A stretch of DNA of 64,000 nucleotides, taken from positions 124,001-188,000 of the forward strand of contig CANNFA010000004.1 of assembly GCA_947503765.1 (NCBI GenBank), given 5' to 3'. The position numbers and the translations under genes are program-made. The notes below the pieces were generated by a model that worked only from the letters and a program-made list of their open reading frames with translations, made no database searches and was not told the origin of the DNA. Below are positions 1 to 64,000 of this stretch, piece after piece; position 1 is the first letter of the stretch, and the number at the start of each line of letters is the position of its first letter. The stretch is from an uncultured Paracoccaceae bacterium. GTDB lineage: Bacteria > Pseudomonadota > Alphaproteobacteria > Rhodobacterales > Rhodobacteraceae.

Positions 1-2
1 TC

Positions 3-326
3 TCCGCCGCGCCCGGCTTCACGCTTGGCAATGTGCATGTCATGGCCGGCGTGCCCGCGATCTTCAATGCCATGGTCGAAAGCGTTCTGCCCATGCTGAC
101 CGGCGGCGCACCGATGCTGTCGCGCACCCTGCGGGTGGACCGCGCCGAGGGCGAGGTGGCCGACGTGCTGCGCGAGCATGCCATGCGCAACCCGGACCTG
201 TCCTTCGGCTCCTACCCGTTCCATCTGAACGGCCGGTTCGGCACCAACCTCGTGATCCGGGGCAGCGACGGCGCGGCCCTGGACCGGGCCGCGGACGCGC
301 TGAGCGCCGCGCTGGACGGCGCGTGA
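3..326 (+). CDS. CinA-type molybdopterin-binding domain protein (3' end only)
   Basis: The reading frame is open from the first bases of the window and ends in TGA at 324-326, so only the C-terminal 107 residues are present. The segment has the pattern of the competence/damage-inducible protein A family (MoaB/Mog fold): a GVPAIF motif followed by a stretch predicting alternating strands and a late SYP motif. Family members of this short kind in alphaproteobacteria are stand-alone MoaB-like proteins whose exact role is unclear. The stop overlaps the GTG start of the acetyltransferase gene, suggesting translational coupling. The family call is good; a precise function cannot be given. Confidence 0.75.
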   Translation, partial: SAAPGFTLGNVHVMAGVPAIFNAMVESVLPMLTGGAPMLSRTLRVDRAEGEVADVLREHAMRNPDLSFGSYPFHLNGRFGTNLVIRGSDGAALDRAADALSAALDGA

Positions 327-1072
327 CACGGCCCGCCGCGCCGGAGCTGTTTCGCGCAATGGACGCCACCTGGCCGCCCGCGCGCCTGTTCCGCCTTGGC
401 CCCTGGTGCCTGCGCGATGGCGCTGGCGGTGGGCAGCGCGTTTCGGCTGCCACGGCCGAGGGGCCGGTGCAACGGCCCGACATCGCCGCGGCCGAGGATG
501 CGATGCGCGCCATGGAGCAGACGCCGCTGTTCATGCTGCGCGAGGGCGAGGAAGCGCTCGACAGCCTGCTGGCGGCGGAGGGCTATGCGCTGCACGATCC
601 CGTCGCGCTTTACACCGCGCCGATCACGCTTCTGACCAGCAAGCCGGTGCCGCCCGTTTCCGCCTTCACGATCTGGCCGCCCCTCGCCATTCAGTACGAC
701 CTCTGGACCGCCGCCGGTATCGGGGCGCCCCGCCAGGCGGTCATGGCCCGTGCGGCAGGCCCGAAAACCGCGGTCCTGGCGCGTCAGAACGATCGCCCCG
801 CGGGCACGGCCTTTGCCGCCTGTGACGGGAAAACCGCAATGGTTCACGCGATAGAGACGGTGCCGAGCCTGCGCCGTCTCGGCGTCGGTACCAACATGCT
901 GCGGGCAGCCGCGCATTGGGCACAAGATCAGGGGATGACGACCCTGGCCTTGGCAGTCACCCGCGCAAATGACGCTGCGTGCGGACTCTATTCTTCCCTT
1001 GGGATGCAGGTTGCCGGATACTATCATTACAGAATAAAACAAGGCCGGGAACCGGCCACGGAGCAGTCTTGA
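323..1072 (+). CDS. GNAT family N-acetyltransferase
   Basis: A 249-residue protein whose C-terminal half (about residues 130-240) is a GNAT fold. The acetyl-CoA loop is visible around residues 183-192 as RRLGVGTNML, followed by the long helix and a late N-D/A-A-LYSSLGM segment typical of motif B. The N-terminal 120 residues also look like a degenerate GNAT half, as in tandem GNAT proteins. The start is GTG at 323, inside the stop of the preceding gene (GTGA overlap), so the two are probably co-translated. The acetyl acceptor cannot be predicted from sequence. Confidence 0.85.
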   Translation: MTRPAAPELFRAMDATWPPARLFRLGPWCLRDGAGGGQRVSAATAEGPVQRPDIAAAEDAMRAMEQTPLFMLREGEEALDSLLAAEGYALHDPVALYTAPITLLTSKPVPPVSAFTIWPPLAIQYDLWTAAGIGAPRQAVMARAAGPKTAVLARQNDRPAGTAFAACDGKTAMVHAIETVPSLRRLGVGTNMLRAAAHWAQDQGMTTLALAVTRANDAACGLYSSLGMQVAGYYHYRIKQGREPATEQS

Positions 1073-1157
1073 CAGATCTCAACCAGCCCGCGGCGATGCG
1101 CAGCCGTGACAGAACCTTCTGCCTCATGCGCGCGAGTGCCGGCGGCCCGGCGATCCG

Positions 1158-2096
1158 GTGATCCGCCCCGCCGCCATATCCGCCGCCGCGCTGCTGGCCG
1201 CGTTTCCCGCCACCGCCGAGGTGCTGCGCTTTCCCGCCGATGCCGAGCAGCGCGCGCGCCGCGTCGTCGCCGGCGACAGCCAGTTCCTGCCCACCGCGCC
1301 CGCGGGCGGCGACCGTGTCGACGGCATCGTCGCAGAGGGGAATGTGGAACAGACCGCCTGGAATGTCGGCGACGGCAGCCTGACCACGCTGCAGCTTATC
1401 GCCCCGCTGCGCGAGCAGTTGATCGGCGCCGGGTTCGAGCCGATCTTCGAGTGCGACACCGATGCCTGCGGCGGCTTCGACTTTCGCTTCGAGATCGACG
1501 TGATGCCGGAGCCGGACATGCATGTGAACCTGGGCGATTTCCGCTATTTCTCCGCCCGGCGCGGCGAGGATGCGGAATTCGTCAGCCTGCTGGTCAGCCG
1601 CACCGCGCGCACCGGCTTTGTACAGCTCACCCGGATCGGTGCGCCCGAGGCCGCGCCGGCCTTCACCGCCTCCACCAAGACGCCGGCCCCGGACATGCCG
1701 GTCATCCCCGAGCCGGCCGGCCCGATTGCCGAGACGCTGGAGAAGGCGGGTCATGTCACGCTGGACGACCTGGTGTTCGAGACCGGCTCTTCGCGGCTTG
1801 GCGGGGCGGAGTTCGCCTCGCTCGCGGGGCTTGCGCGCTATCTGCGGTCGAACCCCGACCGGCGGGTGACGCTGGTCGGACATACCGACGCCCAGGGCGC
1901 GCTTGGGGTGAACATCACCCTGTCGCGCAGCCGCGCAACCGCGGTCCGCGAGCGGCTGATCGACAGCTACGGCGTGGCGCCGGACCAGATCGAGGCGGAC
2001 GGCGTCGGGTTTCTTGCACCCCGTGCCAGCAACCTTACCCCCGAAGGGCGCACCCGAAACAGAAGGGTCGAGGTGGTTCTCACCTCGACCCAATAA
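1158..2096 (+). CDS. OmpA family peptidoglycan-binding protein
   Basis: 312 residues starting at GTG. A short signal peptide (about residues 1-20, ending near AFPATA) directs it to the periplasm. The middle (20-190) has no motif I recognise and contains two cysteines (near residue 95-100, C-DTDAC). Residues about 200-310 are an OmpA C-terminal domain: the VGHTDAQG motif at about 238-245 and RNRRVEV near the end contain the Asp and Arg that bind meso-diaminopimelate in peptidoglycan. No beta-barrel is evident, so this is a soluble or outer-membrane-associated wall-binding protein. It is convergent with the LysR gene, only 30 bases away, and no clear terminator lies between them. Confidence 0.85.
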   Translation: MIRPAAISAAALLAAFPATAEVLRFPADAEQRARRVVAGDSQFLPTAPAGGDRVDGIVAEGNVEQTAWNVGDGSLTTLQLIAPLREQLIGAGFEPIFECDTDACGGFDFRFEIDVMPEPDMHVNLGDFRYFSARRGEDAEFVSLLVSRTARTGFVQLTRIGAPEAAPAFTASTKTPAPDMPVIPEPAGPIAETLEKAGHVTLDDLVFETGSSRLGGAEFASLAGLARYLRSNPDRRVTLVGHTDAQGALGVNITLSRSRATAVRERLIDSYGVAPDQIEADGVGFLAPRASNLTPEGRTRNRRVEVVLTSTQ

Positions 2097-2126
2097 AGTT
2101 CGTGCACCTTTCGCGTCTGGCCTATC

Positions 2127-3032
2127 CTACCACTTGTCGGGGCCCTTGTCCGCAAAACTGTGCACGAGAAAGTCGATGAACGCGCGCACCTTCGGCTGGG
2201 TGAACCGCCCCGGCGGATAAACCGCGTAAATCCCCTGGTTTTCCACCGGCAGATCCGGGATCGCCTCCTGCACCAGCCCCTGCTCCAGCGCTTCGGCGTA
2301 CAGGAAGCTCGGCAGATAGGCGATGCCCAGCCCGCTGATCGCCGCGTTCAGCAGCGACTGGCCGTCATTGACGCTCAGCCAGCCGGCGGTGCGCACCTGC
2401 CGCTTTTCCCCGGACGGCGCGGTCAGGCGCCAGACGTTGCCGCTGGACTGGCTGGAATAATGCAACAGCTTGTGCTCGTTCAGATCGTCGATCTTCTGCG
2501 GCCGGCCGAATTTCTGGAAATAGGCGGGCGATCCGATCATCCGCTTGGTGGTCTCCGTCAGCTTGCGGGCGCGCAGCGTGCTGTCCTCCAGCTCGCCGAT
2601 CCGCACCGCCATGTCGAACCCTTCCGAGATCAGTTCGACATACCGGTTGTTCAAAACCATGTTCACCGTGACATCCGGAAAATCCGACAGGAATTCCCCC
2701 AGAACCGGTGACAGGTGATTCACCCCGAAATCGGTGGCGACGCTGATCCGCAGCAGACCGGACGGCGCCGATTGCATGGACGTGACCAGCGCGTCGGCCT
2801 CTCCAGCATCGTTCAGCACCCGCCGCGCCCGGTCGTAATAGGCCAGGCCGATTTCCGTCGGCGAGACACGGCGCGTGGTGCGATTCAGAAGACGCGCGCC
2901 AAGCCGCGCCTCCAGCGAGGAGACATGCTTGGATACGGCGGATTTGGAAATCCCCATCTTCTTGGCGGCGTCGGTGAAGCCACCCTGGTCCACCACGGTC
3001 GCAAACGCCTCCATTTCCGTCAATCTGTCCAT
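2127..3032 (-). CDS. LysR family transcriptional regulator
   Basis: 301 residues, the usual LysR length. The N-terminal winged HTH (residues 1-60) shows the family pattern: E-F-T-D-A-A-K-K-M-G-I-S-K-S-A-V-S-K-H, then a conserved LLNRTTRR. Residues 90-295 form the type 2 periplasmic-binding-like effector domain. I chose the ATG at 3032 because it gives the canonical N-terminus (MDRLTEMEAF) and has GAG at a good distance upstream; the open frame extends further only because of GC bias. It is divergent from the VanZ-like gene, and LysR regulators often control the divergent neighbour, but no target can be deduced. Confidence 0.9.
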   Translation of the reverse strand: MDRLTEMEAFATVVDQGGFTDAAKKMGISKSAVSKHVSSLEARLGARLLNRTTRRVSPTEIGLAYYDRARRVLNDAGEADALVTSMQSAPSGLLRISVATDFGVNHLSPVLGEFLSDFPDVTVNMVLNNRYVELISEGFDMAVRIGELEDSTLRARKLTETTKRMIGSPAYFQKFGRPQKIDDLNEHKLLHYSSQSSGNVWRLTAPSGEKRQVRTAGWLSVNDGQSLLNAAISGLGIAYLPSFLYAEALEQGLVQEAIPDLPVENQGIYAVYPPGRFTQPKVRAFIDFLVHSFADKGPDKW

Positions 3033-3402
3033 AACATACTCGTTTTCATTGGCCCCACGAGGATCAGGTATGACGCCCAATTCGGGCAGGAATGGGAAGC
3101 GAGCCGGACAATACTGGGGTTTTCGCGCGGATCGTTCAGATGGGCGAAACGCAAAACCCGCCGCCTGGGGGCGCGCCGGCCCGATGGCCAAGCGTATCTT
3201 CGGCGGTTTTCCCGGGCCAATTCGCCATCCCAAAGCGCGGCGGGCCAGATACGCTCGCCCGCACATGGCGCGCGGCTGCTTACGCCCAAGATTCGCCCGA
3301 TTTCCGGCGCAGACTGCCGCTTGGAGCATGCCGCGGTCGATTGCATTCAGCCGAATGACCGCGACACGCTTTGAAGGCACGCACGCACAGACGAGGGATC
3401 GC
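3033..3402. promoter_or_regulatory. Divergent intergenic region between LysR and VanZ-like genes
   Basis: This 370-base spacer carries no convincing gene. It should hold the promoters of the LysR gene (minus) and the VanZ-like gene (plus). A perfect 9-base inverted repeat is present: AGCGTATCT at 3191-3199 and AGATACGCT at 3247-3255, separated by 47 bases. LysR regulators bind T-N11-A dyads, and I do not see a textbook one here, so the repeat is only a candidate. The GAGGGA just before 3403 is the ribosome binding site of the plus-strand gene. Confidence 0.35.
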
Positions 3403-3789
3403 ATGTTTACCGAGGTCGCACGAACCCTGCTCAAATCCTTCCTGATCAGCGCCGCGATCTATCCGCTCGTGCTGCTCGGGGTCTGGGGGCTGATCTGGCT
3501 TGGTGCCCTGGCCACCGATCTGCACATGCCGTCCGACACGCTGCCGCTGGTCTACGGGCTGGTCTTCGCGGTGCTGACCGTCGCGCTGATCGACATCCTG
3601 GGCGTTGCCAGCGTGGTGCTGGCGCTGGTCGCCTCGGCCAACCTGATCGAATACGCCCAGCTTCTGGTGCCGGGCCGCACCGCGTCGGCGGTGGATTTCA
3701 TCGCTGGGCTGGCCGGAATCACCGTCGCCGCGACGCTGGTCTGGGCCGCGCGCACCCTGGTCGGGCGCCACATCACCGGCGAAGCCTGA
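3403..3789 (+). CDS. VanZ-like small membrane protein
   Basis: 128 residues with about four hydrophobic segments (roughly 8-32, 45-65, 66-85, 100-120). Residues 85-110 carry the VanZ-like signature E-Y-A-Q-x4-PGR-x2-S-x2-D, which in VanZ family proteins sits between the last two membrane helices. VanZ from Enterococcus gives low-level teicoplanin resistance, but the many family members in Gram-negatives have no known role, so no resistance function should be assumed. The start ATG at 3403 has GAGGGA seven bases upstream. Confidence 0.7.
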   Translation: MFTEVARTLLKSFLISAAIYPLVLLGVWGLIWLGALATDLHMPSDTLPLVYGLVFAVLTVALIDILGVASVVLALVASANLIEYAQLLVPGRTASAVDFIAGLAGITVAATLVWAARTLVGRHITGEA

Positions 3790-3804
3790 AGCCGCCCGCC
3801 CGGT

Positions 3805-4182
3805 CTACTGCGTTTCCACGCAATGCCGCCGGAACGCCCGCTTGAGCAGATCCAGCTCGGCGCGCAAAAGCTCCAGCTCGCCGCGAATATCGTCCTCCAG
3901 CGGCTCGCCGGTGACGATGGTGAAACTGGCCAGCGTTTCGCCATCCGCCGCGTCCGAGATCAGGAAGGTCTGCACCCCGTCCGACAGCAGGTCGGGCGGA
4001 ATCGCGACCTTGACGTGCCAGGCCCCGGCCCGGTCGGGGTCGGCCATCACGGCGGCGCTGCCCGCGCGCTGGCCCAGATGCGTGACCTGCAGGTCCGGCG
4101 CGGTATCGCCGGAGGCGCCGGTCAGGACGCCTTCCCAGATACCGCCCTGGATCCGGGTCTTGACCAGTGAAAGCTCCGTCAT
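3805..4182 (-). CDS. Conserved hypothetical protein with C-terminal coiled coil
   Basis: A 125-residue soluble protein that I do not recognise. Residues 1-90 look like a beta-rich domain; residues 92-125 form an acidic-basic heptad-like helix (EDDIRGELELLRAELDLLK), a probable coiled coil. The start has AAGGAG nine bases upstream. It lies 13 bases downstream of the next minus-strand gene (4196-4972), so the two are probably one transcript and may work together. The product is of the kind conserved across Rhodobacterales, but no function is known to me. Confidence 0.75.
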   Translation of the reverse strand: MTELSLVKTRIQGGIWEGVLTGASGDTAPDLQVTHLGQRAGSAAVMADPDRAGAWHVKVAIPPDLLSDGVQTFLISDAADGETLASFTIVTGEPLEDDIRGELELLRAELDLLKRAFRRHCVETQ

Positions 4183-4195
4183 GCGCGCCGCTCCT

Positions 4196-4972
4196 TCAGA
4201 TTTCCGCCCTGGGACGCCGGGTCAGCGCCACGTCGCGCAGCCTGATCTGGTTCATTTCGGCCCCTTCGAAAATCAGGTCCAGCCACATCCGCTCTACCCG
4301 CTTTTCGTTCATCTTGGTGTAGGCCAGGTCGAATTCCACCACCGCCTCGCCGCCATCCTCCAGCGGCAACTCGCGCACGATCTGATCGACATTGGGGCCG
4401 TTCTTGATGTTCAGCCGCGCGAAAATCTCCAGCGGCTTTTCCAGGTCGACCACGGCGGCCAGCCGGATCAGGTGACGCCGTTCCAGCCCGAGGGCCGCAT
4501 CCTCGGGCATCTCGACGACCAGCGACAGGAACGAGCCGTCGAACCGGAACACGTCCAGCTGCAACCCGAACGGCGCCAGATCGCTTTCGCGCGAATTGCG
4601 CACCTGGCGAAGCGTCAGTTCGGTGGTCCGGCAATCGTGGAAGATTTTCACCTCGTCGCCGAATTCCGCCTTTGATTCGACGGCCACCATGCCGCGCGGG
4701 CTGATCGGGCCGCGCCAGATCTCGGGGCGGTAGGCCCAGTCGCAATGCAGCGGCTTGTGGATCGCATCGGTTCCGATCGCAGGAAGGGTCAGCCGTTCCT
4801 CGGCGATATGCAGCACCTTGTTCAGCCGCCGCCGCACCTCGCGCGCGCGGCCGCGCAGAACCCGCAGGTCGTCGAGGCTCAGCTTGCGTGCCTCGCGCGC
4901 CGCCCGTCCCCATCGGCGCAACACGCGCTGATGGAACAACCCGGCGGCCTTGCTGCTCATGAACCGTGTCAT
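4196..4972 (-). CDS. Conserved hypothetical protein (Rhodobacterales, possibly DUF6478)
   Basis: 258 residues, no signal peptide and no membrane segment. The N-terminal 60 residues are very basic and helical (many Arg and Lys); the rest alternates short beta strands. I recall a Rhodobacteraceae family DUF6478 with this kind of N-terminus, but cannot verify it. The start ATG at 4972 follows GGAAGGGA. It leads a two-gene unit with the coiled-coil protein downstream. No catalytic motif is visible. Confidence 0.7.
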   Translation of the reverse strand: MTRFMSSKAAGLFHQRVLRRWGRAAREARKLSLDDLRVLRGRAREVRRRLNKVLHIAEERLTLPAIGTDAIHKPLHCDWAYRPEIWRGPISPRGMVAVESKAEFGDEVKIFHDCRTTELTLRQVRNSRESDLAPFGLQLDVFRFDGSFLSLVVEMPEDAALGLERRHLIRLAAVVDLEKPLEIFARLNIKNGPNVDQIVRELPLEDGGEAVVEFDLAYTKMNEKRVERMWLDLIFEGAEMNQIRLRDVALTRRPRAEI

Positions 4973-5072
4973 TCGTCCCTTCCGATGTTCCCCGGATAGC
5001 CTGCCCGCCCCCTGTTTAGAAACAGATAATTTCCGCGCGCAAGGGTCCGGGGCGGTTTTCCGGCCACCCGGA

Positions 5073-5107
5073 CATCCGCCGGCAAAGCGCCCGTGCCGCG
5101 GCGGATG
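5073..5107 (-). terminator. Stem-loop after the lipoprotein gene (weak terminator candidate)
   Basis: CATCCGCCG at 5073-5081 and CGGCGGATG at 5099-5107 form a perfect 9-bp stem with a 17-base loop, just past the stop of the minus-strand lipoprotein gene. No T-run follows, so it may protect the 3' end or act with Rho rather than be an intrinsic terminator. Confidence 0.35.
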
Positions 5108-5122
5108 CGCGCCGCGCCCGTC

Positions 5123-5743
5123 TCAGCCAGCCGATTCACGCCGGATCCGCGCGATCATCCCCTTCAGGGTGACCAGCGCGGCATCGCTGCCCATCGGCTG
5201 ATCCTCGAAGCTCATCACCGCGACGGTCACGAGCCGACCTTTCACCTCGAACAGGCCGCGCCAATAGGTGGCGGCGGTGCCGGGAACGATCTGCGCCGAC
5301 ACATCGCGCAGATGCACCAGAAGCGCGCTGCCCTCGGGCCGGATGCCCAGCACCTTGACCGAATCGGGCTGTCCGTCGCGCGCCAGCGCCGCACGCCCGG
5401 CCGGCGAGGCGAGGTAGGCTTCCAACTGCGGCAGCGACGCGGCGAAGGACGGCCCGCGGCCGGGCGGTGAGACCGTCGCGGTCAGCACGCCGGCCTGCGC
5501 CGGAGCCGCGACCGAAGCGTCCTGCGCAATGGAGGCACAGGATCCCAGCAGGACGAACGGGCTGGCGCCGGTGGTCCGGCTGGCGCCGCGATCCACGCAA
5601 TAGCCTTGCGGGCCCCCGATCACCACCGCCCCAGCGGCGACCGCGACGGTCTGGGGCGGCGTGGCACCGCCGCCGAGACCCAGACCGCCACAGGCGGCCA
5701 GAAGAAAAGGCAGAAGCAGGCTGCCGGCGCGGGGAAGCGTCAT
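5123..5743 (-). CDS. Predicted lipoprotein of unknown function
   Basis: 206 residues with a lipoprotein signal: hydrophobic stretch, then LAAC at about residues 15-18, so Cys18 would be lipidated. After it comes a glycine-rich linker and a domain with two further cysteines around residues 48 and 70. The C-terminal part (about 110-200) reads as an alpha/beta domain. I do not recognise the family; similar lipoproteins are common in Rhodobacterales. The ATG at 5743 was chosen because the signal peptide starts there. It is divergent from the MATE gene, with a 324-base spacer. Confidence 0.75.
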   Translation of the reverse strand: MTLPRAGSLLLPFLLAACGGLGLGGGATPPQTVAVAAGAVVIGGPQGYCVDRGASRTTGASPFVLLGSCASIAQDASVAAPAQAGVLTATVSPPGRGPSFAASLPQLEAYLASPAGRAALARDGQPDSVKVLGIRPEGSALLVHLRDVSAQIVPGTAATYWRGLFEVKGRLVTVAVMSFEDQPMGSDAALVTLKGMIARIRRESAG

Positions 5744-5924
5744 GACCTGTCGCCTCGCATGTCTGGTCCTTTGAACCTTTTCACTGCGGATCGCATAGGC
5801 GAGGCGCGCACCGGACTCAAGGTTTCCGGCGGTCGGACCGCCCTTTGGGGCCGGGTGCGGTGCGGCTCGGCGCGGCCTTGCCTCGCTGTTCCGGCGAAGA
5901 TATGGCTTGCTTTCGCATCCAGCC

Positions 5925-6071
5925 ATGTCCGCGATGTCGCCCGCTTTCACCCCGACGATGGACGAAGCCCATGCACAGCACCACGAGCCTTTGCACGAGT
6001 TGGCGATGACGGGGCCGGACGACGCGCGGCGGCGCGGCTGGAATGGCTTGACCCGGGCGCGCGGCGCATGA
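5925..6071 (+). CDS. Possible small ORF overlapping the MATE start
   Basis: A 48-codon frame begins at ATG 5925 and ends in a TGA that overlaps the MATE start codon (ATGA at 6068-6071), an arrangement typical of translational coupling. No good ribosome binding site precedes ATG 5925, and the peptide (rich in His and Arg) resembles nothing I know. It may be chance, but it is the only candidate in the 324-base spacer 5744-6067, which otherwise should hold the divergent promoters for the lipoprotein and MATE genes. Confidence 0.2.
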   Translation: MSAMSPAFTPTMDEAHAQHHEPLHELAMTGPDDARRRGWNGLTRARGA

Positions 6072-7459
6072 CGCGGATATCGGCCGGCGTGCCGCGCCCG
6101 CAATATCCGTTCGACGTTCGGCATGGCGACGTCTGGCGCATCGCCATTCCCGCCTGCCTTGCCTTCGTGACCGAACCGTTTGCCGGCATCGTCGATGCCG
6201 CCGTGATCGGCCGGCTCGGCGATGCCGGTCTGCTGGCCGGGCTGTCCATCGGGGCGGTGGCATTCAACACGATGTTCGCCCTTGCCTTTTTCCTGCGCTT
6301 CGGCACGGCGGGGCTGACGGCGCAGGCCGTGGGGGCGCGCGATCCGCTCGACGGGATCTTCCATCTTGCCCGCGCCCTTCTGTTCGCGGCGGCGCTGGGC
6401 CTGCTGGTGCTGATCTTCGCGCGTCCCGTCCTGGCCGGCTTTCAGTTCTGGTTCGACCCGCCGCCCGGGGCCGCCCCCGCCTTTGCCGATTACTTTGCCA
6501 TGCGCACATTCTCGGTTCCGTTCGTTCTGATCAACTTCGTCCTGCTCGGCTGGTTCTATGGCCGTGCCGAGGCGATGACCGGCCTGTTGCTGCAGATCGT
6601 CATCAATGTCCTGAACATCGTGCTGAGCGTCGCCTTCGTGGCGTGGCTGGGGCTGGGCGTTAAAGGCGTGGCCTTTGCAACGGTTCTGGCCCAGGCCAGC
6701 GCCGCGATGCTGGGGCTTGCCCTGGTACTGCGCCATTACGGCGGCCTGACCAGGATCCGCTCGATCCTGTCGATTTCCGCCCTCGGCAACATGGCAGAGC
6801 TGCGCCGAATGTTCGCGCTCAGCCGCGATCTGACGATCCGCAGCGTCGCCCTGACCGGCGCCATCGCCTATTTCGCGGCCCAGGCCGGAAAGGAAGGGGA
6901 TGCCGCCCTCGCGGCGGTCGGCGTGCTGCTGCAGCTCGCAGGGTTCGCCAATTTCCTGCTCGACGGCATCGCAACCGCGGTCGAACAGCTCTCCGGCCGC
7001 GCGGTGGGCGCCAATTGGCGGCCCGCCTTCGAGCGGTCGATCCGGCTGAGCTTTCTGTGGGGGGCGGTGCTTGCGGTGGCCCTCTTCGCGATCCTGCTCG
7101 GGGCGGGCGGCGCGGCGATCGACCTTGTGAGCACCAGTCCCGATGTGCGCCAGGCGGCGCGGCAATACCTGATCATGGCGGCGATCATTCCGTTGACCGG
7201 CATGCCGGCCTATGTGCTGGACGGGGTGATGATCGGCGCCACGATGAACCGGATCATGCGGAACGGAATGCTGGTGTCGCTGGCCGTCTTTCTGCTGGTG
7301 ACATGGACGTTGCAGCCGCCGTTGCAGCTTTGGGGGCTGTGGATCGCCTATCACGCGATGCTGCTGGTGCGCGCCGGCATCTATGCCCGCTGGATCGCAA
7401 GGCAGAAACACCGCATCTTCTCGGCAGTGCCGGGACCGGCAGGCGTCGGCGGGGCCTGA
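6068..7459 (+). CDS. MATE family efflux transporter (DinF-like)
   Basis: 463 residues with about 12 hydrophobic segments, the usual MATE size. The N-terminal region has the family pattern IAIPACLAF-x-EPFAGIVDAAVIGRLG, as in the DinF/NorM-like branch, with Glu near residue 40 and Asp near 45. MATE proteins export organic cations or other small molecules by Na+ or H+ exchange across the inner membrane. The substrate here cannot be predicted. The start at 6068 was chosen because it gives the standard N-terminus; upstream in-frame sequence has no hydrophobic character. Confidence 0.88.
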   Translation: MTRISAGVPRPQYPFDVRHGDVWRIAIPACLAFVTEPFAGIVDAAVIGRLGDAGLLAGLSIGAVAFNTMFALAFFLRFGTAGLTAQAVGARDPLDGIFHLARALLFAAALGLLVLIFARPVLAGFQFWFDPPPGAAPAFADYFAMRTFSVPFVLINFVLLGWFYGRAEAMTGLLLQIVINVLNIVLSVAFVAWLGLGVKGVAFATVLAQASAAMLGLALVLRHYGGLTRIRSILSISALGNMAELRRMFALSRDLTIRSVALTGAIAYFAAQAGKEGDAALAAVGVLLQLAGFANFLLDGIATAVEQLSGRAVGANWRPAFERSIRLSFLWGAVLAVALFAILLGAGGAAIDLVSTSPDVRQAARQYLIMAAIIPLTGMPAYVLDGVMIGATMNRIMRNGMLVSLAVFLLVTWTLQPPLQLWGLWIAYHAMLLVRAGIYARWIARQKHRIFSAVPGPAGVGGA

Positions 7460-7539
7460 GCCTCGCTCGTGCGCGGCACACGGCGCCGCACCCCATCTTG
7501 TTCCCCGACCCGCGCCGGGCCTGCGGGCATCCGACCGGC

Positions 7540-7568
7540 TTGCTTCAACCCGATCGCTAATATATCAG
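7540..7568 (+). promoter_or_regulatory. Candidate promoter/operator of the sugar-acid operon
   Basis: Just upstream of the dehydratase gene is an A/T-rich island in GC-rich DNA. TTGCTT at 7540-7545 could be a -35 element, and CTAATATATCAG at 7557-7568 is a near-perfect 12-base palindrome (one mismatched pair) that overlaps the probable -10 region. Such sites are typical of GntR- or IclR-type repressors. The spacing to TTGCTT is shorter than ideal. No regulator gene of these families lies in the window. Confidence 0.35.
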
Positions 7569-7602
7569 TTGCCCCGTCAGGCAAAACACAGGGAACGGCG
7601 AC

Positions 7603-9348
7603 ATGAAGGACGACACCCCCCGCAAGGCATATGCGGATCTGCGCAGCGCCCGGTTCTTCGCCGCCGACGATTTCCGCAGCTTCGGGCACCGCTCGCGGGC
7701 GATGCAGATGGGCCTCGGGCACGAGGATTGGGACGGAAAGCCGGTCATCGGCATCCTCAACACCTGGTCCGAGGCACAGCCGTGCCACATGCATTTCAAG
7801 GACCGCGTGGAATGGGTCAAGCGCGGTGTCCTTCAGGCCGGTGGCCTGCCGATCGAACTGCCGGTGCATGCGTTCAGCGAACAGTTCCTGAAGCCCACTT
7901 CGATGCTCTACCGCAACATGGGCGCGATGGAGGTCGAGGAGACGCTGCGCGCCCACCCGGTGGACGGCGCTGTGCTGATGGGCGGCTGCGACAAGTCCAC
8001 ACCGGCGCTGGTGATGGGCGCGGTGTCCTGGGGGTTCCCGTTCATCTACCTGCCCGCCGGGCCGATGCTGCGCGGCAATTACGCCGGCAAGGTCCTGGGG
8101 TCGGGAACCGATGCGTTCAAGTTCTGGGACGAAAAGCGCGCCGGAACCATTTCCGACGAGGAATGGAAGGGGATAGAGGGCGGCATCGCGCGGTCCGACG
8201 GCCATTGCATGACGATGGGCACCGCCTCGACCATGACCGCGATTGCCGAGGCGTTCGGCCTGTGCCTGCCCGGCGCCTCGTCGATCCCCGCCAATGACGT
8301 GAACCACAAGCGCATGTCCGCCGCCTGCGGCCGCCGTGCGGTGGACATGGTGTGGGAAGACCTGCGCCCGGACCGGATCATGACCCCCGCCGCGGCCGAA
8401 AACGCCACCAAGGTCGCCATGGCCACCGGCTGTTCCACCAACGCCGTGATCCATCTGATCGCCATGGCCCGCCGCGCCGGGATCGAATGGAGCCTGGACG
8501 ATTTCGACCGCATCAGCCGCGAGGTGCCGGTGATCGCGAACGTCCGGCCGTCCGGCAAGGACTATCTGATGGAGGATTTCTTTTACGCCGGCGGGCTGCG
8601 CGCGCTGATGAAGGAGCTGTCCTCCCGCCTCGACCTGTCGGTGACCACCGTGACCGGGCGGAGCATGGGCGAGGGGCTGGAGGATGCCGAGAATTACAAC
8701 GACGACGTGATCCGCCCGCTATCGAACCCGGTCTACCACCAGGGATCGCTGGCGGTTCTGCGCGGCAACCTCGCGCCCGACGGCGCGGTGATCAAGCCGG
8801 CCGCGTGCGATCCGAAGTTTCATGTCCATAGCGGCCCGGCCATCGTCGCCGACAGCTATCCCGAGTTGAAGAAGATCGTGGACGACCCCGATTATCCGAT
8901 GTCGCCCGACCACGTCCTGATCCTGCGCAATGCCGGGCCGCAGGGCGGGCCGGGGATGCCCGAATGGGGCATGATCCCGATGCCCAAGGCGCTGCTCAAG
9001 CACGGGCACCGCGACATGGTGCGCCTGTCCGACGCGCGGATGTCCGGCACCAGTTTCGGCGCCTGCATCCTGCATGCCGCGCCAGAGGCGTATATCGGCG
9101 GGCCGCTGGCGCTGGTGCGGAATGGCGACATCATCGAACTGGACGTGCCCGCGCGCGCCCTGAACGTGAAGCTGACGGATGCCGAACTGGCCGAGCGCCG
9201 CGCTGCATGGACGGCGCCCGAGCCGCGCTATGAGCGCGGCTATGGCTGGATGTTCACCAAGCATATCGACCAGGCCGACAAGGGTTGCGATTTCGACTTT
9301 CTGCGCACCGGATTCGGCGCGCCCGTGCCGGAACCGGACATCTTCTGA
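7603..9348 (+). CDS. IlvD/Edd family sugar-acid dehydratase (arabinonate dehydratase-like)
   Basis: 581 residues. It removes water from a C2-C3 diol acid to give a 2-keto-3-deoxy sugar acid. Cysteines at 61 (EAQPC), 129 (GGCDKS) and 202 (DGHC) are spaced 68 and 73 residues apart, the same spacing as the [2Fe-2S] ligands of L-arabinonate dehydratase. The MSGTSFG motif near residue 480 is the usual C-terminal active-site segment. It is the first gene of the operon that also encodes an FAH-family dehydratase and a ketoglutarate-semialdehyde-type dehydrogenase, so a pentonate such as arabinonate or xylonate is the likely substrate rather than dihydroxy-valerate. A branched-chain amino acid role is less likely given the neighbours. 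SD-like AGGGAACGG precedes the ATG. Confidence 0.88.
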   Translation: MKDDTPRKAYADLRSARFFAADDFRSFGHRSRAMQMGLGHEDWDGKPVIGILNTWSEAQPCHMHFKDRVEWVKRGVLQAGGLPIELPVHAFSEQFLKPTSMLYRNMGAMEVEETLRAHPVDGAVLMGGCDKSTPALVMGAVSWGFPFIYLPAGPMLRGNYAGKVLGSGTDAFKFWDEKRAGTISDEEWKGIEGGIARSDGHCMTMGTASTMTAIAEAFGLCLPGASSIPANDVNHKRMSAACGRRAVDMVWEDLRPDRIMTPAAAENATKVAMATGCSTNAVIHLIAMARRAGIEWSLDDFDRISREVPVIANVRPSGKDYLMEDFFYAGGLRALMKELSSRLDLSVTTVTGRSMGEGLEDAENYNDDVIRPLSNPVYHQGSLAVLRGNLAPDGAVIKPAACDPKFHVHSGPAIVADSYPELKKIVDDPDYPMSPDHVLILRNAGPQGGPGMPEWGMIPMPKALLKHGHRDMVRLSDARMSGTSFGACILHAAPEAYIGGPLALVRNGDIIELDVPARALNVKLTDAELAERRAAWTAPEPRYERGYGWMFTKHIDQADKGCDFDFLRTGFGAPVPEPDIF

Positions 9349-9424
9349 GGAAACCGCCCGCCCGGCATGGTATGCTCTGCCGGGCCGCTTCGGCGCAGCA
9401 CATCTTAAAGAGGGGGGCCAGGCC

Positions 9425-10312
9425 ATGGCCGAGGTACTGACGCAGGACCAGACAGCCTTTTACGACGAAAACGGCTATCTCATCCTTGAGAACCGGGTGC
9501 CGGACGGGATCATGACCGCCATCCGGGACGAAATCACGCGCTTCACCGAGATGGCGCGCGGCATGACCGAGTCCGACGACAGGATCGACCTCGAAGACAG
9601 CCACAGCCCGGACGATCCGCGTATTCGCCGGGTGAAGCTGCCGCATACCCAGTCCGACGTCATTGACGAGCTGATGCGCTCCGACCACATTCTTGCCCCG
9701 GTGCGCGATCTGATCGGTCCGAACCTGCGGCTTCAGACCACCAAGCTGAACATGAAATCGGCCGGCTATGGCGCGGCCGTAGAATGGCACCAGGACTGGG
9801 CCTTCTATCCCTATACCAATGACGATGTGCTGGCCGTGGGCCTGATCATCGACGACATGACAGAGGAAAACGGCCCGCTCATGGTCCTGCCCGGCACCCA
9901 CAAGGGGCCGGTCGCGAACCACCATCACAACGGCTACTTCGCCGGCGCCGTCGATCTGGAGGCCGAAGGGTTCGACATGGCGAACGCGGTGCCGCTGATG
10001 GGGCCGGCGGGGTCGATCTCGATCCATCACGGCCGGGTGCTGCATGGATCGGCGCTCAACAAATCCACCCGCGACCGCCGCATCGTGTTCTTCGAGATGA
10101 TGGCCGCCGACGCCTTCCCGATCTTCGGCCAGCAGCCGCATCCCGCCTCGCTGGAGGAATTCGATGCGCGGATGCTGTGCGGCAGCCCCACGCTGGAGCC
10201 GCGGCTGGTAGAGGTGCCGGTGCGCGTGCCGATGCCGAAACCACCGACCACCGGATCCATCTACGAGATCCAGAAGGCCATGGGCAAACGCTCTTTCGAG
10301 GTTCACAAATGA
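9425..10312 (+). CDS. Phytanoyl-CoA dioxygenase (PhyH) family oxygenase
   Basis: 295 residues of the PhyH family: non-haem Fe(II), 2-oxoglutarate-dependent oxygenases. The iron triad is present: H122-x-D124 in EWHQDW and the distal H207 in VLHGS; the Arg a few residues after NKSTRDRR likely binds 2-oxoglutarate. PhyH enzymes hydroxylate, demethylate or dealkylate small molecules. The gene lies second in the sugar-acid operon, and its stop overlaps the next start (ATGA at 10309-10312), so it belongs to the pathway. No known pentonate route needs an oxygenase, so it may open a methylated, branched or otherwise modified acid. A strong GA-rich SD precedes the ATG at 9425. Confidence 0.85.
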   Translation: MAEVLTQDQTAFYDENGYLILENRVPDGIMTAIRDEITRFTEMARGMTESDDRIDLEDSHSPDDPRIRRVKLPHTQSDVIDELMRSDHILAPVRDLIGPNLRLQTTKLNMKSAGYGAAVEWHQDWAFYPYTNDDVLAVGLIIDDMTEENGPLMVLPGTHKGPVANHHHNGYFAGAVDLEAEGFDMANAVPLMGPAGSISIHHGRVLHGSALNKSTRDRRIVFFEMMAADAFPIFGQQPHPASLEEFDARMLCGSPTLEPRLVEVPVRVPMPKPPTTGSIYEIQKAMGKRSFEVHK

Positions 10313-11220
10313 CCGATCTGACGCAGGCCCTGACCGGCATTTCCGGGATCCTCGCCACGCCGTTCGACGATGACGGCCGCCTTGCCCCGGAACGGCAAGG
10401 GCCGATCGTGGAGCGCGCGCTGGCCGCCGGGGTGCATATCCTGACCGCGAACGGCAATACCGGCGAATTCTATTCGCTGACGACGGACGAGGCCGAGACG
10501 ATGGTACGCGCCGCCGCGGGCCACATCGCGGGGCGCTGTCCGCTGGTCGCCGGGATCGGCCGTGCGATCCCCGATGCCTGCCGGCTGGCCGAAGCGTCGG
10601 CAAAGGCCGGCGCGGCCGCACTGATGATCCACCAGCCGCCCGATCCGTTCGTCGCGCCGCGCGGTGTGATCGACTACGTGCGCGCGGTGGCCGAGGCGGG
10701 TGGCGGCCTGCCGCTCATCCTGTATCTGCGCAATGACGGCATCGGCACCGACGCCATCGCGCGGCTGTGCGGCATCGAGGGCGTGATCGGCGTGAAATGG
10801 GCCACGCCCAACCCGATGAAGCTGAAGGCCGCGATAGAGGCGGCGCCGGACCGCATCGTCTGGGTCGGCGGGCTGGCCGAGGTCTGGGCGCCCGCCTTCT
10901 ACGCGGTCGGCGCGCGCGGCTTCACCTCGGGGCTGATCAACGTGTGGCCGGAACGCTCGGTGGCGATTTCGGCCGCGCTGGAGGCGGGCGATTATACCCA
11001 TGCCCGCGTGCTGATCGCCGGGATGCAGGTGTTCGAGGATATCCGCGCCGAGGAACAGGGCGGCGCCAATGTCGCCGGGGTCAAGGCGGCGCTGTCGCTG
11101 ATGGGCGAGGATTGCGGCGGCGTTCGCCCTCCCGGTGCATGGCCGCTGACCGACGACCAGATGACGCGCCTGCGGGCCTTCATGAACGATGCGGGCCTGT
11201 CCCCCCGCGCGCCAATCTGA
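10309..11220 (+). CDS. Dihydrodipicolinate synthase/N-acetylneuraminate lyase family protein
   Basis: 303 residues of the DapA/NanA class I aldolase family. The GNTGEFYSL motif (residues 49-57) matches the family's GTTGE substrate loop and Lys163 in IGVKWATP is the Schiff-base lysine; a Tyr in ILYLRND lies at the catalytic tyrosine position. Family members split or dehydrate 2-keto-3-deoxy sugar acids. In this operon it could be a 2-keto-3-deoxy-pentonate dehydratase or aldolase. Since an FAH-type dehydratase for such a step is also encoded, the two may act on different intermediates. True DapA for lysine synthesis is unlikely because of the context. It overlaps the PhyH stop. Confidence 0.85.
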   Translation: MTDLTQALTGISGILATPFDDDGRLAPERQGPIVERALAAGVHILTANGNTGEFYSLTTDEAETMVRAAAGHIAGRCPLVAGIGRAIPDACRLAEASAKAGAAALMIHQPPDPFVAPRGVIDYVRAVAEAGGGLPLILYLRNDGIGTDAIARLCGIEGVIGVKWATPNPMKLKAAIEAAPDRIVWVGGLAEVWAPAFYAVGARGFTSGLINVWPERSVAISAALEAGDYTHARVLIAGMQVFEDIRAEEQGGANVAGVKAALSLMGEDCGGVRPPGAWPLTDDQMTRLRAFMNDAGLSPRAPI

Positions 11221-11238
11221 ATCATTGCGAGGAAAAGC

Positions 11239-11958
11239 ATGAGCGACGTGAAACCCGAAACGCTGGAAAAACTGCGCGGCATCAGCGTCGCCACCCTGTG
11301 CTCGGCGCTGTACAAGCGCGGGCTGCGCAACCAGGTCATTCAGGACGTGCGCCCGGTCGGCGCCAAGGGGCGCAACATGGTCGGTCCCGCCTTTACCCTG
11401 CGCTACATGCCTGCGCGCGAGGACCGCAACACGCTGGCCGAGTTCCGCAATCCCGATCACCCGCAGCGCAAAGCGATAGAGGATTGCCCGCCCGGCCATG
11501 TGCTGGTGATGGACAGCCGCAAGGACGCCACCGCCGCGTCGGCCGGCGATATCCTGATCACCCGGCTGATGATGCGGGGCGCGGCGGGCGTTGTTACCGA
11601 TGGCGGCTTTCGCGACGCGATGCGCATCGCCGAGCTGGACATCCCCGCCTATCACAACCGCCCGTCCAGCCCGACCAACCTGACCATCAACGAAGCGATC
11701 GACATCAACGTCCCGGTCGGCTGCGGCGATGCGCCGGTCTTTCCGGGCGACATCATCGTCGGCGACGACGACAGCGTGATCGTGATCCCGGCGCATCTGG
11801 CGGACGAGATCGCGGACGAGGCGGTGGAAATGACCGTCTACGAGGATTTCGTGGTCGAGCGGGTCAAGGCGGGCGAGACGATCATCGGTCTCTATCCGCC
11901 GACGAAGCAGGAAAACCTCGACCTCTTCGCCGAATGGCGCAAGAGTCGCGGGCGCTGA
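11239..11958 (+). CDS. RraA family protein (aldolase/decarboxylase-like)
   Basis: 239 residues of the RraA / 4-hydroxy-4-methyl-2-oxoglutarate aldolase family. Visible signatures are VVTDGGFRD (residues about 116-124), whose Arg and Asp bind substrate and divalent metal, and VFPGDIIVGDDDSVIVIP (about 169-186), the family's C-terminal hallmark. Enzymatic members split 4-hydroxy-2-oxo acids to pyruvate plus a keto compound or decarboxylate oxaloacetate. In a catabolic operon an enzymatic role is much more likely than RNase E inhibition. ATG at 11239 follows GAGGAAAAGC. Confidence 0.82.
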   Translation: MSDVKPETLEKLRGISVATLCSALYKRGLRNQVIQDVRPVGAKGRNMVGPAFTLRYMPAREDRNTLAEFRNPDHPQRKAIEDCPPGHVLVMDSRKDATAASAGDILITRLMMRGAAGVVTDGGFRDAMRIAELDIPAYHNRPSSPTNLTINEAIDINVPVGCGDAPVFPGDIIVGDDDSVIVIPAHLADEIADEAVEMTVYEDFVVERVKAGETIIGLYPPTKQENLDLFAEWRKSRGR

Positions 11959-12033
11959 ACCCCCGGCACGGGCACATGCTTGCACATGGCCGCGCGGTCT
12001 GAAACTGTCCGCAGGATTCAAGGAACCCGATAC

Positions 12034-13188
12034 ATGACCCTAACCGAGAAAGAACGGGCCGGCACCTGGATCGGGCGCGTTTTCCGTCCCGGCATCGGCC
12101 CCTGCGTCGTGACTTTGCGCGGCGGCAACCTGCATGACATCACCGCGCCCGAGGCACCGACCGTGCGCGACGTGATGGAGATGGACGACCCCGCCGCCTA
12201 CATCCGCACCGCGAAGGGCGAGGATATTGGCCCGCTGGCGGACATGCCCGGCACGTCCGATGCGAATGACGGCGCGCATCTTCTGGCGCCCTGCGATCTG
12301 CAATCGGTCAAGGCCTGCGGCGTGACCTTCGCGCAATCCATGGTCGAGCGGGTGATCGAGGAACAGGCCGCCGGCGATCCCGACAAGGCCGAGGGCATCC
12401 GCAAGCGCGTCTCCGAGATCATCGGCGACAGCCTGGACCAGATCGAGGCCGGCAGCGAACGCGCGGCAGAGGTCAAGCGCGAGCTGATCGCGCTTGGCAT
12501 GTGGTCGCAATACCTCGAAGTCGGGATCGGCCCGGATGCCGAGGTATTTTCCAAGGCGCAGACGCTTTCGTCGGTCGGGCATGGTGCCGATGTCGGGTTG
12601 CACCCGATGTCGAAATGGAACAACCCCGAGCCGGAAATCGTGCTGGCGGTGGATTCGCGCGGCCGGATCCTCGGCGCGACGTTGGGCAACGACGTGAACC
12701 TGCGCGATGTCGAGGGGCGCTCCGCGCTGCTGCTGTCCAAGGCCAAGGACAACAATGCCTCCTGCGCCATCGGCCCGATGATCCGGCTGTTCGACGACAC
12801 CTATTCGCTGGATGACGTGCGCAACGCCGAGCTTGACCTGACGGTCGAGGGGCCGGACGGCTATGTGCTGAACGGCCACTCACTGATGTCCAAGATCAGC
12901 CGCGACCCCGAAGATCTGGTGTCCCAGACCATCGGCCGGCACCACCAGTATCCCGACGGCTTCGTGCTGTTCCTCGGCACGCTCTTCGCCCCGACCGAGG
13001 ACCGCGACGTTCCCGGCCAGGGCTTTACCCACAAGATCGGCGACCGCGTGACCATCGCGTGCGATGGGCTAGGTCGCCTGACGAACACCGTCCGGCTGTC
13101 CACGGACTGCCCGGAATGGACCTTCGGTCTGGCCGCGCTGATGCGCAATCTGGCCGGACGCAACCTTTTGCAAGGAGATGCCACATGA
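12034..13188 (+). CDS. Fumarylacetoacetate hydrolase family protein (XylX-like keto-deoxy-pentonate dehydratase)
   Basis: 384 residues, the length of the FAH-family 2-keto-3-deoxy-D-xylonate dehydratase XylX of Caulobacter. The C-terminal FAH core carries E-P-E-I-V-L-A-V and GNDVNLRD segments with the metal-binding acidic residues (about residues 205-235), then KAKDNNASCAIGP. XylX-type enzymes convert 2-keto-3-deoxy-pentonate to 2,5-dioxopentanoate. The next gene, overlapping by ATGA, is the dehydrogenase that would use this product, which supports the assignment. ATG 12034 is preceded by AAGGAA; the frame extends upstream without an obvious RBS. The substrate stereochemistry cannot be told. 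Confidence 0.82.
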   Translation: MTLTEKERAGTWIGRVFRPGIGPCVVTLRGGNLHDITAPEAPTVRDVMEMDDPAAYIRTAKGEDIGPLADMPGTSDANDGAHLLAPCDLQSVKACGVTFAQSMVERVIEEQAAGDPDKAEGIRKRVSEIIGDSLDQIEAGSERAAEVKRELIALGMWSQYLEVGIGPDAEVFSKAQTLSSVGHGADVGLHPMSKWNNPEPEIVLAVDSRGRILGATLGNDVNLRDVEGRSALLLSKAKDNNASCAIGPMIRLFDDTYSLDDVRNAELDLTVEGPDGYVLNGHSLMSKISRDPEDLVSQTIGRHHQYPDGFVLFLGTLFAPTEDRDVPGQGFTHKIGDRVTIACDGLGRLTNTVRLSTDCPEWTFGLAALMRNLAGRNLLQGDAT

Positions 13189-14693
13189 CGCTTAGCGGAA
13201 AGCACCTGATCGCCGGCGACTGGGTGATGGGCGACACCACGTTCAAATCGGACCCGTCCTCGGGGGAAGCGCGCGAATATTCCGTCGGAACGCCCGCGCT
13301 TGTCGAAACCGCCTGCGCCGCAGCGGAAGAAGCGTTCTGGGAATACGGCTATTCCAGCCGCGAGGTGCGCGCCGAGTTCCTGAACAGGATCGCCGACGAG
13401 ATCGAGGCGCGCGGAGACGAGATCACCGCCATCGGCACGTCGGAAACCGGCCTGCCCGAGGCCCGGCTCCAGGGCGAGCGCGGCCGCACCACCGGCCAGT
13501 TGCGCATGTTCGCCGAGCATATTCTCAAGGGCGACTACCTTGACCGGCGCCATGACAAGGCGCTGCCCGACCGGCAACCCCTGCCCCGCCCCGACCTGAA
13601 GATGGTGCAGCGCCCGATCGGCCCCGTCGCCGTGTTCGGCGCGTCCAATTTCCCGCTGGCCTTTTCCACCGCCGGGGGCGACACCGCCGCCGCGCTGGCC
13701 GCCGGCTGCCCGGTCGTGGTCAAGGGCCATTCGGCGCATCCCGGCACCGGCGAAATCGTCGCCCAGGCGATCGATGCCGCGGTCAAGGCGTGCGGCCTGC
13801 ATCCGGGCGTGTTCAGCCTGATCCAGGGCGGCAAGCGCGATGTCGGCCAGGCGCTGGTGCAGAACGAGTACATTCGCGCGGTCGGCTTCACCGGCTCGCT
13901 CGGCGGCGGACGCGCGCTGTTCGATCTGTGCGCCCAGCGCCCCGAGCCGATCCCGTTCTTCGGCGAGCTTGGCTCGGTCAACCCGATGTTCCTGCTGCCG
14001 GCCGCGATGAAGGCGCGCGGCGCCGAGATTGGCACCGGCTGGGCCGGTTCGCTGACCATGGGCGCGGGCCAGTTCTGCACCAATCCCGGCATCGCCGTGG
14101 TGCAGCAGGGCGCCGAGGGCGACGCCTTTGTCGCCGCCGCCGCCGAGGCGCTGAAGGGCGTGCAGACGCAATGCATGCTGACCGACGGCATCGCCGATGC
14201 CTACCGCGACGGCAAGTCGCGCTTTGACGGGCGCAACGCGGTCAAGCCGGTTCTGGTCACCGACAGCGAGGGCCGCAATGCCAGCCCCAACCTCTACGAG
14301 ACCGACGCCAAGGCGTACCTTCAGGACAAGGCGCTGGGCGAAGAGGTGTTCGGCCCGCTCGGGCTGGTCGTCCGCGTCGCCGGACCGGACGACATGGAAA
14401 CCCTCGCCCGCGGGTTCGAAGGGCAGCTGACCGCGACGCTGCACATGGACGACGCCGACACCGACCTTGCCAAGCGGCTGATGCCGGTGCTGGAACGCAA
14501 GGCCGGCCGGCTGCTGGTCAACGGGTTCCCCACCGGGGTCGAGGTAAGCGACGCGATGGTGCATGGCGGGCCGTACCCCGCATCGACCAATTTCGGCGCG
14601 ACCTCGGTCGGCACGTTGTCGATCCGGCGGTTCCTGCGGCCGGTCTGCTACCAGAACATGCCCGACGCGCTGCTTCCCGGCGACCTCGGGTAA
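13185..14693 (+). CDS. Aldehyde dehydrogenase, probable 2,5-dioxopentanoate (ketoglutarate semialdehyde) dehydrogenase
   Basis: 502 residues of the aldehyde dehydrogenase superfamily. Catalytic Cys298 lies in GAGQFCTNPG and the general base Glu261 in FFGELGSVNP. The cofactor segment VVVKGHSAHPGTG matches the NADP-dependent ketoglutarate semialdehyde dehydrogenase subgroup. It would oxidise 2,5-dioxopentanoate to 2-oxoglutarate, the last step before the TCA cycle. Its ATG overlaps the FAH-gene stop and has AAGGAG upstream. A Rho-independent terminator eight bases after the stop closes the operon. Confidence 0.87.
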   Translation: MTLSGKHLIAGDWVMGDTTFKSDPSSGEAREYSVGTPALVETACAAAEEAFWEYGYSSREVRAEFLNRIADEIEARGDEITAIGTSETGLPEARLQGERGRTTGQLRMFAEHILKGDYLDRRHDKALPDRQPLPRPDLKMVQRPIGPVAVFGASNFPLAFSTAGGDTAAALAAGCPVVVKGHSAHPGTGEIVAQAIDAAVKACGLHPGVFSLIQGGKRDVGQALVQNEYIRAVGFTGSLGGGRALFDLCAQRPEPIPFFGELGSVNPMFLLPAAMKARGAEIGTGWAGSLTMGAGQFCTNPGIAVVQQGAEGDAFVAAAAEALKGVQTQCMLTDGIADAYRDGKSRFDGRNAVKPVLVTDSEGRNASPNLYETDAKAYLQDKALGEEVFGPLGLVVRVAGPDDMETLARGFEGQLTATLHMDDADTDLAKRLMPVLERKAGRLLVNGFPTGVEVSDAMVHGGPYPASTNFGATSVGTLSIRRFLRPVCYQNMPDALLPGDLG

Positions 14694-14700
14694 ATGAAGT

Positions 14701-14733
14701 GGCCCGTTCCGCGATTGCGGGGCGGGCCTTTTT
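14701..14733 (+). terminator. Rho-independent terminator of the sugar-acid operon
   Basis: GGCCCG...CGGGCC pairs (14701-14706 with 14723-14728), extended by an inner CCGC/GCGG around a GATT loop, and is followed by five T residues (14729-14733). It lies seven bases after the dehydrogenase stop, so it ends the transcript before kdgD. Confidence 0.85.
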
Positions 14734-14764
14734 CTGTCCGCCCTTCCCCTTGATATCACGGTGA

Positions 14765-15676
<912 letters not shown>

Positions 15677-15683
15677 ATGACGA

Positions 15684-15714
15684 CGCGGATATTGGGAATT
15701 GCCCGATATCCGCG
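15684..15714. terminator. Strong hairpin after kdgD
   Basis: CGCGGATAT at 15684-15692 pairs with ATATCCGCG at 15706-15714, continuing through TGGG/CCCG (one G-T wobble) around a small AATTG loop. This 13-bp stem lies eight bases after the kdgD stop. No T-run follows on either strand, so termination would be Rho-assisted or the hairpin protects the 3' end. Confidence 0.5.
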
Positions 15715-15752
15715 CTAATCTTCGAACGGAATCATTACCAAAGGTCCGTTCG

Positions 15753-16949
15753 ATGAAGTTCATTCTTGCCGTCCTCGTTTTCGCACTTTCCCTTCCCGTT
15801 CATGCACAAGGCTCGCGTTCCAACCGGGACGCCGCGCCCCAGAGCGGGCCGCTGGAAGACCTGCTTGCCCGCATCCCCGCCGATGCGGCGGGGTCGATCT
15901 ATCTTGCCGATCTCGCCGCCGCGTATCGGCAGGTGAGTCCGCTGATTACCGATACGCCGTCCGATTTTCACCGCGCGCTGATCCCGATTTCCTCGGCCTA
16001 TCTACCTGCCGCGCTGGATCAGCAGTCGCTCGCGAGGTTTCCCGATGGCGGGGCCGACGCGCTGGGTTTTTCCGTCTTCGACCTGCACCAGGTTGCCGGC
16101 TGGGGCACATTGCCGGACTCCCCGCTGATCGCCACCGGCGTTTCGGGCAGCCGCGACCTGATCGCCGAGAAACTGGCCGCGCGCGGGTTCGAGGCGACAC
16201 AGACGCACGGCCAAACGGTCTGGCACCTGCTGGACGATCTCGAGATGGACGCGGCCCTGCGCAACAGCGACCCGCTATCGGCGCCGCTTGGCCGGTCGCA
16301 GCGGATCGCGCTGGATCGCGGCCTGCTGCTGTTCGCCCGCACCTGGCCGGCGATAAACACGTTGCTGGACCCCGGCACGACCCTCGCCACCGAGACCGGC
16401 ACCGCCTCGATCCTGCGCGCCGGTTATGCGCTGCGCGGCGCCGGCGACCTGCTGGGCGCGGTGATCGTGCAGGAGCCGCCGACAAGGGGGCTTGATCCCG
16501 GCCTTCTGCTGCGCCTCGGGGCGGATGCGACGCCCGAGGAAATCCAGGCGGAACTGGACAGGATGCCCGGCGCATCCCTGCCCGGTCTTCCGCCGTTCCT
16601 GCGCTATGGCCTGCTGCTGTGGCAGGACGGCTATCGGACCACCGGGGCCGTCGTCATCCCCTATATCCGCCGCGACACCGCCGAAACCGCGCGCGAGCGG
16701 TTCACCGCGCTGCTGGATACCGCGGAGTCCCCGTCGGTGAAGCGGCCCTTTGCGCAGCTTCTGCCCCATGAGCGCCGGTTCGAGATCGTACCGGCCAAGG
16801 ACCGCAACGTCCTGGTGCTGGCATTCACCACCTCTGCCGACAGATCGAAACCGGTCGATCTGTCGACCTTCATGGACAATCCGCGCCGGATGCTGATGCA
16901 GATGCTGATGCGGCGCGAACTCAGCCTGCTGATCGGCGCCGCGCCATGA
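15753..16949 (+). CDS. Secreted protein of unknown function
   Basis: 398 residues with a clear signal peptide (about residues 1-19, ending VHAQ), so it is periplasmic or exported. The mature part has no cysteine pattern, repeat or catalytic motif that I recognise; it contains alternating hydrophobic strands and several segments with D/E-R-F-T/L. The start ATG at 15753 gives the signal peptide. The gene stands alone between kdgD and a minus-strand curli-like locus, with a terminator-like hairpin immediately after its stop. Confidence 0.75.
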   Translation: MKFILAVLVFALSLPVHAQGSRSNRDAAPQSGPLEDLLARIPADAAGSIYLADLAAAYRQVSPLITDTPSDFHRALIPISSAYLPAALDQQSLARFPDGGADALGFSVFDLHQVAGWGTLPDSPLIATGVSGSRDLIAEKLAARGFEATQTHGQTVWHLLDDLEMDAALRNSDPLSAPLGRSQRIALDRGLLLFARTWPAINTLLDPGTTLATETGTASILRAGYALRGAGDLLGAVIVQEPPTRGLDPGLLLRLGADATPEEIQAELDRMPGASLPGLPPFLRYGLLLWQDGYRTTGAVVIPYIRRDTAETARERFTALLDTAESPSVKRPFAQLLPHERRFEIVPAKDRNVLVLAFTTSADRSKPVDLSTFMDNPRRMLMQMLMRRELSLLIGAAP

Positions 16950-16977
16950 AAAAAGCCCGCCGGGCGAACCGGCGGGC
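16949..16977 (-). terminator. Shared terminator between the secreted protein and curli-like genes
   Basis: GCCCGCCGG (16955-16963) and CCGGCGGGC (16969-16977) form a perfect 9-bp stem with a five-base loop. On the minus strand it is followed by six T residues (complement of 16949-16954), a textbook intrinsic terminator for the curli-like operon. On the plus strand it follows directly on the stop of the secreted protein gene and may also end that transcript. Confidence 0.85.
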
Positions 16978-17049
16978 AGTTTGGGACTTCGGGTGGGGAC
17001 AGAGGAAAGAGGACGACAGCCCGAAGCCCTTCAGGGAGGAGGTCGTCGT

Positions 17050-17439
17050 TTACTGAAGCCCGACACCCAGGACGACACAGGGCATCCCGCTGGTGGCATC
17101 GACATAGTTGGTGGCGCCGTTGCCGCGCTGCACCAGCATGCAGGCCCCGTTGTTGCCCATGACCATGCCGGCCTCGTGGTTGTTGCCCTGCTGGTCAAGG
17201 ATCGCGTGGTTGCCGTTCGAGGTGACGATGCCGATCGCGGTATTCGCGGCGCCCTCGGTGATGCGGCCATTGTCGTGATGATCCTTGGCCAGGGTGTAGA
17301 TCGCCATACCGGCACGCATGAAATTCGCTTCGTCCTGGGTCTTGGCGCTGTAGCCGAAGGTGATGGTTCCGCCGGCCATGGCCGGAGCGGCGAAGGCGGT
17401 GGACACGGCGAGCGCGAGGGCGGTGAAAGTCGTTTTCAT
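17050..17439 (-). CDS. Curlin-like secreted protein (possible minor curlin)
   Basis: 129 residues: a signal peptide (about 1-23, cleaved after AMA), then a Gly/Asn/Gln-rich domain. Residues 65-110 contain two to three imperfect curlin-like repeats (patterns such as NTAIGIVTSNGNHA-I-DQQGNN and M-V-MGNNGA-M-VQRGNG). Two cysteines (in GACML and MPCVV) could form a disulphide, unlike major curlins. It is last in a three-gene set with a CsgH-type chaperone and a curlin, so a CsgB-like nucleator or accessory subunit is plausible. AAGGAA precedes the ATG at 17439. The repeat pattern is weak, so the role is inferred from context. Confidence 0.6.
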   Translation of the reverse strand: MKTTFTALALAVSTAFAAPAMAGGTITFGYSAKTQDEANFMRAGMAIYTLAKDHHDNGRITEGAANTAIGIVTSNGNHAILDQQGNNHEAGMVMGNNGACMLVQRGNGATNYVDATSGMPCVVLGVGLQ

Positions 17440-17487
17440 GGGTCTATTCCTTTTGCGGTAAATCAATGGTTTGGATCGTGGGTCGGA

Positions 17488-17889
17488 TCAGATGTCGGTC
17501 TGCGTGCTGCACCGGTAGGACTTGCCGTCCAGGTGCAGGATCAGCTCCGCCTCGACATGTTCGGGAGGCATCCCGCCGAAACTTGCCTGGCCGATGGTGC
17601 GGGTCGCGCCGGCCTTGACGGTGAACGGGCCGCCCTGGCTGATATTGGTGCTGCCGCCGCCACGCTTGGAAATGTTCAGCTCGTAGATGCCTTCGATCGT
17701 CTCGTCGGCATGGATCAGTCCGCGATAGGTGTAGCCGAAGGCGCTCCGGGTCACGGAAATCTCGCATTGCATGGGCAAATCCTCTGCGGCGTCTTCCGCA
17801 TGGCTGCCGGCGGCCAGTCCGAAGACCGACAGGGACAGGGCCGCCACGGGAAGAAGGATGGCGCCGAGTCTGGTGCGCGAATGGGTCAT
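17488..17889 (-). CDS. csgH: CsgH-type curli assembly inhibitor/chaperone
   Basis: 133 residues with a signal peptide (about 1-31, cleaved near SHA). The mature part is a small beta-sandwich-like domain with cysteines in MQCEIS near its start and YRCSTQ near its end. This matches the alphaproteobacterial CsgH proteins (structural relatives of CsgC), which hold curlin soluble in the periplasm and stop early amyloid formation. It sits between two curlin-like genes on the same strand. AGGAGA precedes the start. Function is inferred from family pattern and neighbours. Confidence 0.68.
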   Translation of the reverse strand: MTHSRTRLGAILLPVAALSLSVFGLAAGSHAEDAAEDLPMQCEISVTRSAFGYTYRGLIHADETIEGIYELNISKRGGGSTNISQGGPFTVKAGATRTIGQASFGGMPPEHVEAELILHLDGKSYRCSTQTDI

Positions 17890-17983
17890 TGGCTTGTCTC
17901 CTGATGTGCCGCGGTAAGGCGGAAGGGGTTTTTGGGGGCTGCGCACCGGGCGGGGGAGGGGTCCGCCCGGTGCGGGGGCCGGC

Positions 17984-18433
17984 TCAGTACTGGATGATGA
18001 CGCCGGTATTGCCACTGCCGCTGGTGTTGACCGAGGCGCTGTTGCCGTCGCCGACCTGGATCACGCCGGTCACGTTGTTGGCGCCGTTCTGCGACACGTC
18101 GGCGGCGTTGCCGTTGCCGATCTGGGCGACACCGACGGTGTTGTTCCAGCCGCCCTGCGAGGTGACGGAAGAGTTGAACGCACCGCTCTGGCCGACGACC
18201 GTCGTGTTCAGCGCACCGTCCTGCGTGGCGATGATGCCGTTGCCATAGCCGTTCTGCAGGATCTCGGTGTGGTTCAGGCATCCGGCCTGCCCGACACCGA
18301 AGCCGTTGCCGGAGCCGTAGACATTCGCGTTCGCCGAGTTCCCCCAGGGGCAGGCCAGGGCCGGAGCGGCGGCGATCAGGGCGGTTGCGGTCAGGATCGA
18401 GAAAGAGGCTTTTTTGAATGTCGCGATGGTCAT
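17984..18433 (-). CDS. csgA: Curlin (CsgA-like amyloid subunit)
   Basis: 149 residues. Signal peptide about residues 1-27 (cleaved near ALA before CPWG). The mature protein is built of about five to six repeats of the curlin kind, each with Asn and Gln at fixed places: for example N-H-T-E-I-L-Q-N-G-Y-G-N, A-L-N-T-T-V-V-G-Q-S-G, A-F-N-S-S-V-T-S-Q-G-G and W-N-N-T-V-G-V-A-Q-I-G-N-G-N. Such repeats stack into the cross-beta core of curli fibres. It ends in Q-Y, as many curlins do. It is first of the minus-strand curli-like genes. The export genes csgG, csgE and csgF are not in the window. GGAG precedes the ATG. Confidence 0.82.
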   Translation of the reverse strand: MTIATFKKASFSILTATALIAAAPALACPWGNSANANVYGSGNGFGVGQAGCLNHTEILQNGYGNGIIATQDGALNTTVVGQSGAFNSSVTSQGGWNNTVGVAQIGNGNAADVSQNGANNVTGVIQVGDGNSASVNTSGSGNTGVIIQY

Positions 18434-18764
18434 TTCTAATCTCCGTTCGGTGTGTGTTGTGTGTGGGTCGTCTGCGTCGTGTCTTGGTGTGTGTTCGGCG
18501 GTGCACCGTGTGGCGCTGTGCCGATGAACCAAGATTGGCGCCGAGCCGCCCGGTCAGGCAATTTCAGCCGCGGGTTATGAAATGACCCGGCTGTTGTTAT
18601 CGAATGACAGGCAGGGGATTCTCGCGGCGCGCGCCGCAGATTTCACAGAAAAACCATAATCTTGCGCGGCAACGCGCCTGCACCGCGCCTATGCGCAACT
18701 TTCCTGCGGGTTGCGCGGCGTCATTTGAAAGAAAACTGTTGTCGTGGGTCGAAGCCGGGACAAA
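18434..18764 (-). promoter_or_regulatory. Leader and promoter region of the curli-like genes
   Basis: This 331-base gap before the curlin gene holds no gene that I can support. Near the start codon the plus strand is a GT-rich tract (about 18440-18495), giving a CA-rich unstructured leader on the minus strand. Farther up is a 19-base dyad, CGGGTTAT-GAA-ATGACCCG at 18571-18589 (7 of 8 positions match), a plausible binding site for a regulator of curli expression. The 3' end of trhO lies at the far side. No sigma-70 promoter stands out. Confidence 0.4.
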
Positions 18765-19688
18765 TCAGCCCGACTTGTCATTCGATGACACGCCCGTTTC
18801 GGTCGTTTCACGCTCTGCCGCGAGTCGGAATTGCCGCTCGCGCTCTCGGAATCGGGCACGATCCGAATCGTCGTATTCGTTCCGGCAGCGATGGCAGGAC
18901 ACGCCCTGCTCGAAATCCGGGTGGTCGAGATCGGCGGGGGCCAGCGGGCGGCGGCAGGCATGGCACAGGACATGCACGCCCTGACGCAACCCATGCTCCA
19001 GGCTCACGCGGCGGTCGAACACGAAACAGGCGCCGCGCCACAGGCTTTCCTCCTGCGGCACCTGTTCAAGGTACTTCAGGATCCCGCCCTTCAGGTGATG
19101 GACCTGTTCCACCCCCTGCCCGATCAGCCAGCTCGTCGCCTTTTCGCAGCGGATGCCGCCGGTGCAGAACATCGCCAGCCGCTTGCCCTCGAACCTGTCC
19201 TTGTTCGCCTGCCACCAGGCGGGAAAATCACGGAACGACCGGGTTTCCGGGTCGACCGCGCCGGCGAAACTGCCGATGCCGACCTCGTAATCGTTGCGCG
19301 TGTCGATCACCGCGACATCGGGCGCCGCGATCAGCGCGTTCCAGTCCGCCGGCTCGACATAGCGCCCGACAGCCCCCGCCGGGTCGGCACCGGGCTGGCC
19401 CATCGTCACGATCTCCTGCTTGAGCCGCACTTTCATGCGGCCGAACGGCGTGGCTTCCGTGCGGCTTTCCTTCCAGTCCAGATCGGCGCAACCCGGAAGC
19501 GAGCGGATATGACCAAGCACCGCGTCGAGCCCCGCGCGCGTGCCCGCGATGGTGCCGTTGATCCCCTCGGTGGCGAGCAGAAGCGTTCCGCGCACGCCCG
19601 ATGCTTCGCAACAGGCCAGCAGCCCCGAACGCAGCGCGCCGGGATCCGCAAAGGCGGTGAACTTGTAGAGAGCGGCAACGATGGTCAT
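18765..19688 (-). CDS. trhO: tRNA uridine(34) hydroxylase, rhodanese-like
   Basis: 307 residues. TrhO (YceA family) hydroxylates wobble uridine 34 of some tRNAs to 5-hydroxyuridine, the first step to cmo5U/mo5U. The N-terminal domain begins with VAALYKFTAF; the rhodanese domain (about 100-200) has the active-site loop C175-TGGIR-C181. The C-terminal part has a C-x2-C ... C-x2-C pattern (CHAC, CHRC) that probably binds zinc. The ATG at 19688 gives the family N-terminus; an upstream ATG at 19712 in the same frame is possible. It is divergent from the sulfotransferase-like gene. Confidence 0.9.
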   Translation of the reverse strand: MTIVAALYKFTAFADPGALRSGLLACCEASGVRGTLLLATEGINGTIAGTRAGLDAVLGHIRSLPGCADLDWKESRTEATPFGRMKVRLKQEIVTMGQPGADPAGAVGRYVEPADWNALIAAPDVAVIDTRNDYEVGIGSFAGAVDPETRSFRDFPAWWQANKDRFEGKRLAMFCTGGIRCEKATSWLIGQGVEQVHHLKGGILKYLEQVPQEESLWRGACFVFDRRVSLEHGLRQGVHVLCHACRRPLAPADLDHPDFEQGVSCHRCRNEYDDSDRARFRERERQFRLAAERETTETGVSSNDKSG

Positions 19689-19799
19689 CGTCCGGGCGCA
19701 ATAGACCCGCATGCGCCCTGCCGCAAGACGCCGCCACGATTGACGCCGCCGCGCGGCTGCGCCAGATTGCGCCCCTTGCTACCGGAGATCCAGGCGATA

Positions 19800-20564
19800 A
19801 TGGCACCCGAGACCCAGGCGCGGCGCGATCCGCTGATCGTGTTTGTCCACGTGCCCAAGGCTGGCGGATCCACCGTCAACACGCACCTGCGCCAGTTTTC
19901 CGCCAACGGTATCGACCATTGCCAGCGCTACCTGCGAGACAAGGCACGCCTTGCCCGGATCGTGCAGAATGTCGACTGGATCTCGGGGCATATCGGGTTC
20001 CCGCCGTTCCGCACCCTTCTGTCGCGGCTGACCGACCGGGAATTACGGTTCTTCACCTGCGTGCGCGATCCGGCGGAACAGGTCGCCTCGCATTACAACT
20101 GGCTGATCCGCATTCGCCGGAAATCGCTGCTGGGCTATCTGCGCCACCCGGCCGACATACGGCGCGTGTCTCGCCGGTTGCGCGGCTCGGACAATGGCGA
20201 CCCGGCGGCGGTCGCCGCCAATCTCGCGGCGCATCCCGCGCTGTTTTTCAACGTCCAGACGCGCTATGTCTTCGGCGGCAAGCCGGCGCAGCGGCCCAGG
20301 ACGATGGCGCAGGGCCTTGCCCGGTACGAGGCGATCACGACCACCGAGGGCATCGGCGCGCTTGTCGCAAAGATGACGGGGGACGCCGCCCCCGCTGCGC
20401 TGCGGGAAAATGCCAGCCCCTACCAGGTGCGGGCCGACCTGTTCCGGGACGGCCCGGTGCGCGCCCTTCTGGACCGGGAAAACGCCCGCGATACGGCCCT
20501 TTTCGATGCCGTGCGCGTGGCCGAGGCGGGACGGGCCGAAGCAATCCGGGCAGAGCGCGATTGA
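19800..20564 (+). CDS. Sulfotransferase family 2-like protein
   Basis: 254 residues with the two PAPS-binding elements of sulfotransferases: HVPKAGGST (about residues 17-25) for the 5'-phosphosulfate site and RDPAEQVASHYN (about 88-99) for the 3'-phosphate site. The middle has many Arg and a helical segment. Such proteins in bacteria sulfate glycans or lipids, often in exopolysaccharide modification. No glycan cluster is nearby, so the acceptor is unknown. ATG 19800 was chosen with GGAG about 12 bases upstream. The gene is the first of a run continuing to pncA, 56 bases away. Confidence 0.75.
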   Translation: MAPETQARRDPLIVFVHVPKAGGSTVNTHLRQFSANGIDHCQRYLRDKARLARIVQNVDWISGHIGFPPFRTLLSRLTDRELRFFTCVRDPAEQVASHYNWLIRIRRKSLLGYLRHPADIRRVSRRLRGSDNGDPAAVAANLAAHPALFFNVQTRYVFGGKPAQRPRTMAQGLARYEAITTTEGIGALVAKMTGDAAPAALRENASPYQVRADLFRDGPVRALLDRENARDTALFDAVRVAEAGRAEAIRAERD

Positions 20565-20620
20565 TTCCACCGCCGCCGCTGGTAGGGTGCGCGCGTCAAC
20601 GCAAATAACCGGAGCATGCC

Positions 20621-21217
20621 ATGAGCGACGCGCTGATCGTCATCGACGTCCAGAACGATTTCTGCCCCGGCGGTGCGCTGGCGGTGGCGGGCGGCAACGA
20701 CATCGTCCCCGGACTCAACGCGCTGATGGCAGAGTTTTCCGCCGTCATCCTGACCCAGGACTGGCACCCTGCCAAGCATTCCTCCTTTGCCTCGCAACAT
20801 GCGGGAAAGGCGCCGCTCGAGATGATCGACATGCCCTATGGCCCGCAGGTGCTGTGGCCCGATCATTGCGTGCAGGGCAGTGACGGTGCCGCGTTTCACC
20901 CCGCGCTCGACACGGCCCGCGCCGACCTGATCATCCGCAAGGGATACAACCCGGCGATCGACAGCTATTCCGCCTTCTTCGAGAACGACCACACCACGCC
21001 CACCGGGCTGGAAGGCTATCTGCGCAACCGCGGCATCGACAGCCTGACCATGGCCGGCCTGGCCACCGATTTCTGCGTGAACTTCTCGGCCGTGGATGCC
21101 GCGAAACTGGGCTTCAAGGTGCGCGTGCGGCAGGATCTGAGCCGCGGCATCGACCTTGACGGCTCGCTCGCCGCCGCGCTGGACGGAATGGCCGCGTCGG
21201 GGGTGTCGCTGGACTGA
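20621..21217 (+). CDS. pncA: Nicotinamidase
   Basis: 198 residues of the isochorismatase-like hydrolase family. PncA hydrolyses nicotinamide to nicotinate in NAD salvage. The catalytic triad is visible: Asp9 in IVIDVQNDF, Lys107 in IRKGYN and Cys152 in TDFCVNF; the metal ligands lie in TQDWHPAKH. The pathway partner pncB lies 2.5 kb downstream on the same strand, with a sigma factor, anti-sigma factor and protease between them. The stop is only two bases from the sigma factor start, so those genes are probably in the pncA transcript. Confidence 0.93.
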   Translation: MSDALIVIDVQNDFCPGGALAVAGGNDIVPGLNALMAEFSAVILTQDWHPAKHSSFASQHAGKAPLEMIDMPYGPQVLWPDHCVQGSDGAAFHPALDTARADLIIRKGYNPAIDSYSAFFENDHTTPTGLEGYLRNRGIDSLTMAGLATDFCVNFSAVDAAKLGFKVRVRQDLSRGIDLDGSLAAALDGMAASGVSLD

Positions 21218-21219
21218 CG

Positions 21220-21771
21220 ATGGACCAGCAGGCGCTCCTTCTGGCCCGCGTGGCAAAGGGCGACAAGCAGGCGCTCGCGGCGCTGTACAATGCACTCGAA
21301 CGGCCGGTCTACCGGTTCATCCTGTCCAGATTGAACGATCCTTTCGAATCCGCCGACGTACTTCACGACGTGTTCATCGACGTGTGGCGCAGCGCCGGCG
21401 CGTTCGAAGGGAGATCGAAAGTGCAGACCTGGATATTCGGGATCGCTTACCGCAAGGTGATCGACCTGCACCGAAAGCGCGGGCGGCTGCAGGTGACCGA
21501 CGACATCCCCGAGCAGACGGATGACGGCCCCGATGCCGAAGCCTGCCTGATCGCCGGACAGGAAGCGGCGCATGTGCGCTATTGCCTGGACACGCTGAAG
21601 GACAACCAGCGCATTGCCATCACCCTCGCCTTCTATGAGGACATGACCTACGGCGAAATCGCCGAGGTTCAGGGTGTGCCCGAAGGCACCGTCAAGACGC
21701 GGGTGTTCCATGCCAAGAAACTGCTGCTGCGCTGCCTGTCCTCGCGCGTGTCGCGGACGGTGCCGGCATGA
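21220..21771 (+). CDS. ECF-type RNA polymerase sigma factor
   Basis: 183 residues with sigma region 2 (about 10-80; SADVLHDVFIDVWR is the region 2.2-like core contact) and region 4 (about 115-170; MTYGEIAEVQGVPEGTVKTRVFHAKKLL is the DNA-binding HTH). No region 3 and no C-terminal extension. It starts two bases after pncA and its stop overlaps the anti-sigma start (ATGA at 21768-21771). It would direct RNA polymerase to a regulon set by an envelope signal through the anti-sigma factor. I could not find an evident autoregulated -35/-10 pair upstream of pncA. Confidence 0.9.
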   Translation: MDQQALLLARVAKGDKQALAALYNALERPVYRFILSRLNDPFESADVLHDVFIDVWRSAGAFEGRSKVQTWIFGIAYRKVIDLHRKRGRLQVTDDIPEQTDDGPDAEACLIAGQEAAHVRYCLDTLKDNQRIAITLAFYEDMTYGEIAEVQGVPEGTVKTRVFHAKKLLLRCLSSRVSRTVPA

Positions 21772-22349
21772 CGCGGGACGAGGTGCAGGCCCTGCTGCCG
21801 TTCCTGGCGAACGGCACGCTTGAAGGGGCCGAGCGCGAGGAGGCCGAACAGATGCTCGATGCCGATCCCGACCTGAGGGCAGAGCTGCACGCCTTGCAAA
21901 CGGTGCGCGCGACCCTGCGCGCCGAGGATCCGGGCCACAGCCCCGGCGAGATCGGGCTGGCCCGGCTGATGCGCGAGGTCGGCAAGGACGGCACCGCCCG
22001 CCGTCCGTTCTGGCAATCGGTCCATACCTGGCAATCCGTCGCCGCGGCGCTGCTGGTGGCCTTGCTGTTGCAGGCGCTGTTCACCGGTACCGATCCGGGG
22101 GAAGACGGCTATGAACTGGCCGGCGCGGACCCCGAAGCCGGGCCGGCGATCACCGTCGCGATCCGGCCGGATACGACCGAAGCCGCGTTTCGCGACCTGC
22201 TGCTGCGTGCCGGGGCGGAAATCGTCGGCGGCCCTTCGGCGCTTGGGCTTTATGAACTGCGGCCGTTGAATGACGTGACAATCGAAGAGGCAAGGCGCAT
22301 TCTGGAGACATCGGACATCGTCGAGGACGTGACCGGATCCGGCGACTGA
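21768..22349 (+). CDS. Membrane anti-sigma factor with prodomain-like periplasmic part
   Basis: 193 residues. Residues 1-55 are the cytoplasmic anti-sigma part (LLPFLANGTLEGAEREEAEQML), similar to zinc anti-sigma domains but lacking the zinc-binding cysteines. A single membrane helix lies at about 90-106. The outer part (126-188) begins with AITVAIRPDTTEAAFRDLL and goes on with a G-A-E-I-V-G-G-P and L-G-L-Y-E-L pattern, which resembles the N-terminal prodomains of subtilisin-like proteases. The protease gene follows 13 bases downstream. I infer that the protease binds or cuts this part; the resemblance was judged by eye. Confidence 0.78.
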   Translation: MTRDEVQALLPFLANGTLEGAEREEAEQMLDADPDLRAELHALQTVRATLRAEDPGHSPGEIGLARLMREVGKDGTARRPFWQSVHTWQSVAAALLVALLLQALFTGTDPGEDGYELAGADPEAGPAITVAIRPDTTEAAFRDLLLRAGAEIVGGPSALGLYELRPLNDVTIEEARRILETSDIVEDVTGSGD

Positions 22350-22362
22350 AAAGGAGGCCCCG

Positions 22363-23646
22363 ATGCGCCGCCTGTTGGCTCTTGTTCTGTTTCTTTCGGT
22401 ATCTCCGGCGCTGGCGCAGCAGGACGGCGTGACCCCGCCGGACAATGTGCCGGGCGATCCCATGCCCTACGATCCGCCGATCCAGGACGATCCGATACCC
22501 GATGATGTCCAGCCGGGTGACGAGCCGTCCTTTCCCGTTGCGCACCCCGGACGTGGCGGCGGCAATGACCGCACAGGCAGGCCCGCGCCCGAGGTGGTTG
22601 TCCTGCCAGGCGGGCGGCCCGAATTCATGACCATCGGCCCCGCCGCGCAGGCAGAGGCCGCGGCCGCCGCGCTCAGGGCCGGCGGCGCGCGGGTGGTGCG
22701 CACGCGCAGCTATCCCGCGCTCGGGCGATATGCGCTGTTCTTCGATCTGGGCCGCCTGTCCGCGGCGCGGGCGCGCGCCATCCTGTTGCGGGCCGCGCCG
22801 GACACACGGCTCGACGCGCATGCGCTTTACCGTCTGACCGGCGGCAAGCCGCGTCTCTACGCCGCCTCGATGATCGAGGCCGCGCCCGATACCTGCGATC
22901 TGCGCGGGCTGCGCATCGGGGTGATCGACGGCGCGCTGGACCCGTCCCATGCCGCGCTGTCGGGTGTGCGGTTGACCACCCATTCGGTGCTGAGCGGCCG
23001 TGCCACGAACCCCAACCACGGCACTGCCGTCGCCGCGCTGATCGCGGGCAGCGACCCGGCCGGCGCCCTGTCCGGGTTCGCGCCGGGCGCCGATCTGTTC
23101 GCCGTCACCGCCTTTGGCCGGGCGCGGGGCGGACCGGCCGCCGATGTCGAACGGATCGGCGCGGCGCTTGACTGGCTGATGGCTCGCGGTGTCCGGCTGG
23201 TCAACATGTCCTTCGCCGGGCCGTCCAATGCCGCGCTTGAGGATATCCTGGACGCGGCGGCACGGCGCGGCGCGGTGATGATCGCCGCCGCCGGAAATGA
23301 CGGGCAGAATACCGCCGCCTACCCCGCCGGGTTCGCCGCCGTGATCGCCGTGACCGCCGTCGATGCGGCCGGACGCCGCTATGTCGCCGCCAATACCGGC
23401 CCGTATATCGAGTTTGCCGCACCGGGCGTGGATCTGTACGTCGCGCGGCGCGGCGGTGGCAGTTATGCCTCGGGCACGTCCTATGCCGCCCCGATCGTCA
23501 CCGCGATCGCCGCGCGGCTGATGGCGCGCGGGGCCGGCGACGTGAACGCCGTGCGCGCAATGCTGCGCCGGCAGGCCACCGACCTCGGCCCGCCAGGGCG
23601 CGACACGCATTTCGGCTGGGGCCTTGCCCGTGCCGGTGGATGCTGA
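22363..23646 (+). CDS. Subtilisin-like (S8 family) serine protease
   Basis: 427 residues. Signal peptide about 1-19 (ends ALAQ). Residues 20-75 are a Pro/Asp-rich linker, 75-170 look like a prodomain, and the catalytic domain is about 180-425. The triad is complete: Asp189 in GVIDGALD, His219 in NHGTAVA and Ser373 in SGTSYAAP; the oxyanion Asn lies in AAAGNDGQN. It should be secreted to the periplasm or cell surface. It is the third gene of the sigma/anti-sigma unit, so expression is probably controlled by the sigma factor and it may feed back on the anti-sigma outer domain. Its target is unknown. Confidence 0.88.
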   Translation: MRRLLALVLFLSVSPALAQQDGVTPPDNVPGDPMPYDPPIQDDPIPDDVQPGDEPSFPVAHPGRGGGNDRTGRPAPEVVVLPGGRPEFMTIGPAAQAEAAAAALRAGGARVVRTRSYPALGRYALFFDLGRLSAARARAILLRAAPDTRLDAHALYRLTGGKPRLYAASMIEAAPDTCDLRGLRIGVIDGALDPSHAALSGVRLTTHSVLSGRATNPNHGTAVAALIAGSDPAGALSGFAPGADLFAVTAFGRARGGPAADVERIGAALDWLMARGVRLVNMSFAGPSNAALEDILDAAARRGAVMIAAAGNDGQNTAAYPAGFAAVIAVTAVDAAGRRYVAANTGPYIEFAAPGVDLYVARRGGGSYASGTSYAAPIVTAIAARLMARGAGDVNAVRAMLRRQATDLGPPGRDTHFGWGLARAGGC

Positions 23647-23722
23647 CCCCGGGCTTTTGACCCCAAGCCTTTGACATTGCGCGGCACGCTTGCTCTAACG
23701 GGCCGTCCACCGGGGGAATGTC

Positions 23723-25015
23723 ATGGTCGATATCGCAACACGGGTCTACAACCACAAATGGAAGATCGACCCGATCGTCCGGTCGCTGATCGACACCGAT
23801 TTCTACAAGCTGCTGATGTGCCAATCGGTGTTTCGCAACAAGCGCGACACCGAGGTGACTTTCTCGCTGATCAATCGCACCGACGACATCAAGCTGGCAG
23901 AGCTGATCGACGAGGACGAGCTTCGCCTGCAGCTCGATCACATCAGGTCGCTGCGGCTGGCGCGGGGCGAAAGCACCTGGCTGCGCGGCAACACCTTCTA
24001 CGGCAAGCGGCAGATGTTCCGCCCGGATTTCATGGAATGGTTCGAAAACCTGCAACTGCCCCCCTACGAGCTGGAAACGAGGGACGGTCAATACGAGCTG
24101 ACCTTCAAGGGGGCCTGGCCCGAGGTGATGCTGTGGGAAATCCCGGCCCTGTCGGTCCTGATGGAGCTGCGCAGCCGCGCGGTTCTGGCCCGGATGGGGC
24201 GGTTCGAGCTTCAGGTGCTTTACGCCCGCGCGATGACCCAGCTTTGGGAAAAGATCGAGCGGCTGCGCCGGATCAAGGGGCTGCGCATCGCCGATTTCGG
24301 CACCCGCCGGCGGCACAGTTTCCTGTGGCAGGACTGGTGCGTACAGGCCATGATCGAGGGGCTGGGCGACAAGTTTTCCGGCACCTCGAACTGCCTGATC
24401 GCCATGCGCCGCGACCTAGAAGCGGTGGGCACCAACGCCCACGAATTGCCGATGATCTATGCCGCGCTGGCCGGCAGCGACGACGCGCTGCGCGCCGCGC
24501 CCTACAAGGTGCTGGAGGATTGGCAGGAAGAGCATGACGGCAACCTGCGCATCATTCTGCCCGACACCTACGGCACGGCGCCTTTCCTGAAGAACGCGCC
24601 CGACTGGCTGACCTCCTGGACGGGTATCCGCATCGATTCGGGCGATCCGGCCGAGGGGGCGGAAACCGCCATCGCCTGGTGGAAGGCACGCGGCGAGGAT
24701 CCGCGCGAGAAGCTGGTGATCTTCTCGGACGGGCTGGACGTGGACAAGATCGAAGAGCTTCACGCCCAATTCCAGGGCCGCGTGCGCGTCTCCTTCGGCT
24801 GGGGCACGCTTCTGACCAACGATTTCCGCGGGCTGGTGCCGCTGGATGCGCTGGCGCCGTTCTCGCTTGTCTGCAAGGCGACGGAGGCGGATGGCCGCCC
24901 CACGGTCAAGCTGTCGGACAACCCGCGCAAGGCGATGGGCCCCGCGAACGAGATCGCGCGGTACAAGCGGGTCTTCGGCGTCGGCGAGCAGGAGGCGCTG
25001 GACGTCTTCGTCTGA
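23723..25015 (+). CDS. pncB: Nicotinate phosphoribosyltransferase
   Basis: 430 residues, the usual length. PncB joins nicotinate and PRPP with ATP hydrolysis to form nicotinate mononucleotide, the step after PncA. Family signatures seen: [12 protein letters not shown] at about 21-32, [12 protein letters not shown] at about 190-201 and GTSNCLIAM shortly after, then RIDSGDP with the substrate-binding Asp near residue 300, and [11 protein letters not shown]. It is separated from pncA by the sigma/anti-sigma/protease genes but faces the same way. It is convergent with the DUF3137 gene; no terminator is obvious in the 15-base gap. Confidence 0.93.
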
Positions 25016-25030
25016 CTGCGCCGCGCAGGT

Positions 25031-26029
25031 CTATGCGGCCTGCACCCTGTCGCCGTGCAGCCGGTCGATGATCCGCCGGATCACCGCGATATCGGCGAAG
25101 ATCGCGTGCAGATCGTCCTCCATCTCGGTCACGGATTTCGACAAGGATCCCATCCGCATGAACTCGCCGCCGCGCTGCAGCGCCAGATAGAACGACTGCC
25201 CCTCGAACCCGGCGACCATGGATTTCGCGCCCTTCTTGCCGCCCTCCTCCTCGCCGATTTCCAGCAGTGCATCCAGGAAGGCGGGCGGCAGAAAGCCGCG
25301 CGCGCCCTCGGGGTCTTCGGCATGTACCTCGAACGCCTGTTCGAACCCTTCGTGATCCATCGGCACACGCGGCATGCCCCGCCCCGACTTGCCCGAAAAG
25401 AACGCGCCCAGCGTGTTGCCCACGGCGCCGAAATCGCGGGCGATCAGGATCGGACCCGGCGCGGCGACGGGCACGGCGATATGGAACAGCAGGCCGCGAA
25501 ATACGGTGGTGGTCTTTGTGTCATTGTCGGAATCGCGGGTCTGTTTGGTCAGGTGCGCCTCGACCAGCTCGTAGTTCGTCCCGCGGTAGCTGCCGCGCAG
25601 CTCGTCGCGCAATGTCGTGCGGTCGTAGCTGCCGAAAAGGCCAAGCTGCCGCATCGCCTCTACCGGAACGCCCTTGCTCGGGGCGCTGGAAAACTCAAGA
25701 TCGCCGACATGGTCGCAGATTGCGGGCATGACGGCCTTTTCCACAGCGCCGCTCCAGGCAGACGATTGCGCGCCGCGCACGACAAACCCCGCGACGATTC
25801 CGATCAATGCGACTGCAACCGCCGCAATGGTGACGCCTGTGCCGTCAAAGGCGAAATAGATGACCGCGCCCAGCGCGATGCCGCCCAGCGCACAGATCGC
25901 CAGCCATTTGCGGGCCGTGGCCAGCCGCGCGACGCGATCCTTCTCGATCTTTCGCAAGGCCGGGGCCACGCGGGCACGAAATACCTCGGCAAAGCCGCGT
26001 TCAAGCTCGGTACGTTCGGTAAAGTCCAT
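25031..26029 (-). CDS. DUF3137 membrane protein
   Basis: 332 residues with two membrane helices close to the N-terminus (about 43-61 and 66-85), a short turn between them, and a large cytoplasmic domain after. The domain shows the DUF3137 pattern: SYDRTTLRDELRGSYRGTNYELVEAHL and a later FRGLLFHIAVP segment. The function of the family is not known. ATG 26029 has GGGAG upstream. It lies downstream of arfB on the same strand, with a 66-base gap. Confidence 0.83.
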   Translation of the reverse strand: MDFTERTELERGFAEVFRARVAPALRKIEKDRVARLATARKWLAICALGGIALGAVIYFAFDGTGVTIAAVAVALIGIVAGFVVRGAQSSAWSGAVEKAVMPAICDHVGDLEFSSAPSKGVPVEAMRQLGLFGSYDRTTLRDELRGSYRGTNYELVEAHLTKQTRDSDNDTKTTTVFRGLLFHIAVPVAAPGPILIARDFGAVGNTLGAFFSGKSGRGMPRVPMDHEGFEQAFEVHAEDPEGARGFLPPAFLDALLEIGEEEGGKKGAKSMVAGFEGQSFYLALQRGGEFMRMGSLSKSVTEMEDDLHAIFADIAVIRRIIDRLHGDRVQAA

Positions 26030-26095
26030 GAAAATACTCCCGTCTGAAACGACGGCAAGTCTAGCGGCGGCCAGCCGCGCCGCGCAATAGCGTCG

Positions 26096-26515
26096 CTATT
26101 CCTCGTCCACCGGGCCGCGCAGGGATTTCACCTGACCGCGCGCCCTCTTCCCTTCCAGCCGCCGGCGTTTGGAGGCGAGGGTCGGGCGCGTCGGGATACG
26201 CCGTTTCGGGCGGTGCAGGGCGGCACGGATCAGTTCCGCAAGCCGGTCGCGCGCGATGTCGCGGTTGCGGGCCTGGTGGCGGGTTTCGTCCACCCGCAGC
26301 ACGATCGCGCCATCGGTGGTCCAGCGGCGCCCGGCAAGCCGTTTCAGCCGGGCCTTGACCGCGCGCGGCAGGTTCGGCGACCGCTCCGCCTCGAAGCGCA
26401 GCTCGACGGCGGTGGCCACCTTGTTGACGTTCTGCCCGCCGGGACCGCCGGCGCGCACGAATTGCTCGGTCAGTTCCCAATCCTCGATCGCGATTTCGTC
26501 GGTAATGCGCAGCAT
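26096..26515 (-). CDS. arfB: Alternative ribosome-rescue factor B (peptidyl-tRNA hydrolase on stalled ribosomes)
   Basis: 139 residues. ArfB (YaeJ) enters the empty A site of ribosomes stalled on mRNA without a stop codon and hydrolyses the peptidyl-tRNA. The catalytic GGQ is at residues 26-28 in RAGGPGGQNVNK, followed by the release-factor domain; the C-terminal tail (about 105-139) is very basic (RRIPTRPTLASKRRRLEGKRARGQVKSL), as needed to sit in the mRNA channel. The start at 26515 has GAGGGGGC upstream. A structured RNA with a terminator lies 53 bases upstream and may control its expression. Confidence 0.92.
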   Translation of the reverse strand: MLRITDEIAIEDWELTEQFVRAGGPGGQNVNKVATAVELRFEAERSPNLPRAVKARLKRLAGRRWTTDGAIVLRVDETRHQARNRDIARDRLAELIRAALHRPKRRIPTRPTLASKRRRLEGKRARGQVKSLRGPVDEE

Positions 26516-26567
26516 CGCCCCCTCTTCCGCCGTTACGCTTCCCTGCTGACATAGGGCGTTTCGAACG

Positions 26568-26593
26568 AAAAGGGCCGCCATGCACGGCGGCCC
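26568..26593 (-). terminator. Rho-independent terminator upstream of arfB
   Basis: On the minus strand GGGCCGCC, loop GTGCAT, GGCGGCCC is followed by TTTTCGTT. The stem is 8 bp and perfect (plus-strand arms 26572-26579 and 26586-26593). It lies about 53 bases before the arfB start, so it either ends an independent small RNA or is an attenuator. Confidence 0.8.
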
Positions 26594-26668
26594 TTCGAGT
26601 CTTTATGGAGAAGTTCGGTTAGGACCTGAGCGGTCCAATCGAAAGGAGGTCCCCCGTCGGGGCTGCCC

Positions 26669-26725
26669 TCAGGCGGAGAATCCTCCGACTGTTCCGACAC
26701 CTTTCTCCAACATCGCTCCAGACAC
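26669..26725 (-). CDS. Tiny leader ORF (18 codons)
   Basis: GTG at 26725 is preceded by AAAGGAGGTGATCCA, about the strongest ribosome binding site possible, and the frame closes at TGA 26669-26671 after 18 residues. An in-frame ATG lies at 26713. The peptide (MSGAMLEKGVGTVGGFSA) is not known to me. Its stop is just before the arm that can sequester its own ribosome binding site. It may act by being translated rather than through its product. Confidence 0.4.
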   Translation of the reverse strand: MSGAMLEKGVGTVGGFSA

Positions 26726-26844
26726 TGGATCACCTCCTTTCGTTGATTTCTGATACCCCGAGCGTGGCACATATTTTGTGTTTGTCAAAACTTTTTCCTC
26801 AAGCTGTGGAGGATTTTGGCCGACACCCTGTTCAGGTGCCGTTT

Positions 26845-27486
26845 TCAGGCCCCGGCGCGGCGCCGACGCAACAGCGCGGCAACGACGATGCGGAACGGGA
26901 TCAGCGCGATCAGCGCCAGCGCCAGTTTTACCATCCAGTCGGCCACGGCCAGCGACACCCAGAGCGGCGCGGCGGGACCGGTGCCCAGCAGCGGCAGCGC
27001 CGCATTCGCCCAGCCGACATCGTTGGCAGGCTCGATGAAGGACAGCCCGGCCGAAAAGGCGAGCGTGAAGAAGATCGCCGTATCCACGCTCGATCCGACC
27101 AGCGACGAGGCCAGCGGCGCCGTCCACCAGCGCCCGCCGCGCAGCCGGTCGAAGACCGCCACGTCCAGCAATTGCGCCGTCAGAAAGCCAAGGCCGGATC
27201 CCAGCGCGACCCGCAACGTCACCGCCGGGTAGCTGCCGTCCGGGCCGTGCAGCATGATCTGCGTGCCGACCAGCGAACAGGCGACACCCGTGGCGAACCC
27301 GGCAAACACCACCTTGCGCGCGGTCGCGGCGCCGTAGACGCGGTTCATCACGTCGGTGACGAGAAAGGCGAAGGGATAGGTGAAGGCGCCCCAGGTCAGC
27401 CATTGGCCGAACAGGACTTGCACAAGGATGTTCGAGGCCACCACGATGGCGGCCATGGCAAGGATGCCGGGCAGGATACGGGTCAT
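26845..27486 (-). CDS. yhhQ: Queuosine precursor transporter (VUT family)
   Basis: 213 residues with about six membrane helices. The family signature TYPFAFLVTDVMNRVYG is at about residues 36-52. YhhQ-type proteins import 7-cyano-7-deazaguanine or preQ1 for queuosine synthesis in tRNA. ATG 27486 gives the expected N-terminus; the SD is weak. The gene lies upstream of the arfB leader on the same strand. No queuosine synthesis gene is in the window. Confidence 0.85.
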   Translation of the reverse strand: MTRILPGILAMAAIVVASNILVQVLFGQWLTWGAFTYPFAFLVTDVMNRVYGAATARKVVFAGFATGVACSLVGTQIMLHGPDGSYPAVTLRVALGSGLGFLTAQLLDVAVFDRLRGGRWWTAPLASSLVGSSVDTAIFFTLAFSAGLSFIEPANDVGWANAALPLLGTGPAAPLWVSLAVADWMVKLALALIALIPFRIVVAALLRRRRAGA

Positions 27487-27550
27487 CGGGTCTGGTCCGT
27501 TTTGGCAAGGTAGCGGAGACTTGGCCCCGGCGCGCGGGAACGAAAGCCGA

Positions 27551-28468
27551 TTACCGCCGGGCGCGGGCCGCGTCAAGATCGGCGGGAAGGCGGTATTCGA
27601 CAAGCTCGGTCCTCTGGAACGGGCGGAAATTGTCGTCCGAGATCATCGTCAGCCGGATATCCCCGGCCGTATCGCGCCACACCGCCAGACCTTCGAGGTT
27701 GTCGTGCTGCCCGCTCCGGGTTTCCAGGAGAACCCGTTCATCCACCGCGCCAGCATCGGTGAAGGCAAAGCTGCGCACCCGGTTGCGAAAGCCGAAGATG
27801 CCGGCAAAGTGACGCTCCAGCAGGTAGAACCGCCCGTCCGGGCCGAAATCGGCGCCGACCGGCAGGTATTCGTCGCGGCGCGGGATGTCGAAGGGCTGTG
27901 TCCAGGCGCCGTCCGCGTAGCGGTAGACGGGAAAGGGCCGGCGCTTGCGCCCGGATCGCTCGGGCAGGGTGTAAAGCGCGCCGGACGCGTCGATGGCCAG
28001 AGCCTCCAGCCCGGAATTGGGTTGCAGGCCGTCGAAATCGGGGTGCTGCGGGATCGGCCTGGCCGGACTCTGCCGACCGTCATAGACCCATACCCGGTGC
28101 CGTCCCTCGAACGACACGAAGATGCGCCCGTCATCGCGCCGTGCCAGACCTTCGGAATCGGTGTCGCTGCGGCGCAGCGGGGCGCCTTTCGTGTCATGCA
28201 ACGGGTGCACCGGCAGCGCGGACACTCCGGCAATCGCGCCGTCCACGCGCAACAGGCGTCCCTCGACCACACCGCCCCGGTCACTGAGCGCAAGGAACCG
28301 CGCGCCGCCATCCCAGACTTCGAGCCCGGAAAACCCGCCGAAGCCCCGGCCGCGCTCCGACCAGGTGTAGCTTCCCACGAACTCGGCGGCGTTGCGCGTC
28401 CCGGTCAGGCCGGGCGCGCCCACCGTCAGTCCGAACAGGATTACTGCGATGAAAGGACGGAAGCGCAT
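27551..28468 (-). CDS. Esterase-like activity of phytase family protein
   Basis: 305 residues with a signal peptide (about 1-20), so periplasmic. The mature protein matches the PF13449-type phytase-like esterase family: repeated beta-blade segments with [33 protein letters not shown] and D-N-L-E-G-L-A, whose acidic residues would bind calcium in a propeller fold. The substrate is unknown. Its start lies inside the end of mepA (28-base overlap), which suggests translational coupling, and its own ribosome binding site is weak. Confidence 0.8.
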
Positions 28469-29391
28469 TGCGACGGCAGATCCGCCAGGACGTATTCGCG
28501 GCGCGGTTTGGGCGGCGGCGCGTCCGGGTCGGGCGGCGGTGGGTTCAGGATGTTGCGGACCCATGTTTCCGCCTCGGCGCAGCCGTCGCCGGGCGGCGGC
28601 GGGGCCTGGTTGACGCATCCGCTTGCGCCCTTGGGGCACAAAAGCCGGACATGGAAATGGTAATGGTGCCCGTACCACGGGCGGATCTTGTTCAGCCACG
28701 ACCGGTCGCCGGTGGCATCCTTGCACATCTGCACCTTGGCGCCGGCAAAGACGAATATGCGCGCCACCGCCGGATCGCTGGCGGCGGCCTTGAGCACCGC
28801 CATGTGCTGCGGCGTCCACTTGTCGTTGACATAGGCGCCGTTCGCCCGCCGCATCGAGATCGACGAGATGTTCTCGCGCTCGGCGGCGCTGAGGTTCAGG
28901 CGCGCGGGCGGCAGCATCCAGATGTCGGCATCCAGCCCGATCTGGTGCGACCGGTGCCCGGTCAACATCGGGCCGCCGCGCGGCTGCGACATATCGCCGA
29001 TGTAAAGCCCTTTCCAACCCGGCTGCGCCGCCGCCGCCCGCGACAGGCGCTGGACAAAGGCCACGGTTTCAGGATGTGCCCAGTTGCGGTTCCGGCTCAG
29101 CCGCATGGCTTGCCAGGTCGGGCCGGTTTCGGGCAATTGCACGGCGCCGGCAACACATCCCTTGGCGTAGCTGCCATACGGGGCGGGCGGCTGTGCGGAC
29201 CCCGCCTTCATCGCACCGAACAATTGCTTGGCGATGGCGTTCGGGTCGAAATTCGCCGCAGCGAATGTCAGCGCCGCGCTGACCCCGGTATCCTTTGCGG
29301 CATCGGCCCCGCGATCGCTCCCGCCACCGCAGGCGGCGAGGCCCAGAGACAGCCCGAGCGTCAGGCCAATGGAGAAGAGCTTTCGGACCAT
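28441..29391 (-). CDS. mepA: Penicillin-insensitive murein endopeptidase
   Basis: 316 residues. MepA is a zinc (LAS-type) peptidase that cuts D-alanyl-meso-DAP cross-links in peptidoglycan. Here it has a lipoprotein signal with LAAC at about residues 18-21, so it should be membrane-anchored. The metal motifs are [14 protein letters not shown] (about 136-149) and the H-H-Y-H-F-H-V segment late in the protein. Family cysteines are present. It overlaps the 3' end of the MFS transporter gene by 31 bases and the start of the phytase-like esterase by 28 bases. GAAGGAG precedes the start. Confidence 0.88.
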
Positions 29392-30758
29392 GCGGTGCGG
29401 TCTCCTTCGGGTTTGACCCATGCTAGCAGGATAAGCCCGGCAAGAAAAAGCCCTATCAGCGGTGTCACCCCCAGCCGTTGATTGCCGGTCAGGTCGGTCG
29501 TCACCGCGATCAGCGCCGGCGCGATGAAGGTCGTCGCCTTGCCGGCCAGCGCATAAAGACCGAACGCCTCGGTCATGCGCGCGGGATTTGCCTGCAGGAC
29601 CATCATCGTCCGGCTGGCCGATTGCAGCGCGCCGCCCGCCCCGCCGATCAGCGCGCCGCAGATGAAGAACGCGATGTCGGGCAGGCCCGACCCCGCCGCG
29701 ACGGCGAAACCCAAGACCGACTCGCGCGAGATCAGCGCGATGGCGGCGGCGACACAGAGCAGCACGACGATGCAGGTGCGGATCACCGGCATCGGCCCGA
29801 AAGCCCGGTCCGCCTTGCCGCCAAGCCACGCGAAAAGCGCCCCGGTCACGGCCGCGACGATGCCGAACACGCCGATATCCACGACGCTCCAGCCCAGCAC
29901 GCCCAGCGCATAGATCCCGCCGAACGTGTACATCCCGTTCAGCGCATCGCGGTAGAACATGGACGAGCCCAGATAGGCCGACATGGAGACCTGCCGCGGC
30001 AGCGATCGCAGGGTGCGCCCCAGCTCGCGCAGCCCCTGTTTCACCGGCGAGCCGCGCACGACCGAATGGGCCGGCTCGCGCACCCATAGAAAGAACGGCA
30101 CCATGAACACGATATACCAGATCGCCACGAACGGGCCGACCGACCGCGTGCCTTCGCGCAAGCCGGGGTCGAGGCCCAGAACAGGCTCTATTCCAAGGAA
30201 AGTGACGCCATCGCCGTTCTCGGCCAGCAGCAGAAGCATCACCGCCAGCGCCAGTACGCCGCCGCAATAGCCCCAGGCCCAGCCGGACCCGGAAATCGCC
30301 CCCAGCTCCTCGCGGCTGCCCAGCGACGGCAGCATCGCGTTGGTAAAGATCGTGGCGAATTCCATGCCGATCAACCCGATCCCGAAGAACACCAGCAGCA
30401 GCACCGGGCTGAACGTGGCCGGATGCGCCGTCCACAGCCCCGCCGCGCCGATGACATACAGAACCGAGAACCCCCAGACATAGGGAAGGCGGCGCCCGGT
30501 GCTGTCGGCGATGGCCCCCAGGATCGGGGCGAGCAGCGCGATCGACACCCCGGCGATCGTCAGGCCATACCCCCAGAGCGCCTGTGCCTCGGCGCGGGCC
30601 GCGTCCGGCGCCACGCCGGCATCGACCAGACGGCCGATCATGATCTCGGCAAAGAACGGGCCGAAGACGAAGGTCAGAAGCAGGGTGTTGTACGGCTGGC
30701 TGGCCCAGTCGAACATCATCCAGCCCCAGATGCGCCGCCGCGCGCTGACCTCGCCCAT
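29361..30758 (-). CDS. UMF1/Atg22-type MFS transporter
   Basis: 465 residues with about 12 membrane helices. The N-terminal FDWASQPYNTLLLTFVFGPFFA is characteristic of the UMF1 family (related to the yeast vacuolar effluxer Atg22). Members may export amino acids or other small products; the substrate is not known. ATG 30758 has GGGGGA upstream. It is the first gene of a tight three-gene unit with mepA and the phytase-like esterase. It is divergent from yggT. Confidence 0.85.
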   Translation of the reverse strand: MGEVSARRRIWGWMMFDWASQPYNTLLLTFVFGPFFAEIMIGRLVDAGVAPDAARAEAQALWGYGLTIAGVSIALLAPILGAIADSTGRRLPYVWGFSVLYVIGAAGLWTAHPATFSPVLLLVFFGIGLIGMEFATIFTNAMLPSLGSREELGAISGSGWAWGYCGGVLALAVMLLLLAENGDGVTFLGIEPVLGLDPGLREGTRSVGPFVAIWYIVFMVPFFLWVREPAHSVVRGSPVKQGLRELGRTLRSLPRQVSMSAYLGSSMFYRDALNGMYTFGGIYALGVLGWSVVDIGVFGIVAAVTGALFAWLGGKADRAFGPMPVIRTCIVVLLCVAAAIALISRESVLGFAVAAGSGLPDIAFFICGALIGGAGGALQSASRTMMVLQANPARMTEAFGLYALAGKATTFIAPALIAVTTDLTGNQRLGVTPLIGLFLAGLILLAWVKPEGDRTAWSESSSPLA

Positions 30759-30894
30759 TCGGAATATCCCCCGTTCGCGTCGGCGATAAGACAGGGGAAC
30801 CCGAGGGGACGCAACACTTGTCTGCCGCGGCGCTTGCCAGCCGGGTCGCAAGACCATAACTAGTTCCCGTTGCCCGGTTCAGGATCGCTTGCTC

Positions 30895-31179
30895 ATGACG
30901 TCGATATTCCAAATTCTCCTGCTGCTGCTCGATGTGATCTGGTTCATCATGATCCTGCACATCATCATGTCGTGGCTGCTGAACTTCGACGTGCTGAACC
31001 GCCGGCAGCCCTTCGTCGATCAGATCTGGATCGGTCTGAACCGCCTGCTGGAGCCGGTCTATGGCCCGATCCGCCGCATCATGCCCGACACGCGCCCGCT
31101 GGACCTGGCGCCATTGATCGCGCTGATCGCAGTATATGCCCTGCGGATCGTCATTCGGAACAACATGTACTCTTTTTGA
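30895..31179 (+). CDS. YggT family membrane protein
   Basis: 94 residues with two hydrophobic segments (about 3-27 and 70-90). The pattern W-L-L-N-F-D-V-L-N-R-x-P-x-V-D and PVYGPIRRIMPDTRPLDLAPLIALI is the YggT family core. YggT proteins are linked to osmotic tolerance and chloroplast or cell-division proteins in other organisms, without a firm role. An in-frame TTG at 30889 is an alternative start, but the ATG at 30895 has AGGA at a better distance. Confidence 0.88.
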   Translation: MTSIFQILLLLLDVIWFIMILHIIMSWLLNFDVLNRRQPFVDQIWIGLNRLLEPVYGPIRRIMPDTRPLDLAPLIALIAVYALRIVIRNNMYSF

Positions 31180-31260
31180 CGGCCCTCGCGGGTTGGCAAG
31201 CGATTCTGCATCTGCGATGTTCCCGCCGATAAGGGCAGGTTGAAGCAGTTCGCAGGGAAC

Positions 31261-33312
31261 ATGGACCGCGCAGCACATCTTTTGGGCACGGTTTTCGGAT
31301 TCGACGAATTCCGCCCCGGTCAGGCCGAGATCGTCGAGGCCGTGGCCGCGGGGCGGAACGTGCTGGCCATCATGCCCACCGGCGGCGGCAAGTCGCTGTG
31401 TTTCCAGCTTCCGGCGCTGTGCCGCGAGGGTGTGACCGTCGTCATCTCGCCGCTGATCGCGCTGATGCGCGACCAGGTCCGCGCCCTGCGCGAGGTCGGG
31501 ATCGAGGCCGGCGCGCTGACATCGGGCAACACGGCAGAGGAAACAGATGCCGTCTTTCGCGCGCTTGACGAGGGACGGCTGAAGCTTCTGTACATGGCGC
31601 CCGAACGGCTGGCCTCCGGCGGAACGCTGCCGCTTCTGCGGCGGATCGGCACCAGCCTGATCGCGGTGGACGAGGCGCATTGCGTCAGCCAGTGGGGCCA
31701 CGATTTCCGGCCCGATTACCTGGCCATCGGACAGTTGCGCCGCACGCTGGACGTGCCGCTTGCCGCGTTCACCGCCACCGCCGACGAGGAAACCCGCACC
31801 GAGATCGTCGCGCGGCTGTTCGACGGCGCGCCGCCGGAGACGTTCCTGCGCGGCTTCGACCGGCCCAACATCCACCTTGCCTTCGCCGCCAAGAACGGCC
31901 CGCGCAAGCAGATCGTCGATTTCGCGGATGCGCGGCGCGGCCAGTCGGGCATCGTCTATTGCGGCACACGGGCTAGGACAGAGACGCTTTCCGCGGCGCT
32001 GGGCCGCGAGGGGCACACCGCCTGCCATTACCACGGCGGCATGGACCCGGACGCGCGGCGCGCCGTCGAGACGCGGTTTCAGCAGGAAGACGGCCTGATC
32101 GTGGTGGCGACCGTCGCCTTCGGGATGGGCGTGGACAAGCCGGATATCCGCTGGGTCGCCCATGCCGACCTGCCCAAGTCGATCGAGGCCTATTACCAGG
32201 AGATCGGACGCGCCGGGCGCGACGGCGCGCCGGCGGAAACGCTGACCCTTTACGGCGCCGACGACATCCGGCTGCGCCGCACCCAGATCGACGAAAGCCT
32301 GGCCCCGCCGGAACGCAAGGATGCCGATCACGCCCGGCTGAACGCGCTTCTGGGTCTGGCCGAAGCGATGCGATGCCGCCGCCGCACGCTGCTGGGCTAT
32401 TTCGGCGAGACGGCAGAGGCATGCGGCAATTGCGACCTGTGCGACACCCCCCCCGAGGTTTTCGACGCCACCGAGCCGGTCCGCAAGGCGCTGTCGGCGA
32501 TGCTGCGCACCAGCGAGAGCTTTGGCGCGGGTCACCTGATCGACATCCTGACCGGCACGGAAACCGACAAGGTGCGCGCGCGCGGCCATGAGGGCCTGCC
32601 GACCTTCGGGGTGGGGCGCGATCTGACGCGCGCGGCCTGGCAGGCGGTGTTCCGGCAGATGATGGGGCGCGATCTGGTGCGGCCCGACGCGGCGCGGCAC
32701 GGCGCGTTCCGCATGACGCAGGCGGCGCGGCCGATCCTGCGCGGCGAAGAGACCATCGAGCTGCGGCGCGACACGATCAAGGCGGCGGCGACCCGGCCCG
32801 CGATCAAGACCCTTGTCAGCGAAGAGGATGCGCCGCTGCTGTCCGCGCTGAAGGCCAAGCGCCGTGCGCTGGCAGAAGCCGCGCGGATGCCCGCCTACAT
32901 GGTGTTCAACGACCGCACGCTGATCGAAATGGCCGAAACCCGGCCCGGCACGCTGGACGCGATGGCCCGCATTTCCGGTGTCGGCGCCAAGAAGCTGGAG
33001 CGCTACGGCGCGGACTTCCTGTCGGTCATCGCCGGTGCGGACGCCGGGCCAGGCACTGGGCCGGTTCATCCCGCGCGCAGGCGCCTCGCCGGGCAGGAGG
33101 CGGGCGACGTGTTCGACCGGCTGGTCGAGGCGCAGACCGAACTGGCGCGCGGTGCGGCCGGTACGGACAAGCCGATGCGCTGCTCGCCCGCGGCGCTGGC
33201 GCGTGTCGCGGCGCTGCGCCGGGCGGACCCGGCAGCGCTTGAGGGGATCCTTGGCGCGCGGCATGCTGAACGGTTCGGCCCCGCCTTCCTGTCGATCCTG
33301 CAGGAGACCTGA
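31261..33312 (+). CDS. recQ: ATP-dependent DNA helicase RecQ
   Basis: 683 residues from ATG 31261 (a TTG at 31240 is a possible earlier start). RecQ unwinds DNA 3' to 5' in recombination and replication-fork repair. Walker A Lys44 lies in TGGGKS, the DEAH box is D137-H140 in VDEAHC, motif VI is Q-E-I-G-R-A-G-R-D-G, and the zinc-binding domain has the usual four cysteines (C-R-R-R ... CGNCDLC). The C-terminal HRDC domain is present with P-A-Y-M-V-F. All motifs are intact. It stands with yaaA downstream, 55 bases away. Confidence 0.95.
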   Translation: MDRAAHLLGTVFGFDEFRPGQAEIVEAVAAGRNVLAIMPTGGGKSLCFQLPALCREGVTVVISPLIALMRDQVRALREVGIEAGALTSGNTAEETDAVFRALDEGRLKLLYMAPERLASGGTLPLLRRIGTSLIAVDEAHCVSQWGHDFRPDYLAIGQLRRTLDVPLAAFTATADEETRTEIVARLFDGAPPETFLRGFDRPNIHLAFAAKNGPRKQIVDFADARRGQSGIVYCGTRARTETLSAALGREGHTACHYHGGMDPDARRAVETRFQQEDGLIVVATVAFGMGVDKPDIRWVAHADLPKSIEAYYQEIGRAGRDGAPAETLTLYGADDIRLRRTQIDESLAPPERKDADHARLNALLGLAEAMRCRRRTLLGYFGETAEACGNCDLCDTPPEVFDATEPVRKALSAMLRTSESFGAGHLIDILTGTETDKVRARGHEGLPTFGVGRDLTRAAWQAVFRQMMGRDLVRPDAARHGAFRMTQAARPILRGEETIELRRDTIKAAATRPAIKTLVSEEDAPLLSALKAKRRALAEAARMPAYMVFNDRTLIEMAETRPGTLDAMARISGVGAKKLERYGADFLSVIAGADAGPGTGPVHPARRRLAGQEAGDVFDRLVEAQTELARGAAGTDKPMRCSPAALARVAALRRADPAALEGILGARHAERFGPAFLSILQET

Positions 33313-33367
33313 CATTGCCGCCGCGCGCGGCCGGTTGTAGTCAATGGTCAAAGAGAGGTGCCACGCA

Positions 33368-34153
33368 ATGCTGGTCGTCATTTCCCCCGCCAAACGCCTG
33401 GATGAAACGCCGATGCCGGACATCGCGCCCACCGAGCCGGAATTCGCCGCCGAGGCAGAGCGTCTGGCCGGCCATGCGCGGCAACTGACGCTGGAAAAGC
33501 TCAAGGCGCTGATGGATCTGTCGGACGACCTCGCGCGGCTGAACCGGGATCGGTTCCGTGCCTTCGGCGGCGATGACGAGGAACGGCGCGCGCGCCGGAA
33601 ACCGGCCGCGTTCCTCTATTCGGGCGATACCTATCTTGGTCTTGAGGCCGCATCGCTCGAGCCGGAAACGCTCGATTATGCGCAGCGGCACCTGCGGATC
33701 CTGTCGGGGCTATATGGTGTGCTTCGGCCGCTGGACGGGATCGAGCCGCACCGGCTTGAAATGGGCAGCCGGCTCAAAACCCGGCGGGGCGGCAGCCTCT
33801 ACGAGTTCTGGCGCGATCTGCCGGCGCGGGCGCTGAACCGTGCGGCGAACGAGGCCGGAACGGATATTCTGGTGAACTGCGCGAGCCAGGAATATTTCGG
33901 TGCCGTTGACCCCGAGGCGCTGAAACTGCGGGTGGTGACGCCGGTGTTCTACGAGATGCGCGGCGGTGCCCCGAAGATGGTGAGCTTCTATGCCAAGAAG
34001 GCGCGCGGTGCGATGGCGCGGTTCGTGATGGAACGGCGGCTGCGCGCGCCCGAGGCGCTGCGGGATTTCGAGACCGGCGGATATGCCTACGACCCGGAGA
34101 TGAGCACGCCGGACAAGCCGGTCTTCGTGCGCGGCGAGGACGCGGCGGCCTGA
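33368..34153 (+). CDS. yaaA: Peroxide stress protein YaaA
   Basis: 261 residues. YaaA/DUF328 proteins limit free intracellular iron during hydrogen peroxide stress and bind DNA in some species. Family signatures: LVVISPAKRLD at the N-terminus, P-A-F-L-Y-S-G-D-x-Y-x-G-L at about 85-97, LSGLYGVLRPLD at about 116-127, and NCASQEYF at about 175-182. All are present. ATG 33368 has GAGAGGTG upstream and gives the family N-terminus. It converges with the hybrid kinase gene, nine bases away. Confidence 0.93.
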   Translation: MLVVISPAKRLDETPMPDIAPTEPEFAAEAERLAGHARQLTLEKLKALMDLSDDLARLNRDRFRAFGGDDEERRARRKPAAFLYSGDTYLGLEAASLEPETLDYAQRHLRILSGLYGVLRPLDGIEPHRLEMGSRLKTRRGGSLYEFWRDLPARALNRAANEAGTDILVNCASQEYFGAVDPEALKLRVVTPVFYEMRGGAPKMVSFYAKKARGAMARFVMERRLRAPEALRDFETGGYAYDPEMSTPDKPVFVRGEDAAA

Positions 34154-34162
34154 CCGTGCGGC

Positions 34163-36355
<2,193 letters not shown>

Positions 36356-36515
36356 TTACCAGACTCTCCGGTCCCGCGACCCTTGCGCTCACACTTCGGC
36401 GATGATGCGCAAGTTTTGGTGAAAAGGATGTTAAGCTATCCGCGAATCCGTTGCGCGGCGCACAAGCGCCATGCGACGGTCCGGCTATTCTTTGACATCC
36501 TTCGGGGAGCATTCC

Positions 36516-39500
36516 ATGCGGTTCGGCGTTTTTCTGGCTTTTGTCCTGTCCTGTCTGTCCAGCGCGGTATTCGCGCAAAGTCCGGTGCCCGAGCGGCGGC
36601 TCGCCCTGATCCGCGACGTCGATTTTCCCGGCGGCGACATCCGGACAATCTTCGACAGCAGCCTGAAGGCGTGTCAGCAGGCATGCCTGGCCGATCCCGA
36701 TTGCCGGGCGTTTACCTTCAACACGCGGTCGCAGGCCTGTTTCCCGAAATCCCGCGCCGGGGATTCCGCGCCCTATGACGGGGCGTTCTCGGGGCGGGTC
36801 ATCGAGGCATCGCAAGCCTCGGTGAGCCTTGGCAAGACCCGCGCGGCGGATCTGGATTTCCTGCGCCCGCGCGACATCGAGGCGGCACGCGACCTGGCGC
36901 TGGATCTCACCAACAAGCATATCCCCGGCGACTGGCGCGTGGGCGATCTGCTTCAATCGGCTGCCGAGGCACGGCGGAACGGCAACATCGTGTCGGCCTA
37001 CCGCTTTACCGGCGCGGCCACCGTCCTGAGCGATGCGGCCGATCACTGGACCGAATACGCACGTCTGGCGATGGCGATCGAGACCGACAAAAGCTCTGAC
37101 CGGCGCGACTACCGCCGCCGGGCGCTGTCGGCGGCGATCAACGGCTACCTGCGGGCATCGGCCGGTCCGGTCCGGCACAACGCGCTGGTCGTCCTGGCCG
37201 AGGCACTGGAAAAGGTCGACCGCGGGCGCGACATGATCCCGGCGCTGCGGCTGGCGCAATCGGTGATGCAGCGGCAGGACACTGCCGAGATGCTGGACGA
37301 CGCCATCGCGCAGCACGGGTTCCGCATCATCGAGCATTCGGTGGACAACGACGCGCCGCAGCCGCGCGTCTGTGCCGAGTTTTCCGAAGGACTGGTGCAG
37401 ACCGGTGTGGATTACGCCCCCTTCGTGCAGGTTCCCGAGGCCGAACTGACGATCGAGCCCGATGACAGGCGGCTGTGCATCGAGGGCGTGCGCCACGGCG
37501 AACGCTACCAGGTGACGTTCCGCGAGGGGCTGCCCGCCGCATCGGGCGAGGCGCTGATGAAGAACGTGACGCTGAACCTCTATGTGCGCGACCGCTCTCC
37601 CGCCGTGCGGTTTCCGGGCCGGGCCTATGTGCTGCCCGCGACCGGCGAGGTGAACATCCCGGTCGAGACGGTGAACCTGACAGAGCTGAAGCTGACGCTG
37701 CGGCGGATCAGCGATCGGTCGATCATCCGTGCGATCCAGGACGGCTATTTCGGGCGGCCGCTCAGCCCGTGGGAGGAAGAGCAGTTCGGCGATACCGTGG
37801 CCGCGACCGTCTGGGAAGGCGTGGGCGGGGTGCGCCAGGAGCTGAACCGCGACATCACCACCCGCCTGCCCCTGACCGAGGTGGTCGGCGCGCTGGAGCC
37901 GGGCATCTACGCGTTGCAGGCGAAGATCCCCGATGCCGATCCCTATGACGACCCGGCGGCGACGCAGTGGTTCGTGGTCAGCGATCTGGGGCTGGCGACG
38001 ATGGCCGGGGCGGACGGGCTGCATGTCTTCATCCGCTCGCTGGGGACGGCCGAGCCGGCAGAGGACGTCAGGATCACCCTGCTGTCGCGATCCAATGCGA
38101 TTCTGGGCGAAGCAGAGACGGATACAAGCGGGTATGCGCAATTCGCACCGGGGCTGATGAACGGCACCGGCGGCGCGGCGCCTGCCATGGTGCTGGCCGA
38201 GACCGAGGGCGACCTGACCTTCCTGTCACTGACGGATCCCGAATTCGACCTGTCCGACCGGGGGGTCGAGGGCCGCGCCCCGGCCGGCCCGGTGGACGTG
38301 TTCCTGACCACCGATCGCGGCGCCTACCGCGCCGGAGAGACGATCAACGCCACCGCGCTTGCCCGCGACGCAGAGGCGGAAGCAATCGACGGTCTGCCGC
38401 TGGTCGCCATCCTGATGCGCCCCGACGGCGTGGAATATGCCCGCGCCCTGTCGGACGAGCCGCAGGCGGGCGGGCATGTGTTCAGCTTCCGCACCTCCGG
38501 CGCGGTGCCGCGCGGCGCCTGGCGGCTGGACATCCACAGCGACCCGGACGCGCCGGCCATCGCCTCGCAATCCGTGCTGGTCGAGGATTTCCTGCCCGAA
38601 CGCATCGACTTCGATCTTGCCCTGGGCGACGCGCCCCTGCGCCCCGCGGGGGCGAACATGCTGTCCATCGACGCGCAGTACCTGTTCGGCGCGCCCGCCG
38701 GCGGGCTGAAGATCGAGGGTGACGTTGCCCTGAGCGCGGTGCGCGAACTGGCCGCGCATCCCGGCTACCTGTTCGGCCGCTACGACACCGAAGTGAATGT
38801 CGAGCGCTGGTATTTCCCCGCCGATCTGCGCACGGGCGATGACGGCACCGCGCAGGTGGCGCTGGAACTGCCGGAACTGACCGCGAATTTCCGACCGATG
38901 CAGGCGGACGTGGCGGTGCGGATCTCCGAAGGCTCCGGCCGTCCTGTCGAGCGCAGGCTGACCCATCCGGTGGAACCCGCCGGCCCGGTGATCGGGATCA
39001 AGCCGAACTTCGACGGCACTCTGGCCGAGAACAGCGAGGCGGTGTTCAGCCTCATCGCGCTCGATGCGGCACAAGACCTGATGGAAATGGACGTTCACTG
39101 GACGATCAACCGCGTCAACACCCGCTACCAGTGGTACAGCTACGATGGTTACTGGGACTGGGAGCCGATCACGACCCGCACCCGCGTGGCCGAAGGCGAC
39201 GCGGTGCTGGGCGCGGCGCCGGTCAGCGTTTCCGCGCCGGTGGAATGGGGCCGCTACGAGATCCGGGTGGAACGGGCGGGCGGCGATTACGTCGCAGCGT
39301 CAAGCGCGTTCCATGCCGGCTGGTATGGCGGCGCCGATGCCTCGGCCACGCCCGACCTGCTGGAAATGTCGCTTGATGCCGAAAGCTACCGGCCCGGCGA
39401 CACGGCAACGGTGCGGGTCGTGCCGCGCTATGCCGGCAAGGGGCTGATCGCCGTGGTCTCGAACCGCCTGATCGACATGAAGGCCGTGGACCTGGCCGAG

Positions 39501-41954
39501 GGCGGGAACACCTTTGAACTGCCGGTGACGGATGCCTGGGGCGCGGGCGTCTATGTCACCGTCTCGGCGATCCGGCCGATGGATGCCGAGGCCGGACGCA
39601 ACCCGGCGCGGTCGCTGGGGCTGGCCCATGCCGGCGTCGATCCGGGGGATCACGCGCTTTCGGTTGCTTTCGACGGGCCGACAGAGGTACAGCCGCGCGG
39701 GCCGCTGCCGGTCTCCGTCAAGGTGGACGGCGTGGCAGAGGGCGATACCGCCTATGTCACCATCGCCGCCGTCGATGTCGGGATCCTGAACATCACCGGC
39801 TTCGAGGCGCCTGATCCCAGCGGGCATTATTTCGGCCAGCGCAAGCTGGGGATGGGGCTGCGCGACGTCTACGGGCGGCTGATCGACGGGATGAACGGGT
39901 CGGTCGGCAACGTGCGCTCGGGCGGCGATTTCAACCCCGAGGCCGCGTCGAACGCGCCGCCGCCGACCGAAGAGCTGGTGGCCTATTTCACCGGCCCGCT
40001 GGAGGTGGACGCGGACGGCCATGCGCGGACCGAGTTCGACATGCCGTCATTCAACGGCACGGTAAAGCTGATGGCCGTCGCGTGGTCCGCCACCGGAATC
40101 GGCGAGGCGGCGCAGGACGTGCTGGTGCGCGACCCGGTCGTCGTCACCGCGTCGCTGCCGCGCTTTCTGGCGCCCGGCGACAGCTCTCGGTTGCTGCTGG
40201 AAATCGTGCATGCGGAGGGGCCCGCGGGGCGCGTCGGCATGGATGTGGCAACCACCGGCCTGCGGCTGAGCCGGCGGGTGCCGTCGGGCTTTGACCTCGC
40301 CGAAGGCGGCAAGGAGGTGTTCTCTTTCCCGATCACCGCGGAAGAAGCAGGGCTTGGCCGGATCGAGGTGTCGCTGACCACTCCGGCGGGCAAGGTTCTG
40401 ACCAAGGAACTGCTGCTGCCGGTGCAGGTGAACGACCCCATCGTGACCCGCGCCAGCCGGTTCGACTTGGCATCCGGGGACACGTTCACCTTCGACAGCG
40501 ACGTGTTCACCGGCTATCGGCCCGGCACCGCGTCGGTGACGCTCGCGGCAGGGCCGATCGCCCGGCTCGACGCGCCCGGCCTGCTGGAAGCGCTGGACCG
40601 GTATCCTTACGGCTGCACCGAACAGACCACCAGCCGCGCGATGCCGCTGCTGTATCTCGACGAGGTGGCCCGCGCCATGGGGCTTGCCGAGCGTGACAAG
40701 CTGGAAACCCGCATCGACCAGGCCATCGACCAGGTTCTGGCCCGGCAGGCACCGAACGGCGCGTTCGGGCTGTGGCGGGCCGGATCGGGCGATTTCTGGC
40801 TTGATGCCTATGTCACCGACTTCCTGTCGCGGGCCAGGGCCAAGGGTCACGAGGTGCCCGATATCGCGTTCCGCAACGCGCTCGACAACCTGCGCAACCG
40901 GGTGAACTATGCGCCCGACTTCGACAATGGCGGCGAGGATATCGCCTATGCGCTGTATGTTCTGGCGCGCGAGGGCGCGGCGGCAATCGGCGATCTGCGC
41001 TATTACGCCGACGTGAAGAACGGCGATTTCGGCACGCCCCTTGCCGTGGCGCAGATCGGCGCGGCGCTGGCCGCTTACGGCGATCCGACGCGCGCCGACC
41101 GGATGTTCGCCGTTGCCGCGCGGATGATCGCCGGGACCGTGGGCGCCGAAGGCCAACACTGGCGCGCCGATTACGGCACGCGCCTGCGCGACCGCGCGGC
41201 GGTCCTGACGCTGGCGGCCGAGGCCGGAAGCAATGCCGTCGATCAGGAGGCTCTTTTGAACAGCATCGCCCCCGTCGGCGTCGAGCGGTATCTGTCCACG
41301 CAGGAAAAGGTGTGGTCGCTGCTGGCCACCCACGCGATGCTGGATGGCGGCTCCTTCGGAAACCTGACGCTGAACGGCGCGGCCATCGACGCACCGCTGG
41401 TCAAGATGGTCGAGGATGACACCGCCTTCGTTCCGGTGCGCATCCGCAACGAGGGCGACCGGCCCGCGACGATCACCCTGACCACGTTCGGCGTGCCCGA
41501 GGTGCCCGAGCCCGCCGGCGGCAAGGGATACGGCATCACGCGCCGCTACTTCGACATGGACGGCAACCCCGTCGAGCTGTCCGAGGTCGAACAGGGTGCG
41601 CGGCTGGTCGCGGTGCTGACGGTACAGCCCTTCGCCAAATCCGCGGCACGGCTGATCGTGGACGATCCGCTGCCCGCCGGGTTCGAGATCGACAACCCCA
41701 ACCTGATGCGCGGCGGCGATATCCGGGCGCTCGACTGGCTCGAGCTGAAGGGCAGCGCGCGGCATACCGAGTTCCGGCAGGACCGGTTCATCGCCGCCAT
41801 CGACTGGCGCTCGGAAGACGCGTTTCGCCTGGGCTACATCGTGCGCGCGGTCTCTCCGGGGCAGTACCACCATCCCGCCGCCAGCGTGGAGGACATGTAT
41901 CGTCCCGAATACCGCGCCCATACCGATGCGGGCCGCGTGACCGTCACGGAATGA
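36516..41954 (+). CDS. Bacterial alpha-2-macroglobulin with N-terminal PAN-like domain
   Basis: 1812 residues. Bacterial alpha-2-macroglobulins trap attacking proteases in the periplasm. A signal peptide (about 1-20, cleaved near VFA) is followed by a PAN/Apple-like domain with cysteines at 53, 57, 63 and 75. Then come the macroglobulin domains, including VFLTTDRGAYRAGETI typical of MG3 near residue 595, a bait-region-like stretch, and the thioester site C1367-T-E-Q1370 in YPYGCTEQTTSRAMPL. Intact Cys and Gln mean a covalent trap is possible. It overlaps pbpC by ATGA, the arrangement known from Escherichia coli yfhM-pbpC. No clear lipobox is visible, unlike ECAM. Confidence 0.93.
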   Translation: MRFGVFLAFVLSCLSSAVFAQSPVPERRLALIRDVDFPGGDIRTIFDSSLKACQQACLADPDCRAFTFNTRSQACFPKSRAGDSAPYDGAFSGRVIEASQASVSLGKTRAADLDFLRPRDIEAARDLALDLTNKHIPGDWRVGDLLQSAAEARRNGNIVSAYRFTGAATVLSDAADHWTEYARLAMAIETDKSSDRRDYRRRALSAAINGYLRASAGPVRHNALVVLAEALEKVDRGRDMIPALRLAQSVMQRQDTAEMLDDAIAQHGFRIIEHSVDNDAPQPRVCAEFSEGLVQTGVDYAPFVQVPEAELTIEPDDRRLCIEGVRHGERYQVTFREGLPAASGEALMKNVTLNLYVRDRSPAVRFPGRAYVLPATGEVNIPVETVNLTELKLTLRRISDRSIIRAIQDGYFGRPLSPWEEEQFGDTVAATVWEGVGGVRQELNRDITTRLPLTEVVGALEPGIYALQAKIPDADPYDDPAATQWFVVSDLGLATMAGADGLHVFIRSLGTAEPAEDVRITLLSRSNAILGEAETDTSGYAQFAPGLMNGTGGAAPAMVLAETEGDLTFLSLTDPEFDLSDRGVEGRAPAGPVDVFLTTDRGAYRAGETINATALARDAEAEAIDGLPLVAILMRPDGVEYARALSDEPQAGGHVFSFRTSGAVPRGAWRLDIHSDPDAPAIASQSVLVEDFLPERIDFDLALGDAPLRPAGANMLSIDAQYLFGAPAGGLKIEGDVALSAVRELAAHPGYLFGRYDTEVNVERWYFPADLRTGDDGTAQVALELPELTANFRPMQADVAVRISEGSGRPVERRLTHPVEPAGPVIGIKPNFDGTLAENSEAVFSLIALDAAQDLMEMDVHWTINRVNTRYQWYSYDGYWDWEPITTRTRVAEGDAVLGAAPVSVSAPVEWGRYEIRVERAGGDYVAASSAFHAGWYGGADASATPDLLEMSLDAESYRPGDTATVRVVPRYAGKGLIAVVSNRLIDMKAVDLAEGGNTFELPVTDAWGAGVYVTVSAIRPMDAEAGRNPARSLGLAHAGVDPGDHALSVAFDGPTEVQPRGPLPVSVKVDGVAEGDTAYVTIAAVDVGILNITGFEAPDPSGHYFGQRKLGMGLRDVYGRLIDGMNGSVGNVRSGGDFNPEAASNAPPPTEELVAYFTGPLEVDADGHARTEFDMPSFNGTVKLMAVAWSATGIGEAAQDVLVRDPVVVTASLPRFLAPGDSSRLLLEIVHAEGPAGRVGMDVATTGLRLSRRVPSGFDLAEGGKEVFSFPITAEEAGLGRIEVSLTTPAGKVLTKELLLPVQVNDPIVTRASRFDLASGDTFTFDSDVFTGYRPGTASVTLAAGPIARLDAPGLLEALDRYPYGCTEQTTSRAMPLLYLDEVARAMGLAERDKLETRIDQAIDQVLARQAPNGAFGLWRAGSGDFWLDAYVTDFLSRARAKGHEVPDIAFRNALDNLRNRVNYAPDFDNGGEDIAYALYVLAREGAAAIGDLRYYADVKNGDFGTPLAVAQIGAALAAYGDPTRADRMFAVAARMIAGTVGAEGQHWRADYGTRLRDRAAVLTLAAEAGSNAVDQEALLNSIAPVGVERYLSTQEKVWSLLATHAMLDGGSFGNLTLNGAAIDAPLVKMVEDDTAFVPVRIRNEGDRPATITLTTFGVPEVPEPAGGKGYGITRRYFDMDGNPVELSEVEQGARLVAVLTVQPFAKSAARLIVDDPLPAGFEIDNPNLMRGGDIRALDWLELKGSARHTEFRQDRFIAAIDWRSEDAFRLGYIVRAVSPGQYHHPAASVEDMYRPEYRAHTDAGRVTVTE

Positions 41955-43993
41955 GGCGTCACGCCCTCTGGCTGGTCGCGTTGGCGCTGTTCGCGGCGGC
42001 GTTCGGGCGCGACCGGTTTGATACCTGGATCGCGCAGACGGAGCTGCCGCCATTGGCGGTGGAAACGTCCGTCGAAATGCTGGACCGGAACGGCGTTCTG
42101 CTGCGCGCCTACACGGTGGCGGACGGACGCTGGCGGCTGGCGGCATCGCTGGACGGGATCGACCCGCAATATCTGCGGATGCTGGTGGCCTACGAGGACA
42201 AGCGGTTCTTTCGGCATGGCGGTGTCGACACGATGGCGATGCTGCGCGCGGTCGCGCAGGCCGCCTGGAACGGCAAGGTGGTGTCGGGCGGATCGACCTT
42301 GACCATGCAGGCGGCGCGGCTGCTGGAGGACGGGACGACCGGGCAGATCGCCGGAAAGCTGCGGCAGATCCGCGTCGCGCTTGCGCTGGAGCGGCGGCTG
42401 AGCAAGGACGAGATCCTTGCGCTTTATGTCAACCGGGCGCCGTTCGGCGGCAATCTCGAAGGGGTCCGCGCGGCAAGTTTCGCGTGGTTCGGCAAGGAAC
42501 CGCGCCGGCTGACCGCGGCGCAGGCGGCGCTGCTGGTCGCACTGCCGCAATCGCCCGAAACCCGGCGGCCGGACCGGCACACTGGCAATGCACAAGCCGC
42601 GCGGTCCCGTGTGCTGGAGCGGATGGCCGAATCCGGCGTGATCAGTGACGAAACCCGCCTTGCCGCCGAGACCGAGCCTGTCCCGGCCGCGCGCCGCCCC
42701 TTCCCCGCGCTCGCCGCGCATCTGACCGACCGGCTTCGGGCCGAAACCCCCGGCCAACAGGTGCATACGCTGACGCTGGATGCCGGGTTGCAGGCCCGGA
42801 TGGAGGTATTGGCCGAACGCGCCGCGCGCGAGGCGGGACAGCGGCAATCCATCGCGCTGATGATCGCCGATCACCGCAATGGAGAGATCCTGGCCGCGGT
42901 CGGATCTGCCGGATACGAGGCCGGCGCGCGCAAAGGGTTCGTCGACATGACGCAGGCGATCCGCTCGCCCGGTTCGACGCTGAAACCGCTGGTCTACGGG
43001 CTGGCGTTCGATCAGGGGCTGGCACATCCCGAAACGCTGATCGAGGATCGGCCGGCCGCCTTCGGCACGTACCGGCCCCAGAATTTCGACGGCGCGTTTC
43101 GCGGCACGGTTCGGGTGCGAGAGGCGCTGACGATGTCGCTGAACATCCCGGTGGTCAAGTTGCTGGACGCGCTGGGCCCGGCGCGGCTGATGGCGCATCT
43201 GCGCCGGGCCGGAACCGATGCGCGTCTGCCCGGCGGGCAAGCCGGGCTGGCGGTGGCGCTGGGCGGCGTCGGGGTCAGCCTCGAGGGGCTGGTGCGTCTC
43301 TATGCCGGCATCGCCAATGGGGGCCGCTCGGTTCTGCTGACGGCACGGCCCGGCGTGGCACAGCCCGACGTGCCGCAGGCGGTCCTGTCGCCGGAATCGG
43401 CCTGGATGGTCTCTGACATCCTGTCGGGCATCGCCCCGCCGAAGGGCGCGGCGCGCAATGGGCTGGCTTACAAGACCGGCACCTCCTACGGGCACCGCGA
43501 CGCCTGGGCGGTGGGGTTCGACGGGGCGCATGTGGCGGGCGTCTGGATGGGCCGCCCGGATGGCACACCCGTTCCCGGTGCTTTCGGCGGCGGGGTCGCC
43601 GCGCCGATCCTGTTCGAGGCGTTTGCGCTGCTGAAGCCGGACCTGGACCGCCTTCCGCCACCGCCGCCGGCAACACTGATCGTCAGCCATGCCGGCCTGC
43701 CTGCCCCGCTCAAGCGGTTCCGCCCGCGCGGCGCGGCCTTTGCCGAGGCGCCGGACGCGCCCGCACTTGCCTTTCCCCCCGATGGCGCGCGGCTGAACGC
43801 GCCCGGCAACCTTCTGCCGGTCAAGGTGCGCGATGGCGTTCCGCCGTTTACATGGCTGGCCGATGGACGCCCGATGGTCACGAAAAGCCATGACAGGGAC
43901 ACGTTGATCGAATTGTCGGGGCCGGGCTTTGTCACGTTGTCGGTGATCGACGCCGAAGGCCGGTCGGCCCGCAGTACGATCCGGCTGGATTGA
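41951..43993 (+). CDS. pbpC: Penicillin-binding protein 1C
   Basis: 680 residues: one N-terminal membrane helix, glycosyltransferase GT51 (about 40-230; VAYEDKRFFRHGGVD, SGGSTLTMQ), transpeptidase (about 275-540; STLK with Ser342, SLN, KTGTS) and a C-terminal PBP1C-type domain (about 580-680). It builds and cross-links glycan strands in the periplasm. The ATG overlaps the macroglobulin stop. In other bacteria the pair is thought to guard and repair the wall after outer-membrane breach. It converges with the DUF2585 gene, and a small palindrome covers both stop codons. Confidence 0.94.
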   Translation: MRRHALWLVALALFAAAFGRDRFDTWIAQTELPPLAVETSVEMLDRNGVLLRAYTVADGRWRLAASLDGIDPQYLRMLVAYEDKRFFRHGGVDTMAMLRAVAQAAWNGKVVSGGSTLTMQAARLLEDGTTGQIAGKLRQIRVALALERRLSKDEILALYVNRAPFGGNLEGVRAASFAWFGKEPRRLTAAQAALLVALPQSPETRRPDRHTGNAQAARSRVLERMAESGVISDETRLAAETEPVPAARRPFPALAAHLTDRLRAETPGQQVHTLTLDAGLQARMEVLAERAAREAGQRQSIALMIADHRNGEILAAVGSAGYEAGARKGFVDMTQAIRSPGSTLKPLVYGLAFDQGLAHPETLIEDRPAAFGTYRPQNFDGAFRGTVRVREALTMSLNIPVVKLLDALGPARLMAHLRRAGTDARLPGGQAGLAVALGGVGVSLEGLVRLYAGIANGGRSVLLTARPGVAQPDVPQAVLSPESAWMVSDILSGIAPPKGAARNGLAYKTGTSYGHRDAWAVGFDGAHVAGVWMGRPDGTPVPGAFGGGVAAPILFEAFALLKPDLDRLPPPPPATLIVSHAGLPAPLKRFRPRGAAFAEAPDAPALAFPPDGARLNAPGNLLPVKVRDGVPPFTWLADGRPMVTKSHDRDTLIELSGPGFVTLSVIDAEGRSARSTIRLD

Positions 43994-44006
43994 TCCGACC
44001 GGATCA
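43991..44006. terminator. Palindrome joining the stop codons of pbpC and the DUF2585 gene
   Basis: TGATCC GACC GGATCA is a perfect 6-bp stem with a four-base loop. Its first arm begins with the pbpC stop TGA, and its last three bases are the complement of the stop of the minus-strand gene. It may help terminate both, though no T-run follows. Confidence 0.35.
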
Positions 44007-44567
44007 GCCGCCCTGCTGCCAGTCGAGGATTGCATCCAGCGGATACAGCAACATCACCACGTTCAGCGCAAGGCCGTCGCGGATCAGGATCGCGGTCAGC
44101 ACCTCGAAGCCGATGACGATGGCGATGCTCACCCAGACCGGCAGGAACCGCGCAAGGTAGAACCCGGCAACCATCGCCGCGATGTCGACCATCGAGTTGA
44201 CCACGCTGTCGCCGTTGTAGTCGAAGGACACGGTGACGGCGCGGTAGCGGTCGATCACCCAGGCTGAATTCTCGACGATTTCCCAGGCGCATTCGACCAG
44301 GACCGCGATCACCAGCCGCCAGCGGAACGCCGCCCGGCGAAGCGTGAGCCACAGCGCGCCATAGAACAGGAACCCGTGCAGAAGGTGGCTGGGCGTGTAC
44401 CAGTCCATCAGGTGCTGGCTGCTTTCGCCGGGCGGGGCACTGCCCGCCCACATCCGCACCTCGCCGCAGGGACAGATCAAGTTGCGCCCCATCGCGTACA
44501 GGATCGCCCCGGTCAGAAGCACGAGGGCAAGGGACAGCCAGTACGGGGCGGCGCGCGGCAATGTCAT
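44004..44567 (-). CDS. DUF2585 (UPF0314) membrane protein
   Basis: 187 residues with about five hydrophobic segments. The family pattern of UPF0314 is seen in MGRNLICPCGEVRMWAG (about 27-43), QHLMDWYTPSHLLHGF (about 51-66) and ECAWEIVENSAWVIDRYR. Function unknown; members are nearly restricted to alphaproteobacteria. ATG 44567 is preferred over the upstream TTG at 44579. It is downstream of the phosphatase gene on the same strand. Confidence 0.88.
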   Translation of the reverse strand: MTLPRAAPYWLSLALVLLTGAILYAMGRNLICPCGEVRMWAGSAPPGESSQHLMDWYTPSHLLHGFLFYGALWLTLRRAAFRWRLVIAVLVECAWEIVENSAWVIDRYRAVTVSFDYNGDSVVNSMVDIAAMVAGFYLARFLPVWVSIAIVIGFEVLTAILIRDGLALNVVMLLYPLDAILDWQQGG

Positions 44568-44615
44568 CCTTGGTACCAATGCACAGCCGACCGCGGGCGT
44601 CCAGTTTGTCTATGC

Positions 44616-45350
44616 TTACGGCGGATCAAGGGGCACGCGGCCATCATCGGTAAGGATCCAGCAGCGCCGATGCTCGAACACCGCCACGGTCAGGGACCGG
44701 AAGAACCCCGCGCCGGTATCGAGGCCCACGCGGTTTCCGGCATGTTCGGGACGTTCGACCGGGGTATGGCCGTGCACCACCAGCCGGCCATGATCGCTGG
44801 TATCGGTCAGAAACGGATCGCGGATCCAGATCAGGTCGTGCTTTTCCTGCGCATGCAGCGGAACGCCGGGGCGGATGCCGGCGTGAACACAGATCAGGTC
44901 CGGCGTTTCGTGATACAGCGGCAGCGCATCCAGAAAGGCCCGATGCTCGGCGGGAACGGCGCGGCGGGCATCGGCCTGGATGTCGAGAACATCGCGGCCA
45001 TCCGTCGCTATCCCGTAGGAGGCCAGCGTGTGCGGCCCGCCAAGATTGGGCCGCAGCCACCATTCCGCCGTGTCGCGCGCCGCGTCGTCCCGAGGATCGA
45101 ATTCGAGGAAATCGAGGAACAACTGGTCGTGGTTGCCCCGGGTCGCCAGAAAGGGCAGGCCGGCCGCCTGCCCCTCTATGATATCCGACAGCACTCCGCG
45201 CGTGTCGGGCCCCCGGTCCCCCAGATCGCCCAGATGCACCACGGGCGCATCGGCATCGCCGCAGGCGCGCCGGTCCGCCGCGATCCGTTCATGTGCGGCC
45301 CGCAGCATGTCGCGCTGGCCGTGGATATCGCCGATGGCATAGAGCCGCAT
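44616..45350 (-). CDS. Metallophosphoesterase (Ser/Thr protein phosphatase-like)
   Basis: 244 residues of the calcineurin-like metallophosphoesterase superfamily, PPP branch. All five metal motifs are present: GDIHGQ (7-12), HLGDLGDRGPDT (about 44-55), GNHDQ (about 75-79), HAGIRP and VHGHTP. Similar enzymes act on phosphoproteins or diadenosine polyphosphates. It is 19 bases downstream of serA on the same strand. The substrate is not predictable. ATG 45350 has AAAGGA upstream. Confidence 0.87.
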   Translation of the reverse strand: MRLYAIGDIHGQRDMLRAAHERIAADRRACGDADAPVVHLGDLGDRGPDTRGVLSDIIEGQAAGLPFLATRGNHDQLFLDFLEFDPRDDAARDTAEWWLRPNLGGPHTLASYGIATDGRDVLDIQADARRAVPAEHRAFLDALPLYHETPDLICVHAGIRPGVPLHAQEKHDLIWIRDPFLTDTSDHGRLVVHGHTPVERPEHAGNRVGLDTGAGFFRSLTVAVFEHRRCWILTDDGRVPLDPP

Positions 45351-45369
45351 CAGAATCGTCCTTTCCCGT

Positions 45370-46965
45370 TCACGCCATGTCGAATTGCAGCGGCCGGATC
45401 TGTTGGAACAGCCCGGTATCGCGCAACGCGCCCAACACGTCTGCGGGCGGCTGTTCATCAAGATACAAAAGCGCGATGGCCTGCTTGCGCCGCTCCGACC
45501 GGCCAAGGGTGAAATTGGCGATGTTCACGCCATGCCCGCCCATGGTCTGGCCCAGCGCGCCGATGATGCCCGGCACGTCGTCGTTGGTGGTATAGAGCAT
45601 GTGCTCGCCCACCTCGGCATCGATGGTGATCCCCTTGATCTGGATGAAGCGCGGCTTGCCATCCGAGAACACGGTGCCGGCGATCGACCGCTCGCGCGTC
45701 GGGGTGACGATGGTCAGCTTCATGTAGCCGTCGAACACGCCGCTCTTGGTCTGCGTGGTGGTGGCGATGTCGATGCCGCGTTCGCGGGCGACGACCGGGG
45801 CCGAGACCATGTTCGCGTCCGGATTGGTCGTCTTCATGATCCCGGCAAGCGTGGCCGTGGTCAGCGCGGCGACGTTCATGTCGGCCACATGCCCGTCATA
45901 GAGAATGTTGATCGCCTCTATCGGCTCGTCGGTCAGCTGCCCGGCGAAGCGGCCCAGATGCCCCGCAAGCTTGATCCACGGGCCCATGACGCGCGCCTCC
46001 TCGGCGGTGACGGACGGCATGTTCAGCGCGTTTTCCACAGCGCCGGTCAGCAGGTAGTTCGACATCTGCTCGGCCACCTGCAACGCCACGTTTTCCTGCG
46101 CTTCGGTCGTCGCGGCGCCAAGATGCGGCGTGCAGACGACATTCGGCTGGCCGAACAGCGGGTTCTGTTTCGCCGGCTCCTCGGCGAACACGTCAAAGGC
46201 CGCGCCGGCGACATGGCCCGATTGCAGCAGCTCGGCCAACGCCGCCTCGTCCACCAGCCCGCCGCGGGCGCAATTGACGATGCGCACGCCCTTGCGCGTC
46301 TTCGCCAGGTTCTCGCGCGACAGGATGTTCCGGGTCTGGTCGGTCAGCGGAACGTGCAGCGTGATGAAATCGGACCGCGACAACAAGCCCTCAAGCTCGA
46401 CCTTCTCGATCCCCATCCGGTCGGCCTTTTCCTGGCTCAGATAGGGATCGAAGGCGATCACCTTCATCTTGAGCCCCCGCGCGCGGTCACAGACGATGCC
46501 CCCGATATTGCCCGCGCCGATCACGCCCAGCGTCTTGCCCGTCAGCTCGACCCCCATGAAACGGGATTTTTCCCATTTGCCGCCATGGGTCGACGCGCTG
46601 GCCTCGGGTATCTGGCGGGCGACGGCAAACATCATCGCGATGGCATGCTCGGCGGTGGTGATCATGTTGCCGAAGGGCGTGTTCATCACGATCACACCCC
46701 TGCGCGAGGCCGCGTCCTTGTCGATGTTGTCGGTGCCGATCCCGGCGCGCCCGATGACCTTGAGCCTGCTGGCCTTCTCCAGCAGCTTGGCGGTGACCCT
46801 GGTGGCGGAGCGAATGGCGAGGCCGTCATAGTCGCCGATGACAGCGGCGAGAGCGTCCTTGTCCTTGCCGAGTTCGGGGCGGAAATCCACCTCGATGCCG
46901 CGGTCGCGAAATATCTGCACGGCGGTTTCGGAAAGCTTGTCGGAGACGAGTACTTTGGGGGCCAT
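45370..46965 (-). CDS. serA: D-3-phosphoglycerate dehydrogenase
   Basis: 531 residues, the long (type I) form. SerA oxidises 3-phosphoglycerate with NAD to 3-phosphohydroxypyruvate, the first step of serine synthesis. The nucleotide-binding VIGAGNIGGIVCDRA lies at about 150-164, followed by the catalytic Arg-Glu-His set in NCARGG and CTPHLGA. After about residue 315 comes the intervening ASB domain and then a C-terminal ACT domain (about 455-525), the usual site of serine feedback. It is downstream of serC, with a 97-base spacer containing two palindromes. Confidence 0.95.
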   Translation of the reverse strand: MAPKVLVSDKLSETAVQIFRDRGIEVDFRPELGKDKDALAAVIGDYDGLAIRSATRVTAKLLEKASRLKVIGRAGIGTDNIDKDAASRRGVIVMNTPFGNMITTAEHAIAMMFAVARQIPEASASTHGGKWEKSRFMGVELTGKTLGVIGAGNIGGIVCDRARGLKMKVIAFDPYLSQEKADRMGIEKVELEGLLSRSDFITLHVPLTDQTRNILSRENLAKTRKGVRIVNCARGGLVDEAALAELLQSGHVAGAAFDVFAEEPAKQNPLFGQPNVVCTPHLGAATTEAQENVALQVAEQMSNYLLTGAVENALNMPSVTAEEARVMGPWIKLAGHLGRFAGQLTDEPIEAINILYDGHVADMNVAALTTATLAGIMKTTNPDANMVSAPVVARERGIDIATTTQTKSGVFDGYMKLTIVTPTRERSIAGTVFSDGKPRFIQIKGITIDAEVGEHMLYTTNDDVPGIIGALGQTMGGHGVNIANFTLGRSERRKQAIALLYLDEQPPADVLGALRDTGLFQQIRPLQFDMA

Positions 46966-46998
46966 TTCAGGCGATTCCTTTGAAAGAGGGACGGCGCG

Positions 46999-47057
46999 CC
47001 CCGGGCCTGACCCGGGGCCTCGTGGTTGGCGGGGAGGTCCCGGCGCGGGGGCCGGGA
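46999..47057. repeat. Two GC-rich palindromes in the serC-serA spacer
   Basis: CCCCGGG-CCTGA-CCCGGGG at 46999-47017 and TCCCGGC-GCGGGG-GCCGGGA at 47038-47057 are both perfect 7-bp stems. They look like a dispersed palindromic element of the REP type seen in alphaproteobacterial spacers. They might tune serA expression relative to serC. Copies elsewhere in the genome cannot be checked here. Confidence 0.45.
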
Positions 47058-47062
47058 CGGGG

Positions 47063-48277
47063 TCAGCCGGTCGCGGGTTGCGTCGATCCCGTGATCTCGG
47101 CTTGAAACGCCCAGTCGATCCACGGCATCAGCGCCTCGATATCGGCGGTTTCAACGGTGCTGCCGCACCAGATCCGCAGCCCCGGCGGCGCATCGCGATA
47201 GGAGCCGATGTCATAGGCAACCTTGGCCGCCTCCAGCCGCTTGGCGATGGTTTTGGCAAAGGCCGACGCCTTGAAACTTGGCGCAATGGCGCCTTTGTCG
47301 ATGCCGCCGCGATAATCGGCGTCATCCACGATCCGGGTATCGGTGAATGTCAAACAGACCGAGGTATTGGATCGCGTCGCGGGATCGACCGCCAGATTGG
47401 TCAGCCAGTCACGATCGGCGCAGAAATCCGCGATCGCCTTGGCATTCGCATCGGCACGGGCGATCAGCCCTTGCAGGCCGCCCACGGACTGCGCCCAATC
47501 CAGTGCCTGAAGATAATCCTCGACCACCAGCATGGACGGCGTATTGATCGTGGCCCCGTCAAAGATGCCCTCGATCAGCTTGCCACCTTTGGTCAGGCGG
47601 AAAATCTTGGGCAGCGGCCATGCGGGCGTATGGCTTTCCAGCCGTTCCACGGCGCGCGGGCTCAGCACGATCATCCCGTGCGCGGCTTCCCCGCCCATGA
47701 CCTTTTGCCAGCTGAACGTGGTGACATCCAGCTTGTCCCAGGGAAGATCCTGCGCGAAGGCGGCAGAGGTCGCATCGCAGATGGTCAGACCGGCGCGATC
47801 TGCCTTGATCCAGTCACCATTGGGAACGCGAACGCCCGAAGTGGTGCCGTTCCATGTGAACACGACGTCATTGTCGGTATCGACCGAGGACAGATCGACG
47901 ATATGGCCGTAATCGGCCGTCTTGACGATGGCGTCGATCCTCAGCTGTTTGATCACATCCGTCACCCAGCCCGCGCCGAAGCTTTCCCAGGCCAGCATTT
48001 CGACCCTGCGCGCGCCCAGAAGGTTCCAAAGCGCCATCTCCACAGCGCCGGTATCAGACGCAGGCACGATCCCGACCCTGTAATCGGCGGGAATGCCCAG
48101 GATGTCGCGGGTAATCTCGATGGCGGCCTTCAGCTTGACCTTGCCCACGTCGGCGCGGTGGCTGCGGCCCAAAGGCGCCTTGGCAAGTCTGGCCAGATCG
48201 AATGTGGGGTATTTGGCGCAAGGGCCGGACGAAAAGCGCGGATTTTCCGGCCGCGTCACCGGTTTCGTTATATCCAT
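47063..48277 (-). CDS. serC: Phosphoserine aminotransferase
   Basis: 404 residues of the alphaproteobacterial type of SerC (class V aminotransferase). It transfers the amino group of glutamate to 3-phosphohydroxypyruvate. The PLP lysine lies in [15 protein letters not shown] (about residues 190-204); [11 protein letters not shown] is the family N-terminus. It is upstream of serA on the same strand and divergent from serB. A short leader able to form two alternative hairpins covers its ribosome binding site and start codon. Confidence 0.94.
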
Positions 48278-48320
48278 CTTTGGATATCCTTCCAGATATT
48301 CGCCCCTCGTTGGGGAGGGG
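48271..48320 (-). promoter_or_regulatory. serC leader with mutually exclusive hairpins (serC-motif candidate)
   Basis: On the minus strand GAGGGG/CCCCTC arms make a leader hairpin (plus 48303-48320). Next, GATATCC (48282-48288) can pair upstream with ATATC (48295-48299), placing the Shine-Dalgarno GGAAGG in the loop, or downstream with GGATA (48271-48275), placing the ATG in the loop. The two cannot form together. An RNA motif upstream of serC is known in alphaproteobacteria; I think this is an example, from memory. The rest of the 319-base divergent gap (48321-48596) holds the serB side promoter, with TATAGG near 48560 and AAGGAG before serB, and no gene. Confidence 0.5.
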
Positions 48321-48596
48321 TGTCCCGCGGATGGGGATACGCGCGTCTTCGGGGACAGGCAAGTGGTAGCGGCAGAGCGCCCCGGCGGCAGACGGGACAG
48401 GCGCTCGTCTGCCGGTTCGTTGGCCGCGGCGGGAAACCGGAAAAAACGCCGCGTTCGCCATACCGTCGTGTCCGGTTGACATGCCGCCGGAGCTTGCAGG
48501 ATCAACGGCGGCGGCGGCCGAACAGTTCCAGAGGTTCTTTCCTGGCGGGCGAATCGCCGCTATAGGGCGCCCGGACCCGCGAAGGAGCACCGCGCC

Positions 48597-49475
48597 ATGT
48601 TCATCGTCACATTGCTGTGCAATCCCGATCACGGAACGCTTGACCCCGCGCTGACAGAGGCGGTCCGAAACGCCTGGGGCGGCGGCGATGTGCTTTGGCT
48701 TTCGCCGGACGAGGCGGCGGAATTTGCGGTCCCCGAGAGGCCGTCCAACCATGAGGTCGTCTGGAAAAGTTGCCAGGCGCAAGGCGTGGACCTTGCGATT
48801 CAACCTGCCGGAAATCGGCGGCGCAAGATGCTGCTTGCAGACATGGATTCGACACTGATCCAGCAGGAATGCATCGACGAGCTGGCCGACATGGCCGGTG
48901 TCGGATCCGAGGTTGCCGAAATCACCGCAAGGGCGATGAATGGCGAGCTGGAATTCGAGGCGGCGCTGAGGGCGCGGGTGGCTCTGCTCGCCGGGCTGCC
49001 CGCCGGGATCATCGCGGAGGTTCTGAAGGACAGGATCACCTTCATGCCCGGTGCGGCGGTGCTGGTCGCCACGATGAAGGCGCAGGGGGCTTTTGCAATG
49101 CTGGTTTCCGGCGGCTTCACCGGGTTCGCGTCGGTGGTGGCGGAAACCCTGGGCTTCGATGCCTATCGCGCCAACACGTTGGAGATTCGCGGCGGCAAGC
49201 TGACGGGCCGTGTTGAAAAGCCGATCCTCGGACGCGACGCGAAGGTTCAGACCCTGCGTGAACAGGCTCTGAACCTTGGTATAGACACGGATGACGTGCT
49301 GGCGGTGGGCGACGGGGCGAACGACCTGGGGATGCTGGCCCTGGCCGGTACCGGCGTCGCGCTGCATGCCAAGCCGGCGGTCCAGCAGCAATGCGATCTG
49401 CGGATCAACCACGGCGATCTGAGCGCACTGCTGTTCCTGCAGGGCCATGCGCGCAGCGACTTCGTGACGGGTTAG
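48597..49475 (+). CDS. serB: Phosphoserine phosphatase
   Basis: 292 residues. SerB hydrolyses phosphoserine to serine, the last step of the pathway. The HAD motif I is D82-M-D84-S-T, motif II is VSGGF, motif III Lys lies in the middle, and motif IV is VGDGANDL. The N-terminal 75 residues form an ACT-like regulatory part. AAGGAG precedes the ATG. It is divergent from serC-serA, so all three pathway genes are in one locus. Confidence 0.95.
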   Translation: MFIVTLLCNPDHGTLDPALTEAVRNAWGGGDVLWLSPDEAAEFAVPERPSNHEVVWKSCQAQGVDLAIQPAGNRRRKMLLADMDSTLIQQECIDELADMAGVGSEVAEITARAMNGELEFEAALRARVALLAGLPAGIIAEVLKDRITFMPGAAVLVATMKAQGAFAMLVSGGFTGFASVVAETLGFDAYRANTLEIRGGKLTGRVEKPILGRDAKVQTLREQALNLGIDTDDVLAVGDGANDLGMLALAGTGVALHAKPAVQQQCDLRINHGDLSALLFLQGHARSDFVTG

Positions 49476-49510
49476 GGAGGCCGCGATTTCATGTCCGGGG
49501 CGCGGCCTCC
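49476..49510 (+). terminator. Stem-loop right after serB
   Basis: GGAGGCCGCG (49476-49485) and CGCGGCCTCC (49501-49510) form a perfect 10-bp stem with a 15-base loop, starting at the base after the serB stop. There is no T-run, so Rho-dependent or 3'-protective action is likely. Confidence 0.5.
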
Positions 49511-49678
49511 GTTCGCGTCTTCACCGCTGCGCGATTTTCCGCTGTCAGGTCTTTCATATATCGGCGCGTTTCCGTTAAAGTCGCGCGAGATGAAAGTCGC
49601 ACGGCTCGTTCGGAAGGTCACGCCAGACGGGCCGCCGCGGGCAGCGAGAGGCAGAAACGGCTGGAGGCTGTGATACTT

Positions 49679-50206
49679 ATGCAGAGAGGTCTTGTTCGCG
49701 GTATCGCTTGCGCCGCGATGATGCTGGTCCCGATGGTTGCCGGGGCGCAGGAATCTCGGAACCGGGTTGCGGCACATACCGACTGGAGCGTGTTCGAAGC
49801 CAAGGATCCTGCCCAATGCTGGAGCGTGTCCAGCCCGAAAGAGACCGTGAACACGCGCGATGGGCGCGTGGTGGCGGTGCGGCGGGGCGATATCCTGCTG
49901 TTCGTGTCCTACATTCCCGGCAGCAACGTCGCCGGACAGGTGTCTTTCACCGGGGGCTATCCGTTCCGTGACGGCTCTACCGTGACACTGAAGGTCGGCG
50001 ACCAGACCTTCGATCTGTTCACCAAGGGCGAGATGGCCTGGGCCAAGGATGCGGCCGCCGATGCGCAGATCGTGGCGGCGATGAAGGCCGGCGCGGATGC
50101 GGTCCTGTCCGCCGAATCGTCGCGCGGCACCAAGACCGAGGACACGTTTTCGCTGTTCGGGTTCACCGCCGCGGTGGAAGAGGCCGAGAAACGCTGTAGC
50201 AGCTAG
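49679..50206 (+). CDS. IalB-like (invasion-associated locus B) periplasmic protein
   Basis: 175 residues: signal peptide about 1-24 (ends VAGA), then one domain of the invasion-associated locus B type, with W-S-V-F, a cysteine in PAQCWSVS and another near the C-terminus (EKRCSS), probably disulphide-bonded. IalB proteins of alphaproteobacteria are periplasmic and of unclear function; the name comes from Bartonella and does not mean pathogenicity here. ATG 49679 lies after GGAGG; a GTG at 49670 is possible. It is upstream of tsaE. Confidence 0.8.
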   Translation: MQRGLVRGIACAAMMLVPMVAGAQESRNRVAAHTDWSVFEAKDPAQCWSVSSPKETVNTRDGRVVAVRRGDILLFVSYIPGSNVAGQVSFTGGYPFRDGSTVTLKVGDQTFDLFTKGEMAWAKDAAADAQIVAAMKAGADAVLSAESSRGTKTEDTFSLFGFTAAVEEAEKRCSS

Positions 50207-50263
50207 GCCGGGCCTCGCGGTTCGCGTCTTGTGGTCCTGCGGATCGTCGATCACAGTGGCCGC

Positions 50264-50761
50264 ATGGCCGTTTTCCGTAGAGATCTGACCTTTGGCAGCG
50301 ATGCCGAGACGACGCGGTTCGCGCAGGCGCTGGCGCCTTTTCTCGGGCCCGGCGACGTCATCCTGCTGAAGGGCGATCTTGGCAGCGGCAAGACGCATCT
50401 GGCCCGCAGCCTCATACAGGCGCGGCTCGCCGTGGCGGGGCGCATCGAAGACGTGCCGTCGCCCACCTTTACCCTGATACAGGTTTACGACGATGGGGTT
50501 TCCGAGATCTGGCATTGCGATCTGTATCGCCTTGGCGGCCCGGAAGAGGTTGCGGAACTCGGGCTCGAAGATGCGTTCGACACCGCGATCTGCCTGGTGG
50601 AATGGCCGGACCGGCTGCAGGGGCTGGAACCCGGCGGGGCATTGTCGGTGACATTGACGATGACCGACCGGCCCGGCGAGCGTCGCGCCGTTCTCCAGGG
50701 CGACACGGCCCGGTGGCAGATGCTGGTCGATCGCGCCCTGTCCGAGCGGGTCGATGGCTGA
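50264..50761 (+). CDS. tsaE: tRNA threonylcarbamoyladenosine biosynthesis ATPase
   Basis: 165 residues. TsaE is the ATPase that drives TsaBD in making t6A37 of ANN-decoding tRNAs. Walker A is GDLGSGKTHLAR with Lys43; PSPTFTLIQVY and the H-C-D-L-Y-R-L motif (about 82-88) complete the family pattern. The C-terminal 30 residues are an extension. GTG 50231 in the same frame is an alternative start. It overlaps amgK by eight bases. The order tsaE-amgK-murU is common in alphaproteobacteria. Confidence 0.9.
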   Translation: MAVFRRDLTFGSDAETTRFAQALAPFLGPGDVILLKGDLGSGKTHLARSLIQARLAVAGRIEDVPSPTFTLIQVYDDGVSEIWHCDLYRLGGPEEVAELGLEDAFDTAICLVEWPDRLQGLEPGGALSVTLTMTDRPGERRAVLQGDTARWQMLVDRALSERVDG

Positions 50762-51764
50762 CAGATCGTCCCTGATACAGGCCTTTCTTGCGCGATGCGG
50801 CTGGGCCTTGGCGGCACGCGCGCCGCTTGCCGGCGATGCGTCTGCCCGCCGATACGACCGGCTGGTTCTGGCGGATGGCAGCCGCGCGGTGTTGATGGAC
50901 GCCGATCCTGCGCGGGGGCAGGATGTGACCGCATTCGTGCGGATCGCCGGCTGGCTTCACGAATCCGGGCTGAGCGCGCCGCGCATATACGGCGCCGACC
51001 CGGCCAACGGATTGCTTCTGCTGGAAGATTTCGGCGACGCGGTTTTTTTCCGTCTCGTGGCGGCCAAACCGGATTGCGAGATCGTTTTGTACGAGGCAGC
51101 GGTGGACGTGCTGCTGGCCTTGCGGCAACAAGCGCCGCCGCCGGACCTCGCGGCGTTCACACCGCAAGTCCTGGCCGAAATGATCACGCCCGTCTTCGAC
51201 TGGTACGCGCGTCCGTTGGGGTCCATTCCAACTGAGGCGCGAAAGGACCGGATTCAGGCCGTGTTAGAGACGGTTCTGGATGATCTGGACCGGGTCGATC
51301 CGGTGTTCTGCTTGCGTGATTGCCACGCCGAAAACATGATCTGGTTGCCGGATCGGGGCTCTGTCCGGCGGGTCGGGTTGCTGGATTTTCAGGACGCGGT
51401 GATCGCGCATCCCGCCTATGACCTCGTATCTTTGCTTCAGGATGCGCGGCGCGATGTGTCGGACGAGGCGGCCAAGGCGGCCTTGCGGCGCTATGCAGAT
51501 GCAACCGGAATGAGCCTGCACGATCTGCGCAGGGCCTGTCACGCGCAGGGGATCCCGCGTCATCTTCGGATTCTCGGTATCTTCGCGCGCCTGTCGCTTC
51601 GGGATGGGAAACCTGGCTATGTCGATCTGATCCCCAGGGTCTGGCGCCAGTTGCTGACCTGCCTTTCCGAACCGGGGATGGAGCATCTGTCGAACCTGCT
51701 GAAAGAAGCTCTGCCCACACCGAATGTTGCCGCATTGGAGACGCTGAAAACCCATGCCGCCTGA
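50754..51764 (+). CDS. amgK: N-acetylmuramate/N-acetylglucosamine anomeric kinase
   Basis: 336 residues of the aminoglycoside phosphotransferase fold. AmgK phosphorylates MurNAc at C1 in peptidoglycan recycling. Catalytic loop: F-C-L-R-D-C-H-A-E-N-M-I at about 182-193 and metal-binding LLDFQDA at about 207-213. The next gene is murU, which uses the product, so the recycling role is more likely than any antibiotic resistance role. It overlaps tsaE by eight bases and murU by eleven. Confidence 0.87.
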   Translation: MADRSSLIQAFLARCGWALAARAPLAGDASARRYDRLVLADGSRAVLMDADPARGQDVTAFVRIAGWLHESGLSAPRIYGADPANGLLLLEDFGDAVFFRLVAAKPDCEIVLYEAAVDVLLALRQQAPPPDLAAFTPQVLAEMITPVFDWYARPLGSIPTEARKDRIQAVLETVLDDLDRVDPVFCLRDCHAENMIWLPDRGSVRRVGLLDFQDAVIAHPAYDLVSLLQDARRDVSDEAAKAALRRYADATGMSLHDLRRACHAQGIPRHLRILGIFARLSLRDGKPGYVDLIPRVWRQLLTCLSEPGMEHLSNLLKEALPTPNVAALETLKTHAA

Positions 51765-52449
51765 CGCCGCCCTGCTTTTCGCGGCCGGGTTCGGCACGCG
51801 CATGACGCCCTTGACCGACCGCGTACCGAAACCGCTGATCCCGGTCGCGGGCAAATCGCTGTTCGATCATGCGCTGGACGTGGTGCGCGGCGCCGGGATC
51901 GGCAGTGTCGTGGCGAACACCCACTATCATGCGGACCAGATGGCCGCCCATCTGCACCGCCGCGGGGTGACGCAAAGCTTCGAGCCGGAAATCCTCGATA
52001 CTGGAGGGGGGCTGAAGGCAGCGGTGCCGCTGCTTCGGGGCGAAGCGGTGGTGACATTGAACACCGATGCCGTCTGGACCGGGCCGAACCCCGCTGCGGC
52101 CGCGCTGACGGCGTGGGACGGCGCGCGAATGGATGCGCTCATGGTGCTGGTGCCGGCGGGCAGTGCCACCGGCCACGTCGGCATGGGCGATTTCCTGATG
52201 GATGCGGAGGGGCGGCTGACAAAGGGGCCGGGGCTGGTCTATTCCGGTTTGCAGATCGTCCGCTCCGCACCCTTCACGTCGATCGCCGAGGACAGGTTCA
52301 GCATGCACAAAGTCTGGGATCGCATGATCGGTGCCGGGCGTCTGTTCGGGATCATCCATCAAGGCGGCTGGTGCGACGTGGGTCGCCCCGATTGCATCGC
52401 GCTGGCAGAACGGCTGTTGGAGACGGATGATGTTCGAATCAGGGACTGA
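51754..52449 (+). CDS. murU: N-acetylmuramate alpha-1-phosphate uridylyltransferase
   Basis: 231 residues of the nucleotidyltransferase family. MurU makes UDP-MurNAc from MurNAc-1-P and UTP, by-passing fosfomycin-sensitive MurA/MurB de novo synthesis. The signature AAGFGTRMTPLTDRVPKPLIPV (split here: AAGFGTRM, then PKPLIPVAG) is at about 6-31; N-T-D-A at about 95. It lies between amgK and addB and overlaps both. Confidence 0.88.
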   Translation: MPPDAALLFAAGFGTRMTPLTDRVPKPLIPVAGKSLFDHALDVVRGAGIGSVVANTHYHADQMAAHLHRRGVTQSFEPEILDTGGGLKAAVPLLRGEAVVTLNTDAVWTGPNPAAAALTAWDGARMDALMVLVPAGSATGHVGMGDFLMDAEGRLTKGPGLVYSGLQIVRSAPFTSIAEDRFSMHKVWDRMIGAGRLFGIIHQGGWCDVGRPDCIALAERLLETDDVRIRD

Positions 52450-55369
52450 ACCGCGCCTTTTCGGCCTGCCGCCCGGCGCCGATTTTCCGCGCGAGGTGGT
52501 GCAGGGCATACAGGACAGGATGCGGGGAACCACGCCCGAGACCCTCGCACGTGTCGAGATATTCGTGAACACCCGGCGGATGCAACGCCGGATGAGGGCG
52601 CTGTTCGATGCGGGACCGGCCCGGCTGTTGCCGCGAATCCGTCTGGTCACGGACCTGTCGGTCGAGGCCGCGCTGGCCGATATCCCCGCCGCCGTTCCGC
52701 CCCTGCGTCGCAGGCTGGAATTGACGCAACTGGTATCCGCACTGCTGGACAAGGAGCCGGACCTTGCACCGCGTGCCGCGCTGTTCGACCTTGCCGACAG
52801 CCTGGCCAACCTGATGGACGAGATGCAGGGTGAGGGCGTTCCGCTATCGCGGATCGAGACGCTCGACGTTTCGGACCAGTCCGGCCATTGGGAGCGCAGC
52901 CTGAAATTCGTTCGCCTGGCCGGTGCATTTCTGGACGCACGGCAGGACGCCCCAGACATCGAGGCGCGGCAAAGGATGGTGGTCGAGCATCTCGCCGAGC
53001 GTTGGCGGTCGCATCCGCCGCAGCACCCCGTGATCGTCGCGGGTTCGACCGGTTCGCGCGGTGCAACGGCGGCGTTCATGCACGCGGTGGCACGGCTGCC
53101 GCAAGGCGCGCTGATCTTGCCGGGCTTCGATTTCGACCTGCCAGAGACTGTTTGGGACGCGCTCGACGACGCGCTCACCGGCGAGGATCACCCGCAATTC
53201 CGCTTTGCCCGCCTGATACGGGATATCGGCGCCGCACCGCGCGATGTGTGCCGTTGGCGCCACGCACCGCCGCCCAGCGCCGCAAGGAACAGGCTTGTGT
53301 CGCTGGCTCTGCGGCCCGCGCCCGTGACCGACCAGTGGATGGCCGAGGGTGCGGACCTGACCGGCATCGACGAGGCCGCGGCCGGCATGACCCTGATCGA
53401 GGCGGAATCATCCCGGGAAGAGGCCGCCGCGATCGCCCTGATCCTGCGCCGCGCCGTCGAGGAAGAACGTGTCGCCGCCCTGATCACGCCGGATCGGACC
53501 CTGACACGGCAGGTCGCGGCGGCGCTTGACCGGTGGGGTATCGTTCCGGATGACAGCGCCGGGCGGCCGCTACCCCTGTCGGCGCCGGGGCGGTTTCTGC
53601 GCCATGTTGCGTCCCTGTTCGGGCAGAAACTGACCTCCGGGGCGCTTCTGACACTGTTGAAACACCCGCTGACCAATTCCGGCGCCGGCCGGCGCGGCAT
53701 GCATCTGCTTCATACGCGGGAGCTGGAGCTGCGCCTGCGCCGCTACGGCCCGCCCTTTCCCGGGCCGGACGACCTGCGGGAATGGGCCGCGAAGGGTGAC
53801 GAGAATCGGCAGGCCTGGGCCGGCTGGCTGGCCGAACTCCTCCGCGGGCTGGATGCCGTTCCCGCCCGAAGCCTGACCGACCACCTCGACCACCACCTGC
53901 GGCTGGCCGAGGCGCTGGCCGCCGGGCCGGGCGGCACCGGCGCCGGCGCGCTCTGGGACAAGGAGGCGGGACGCGAGGCACGAAAGTGGACAGAAGCGCT
54001 CCGCCGCGAGGCGGCGTTCGGCGGCACACTGTCGCCCGGCGATTATGTGTCCCTGTTTCACGGCGTTCTGCAACGCGGTGAAGTGCGCGAGGCGATCACG
54101 GCGCATCCCGACGTGATGATCTGGGGGACGCTGGAGGCACGGGTGCAGGGGGCCGATCTGGTGGTTCTGGGCGGCCTCAACGAAGGCGTCTGGCCGGAGG
54201 TTGCCAAGCCCGATCCCTGGCTGAACCGCGCGATGCGGGTGCAGGCCGGGCTGTTGCTGCCGGAACGCCGTATCGGCCTTTCGGCGCATGATTTCCAACA
54301 GGCGATCGCCGCACGCCAGGTGGTGATGACCCGCGCGGTACGCGATGCAGAGGCACAGACGGTTCCGTCGCGCTGGGTCAACCGGCTGGTCAACCTGATG
54401 GACGGGCTGTCGGATGAAAGCCGCGATGCGCTCGGCGCCGCGCGCGACCGCGGGCGCGATTGGCTGCGGCTGGTGCAGCGCATCGAGGCACCCGTGCCGG
54501 GCGTTCCGCCAGCGCCGCGTCCGTCCCCCAGGCCGCCGGTTGGGATGCGGCCGTCTAGGCTGTCGATCACTGAAATTCAGAGACTGATCCGCGACCCATA
54601 CGAGATCTATGCAAAGCATGTTCTGGGGTTGCGCCGGCTCGATCCCTTGTCGCGCGTGCCGGATGCGCCGCTGCGCGGCACCGTTCTGCACCGGGTTCTC
54701 GAACGGTTCATGCCGGTATTCGACCCCGGCGACCCCGCCGCCGGAAAAGTCCAACTGATGCGGATCGCCGATGACATCCTCGCCGCCGATGCCCCGTGGC
54801 CGGCGGCCCAGCGCGTCTGGCGGGCGCGGTTGCTGCGAGTCGCCGACTGGCTGATCGAGACCGAGGCGGCGCGGCGAGCTGGACGCGAGATCCTTGCGCT
54901 TGAGCGGCGCGGAACGATGGAGTTTCCCGATCTCGACATGACCCTGCATGGCAAGATCGACCGGATCGACCGGCTGCATGACGGCACCCTGGCAATTTAT
55001 GACTACAAGACGGGCGCACCGCCCAGCGACAAGGTCCGCGAGTTTTTCGACAAGCAGCTAGGGCTGGCGGCGATGATCGCTCGGGGTGGCGGCGTTGACG
55101 GCATTGCGGAATCCGACGTTGCCGAGGCGGTGTATATCGGTCTGGGGTCGAGCCCGACCATCAGCACTATTCCTTGGAACAGAGACGAAACAGCCGAAAT
55201 TCGGGCCGGGTTCACGCGGCTGATCGCGTCCTACCGCGAGGCTGGGCGCGGCTATACCTCACGCCGGGCGGTCGAAACGCAGGGCTTTGGCGGCGACTAC
55301 GATCATCTGGCCCGCTTTGGCGAATGGGACCAGGGGGACGATCCCGCCACCGAGGAGGTGGGGCCATGA
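52430..55369 (+). CDS. addB: AddB helicase-nuclease subunit (double-strand break repair)
   Basis: 979 residues, the alphaproteobacterial AddB type. With AddA it processes double-strand ends for RecA loading. The N-terminal part is a degenerate helicase domain without a good Walker A. The C-terminal nuclease domain has the PD-(D/E)XK core I-Y-D-Y-K-T-G (about 850-856). The start could be ATG 52427 or 52430; GGAG lies at the right distance for 52430. It overlaps murU by 20 bases and addA by four (ATGA). Confidence 0.9.
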   Translation: MFESGTEPRLFGLPPGADFPREVVQGIQDRMRGTTPETLARVEIFVNTRRMQRRMRALFDAGPARLLPRIRLVTDLSVEAALADIPAAVPPLRRRLELTQLVSALLDKEPDLAPRAALFDLADSLANLMDEMQGEGVPLSRIETLDVSDQSGHWERSLKFVRLAGAFLDARQDAPDIEARQRMVVEHLAERWRSHPPQHPVIVAGSTGSRGATAAFMHAVARLPQGALILPGFDFDLPETVWDALDDALTGEDHPQFRFARLIRDIGAAPRDVCRWRHAPPPSAARNRLVSLALRPAPVTDQWMAEGADLTGIDEAAAGMTLIEAESSREEAAAIALILRRAVEEERVAALITPDRTLTRQVAAALDRWGIVPDDSAGRPLPLSAPGRFLRHVASLFGQKLTSGALLTLLKHPLTNSGAGRRGMHLLHTRELELRLRRYGPPFPGPDDLREWAAKGDENRQAWAGWLAELLRGLDAVPARSLTDHLDHHLRLAEALAAGPGGTGAGALWDKEAGREARKWTEALRREAAFGGTLSPGDYVSLFHGVLQRGEVREAITAHPDVMIWGTLEARVQGADLVVLGGLNEGVWPEVAKPDPWLNRAMRVQAGLLLPERRIGLSAHDFQQAIAARQVVMTRAVRDAEAQTVPSRWVNRLVNLMDGLSDESRDALGAARDRGRDWLRLVQRIEAPVPGVPPAPRPSPRPPVGMRPSRLSITEIQRLIRDPYEIYAKHVLGLRRLDPLSRVPDAPLRGTVLHRVLERFMPVFDPGDPAAGKVQLMRIADDILAADAPWPAAQRVWRARLLRVADWLIETEAARRAGREILALERRGTMEFPDLDMTLHGKIDRIDRLHDGTLAIYDYKTGAPPSDKVREFFDKQLGLAAMIARGGGVDGIAESDVAEAVYIGLGSSPTISTIPWNRDETAEIRAGFTRLIASYREAGRGYTSRRAVETQGFGGDYDHLARFGEWDQGDDPATEEVGP

Positions 55370-58300
55370 AACTGGACGACGCCACGATCAGCCAGAACGT
55401 CGCCGCCGAGCCGGGCAGTTCCACCTGGCTGTCGGCAAATGCCGGGTCGGGCAAGACGCGGGTGCTGACCGACCGGGTGGCGCGGTTGCTGCTGGACGGT
55501 GTTCCGCCGCAGAACATCCTGTGCCTCACCTACACCAAGGCCGCCGCCTCCGAGATGCAGATCCGGCTGTTCCGGCGGCTTGGTGAATGGGCGATGAAGC
55601 CTGACGGAGCGCTGGCCGAAGACCTGCAACGCATGGGCGAGACGGACATCGGCGATCCGCAGCGACTGGCGCGCGCGCGCAGGCTGTTCGCACGCGCGAT
55701 CGAAACGCCGGGCGGCCTTCGGATCCAGACGATTCACTCGTTCTGTTCGTCCCTGTTGCGGCGCTTTCCGCTCGAATCCGGCGTGACGCCCGCCTTTGTC
55801 GAGATGGACGATCGCGCCGCCGAGCAACTGCGCGCCGAAGTGGTCGAAGATCTGGCCGATGGCAAGGATGTCGCGGCCGTCGATGCGGTTGCGACCTATT
55901 ACAGTGGCGACGACCTGGGCTCCCTGACCAGGGCGATTGTCACGCAGCGCGGCAACCTTTCCGACGCGCCAAGCCGCGAGGATCTGCTGCGCCTGTTCGG
56001 TCAGCCGGAACATCTGACGATGGAAGAGGTTCTGGCTGCAGTCTTCGATGGTAGCGAATCCGCGCTTATGGCGGCGCTTCTGTCCGCCCTTCGCGGCAGC
56101 GACAAGGGCACCGATCATAACACCGCAGCAAAGCTATGCGCAGCGGACTGGGGCGCGCCCGGCCCACCCGCGCTAAGCGCGGCAATTTCCGCCCTGCTGA
56201 CCGGCGGTACGGCGAAAGAGCCATATTCCGCCAAGTTGGGGAAGGTTCCGACCAAGGATTGCCGGGCCGGGCTGGGGTCATTGGCGGATGATCTCGATGC
56301 CTTCATGCAGCGGGTCGAGAATGCGCGGCCGGGTTTCGTCGCGCTGAACGCTGCGGACAAGACCCAGGCGCTGTACCGTTTTTCCACCGCCTTCCTGCCC
56401 GCCTACGAGGCAAGGAAACAGGCGCATGGCTGGCTGGATTTCGACGATCTGATCCTCAAGACACGGGCCCTGCTGACCGATCCGGCTGTGGCGAATTGGG
56501 TTCTTTATCGGCTGGACGGCGGTCTGGACCACATCCTCGTGGACGAGGCGCAGGATACCAGCCCGGCGCAATGGGACGTGGTCAAACTGCTGGCGCAGGA
56601 GTTTTCCACCGGGCTTGGCGCGCAGGACGGCAAGGCGCGGACGATCTTTGTCGTCGGCGACAAGAAGCAGTCGATCTATTCCTTCCAGGGGGCGGATCCC
56701 GAAGGGTTCGACCGCATGTGCGCGCATTTCCAGGATCGGATGCAGGGCGCCGGGTTGCCGTTCCAGAAACGCGAGCTTGGCTTTTCGTTCCGATCCTCCG
56801 AGGCGATCCTGCGGCTGGTCGACACCGTTTTCGGCGATGTCCCCGACGCGCGAATGGATCTCGACACGCAGCACCGCGCATTCAATGCAGAGCTGCCAGG
56901 GCGGGTCGATTTGTGGCCGGTCGTGCCCAAGACGGACGGCGCGGAAAACCGCGACTGGTTCGACCCGGTGGATCTGCCGGGCGAGGATCACAACGATGTC
57001 GTCCTGGCGCGGCAGATCGCGGTGCAGATCGTCAATTCAGTCGGATCAGAGACGATTCCGCTTGCCGATGGCACGCGCCGCGCCGTGCGGGCCGGCGATT
57101 TCCTGATCCTGGTGCGGCGACGCTCGACCCTGTTCGCCGAGATCATCCGCGCCTGCAAGGCCAGGGGCCTGCCCGTGGCCGGGGCGGACCGGCTGAAGCT
57201 GGGCGGCGAACTGGCGGTCAAGGATTTGGCAGCCGTTCTGTCATTCCTGGCGACGCCCGAAGACGATCTGTCGCTCGCCGCCGCACTACGCTCGCCGCTG
57301 TTCGGATGGAGCGAGGGCGCGCTTTACGATCTGGCCGCCGCGCGAAAGGAGACCTATCTCTGGGCCGCGCTTCGCCACAGGACCGGCGACTGGCCAGAGA
57401 CGATGGCGATCCTGACCGATTTGCTGGGGCAGGCCGATTTCCTGCGCCCCTACGACCTGATCGAGCGGATTCTGTCGCGTCACGATGGCCGCCGAAAGCT
57501 GCTGGCGCGGCTTGGCCCGGAGGCCGAGGACGGCATCGATTCCCTGCTGGCGCAGGCACTGGCCTATGAGCGCATGGATGTTCCCAGCCTGACCGGTTTC
57601 CTGACCTGGCTGGAAACCGACGATGTCGAGGTCAAGCGGCAGATGGACAATGCCGGCGACCGGATCCGCGTGATGACGGTTCACGGCGCCAAGGGGCTGG
57701 AATCACCGATCGTGATCCTGCCCGACACGGCCGAACGCCAGAAAAGGTTCGATGACGAGGTGGTGCCGCTGGAAAACGGAACCGCGCTTTGGAAAACTGG
57801 TGCGAATGCGCAACCAGAGGTGATGGAAGAGGCGATCATACGTCTCAAAACCGCACGGCAGGCAGAGGATCTTCGCCTTTTGTACGTCGCCATGACCCGC
57901 GCGGAGACCTGGCTGATCGTTGCCGCGTCCGGCGATGTGAAGAAACCCGGCGGCAGCTGGTACGATCTCGTCCGGCAGGGGATGACCGGGCTGGACGTCA
58001 CGCCACATGAGACACCGCTGGGGCAGGGAATGCGGCTGGGGCATCTGGACTGGTCGGCGGGCACAATGCGCGCGGCGGAAAAGCCGGCCGCGCACCATAT
58101 CTCGGTTCCGGACTGGGCCGATATTCCCGTTCCGATGCCCGAGAAGACCCGCACCCTGTCGCCTAGCGATCTGGGCGGCGCCAAGGTCATCGGCGACGAG
58201 GCGGATGGCGATATGCTGGACAGTGCCCTGCGGCGGGGGCGGCAGATCCACCTTCTGCTCGAACACCTTCCGGGACTGCCCGAGGCGGAATGGTCGCGCG

Positions 58301-58740
58301 TCGCGGCACCCTTGCTGGCCGAGGGCGAGGATGTGCTGGAGGAGGGCGAACTTGGCTCGCTGCTGTCCGAGGCGGCCGGCGTTCTGGACGCGCCCGATCT
58401 CGGCTGGCTGTTTGCATCGGACGTGCTGTCCGAGGTCGATATCAGCGCCACGCTTGCGGATCTGGATGGCGGGCGAATTCACGGCACGATCGACAAGCTG
58501 GTTGTGGGACCGGACAAGGTGATCGCGGTGGATTTCAAGACCAACCGCGTGGTGCCGGACCGCCCCGAAGACGTGCCGGACGGGCTTTTGCGGCAGATGG
58601 CGGCCTATGACGCCGCACTGCGGCAAATCTACCCGGATCGTGCGGTCGAGACGGCGATCCTCTGGACCTCGACGCCAAGTCTGATGCCCCTGCCCCACGA
58701 CATCGTGAGGGCATCGCTGCGGTCCTGGTCCATATCTTGA
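55366..58740 (+). CDS. addA: AddA helicase-nuclease subunit
   Basis: 1124 residues. AddA is the UvrD-type helicase with its own C-terminal nuclease. Walker A is ANAGSGKTRVL (about 24-34), motif II is DEAQDTSP (about 392-399), motif III GDKKQSIYSFQGA, motif V TVHGAKGLE, motif VI L-Y-V-A-M-T-R-A. The nuclease core is G-T-I-D-K-L and VIAVDFKTNR (about 1055-1065). All motifs are intact, so the AddAB system should be active. It overlaps addB by ATGA and is 60 bases before trxA. Confidence 0.94.
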   Translation: MKLDDATISQNVAAEPGSSTWLSANAGSGKTRVLTDRVARLLLDGVPPQNILCLTYTKAAASEMQIRLFRRLGEWAMKPDGALAEDLQRMGETDIGDPQRLARARRLFARAIETPGGLRIQTIHSFCSSLLRRFPLESGVTPAFVEMDDRAAEQLRAEVVEDLADGKDVAAVDAVATYYSGDDLGSLTRAIVTQRGNLSDAPSREDLLRLFGQPEHLTMEEVLAAVFDGSESALMAALLSALRGSDKGTDHNTAAKLCAADWGAPGPPALSAAISALLTGGTAKEPYSAKLGKVPTKDCRAGLGSLADDLDAFMQRVENARPGFVALNAADKTQALYRFSTAFLPAYEARKQAHGWLDFDDLILKTRALLTDPAVANWVLYRLDGGLDHILVDEAQDTSPAQWDVVKLLAQEFSTGLGAQDGKARTIFVVGDKKQSIYSFQGADPEGFDRMCAHFQDRMQGAGLPFQKRELGFSFRSSEAILRLVDTVFGDVPDARMDLDTQHRAFNAELPGRVDLWPVVPKTDGAENRDWFDPVDLPGEDHNDVVLARQIAVQIVNSVGSETIPLADGTRRAVRAGDFLILVRRRSTLFAEIIRACKARGLPVAGADRLKLGGELAVKDLAAVLSFLATPEDDLSLAAALRSPLFGWSEGALYDLAAARKETYLWAALRHRTGDWPETMAILTDLLGQADFLRPYDLIERILSRHDGRRKLLARLGPEAEDGIDSLLAQALAYERMDVPSLTGFLTWLETDDVEVKRQMDNAGDRIRVMTVHGAKGLESPIVILPDTAERQKRFDDEVVPLENGTALWKTGANAQPEVMEEAIIRLKTARQAEDLRLLYVAMTRAETWLIVAASGDVKKPGGSWYDLVRQGMTGLDVTPHETPLGQGMRLGHLDWSAGTMRAAEKPAAHHISVPDWADIPVPMPEKTRTLSPSDLGGAKVIGDEADGDMLDSALRRGRQIHLLLEHLPGLPEAEWSRVAAPLLAEGEDVLEEGELGSLLSEAAGVLDAPDLGWLFASDVLSEVDISATLADLDGGRIHGTIDKLVVGPDKVIAVDFKTNRVVPDRPEDVPDGLLRQMAAYDAALRQIYPDRAVETAILWTSTPSLMPLPHDIVRASLRSWSIS

Positions 58741-58800
58741 CGGCGGCAGGGGCGGTGCCTAGGTTCCATCCGAATTGACATGGCGCCAAGGAGAGATTGA

Positions 58801-59121
58801 ATGGCCACCGTTGCCGTCACCGACGATACGTTCGAAGCCGAGGTCGTGAAGTCCGACATCCCGGTTGTCGTGGATTTCTGGGCCGAATGGTGCGGCCCCT
58901 GCAAGCAGATCGGCCCCGCGCTCGAGGAACTGGCCGCGGAATACGAAGGCAAGATCAAGATCGCCAAGGTCAATGTCGACGAGAACCCGTCGATGCCGGC
59001 GCAGCTGGGCGTTCGCGGCATTCCGGCGCTGTTCATGTTCAAGGACGGGCAGGTCGTGTCGAACAAGACCGGCGCGGCGCCGAAGGCGGTGCTAAAGGGC
59101 TGGATCGACGAGGCCGTCTGA
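58801..59121 (+). CDS. trxA: Thioredoxin
   Basis: 106 residues. The active site is W30-C31-G-P-C34 in WAEWCGPCK, with the cis-proline in RGIPALFMF. It reduces protein disulphides in the cytoplasm. Sequence preceding the ATG is GGAGAGATTGA. It lies at the end of the addBA unit and is followed by a Rho-independent terminator. Confidence 0.96.
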
Positions 59122-59144
59122 GCCTCGCCAGGTTCATGCAAGAC

Positions 59145-59168
59145 GGGGGCGCCGCGGGCGCCCCTTTT
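59145..59168 (+). terminator. Rho-independent terminator after trxA
   Basis: GGGGCGCC (59146-59153), loop GCG, GGCGCCCC (59157-59164), followed by TTTT (59165-59168). A perfect 8-bp GC stem, 24 bases after the trxA stop. Confidence 0.87.
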
Positions 59169-59199
59169 GCGTTCAACAGGCACTGCGAAAGGGATTTTC

Positions 59200-59760
59200 A
59201 TGACCGAACAGACGTTCCCCGGCTGGCACGGCACCACGATCATCGGCGTCAAGAAGAACGGCGAAGTGGTGCTTGCGGGTGACGGGCAGGTCAGCCTGGG
59301 CCAGACCGTCATCAAGGGCAGCGCGCGCAAGGTACGGCGCCTGAGCCCCGGCGGCTATGATATCGTGGCCGGCTTCGCGGGCTCGACGGCGGATGCCTTT
59401 GCCCTTCTGGAACGGCTGGAAACCAAGCTGGAGGCGATGCCGGGCCAGTTGCAGCGCGCCGCCGTGGAGCTGGCCAAGGACTGGCGCACCGACAAGTACC
59501 TGCAAAAGCTGGAAGCGATGCTGATCGTCACCGACGGTGCCGAAATGTATGTCGTGACCGGCGCGGGCGACGTGCTGGAGCCGGAGGACAACGTCACGGC
59601 CATCGGGTCGGGCGGCAACTTTGCGCTGGCCGCCGGCCGGGCGCTCATGGACAGCAGCCTGTCGGCCGAGGAGATTGCGCGCAAATCCATGGCGATTGCC
59701 GCCGGAATCTGTGTCTATACCAACGGAAACCTCACGGTCGAGACGATCGGAAAGGCGTAG
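59200..59760 (+). CDS. hslV: ATP-dependent protease subunit HslV
   Basis: 186 residues. HslV is the proteolytic core of the HslUV (ClpQY) protease. A short propeptide is removed before Thr12 in [10 protein letters not shown], the nucleophile. [10 protein letters not shown] and [13 protein letters not shown] are family motifs. AAAGGGA precedes the ATG at 59200. Its partner hslU lies 2.6 kb downstream on the same strand, with a minus-strand fusion gene between them. Confidence 0.95.
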
Positions 59761-59763
59761 CCG

Positions 59764-62238
59764 TCAGACGATGTACTTGTTCCACGTGTCGTAGTTGCCG
59801 CCCGCCTCGCCGCGAGGGATGCTGAGCGCGATGAGCGTCAGCGACAGCAGGATGGTGACACCCGTAAGACCCCATCCGGCACTGGTCATGAACGGCGCGA
59901 ACATGAGCACCAGCGCCAGCAGGATGTTCAGGAACCGGGCGGCACGGGCGATGACGGCAAGGGCGGTGACGGAAACGGTCAACACCAGCGCCCCGACGAC
60001 GTGGTTGACCGGCGCCATTCCGCTTTGCCAGCCGATCACCAGCGGCGTCATCATCAGAGCCACGCCCAGCGCCGCCGAAGCAAGCAGCGTCCAGGGAAAG
60101 GTCATTCCTCCGCCCAGCATCTCGTTGACGATCTGCCGCGGCGTGCGTTCGAAATCGTCGGGGATGCGCCGGTCCGGCCCCTCGTCGGTGTCGCCGGTGA
60201 AGAAGACCAGAAGCCAGGGCTGCCCTTCGGCATGACGCCTACGCAGGAACTGGTAGGTGGCAACCATTTCGTCGATCGAATAGGGTATCTGAAGCAGCAT
60301 CGCGGTGGCGGCAACGAGGCACAGCGTGCAATAGGTGCCGATCAGGATCGGCTGGATCACGATGAAGAAGATCGAAACCGCGCCGAGCGGCACGATCATC
60401 ACGCCGAACAGCATCACCAGCCAGGGCATCGTGCGCCAGCGGCGCGACGACCCGATCACGCCCACCACGATCTCCAGCGCGTAGGTCAGCGCGCCGATTC
60501 CGGCGTCGGGGACCGGCCACGCCTCTGATACGGAAGAGGTGATGATATCCTCGGTTCCGTTCTTTTGCGGGACTGTTCCGGCAAAAAACGGATCCCACAC
60601 GGCGCCGGTCGCGCCCAATTGGTAGGCTGCAAGATAGCGTGAGATCAACAGACCGACCACCGCGAGGATGATCACCGGCAATCTCTGAAACCAGTCGGAC
60701 GGCGAATAATCCCAGCCCTTGGGAACCGTCGGTCCGGTGACCGCGGCTGCCGGAGACACGCCCGGAGCGGGACCGATCGCCAGCGCAAAGGCAGCGACAA
60801 GCATCCCGACCAGAGTGCCGTTGAGATATGCCGCGCCGTTGTCCGTCCAGAACAGAAGCGGTGCCATCATCGCCCAGACGCCGGCCGCCGCCGCCACCCA
60901 GCGCGCCACGCTCATCCGCCATGACAGCGATGCGAATGCCGCGATCAGCAGGACCAGCCCGGTGACGATGTTGCTGGCGGTCAGCCACCCCGAGGAAATC
61001 CCCAGAAGCGGCGGCGATGTCATCAGCCAGGCACCCAAGCCCATATTGGCCCAGTGCGCCCATAGCCCGCTGCGATGCCTCTCGCGGAACTCGGCCTCAT
61101 GCGTCCGGCGCACGTCTTCGGGGTCGGCGCCGCGCAAATCGGCGGCCCGCATCCAGGCGGGCGGCGTGATGCCGTTGTCGCGATACCAGCGCACCGGATC
61201 CTCCATGAGCGCGGCAACCAGGTCTTCCAGCTCGTCCTCGATCCGGTGCTCGGGCCGCCAGCCCAGAACGTCCTGCGCCTTGGCGATGTCGAGGGCATAG
61301 TGATCGCTGGACAGGTCGATCATGAAGGGTCTGATAAAGGGCTTTTCGCCCTCGTCCAGCGCGTCCGGCACGACCGGCTCCGACCGGGTTTCCATCCACG
61401 CGGCGGCCTTGGCCATGAAGCCGGGCAGCGTGATCGTTGCCCAGCGGTCCTCGCCGTGGATCAGCTGGCCAAGCCTGTCCTGAAGCGCATTGTAGCTGAG
61501 CGCGTTCGGCTCGCCCACAAGGATGGTCGTCTCGCGGTCCAGCGCGTCGCGTCTGTCCACCGCACGTTGCATCGCGGCCGTCATGTCGTCGATATGGATG
61601 AATGCCTGCCCGGCATCCGGATTGCCGGAATAGAATCGGCTTTTCAGACCGCGTTCGTAGATCCGCGCGATCTGATGGCTGAGCGTCGGCACGGCAGTAG
61701 TCTCGTCATAAAGCCCGGCGAGGTGCAGGAAGGTCAGCTTGATGTCGTCGCCGGCCGCCTCGCGCATTGCCGCCTCGGCCCGCGCCTTGGATTGGGGATA
61801 GGCCCATCCCGGATCGAGCGGCGTTCCTTCGTCGATGCTCTGGCCCGGAATGCCGGGCCGGTGAACCAGCATCGTGCCGGAATAGACAAGCTGGGCGACG
61901 TCGAAATCCGCCAGATGTTCAAGCAATCTGCGCGATCCCTCGACGTTCACGGCCTGGTAGGCGGGGCTGTCCTGGCCGGTGAAGTCGAAATAGGCCGCCA
62001 GGTGAATGACCGAGGCGACCCGTTCGCCGAAATCGGCGCGCAGCGTCTGCATCGCAAGCGTCATCGAGGCGTCATCGGTCAGATCCGCTTCGATCGTCGG
62101 GAAGGGTTCGGTTCCATCGACCGAAAGCTCCAGCCCGACAACGCGGTAGGCATCCGACAGAACCTTGCCCAGCCGGCGGCCGATATGTCCGCCCGCGCCG
62201 GTAATGACCACAACTGGTTTCTCGGTCGTTTCGGTCAT
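59764..62238 (-). CDS. NAD-dependent epimerase / SPW-repeat / VKOR fusion membrane protein
   Basis: 824 residues in one frame. Residues 1-345 are an extended SDR epimerase: GAGGHIGRRLG at about 14-24, Y-P-Q-S-K active site near 149. Residues about 385-500 hold four hydrophobic helices with SPPLLG and APLLFW (SPW repeat pattern). Residues about 515-690 form a VKOR-like domain with C637-T-L-C640 in GTYCTLC; the loop where VKORs normally have a second cysteine pair reads EDIITSSVSEAW and has none. A last SPW-like pair is at about 730-810. The enzymatic part should be cytoplasmic. Substrates unknown. GAGGG precedes ATG 62238. Confidence 0.85.
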   Translation of the reverse strand: MTETTEKPVVVITGAGGHIGRRLGKVLSDAYRVVGLELSVDGTEPFPTIEADLTDDASMTLAMQTLRADFGERVASVIHLAAYFDFTGQDSPAYQAVNVEGSRRLLEHLADFDVAQLVYSGTMLVHRPGIPGQSIDEGTPLDPGWAYPQSKARAEAAMREAAGDDIKLTFLHLAGLYDETTAVPTLSHQIARIYERGLKSRFYSGNPDAGQAFIHIDDMTAAMQRAVDRRDALDRETTILVGEPNALSYNALQDRLGQLIHGEDRWATITLPGFMAKAAAWMETRSEPVVPDALDEGEKPFIRPFMIDLSSDHYALDIAKAQDVLGWRPEHRIEDELEDLVAALMEDPVRWYRDNGITPPAWMRAADLRGADPEDVRRTHEAEFRERHRSGLWAHWANMGLGAWLMTSPPLLGISSGWLTASNIVTGLVLLIAAFASLSWRMSVARWVAAAAGVWAMMAPLLFWTDNGAAYLNGTLVGMLVAAFALAIGPAPGVSPAAAVTGPTVPKGWDYSPSDWFQRLPVIILAVVGLLISRYLAAYQLGATGAVWDPFFAGTVPQKNGTEDIITSSVSEAWPVPDAGIGALTYALEIVVGVIGSSRRWRTMPWLVMLFGVMIVPLGAVSIFFIVIQPILIGTYCTLCLVAATAMLLQIPYSIDEMVATYQFLRRRHAEGQPWLLVFFTGDTDEGPDRRIPDDFERTPRQIVNEMLGGGMTFPWTLLASAALGVALMMTPLVIGWQSGMAPVNHVVGALVLTVSVTALAVIARAARFLNILLALVLMFAPFMTSAGWGLTGVTILLSLTLIALSIPRGEAGGNYDTWNKYIV

Positions 62239-62372
62239 TGGTGCCCTCGTTGTGCGTTCCCTACGAGGATAAGCGCACGAGGACAGCGCCGGGTTCCGTG
62301 CATTGCCGCGCGGGCCTCTTGGATTGACCCCGCAGATGGCCTAGATGCCGCGGAACATCGGAAGGAACACGC

Positions 62373-63680
62373 ATGACCGACCTGACCCCGCGAGAGATCG
62401 TCAGCGAGCTGGACCGCTTCATCATCGGCCAGAAGGACGCCAAGCGCGCCGTGGCCGTTGCGCTGCGCAATCGCTGGCGGCGCAAGCAGCTGTCGGACGA
62501 GCTGCGCGACGAGGTTTATCCCAAGAACATCCTGATGATCGGGCCCACCGGCGTCGGCAAGACCGAGATTTCGCGGCGGCTGGCAAAGCTGGCGCGCGCG
62601 CCGTTCATCAAGGTCGAAGCGACCAAGTTCACCGAGGTCGGCTATGTCGGGCGCGACGTGGAACAGATCGTGCGAGACCTGATGGACACCGCCATCGCGC
62701 AAACCCGCGAGCACATGCGCGAGCAGGTCAAGAGTTCGGCGCACGAGGCTGCCGAGGAACGGGTGATCGCCGCCATCGCCGGGGAAAATGCCCGCGAGCA
62801 GACCCGCGAGATGTTTCGCGGCAAGCTGAAGCGCGGCGAGCTGGACGACACCGTGATCGAGCTTGATCTTGCCGACAGCTCGAACCCGATGGCGTCGATG
62901 GAAATTCCCGGCCAGCCGGGCCAGCAGATGGGCATGATGAACCTGGGCGACCTGTTCGGCAAGGCGTTCGGTGGGCGCACCGTTCGCAAGAAGATGACCG
63001 TTGCCGAAAGCTACGAGGCGCTGATCAGCGAGGAAGCTGACAAGCTGCTGGACGACGAGGCGGTAAAAGCCGCCGCGCTGGAAGCGGTGGAGCAGAACGG
63101 CATCGTGTTCCTCGACGAGATCGACAAGGTCTGCGCCAAGTCCGACACGCGCGGCGGCGATGTCAGCCGCGAAGGCGTGCAGCGCGATCTGCTGCCGCTG
63201 ATCGAGGGCACGGTGGTCAGCACGAAACACGGGCCGGTTCACACCGACCATATCCTGTTCATCGCCTCGGGCGCGTTCCACATCGCCAAGCCGTCGGATT
63301 TGCTGCCCGAATTGCAGGGGCGGCTGCCGATCCGGGTGGAACTGCGCGCCCTGACCGAAGAAGATTTCGTGCGCATCCTGACCGAGACCGACAACGCGCT
63401 GACCCGGCAATATGCCGCGCTCATGGCGACCGAAGAGGTGAGCGTCAGCTTTACCGAGGACGGGATCGCGGCGTTGGCCAAGATCGCGGCGGACGTCAAC
63501 CAGAGCGTCGAGAATATCGGGGCGCGCAGGCTCTATACCGTGATGGAACGGGTATTCGAGGAGCTGAGCTTTCACGCGCCGGACCGGCAGGGCGATAGCG
63601 TTTCCGTGGATGCGGATTTCGTCGAGAAGAACCTGGGCGAGCTGACCCGCTCGGTCGATGTGAGCAGGTACGTCCTGTAG
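62373..63680 (+). CDS. hslU: HslU ATPase subunit of the HslUV protease
   Basis: 435 residues. HslU unfolds substrates and feeds HslV. Walker A is [15 protein letters not shown] (about 57-71), the Walker B is VFLDEIDKV (about 246-254), and the intermediate domain between them is present. The C-terminal SVDVSRYVL ends in the residues that dock into HslV. AAGGAA precedes the ATG. It is preceded by the divergent fusion gene. Confidence 0.96.
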
Positions 63681-63774
63681 CGGGCCGATGCGCGGCCTGT
63701 CCGGTCACATAACGTGATTGGAATGGCCGCGCCCGGCCCTATATCGTGATCCCGCAGCCAAGGGTGCCGGTCCA

Positions 63775-64000
63775 TTGCGTCATTTTTTCGTTTTTTCCTT
63801 CGTTATCGTTCTTGCCGCCTGCGCGCCGCGCGCCAAGCTGATTTTCGCTCCCGATCTGGTGACATCGCTGCCCAGCCGGTCGGTTTTCGTCGCGACCACC
63901 CGCGCGATCGAGGGGTCGAGTTTCGGCGCCGGCCGGTCGCCTGCGCCGGTCTACCTGAATTACGACATCACGATCCCGCCAGAGCGTGCGTCCGGCGACA
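63775..64000 (+). CDS. DUF900-type alpha/beta hydrolase lipoprotein (5' end only)
   Basis: A frame open to the end of the window begins at TTG 63775. It encodes a lipoprotein signal with VLAAC at about residues 12-16 and then SRSVFVATTRAIEG-SSFGAGRS and Y-D-I-T-I-PP-x-R-x-S-G, typical of the start of DUF900 alpha/beta hydrolases. AAGGG lies upstream. The catalytic part is outside the window. The TTG start is the best choice because no ATG gives the signal peptide. Confidence 0.72.
   Translation, partial: MRHFFVFSFVIVLAACAPRAKLIFAPDLVTSLPSRSVFVATTRAIEGSSFGAGRSPAPVYLNYDITIPPERASGD

Follow-up and report, generated by a model that had tools for sequence, protein, structure and literature searches.

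Organisation of the locus

The window, meaning the whole stretch of 64,000 nt that was analysed, carries a short element on its minus strand between a transporter gene and arfB. The features of the locus were as follows:

26845-27603, upstream neighbour: transporter gene (queuosine-precursor); TIGR00697 above cut-off, NF008406 below its own cut-off
26761-26788, minus strand: promoter-like sequence, TTGACA (26788-26783) and CACGCT (26766-26761) with a spacer of 16; read from the sequence and its relatives
26571-26749, minus strand: RNA resembling RF01867 (CC2171); 46 bits, E 1.6e-8, under the 75-bit gathering score
26741-26725, minus strand: extended Shine-Dalgarno (SD) sequence GAAAGGAGGTGATCCAG, complement of the 16S 3' tail; sequence and duplex energy
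26669-26725, minus strand: mini-ORF with GTG at 26725-26723, 18 codons and TGA at 26671-26669; stop kept in relatives
26650-26640, minus strand: genus-specific 11-bp anti-SD ACCTCCTTTCG; duplex energy and count of the arm in relatives
26622-26636, minus strand: hairpin GGACC (26636-26632) / GGTCC (26626-26622); sequence and helix 5 of the alignment
26607-26614, minus strand: weakened counterpart of the pre-terminator anti-SD, ACTTCTCC; alignment with relatives
26596-26567, minus strand: intrinsic terminator, hairpin and T-run; terminator core list, folds and alignment
26096-26515, minus strand: arfB, downstream neighbour, ATG at 26515; NF006718, E 1.2e-53

Read along the minus strand, the order was TTGACA-N16-CACGCT, the 17-nt SD, the GTG mini-ORF, ACCTCCTTTCG, the GGACC/GGTCC hairpin and the terminator, and transcription of the element would start at about 26753. 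The GTG start lies 7 nt after GGAGG, ACCTCCTTTCG is the exact reverse complement of CGAAAGGAGGT (26742-26732, minus strand), and the ATG of arfB follows about 52 nt past the T-run of the terminator. The 17-mer was complementary to GGCUGGAUCACCUCCUUUC, a 16S-type 3' end printed as an oligonucleotide (39merRNA) in a paper on Sinorhizobium meliloti (PMC6943124), from which the 16S letters used here were taken. The original prediction, made from the letters of the window, had named the 17-nt complement of the 16S tail, the 18-codon GTG ORF, the 11-bp anti-copy, the hairpin and the terminator; all of these are real, and their letters and order were given correctly.

A sigma-70 consensus scan found no promoter, and the promoter-like sequence was read from relatives instead. 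Of 64 Rhodobacteraceae-type copies, 44 had TTGACA at the matching distance, 29 had TTGACA-N15-18-CANNCT and just 16 had the strict form TTGACA-N16/17-CA[CG]GCT. A promoter-like sequence was also read by eye upstream of Rhizobiales-type copies. The promoter spacer of many Rhodobacteraceae-type copies showed by eye an inverted repeat like ACACAAAATCTGTGT, which is possibly the site of a regulator.

Relatives and relation to RF01867

When 61 genomes were searched by DNA similarity, copies turned up across the family of the window at decreasing identity, most of them flanked by the transporter gene and arfB. In the class, 35 of 385 genomes scanned contained the SD block. At least 120 stretches from named genomes carried it (Bosea, Methylobacterium, Bradyrhizobium, Ancylobacter, Brevundimonas and Azospirillum among them), a number that is no census and comes from an exact pattern fixing the SD, an NTG start and the TC after it. 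Two of the stretches with the SD block (L071 and L091) were from MAGs labelled Gemmatimonadetes/Gemmatimonadota, by transfer, mislabelling or chance.

The window matched the Rfam model RF01867 (CC2171, a Caulobacter sRNA, filed by Rfam as gene/sRNA) over the full model span of 1-159. As the 75-bit cut-off was not reached, the element is, on this sequence match, a divergent Rhodobacteraceae relative of RF01867 and no member by the rule of Rfam. At E<=1e-3 the model matched 101 of 129 genomes of the family (none over the cut-off) and 78 of 367 genomes of the class (12 over the cut-off), and 8 of 18 homologous loci scanned exceeded the cut-off. In the alignment to the model, the window has the conserved 5' block (AACAA..GAAAGGAGGUGAUCCAGUGUCU), with the SD and GUGUCU, and the terminator. 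Its internal helices, its ORF length (18 codons) and the position of its anti-SD differ from those of CC2171, and its alignment has gaps at the positions of the long-range helix CAUUGUC/GACAAUG that precedes the terminator in RF01867. Homology across the class rests mostly on the first 30 nt and the terminator, with internal pairings that depend on the clade, and this was counted against the reading preferred below. Text searches, which did not extend to the original report (Landt 2008), turned up no function for CC2171, and the available parts of PMC5107571 and PMC5082802 held no link to the element.

Identical copies were merged before counting, and the diverged copies L025 and L037 were kept outside the set. 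The latter (genome G017) lies in front of arfB; its SD is cut down to GAAAGGAGGTG, it starts with ATG and it has kept the partner CCACCTCC. The terminator finder gave none for 17 of 171 elements, and these rows were dropped before the counts. The pair tests covered 63 of 65 Rhodobacteraceae-type, 48 of 57 MSHC/Bradyrhizobium and 40 of 49 other elements, and alignment A1 held 60 of the 63 Rhodobacteraceae-type copies (L012, L080 and L176 left out).

The mini-ORF and its stop codon

Among 66 Rhodobacteraceae-type copies, collected by a nucleotide-only rule (TGGAG at codons 6-7) with no ORF-length filter, 62 had a stop at codon 19 (TGA 31, TAG 21, TAA 10, TGG 0). A Fisher test on the two variable stop positions gave 4.8e-9, and 1.1e-7 after dereplication to 46 copies, beyond which the tests ignore phylogeny. 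One of the four exceptions runs off its stretch, and the others stop after 12, 17 and 20 codons. An earlier Rhodobacteraceae class had been filtered at 16-20 codons, which is a bias risk for the stop test, and the unfiltered repeat agreed with it. The Bradyrhizobium form had its stop at codon 15 in 12 of 13 copies (TAG 5, TGA 4, TAA 3) in an otherwise nearly invariant sequence, while the ORF of the MSHC group (Rhizobiales and others) was 21-26 codons long in 42 of 44. Nearly all copies had an ORF of 14-33 codons, and base shuffling gave a far wider spread of ORF lengths, the Rhodobacteraceae comparison being made on the length-filtered class.

Entropy was alike at the three codon positions and the peptides diverged between clades past the first residues, so the peptide seems not to be what is kept. 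Peptide conservation or a coding signature was sought across the groups and found only in the Azospirillum-like group, whose four loci (L041, L126, L162 and L177) have the same SD, an ORF of 56-59 codons and, by eye, a signal-peptide-like start. In each of the six pairs of these loci the third codon positions changed most often, and a real protein may therefore have arisen in that group. These four loci and the kept stop codon would suit an element that is simply the mRNA of a functional micropeptide; since the other groups vary alike at all three positions and have clade-specific peptides, we regard this explanation as quite improbable.

On the strength of the kept stop codons, the mini-ORF looks translated. 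The window mini-ORF has several rare codons, such as GGA, TCT and ACA, whose frequency in five nearby genes (1646 codons) was 3.0-4.3 per 1000. In the available part of a ribosome profiling study of Caulobacter, most intergenic ncRNAs were untranslated, which counts against the preferred reading; two earlier ncRNAs were excepted, which that part does not name, and it names no translation status for CC2171 (PMC4117421).

RNA fold, masking of the SD and terminator

The 196-nt RNA had a folding energy of -82.6 kcal/mol; shuffled sequences gave -67.7 (sd 4.3), and the z of -3.45 marks the fold as more than chance. The SD/16S tail duplex had an energy of -32.2 kcal/mol, the duplex of the SD with the internal arm -20.5 and that with the pre-terminator stretch -7.9. 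In all 63 Rhodobacteraceae-type copies tested, pairing of the SD with the rest of the molecule exceeded the average of 20 shuffles. Masking was weaker in the MSHC group, where 33 of 41 beat the shuffles, a result counted against the preferred reading. A pre-terminator 7-nt site able to pair with GGAGGUG was present in 58 of 63 copies (13.4 in shuffles), and the exact motifs CATCTCC/CACCTCC/CGCCTCC (in RNA CAUCUCC/CACCUCC/CGCCUCC) in 42 of 63. The window's genus differs from the other copies in this stretch, which reads ACTTCTCC in the window. The long anti-SD arm after the ORF occurred in 5 of 66 copies, all in the window's genus (L001 and L010-L013), with exact ACCTCCTTTCG in two; in its place, the majority of the remaining copies carry a 7-nt partner of the CAUCUCC/CACCUCC/CGCCUCC type.

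The helices were compared over the 60 aligned copies. The helix of the SD core with the pre-terminator anti-SD was paired in 98.3% of cells, and that of the start-codon region with codons 5-7 in 97.9%; changes in the second were one-sided only, and those in the first were one-sided and wobble-compatible only. Both-side changes were found in 3 of 4 pairs of the helix of codons 10-11 with CCGG (96.2% paired), in 7 of 9 pairs of codons 12-15 with the downstream arm (77.9%), in all 4 counted pairs of the variable GGACC/GGTCC hairpin (63.4%) and in 10 of 12 pairs of the terminator helix (91.1%). Over the nested structure as a whole, 24 of 43 pairs showed both-side changes, compared with 15.2 in column shuffles, a control that leaves the relatedness of the copies in place. 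The share of paired cells was 88.7%; column shuffles reached 85.0%, and sliding by one to three columns left 59.8% at most. The SD itself scarcely varies, in part because an exact SD pattern was used to collect most copies. This, the one-sided changes of the SD helix and the relatedness that column shuffles leave in place were counted against the preferred reading.

When codons 12-17 of the ORF were combined with their own or with foreign downstream arms, none of 2000 permutations was as good, while a control segment of the ORF gave 1651 of 2000. The corresponding test of early codons against the pre-terminator stretch failed for the 63 Rhodobacteraceae-type copies (1283 of 2000 permutations as good), which also speaks against the preferred reading; in the MSHC/Bradyrhizobium group and in the other groups the two covaried (0 of 2000 each). 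The predicted pairing of SD and anti-SD is there and the masking is conserved. The covariation expected of homologous leaders was found in part: a covarying structure masks the SD, but the SD helix itself changes on one side only and the long arm is confined to the few copies of one genus.

Two rival explanations turn on this part of the RNA. An abundant RNA that serves solely to tie up 30S subunits, either free ones or those with a free 16S tail, would make good use of the 17-bp complement and its -32.2 kcal/mol, and AAAGGAGGTG was invariant in 60 of 60 aligned rows (partly by construction of the set) and in the 27 of 27 copies that entered the set from the DNA-similarity search. Such a decoy would need neither an ORF nor a kept stop codon nor a masked SD, and we consider it quite unlikely. 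It seems no more probable that the RNA acts in trans with incidental translation, offering its anti-SD to other mRNAs as the original prediction had proposed for a small RNA. The small-RNA part of that proposal fits the Rfam match, the C-rich anti-SD segment is conserved, and Caulobacter SisA is reported to repress targets, with a 10-mer of anti-SD signature as the likely means (PMC12559287); the anti-SD of the window is, however, predicted to pair with the SD of its own RNA, and the kept stop codon is left unexplained.

The terminator hairpin was formed in four of four minimum-energy folds of the window RNA (one unconstrained and three in which the SD, the initiation footprint or the stop region was kept from pairing), and none of the four held a mutually exclusive antiterminator. 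The idea that the fold sets read-through into arfB is therefore unsupported.

Association with arfB and other neighbours

The RF01867 and ArfB searches were run over the same 129 family genomes. Among the 101 with an RF01867 match, arfB lay on the same strand and downstream within 300 nt in 79, so its association with the element was not constant; in the other 22 it lay at 569-3253 nt (6), elsewhere (15) or was not found (1). Some of the 15 were on other contigs and the element of G504 was at a contig end, so that assembly breaks may account for a few of the 22. A further 21 genomes had arfB with no element match, and some of these carry diverged copies (G017, G034 and G035). The end of the RNA match and the start of the ArfB match were at most 40 nt apart in 33 of the 79 close neighbours, which leaves hardly any room for a promoter; read-through therefore probably feeds arfB in those 33 genomes.

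Both neighbours of the window were present in 35 of 52 Rhodobacteraceae-type loci with long flanks, the transporter only in 15 and neither in 2. Homologues elsewhere in Alphaproteobacteria adjoin other genes, and in 87 of 88 loci of the other groups with long flanks there was neither transporter nor arfB. The next gene downstream in five loci (L083, L085, L105, L156 and L159, Bosea and Methylobacterium among them) belongs to one protein cluster, which on our reading of its sequence looks like RNase R.

The element had been predicted to be a leader of arfB in which ribosomes set the fold and hence read-through. As an account of what the element is in essence, this is not supported, in view of the 22 of 101 family genomes and the 15 of 52 loci (transporter kept) that have no close arfB, the other neighbours in the class, the terminator in every fold tried and the long arm restricted to one genus; read-through as such held up as likely where the gap is at most 40 nt. 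An attenuator of arfB, in which ribosomes on the leader ORF determine the fold and with it the read-through, would agree with the conserved stop of the ORF, the frequent closeness of arfB and the scant room for a promoter. Given the terminator in all four folds, the copies with no close arfB and the different neighbours of the class homologues, it is unlikely. Leaky termination may supply arfB mRNA in many Rhodobacteraceae, which suggests how this ribosome-rescue gene may be transcribed there.

Proposed role of the element

Comparison of the relatives supports an extended SD, a short ORF with a kept stop codon, a terminator, and a fold in which the SD, the start region and some of the ORF are paired. 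The reading that we prefer, to which we give about an even chance of being right, is a ribosome-gated small RNA with a translated mini-ORF, related to RF01867/CC2171 and primarily a small-RNA gene of its own, not a leader of arfB. In its favour are the RF01867 match, the promoter-like sequence, the varying neighbours, the kept stop codon with similar entropy at the three codon positions, and the results of the pairing tests. The free RNA would be folded and closed until opened by a 30S subunit whose 16S tail is free, because the 17 pairs beat the internal duplex, and the ribosome would then read the short frame and stop at a fixed place. The ribosome-loaded RNA would differ from the free RNA in fold and probably in stability, and the freed anti-SD-like or ORF-pairing segments could pair elsewhere, so that the regulator would act in this way rather than through a peptide.

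For a very strong SD that serves as a sensor, the closest precedent is rpsU of Bacteroidota, whose extended SD is read by ribosomes with a free anti-SD (PMC9976891). Both have an exceptionally strong SD and may sense the availability of the 16S tail; rpsU, however, is a ribosomal protein gene, whereas the ORF of the window element is a mini-ORF and its SD is masked in its own RNA. The attenuator rnTrpL/peTrpL of Sinorhizobium (PMC10117765) is alike in its short ORF, terminator and small RNA product, but the window element had no antiterminator in the folds tried, its downstream gene varies and translation of its ORF is a prediction. The anti-SD sRNAs SisA-D (PMC12559287) share a C-rich anti-SD-like segment, which in the window is predicted to pair in cis with the extended SD.

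A wider and more tentative proposal, which we think possible but doubtful, sees in RF01867 and its divergent branches a ribosome sensor shared across the class Alphaproteobacteria. In it, a small RNA would carry a full complement of the 16S tail, masked by an internal copy of the anti-SD, and would be switched by 30S subunits with a free tail; these would have to initiate, read a fixed short frame and terminate, and the information would lie in the passage of the ribosome and not in the peptide. What Rfam classes as an sRNA family appears to contain a translated frame whose stop codon is selected, with no conserved peptide. If so, it would become testable whether a dedicated RNA lets bacteria gauge free ribosomes or free 16S tails. 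A Rhodobacteraceae branch that lies under the Rfam cut-off is also pointed out here. Elsewhere on the minus strand of the window, at 48279-48491, a match to the Rfam sRNA Atu_At1 (105.3 bits) adjoins a serC leader (74.1 bits).
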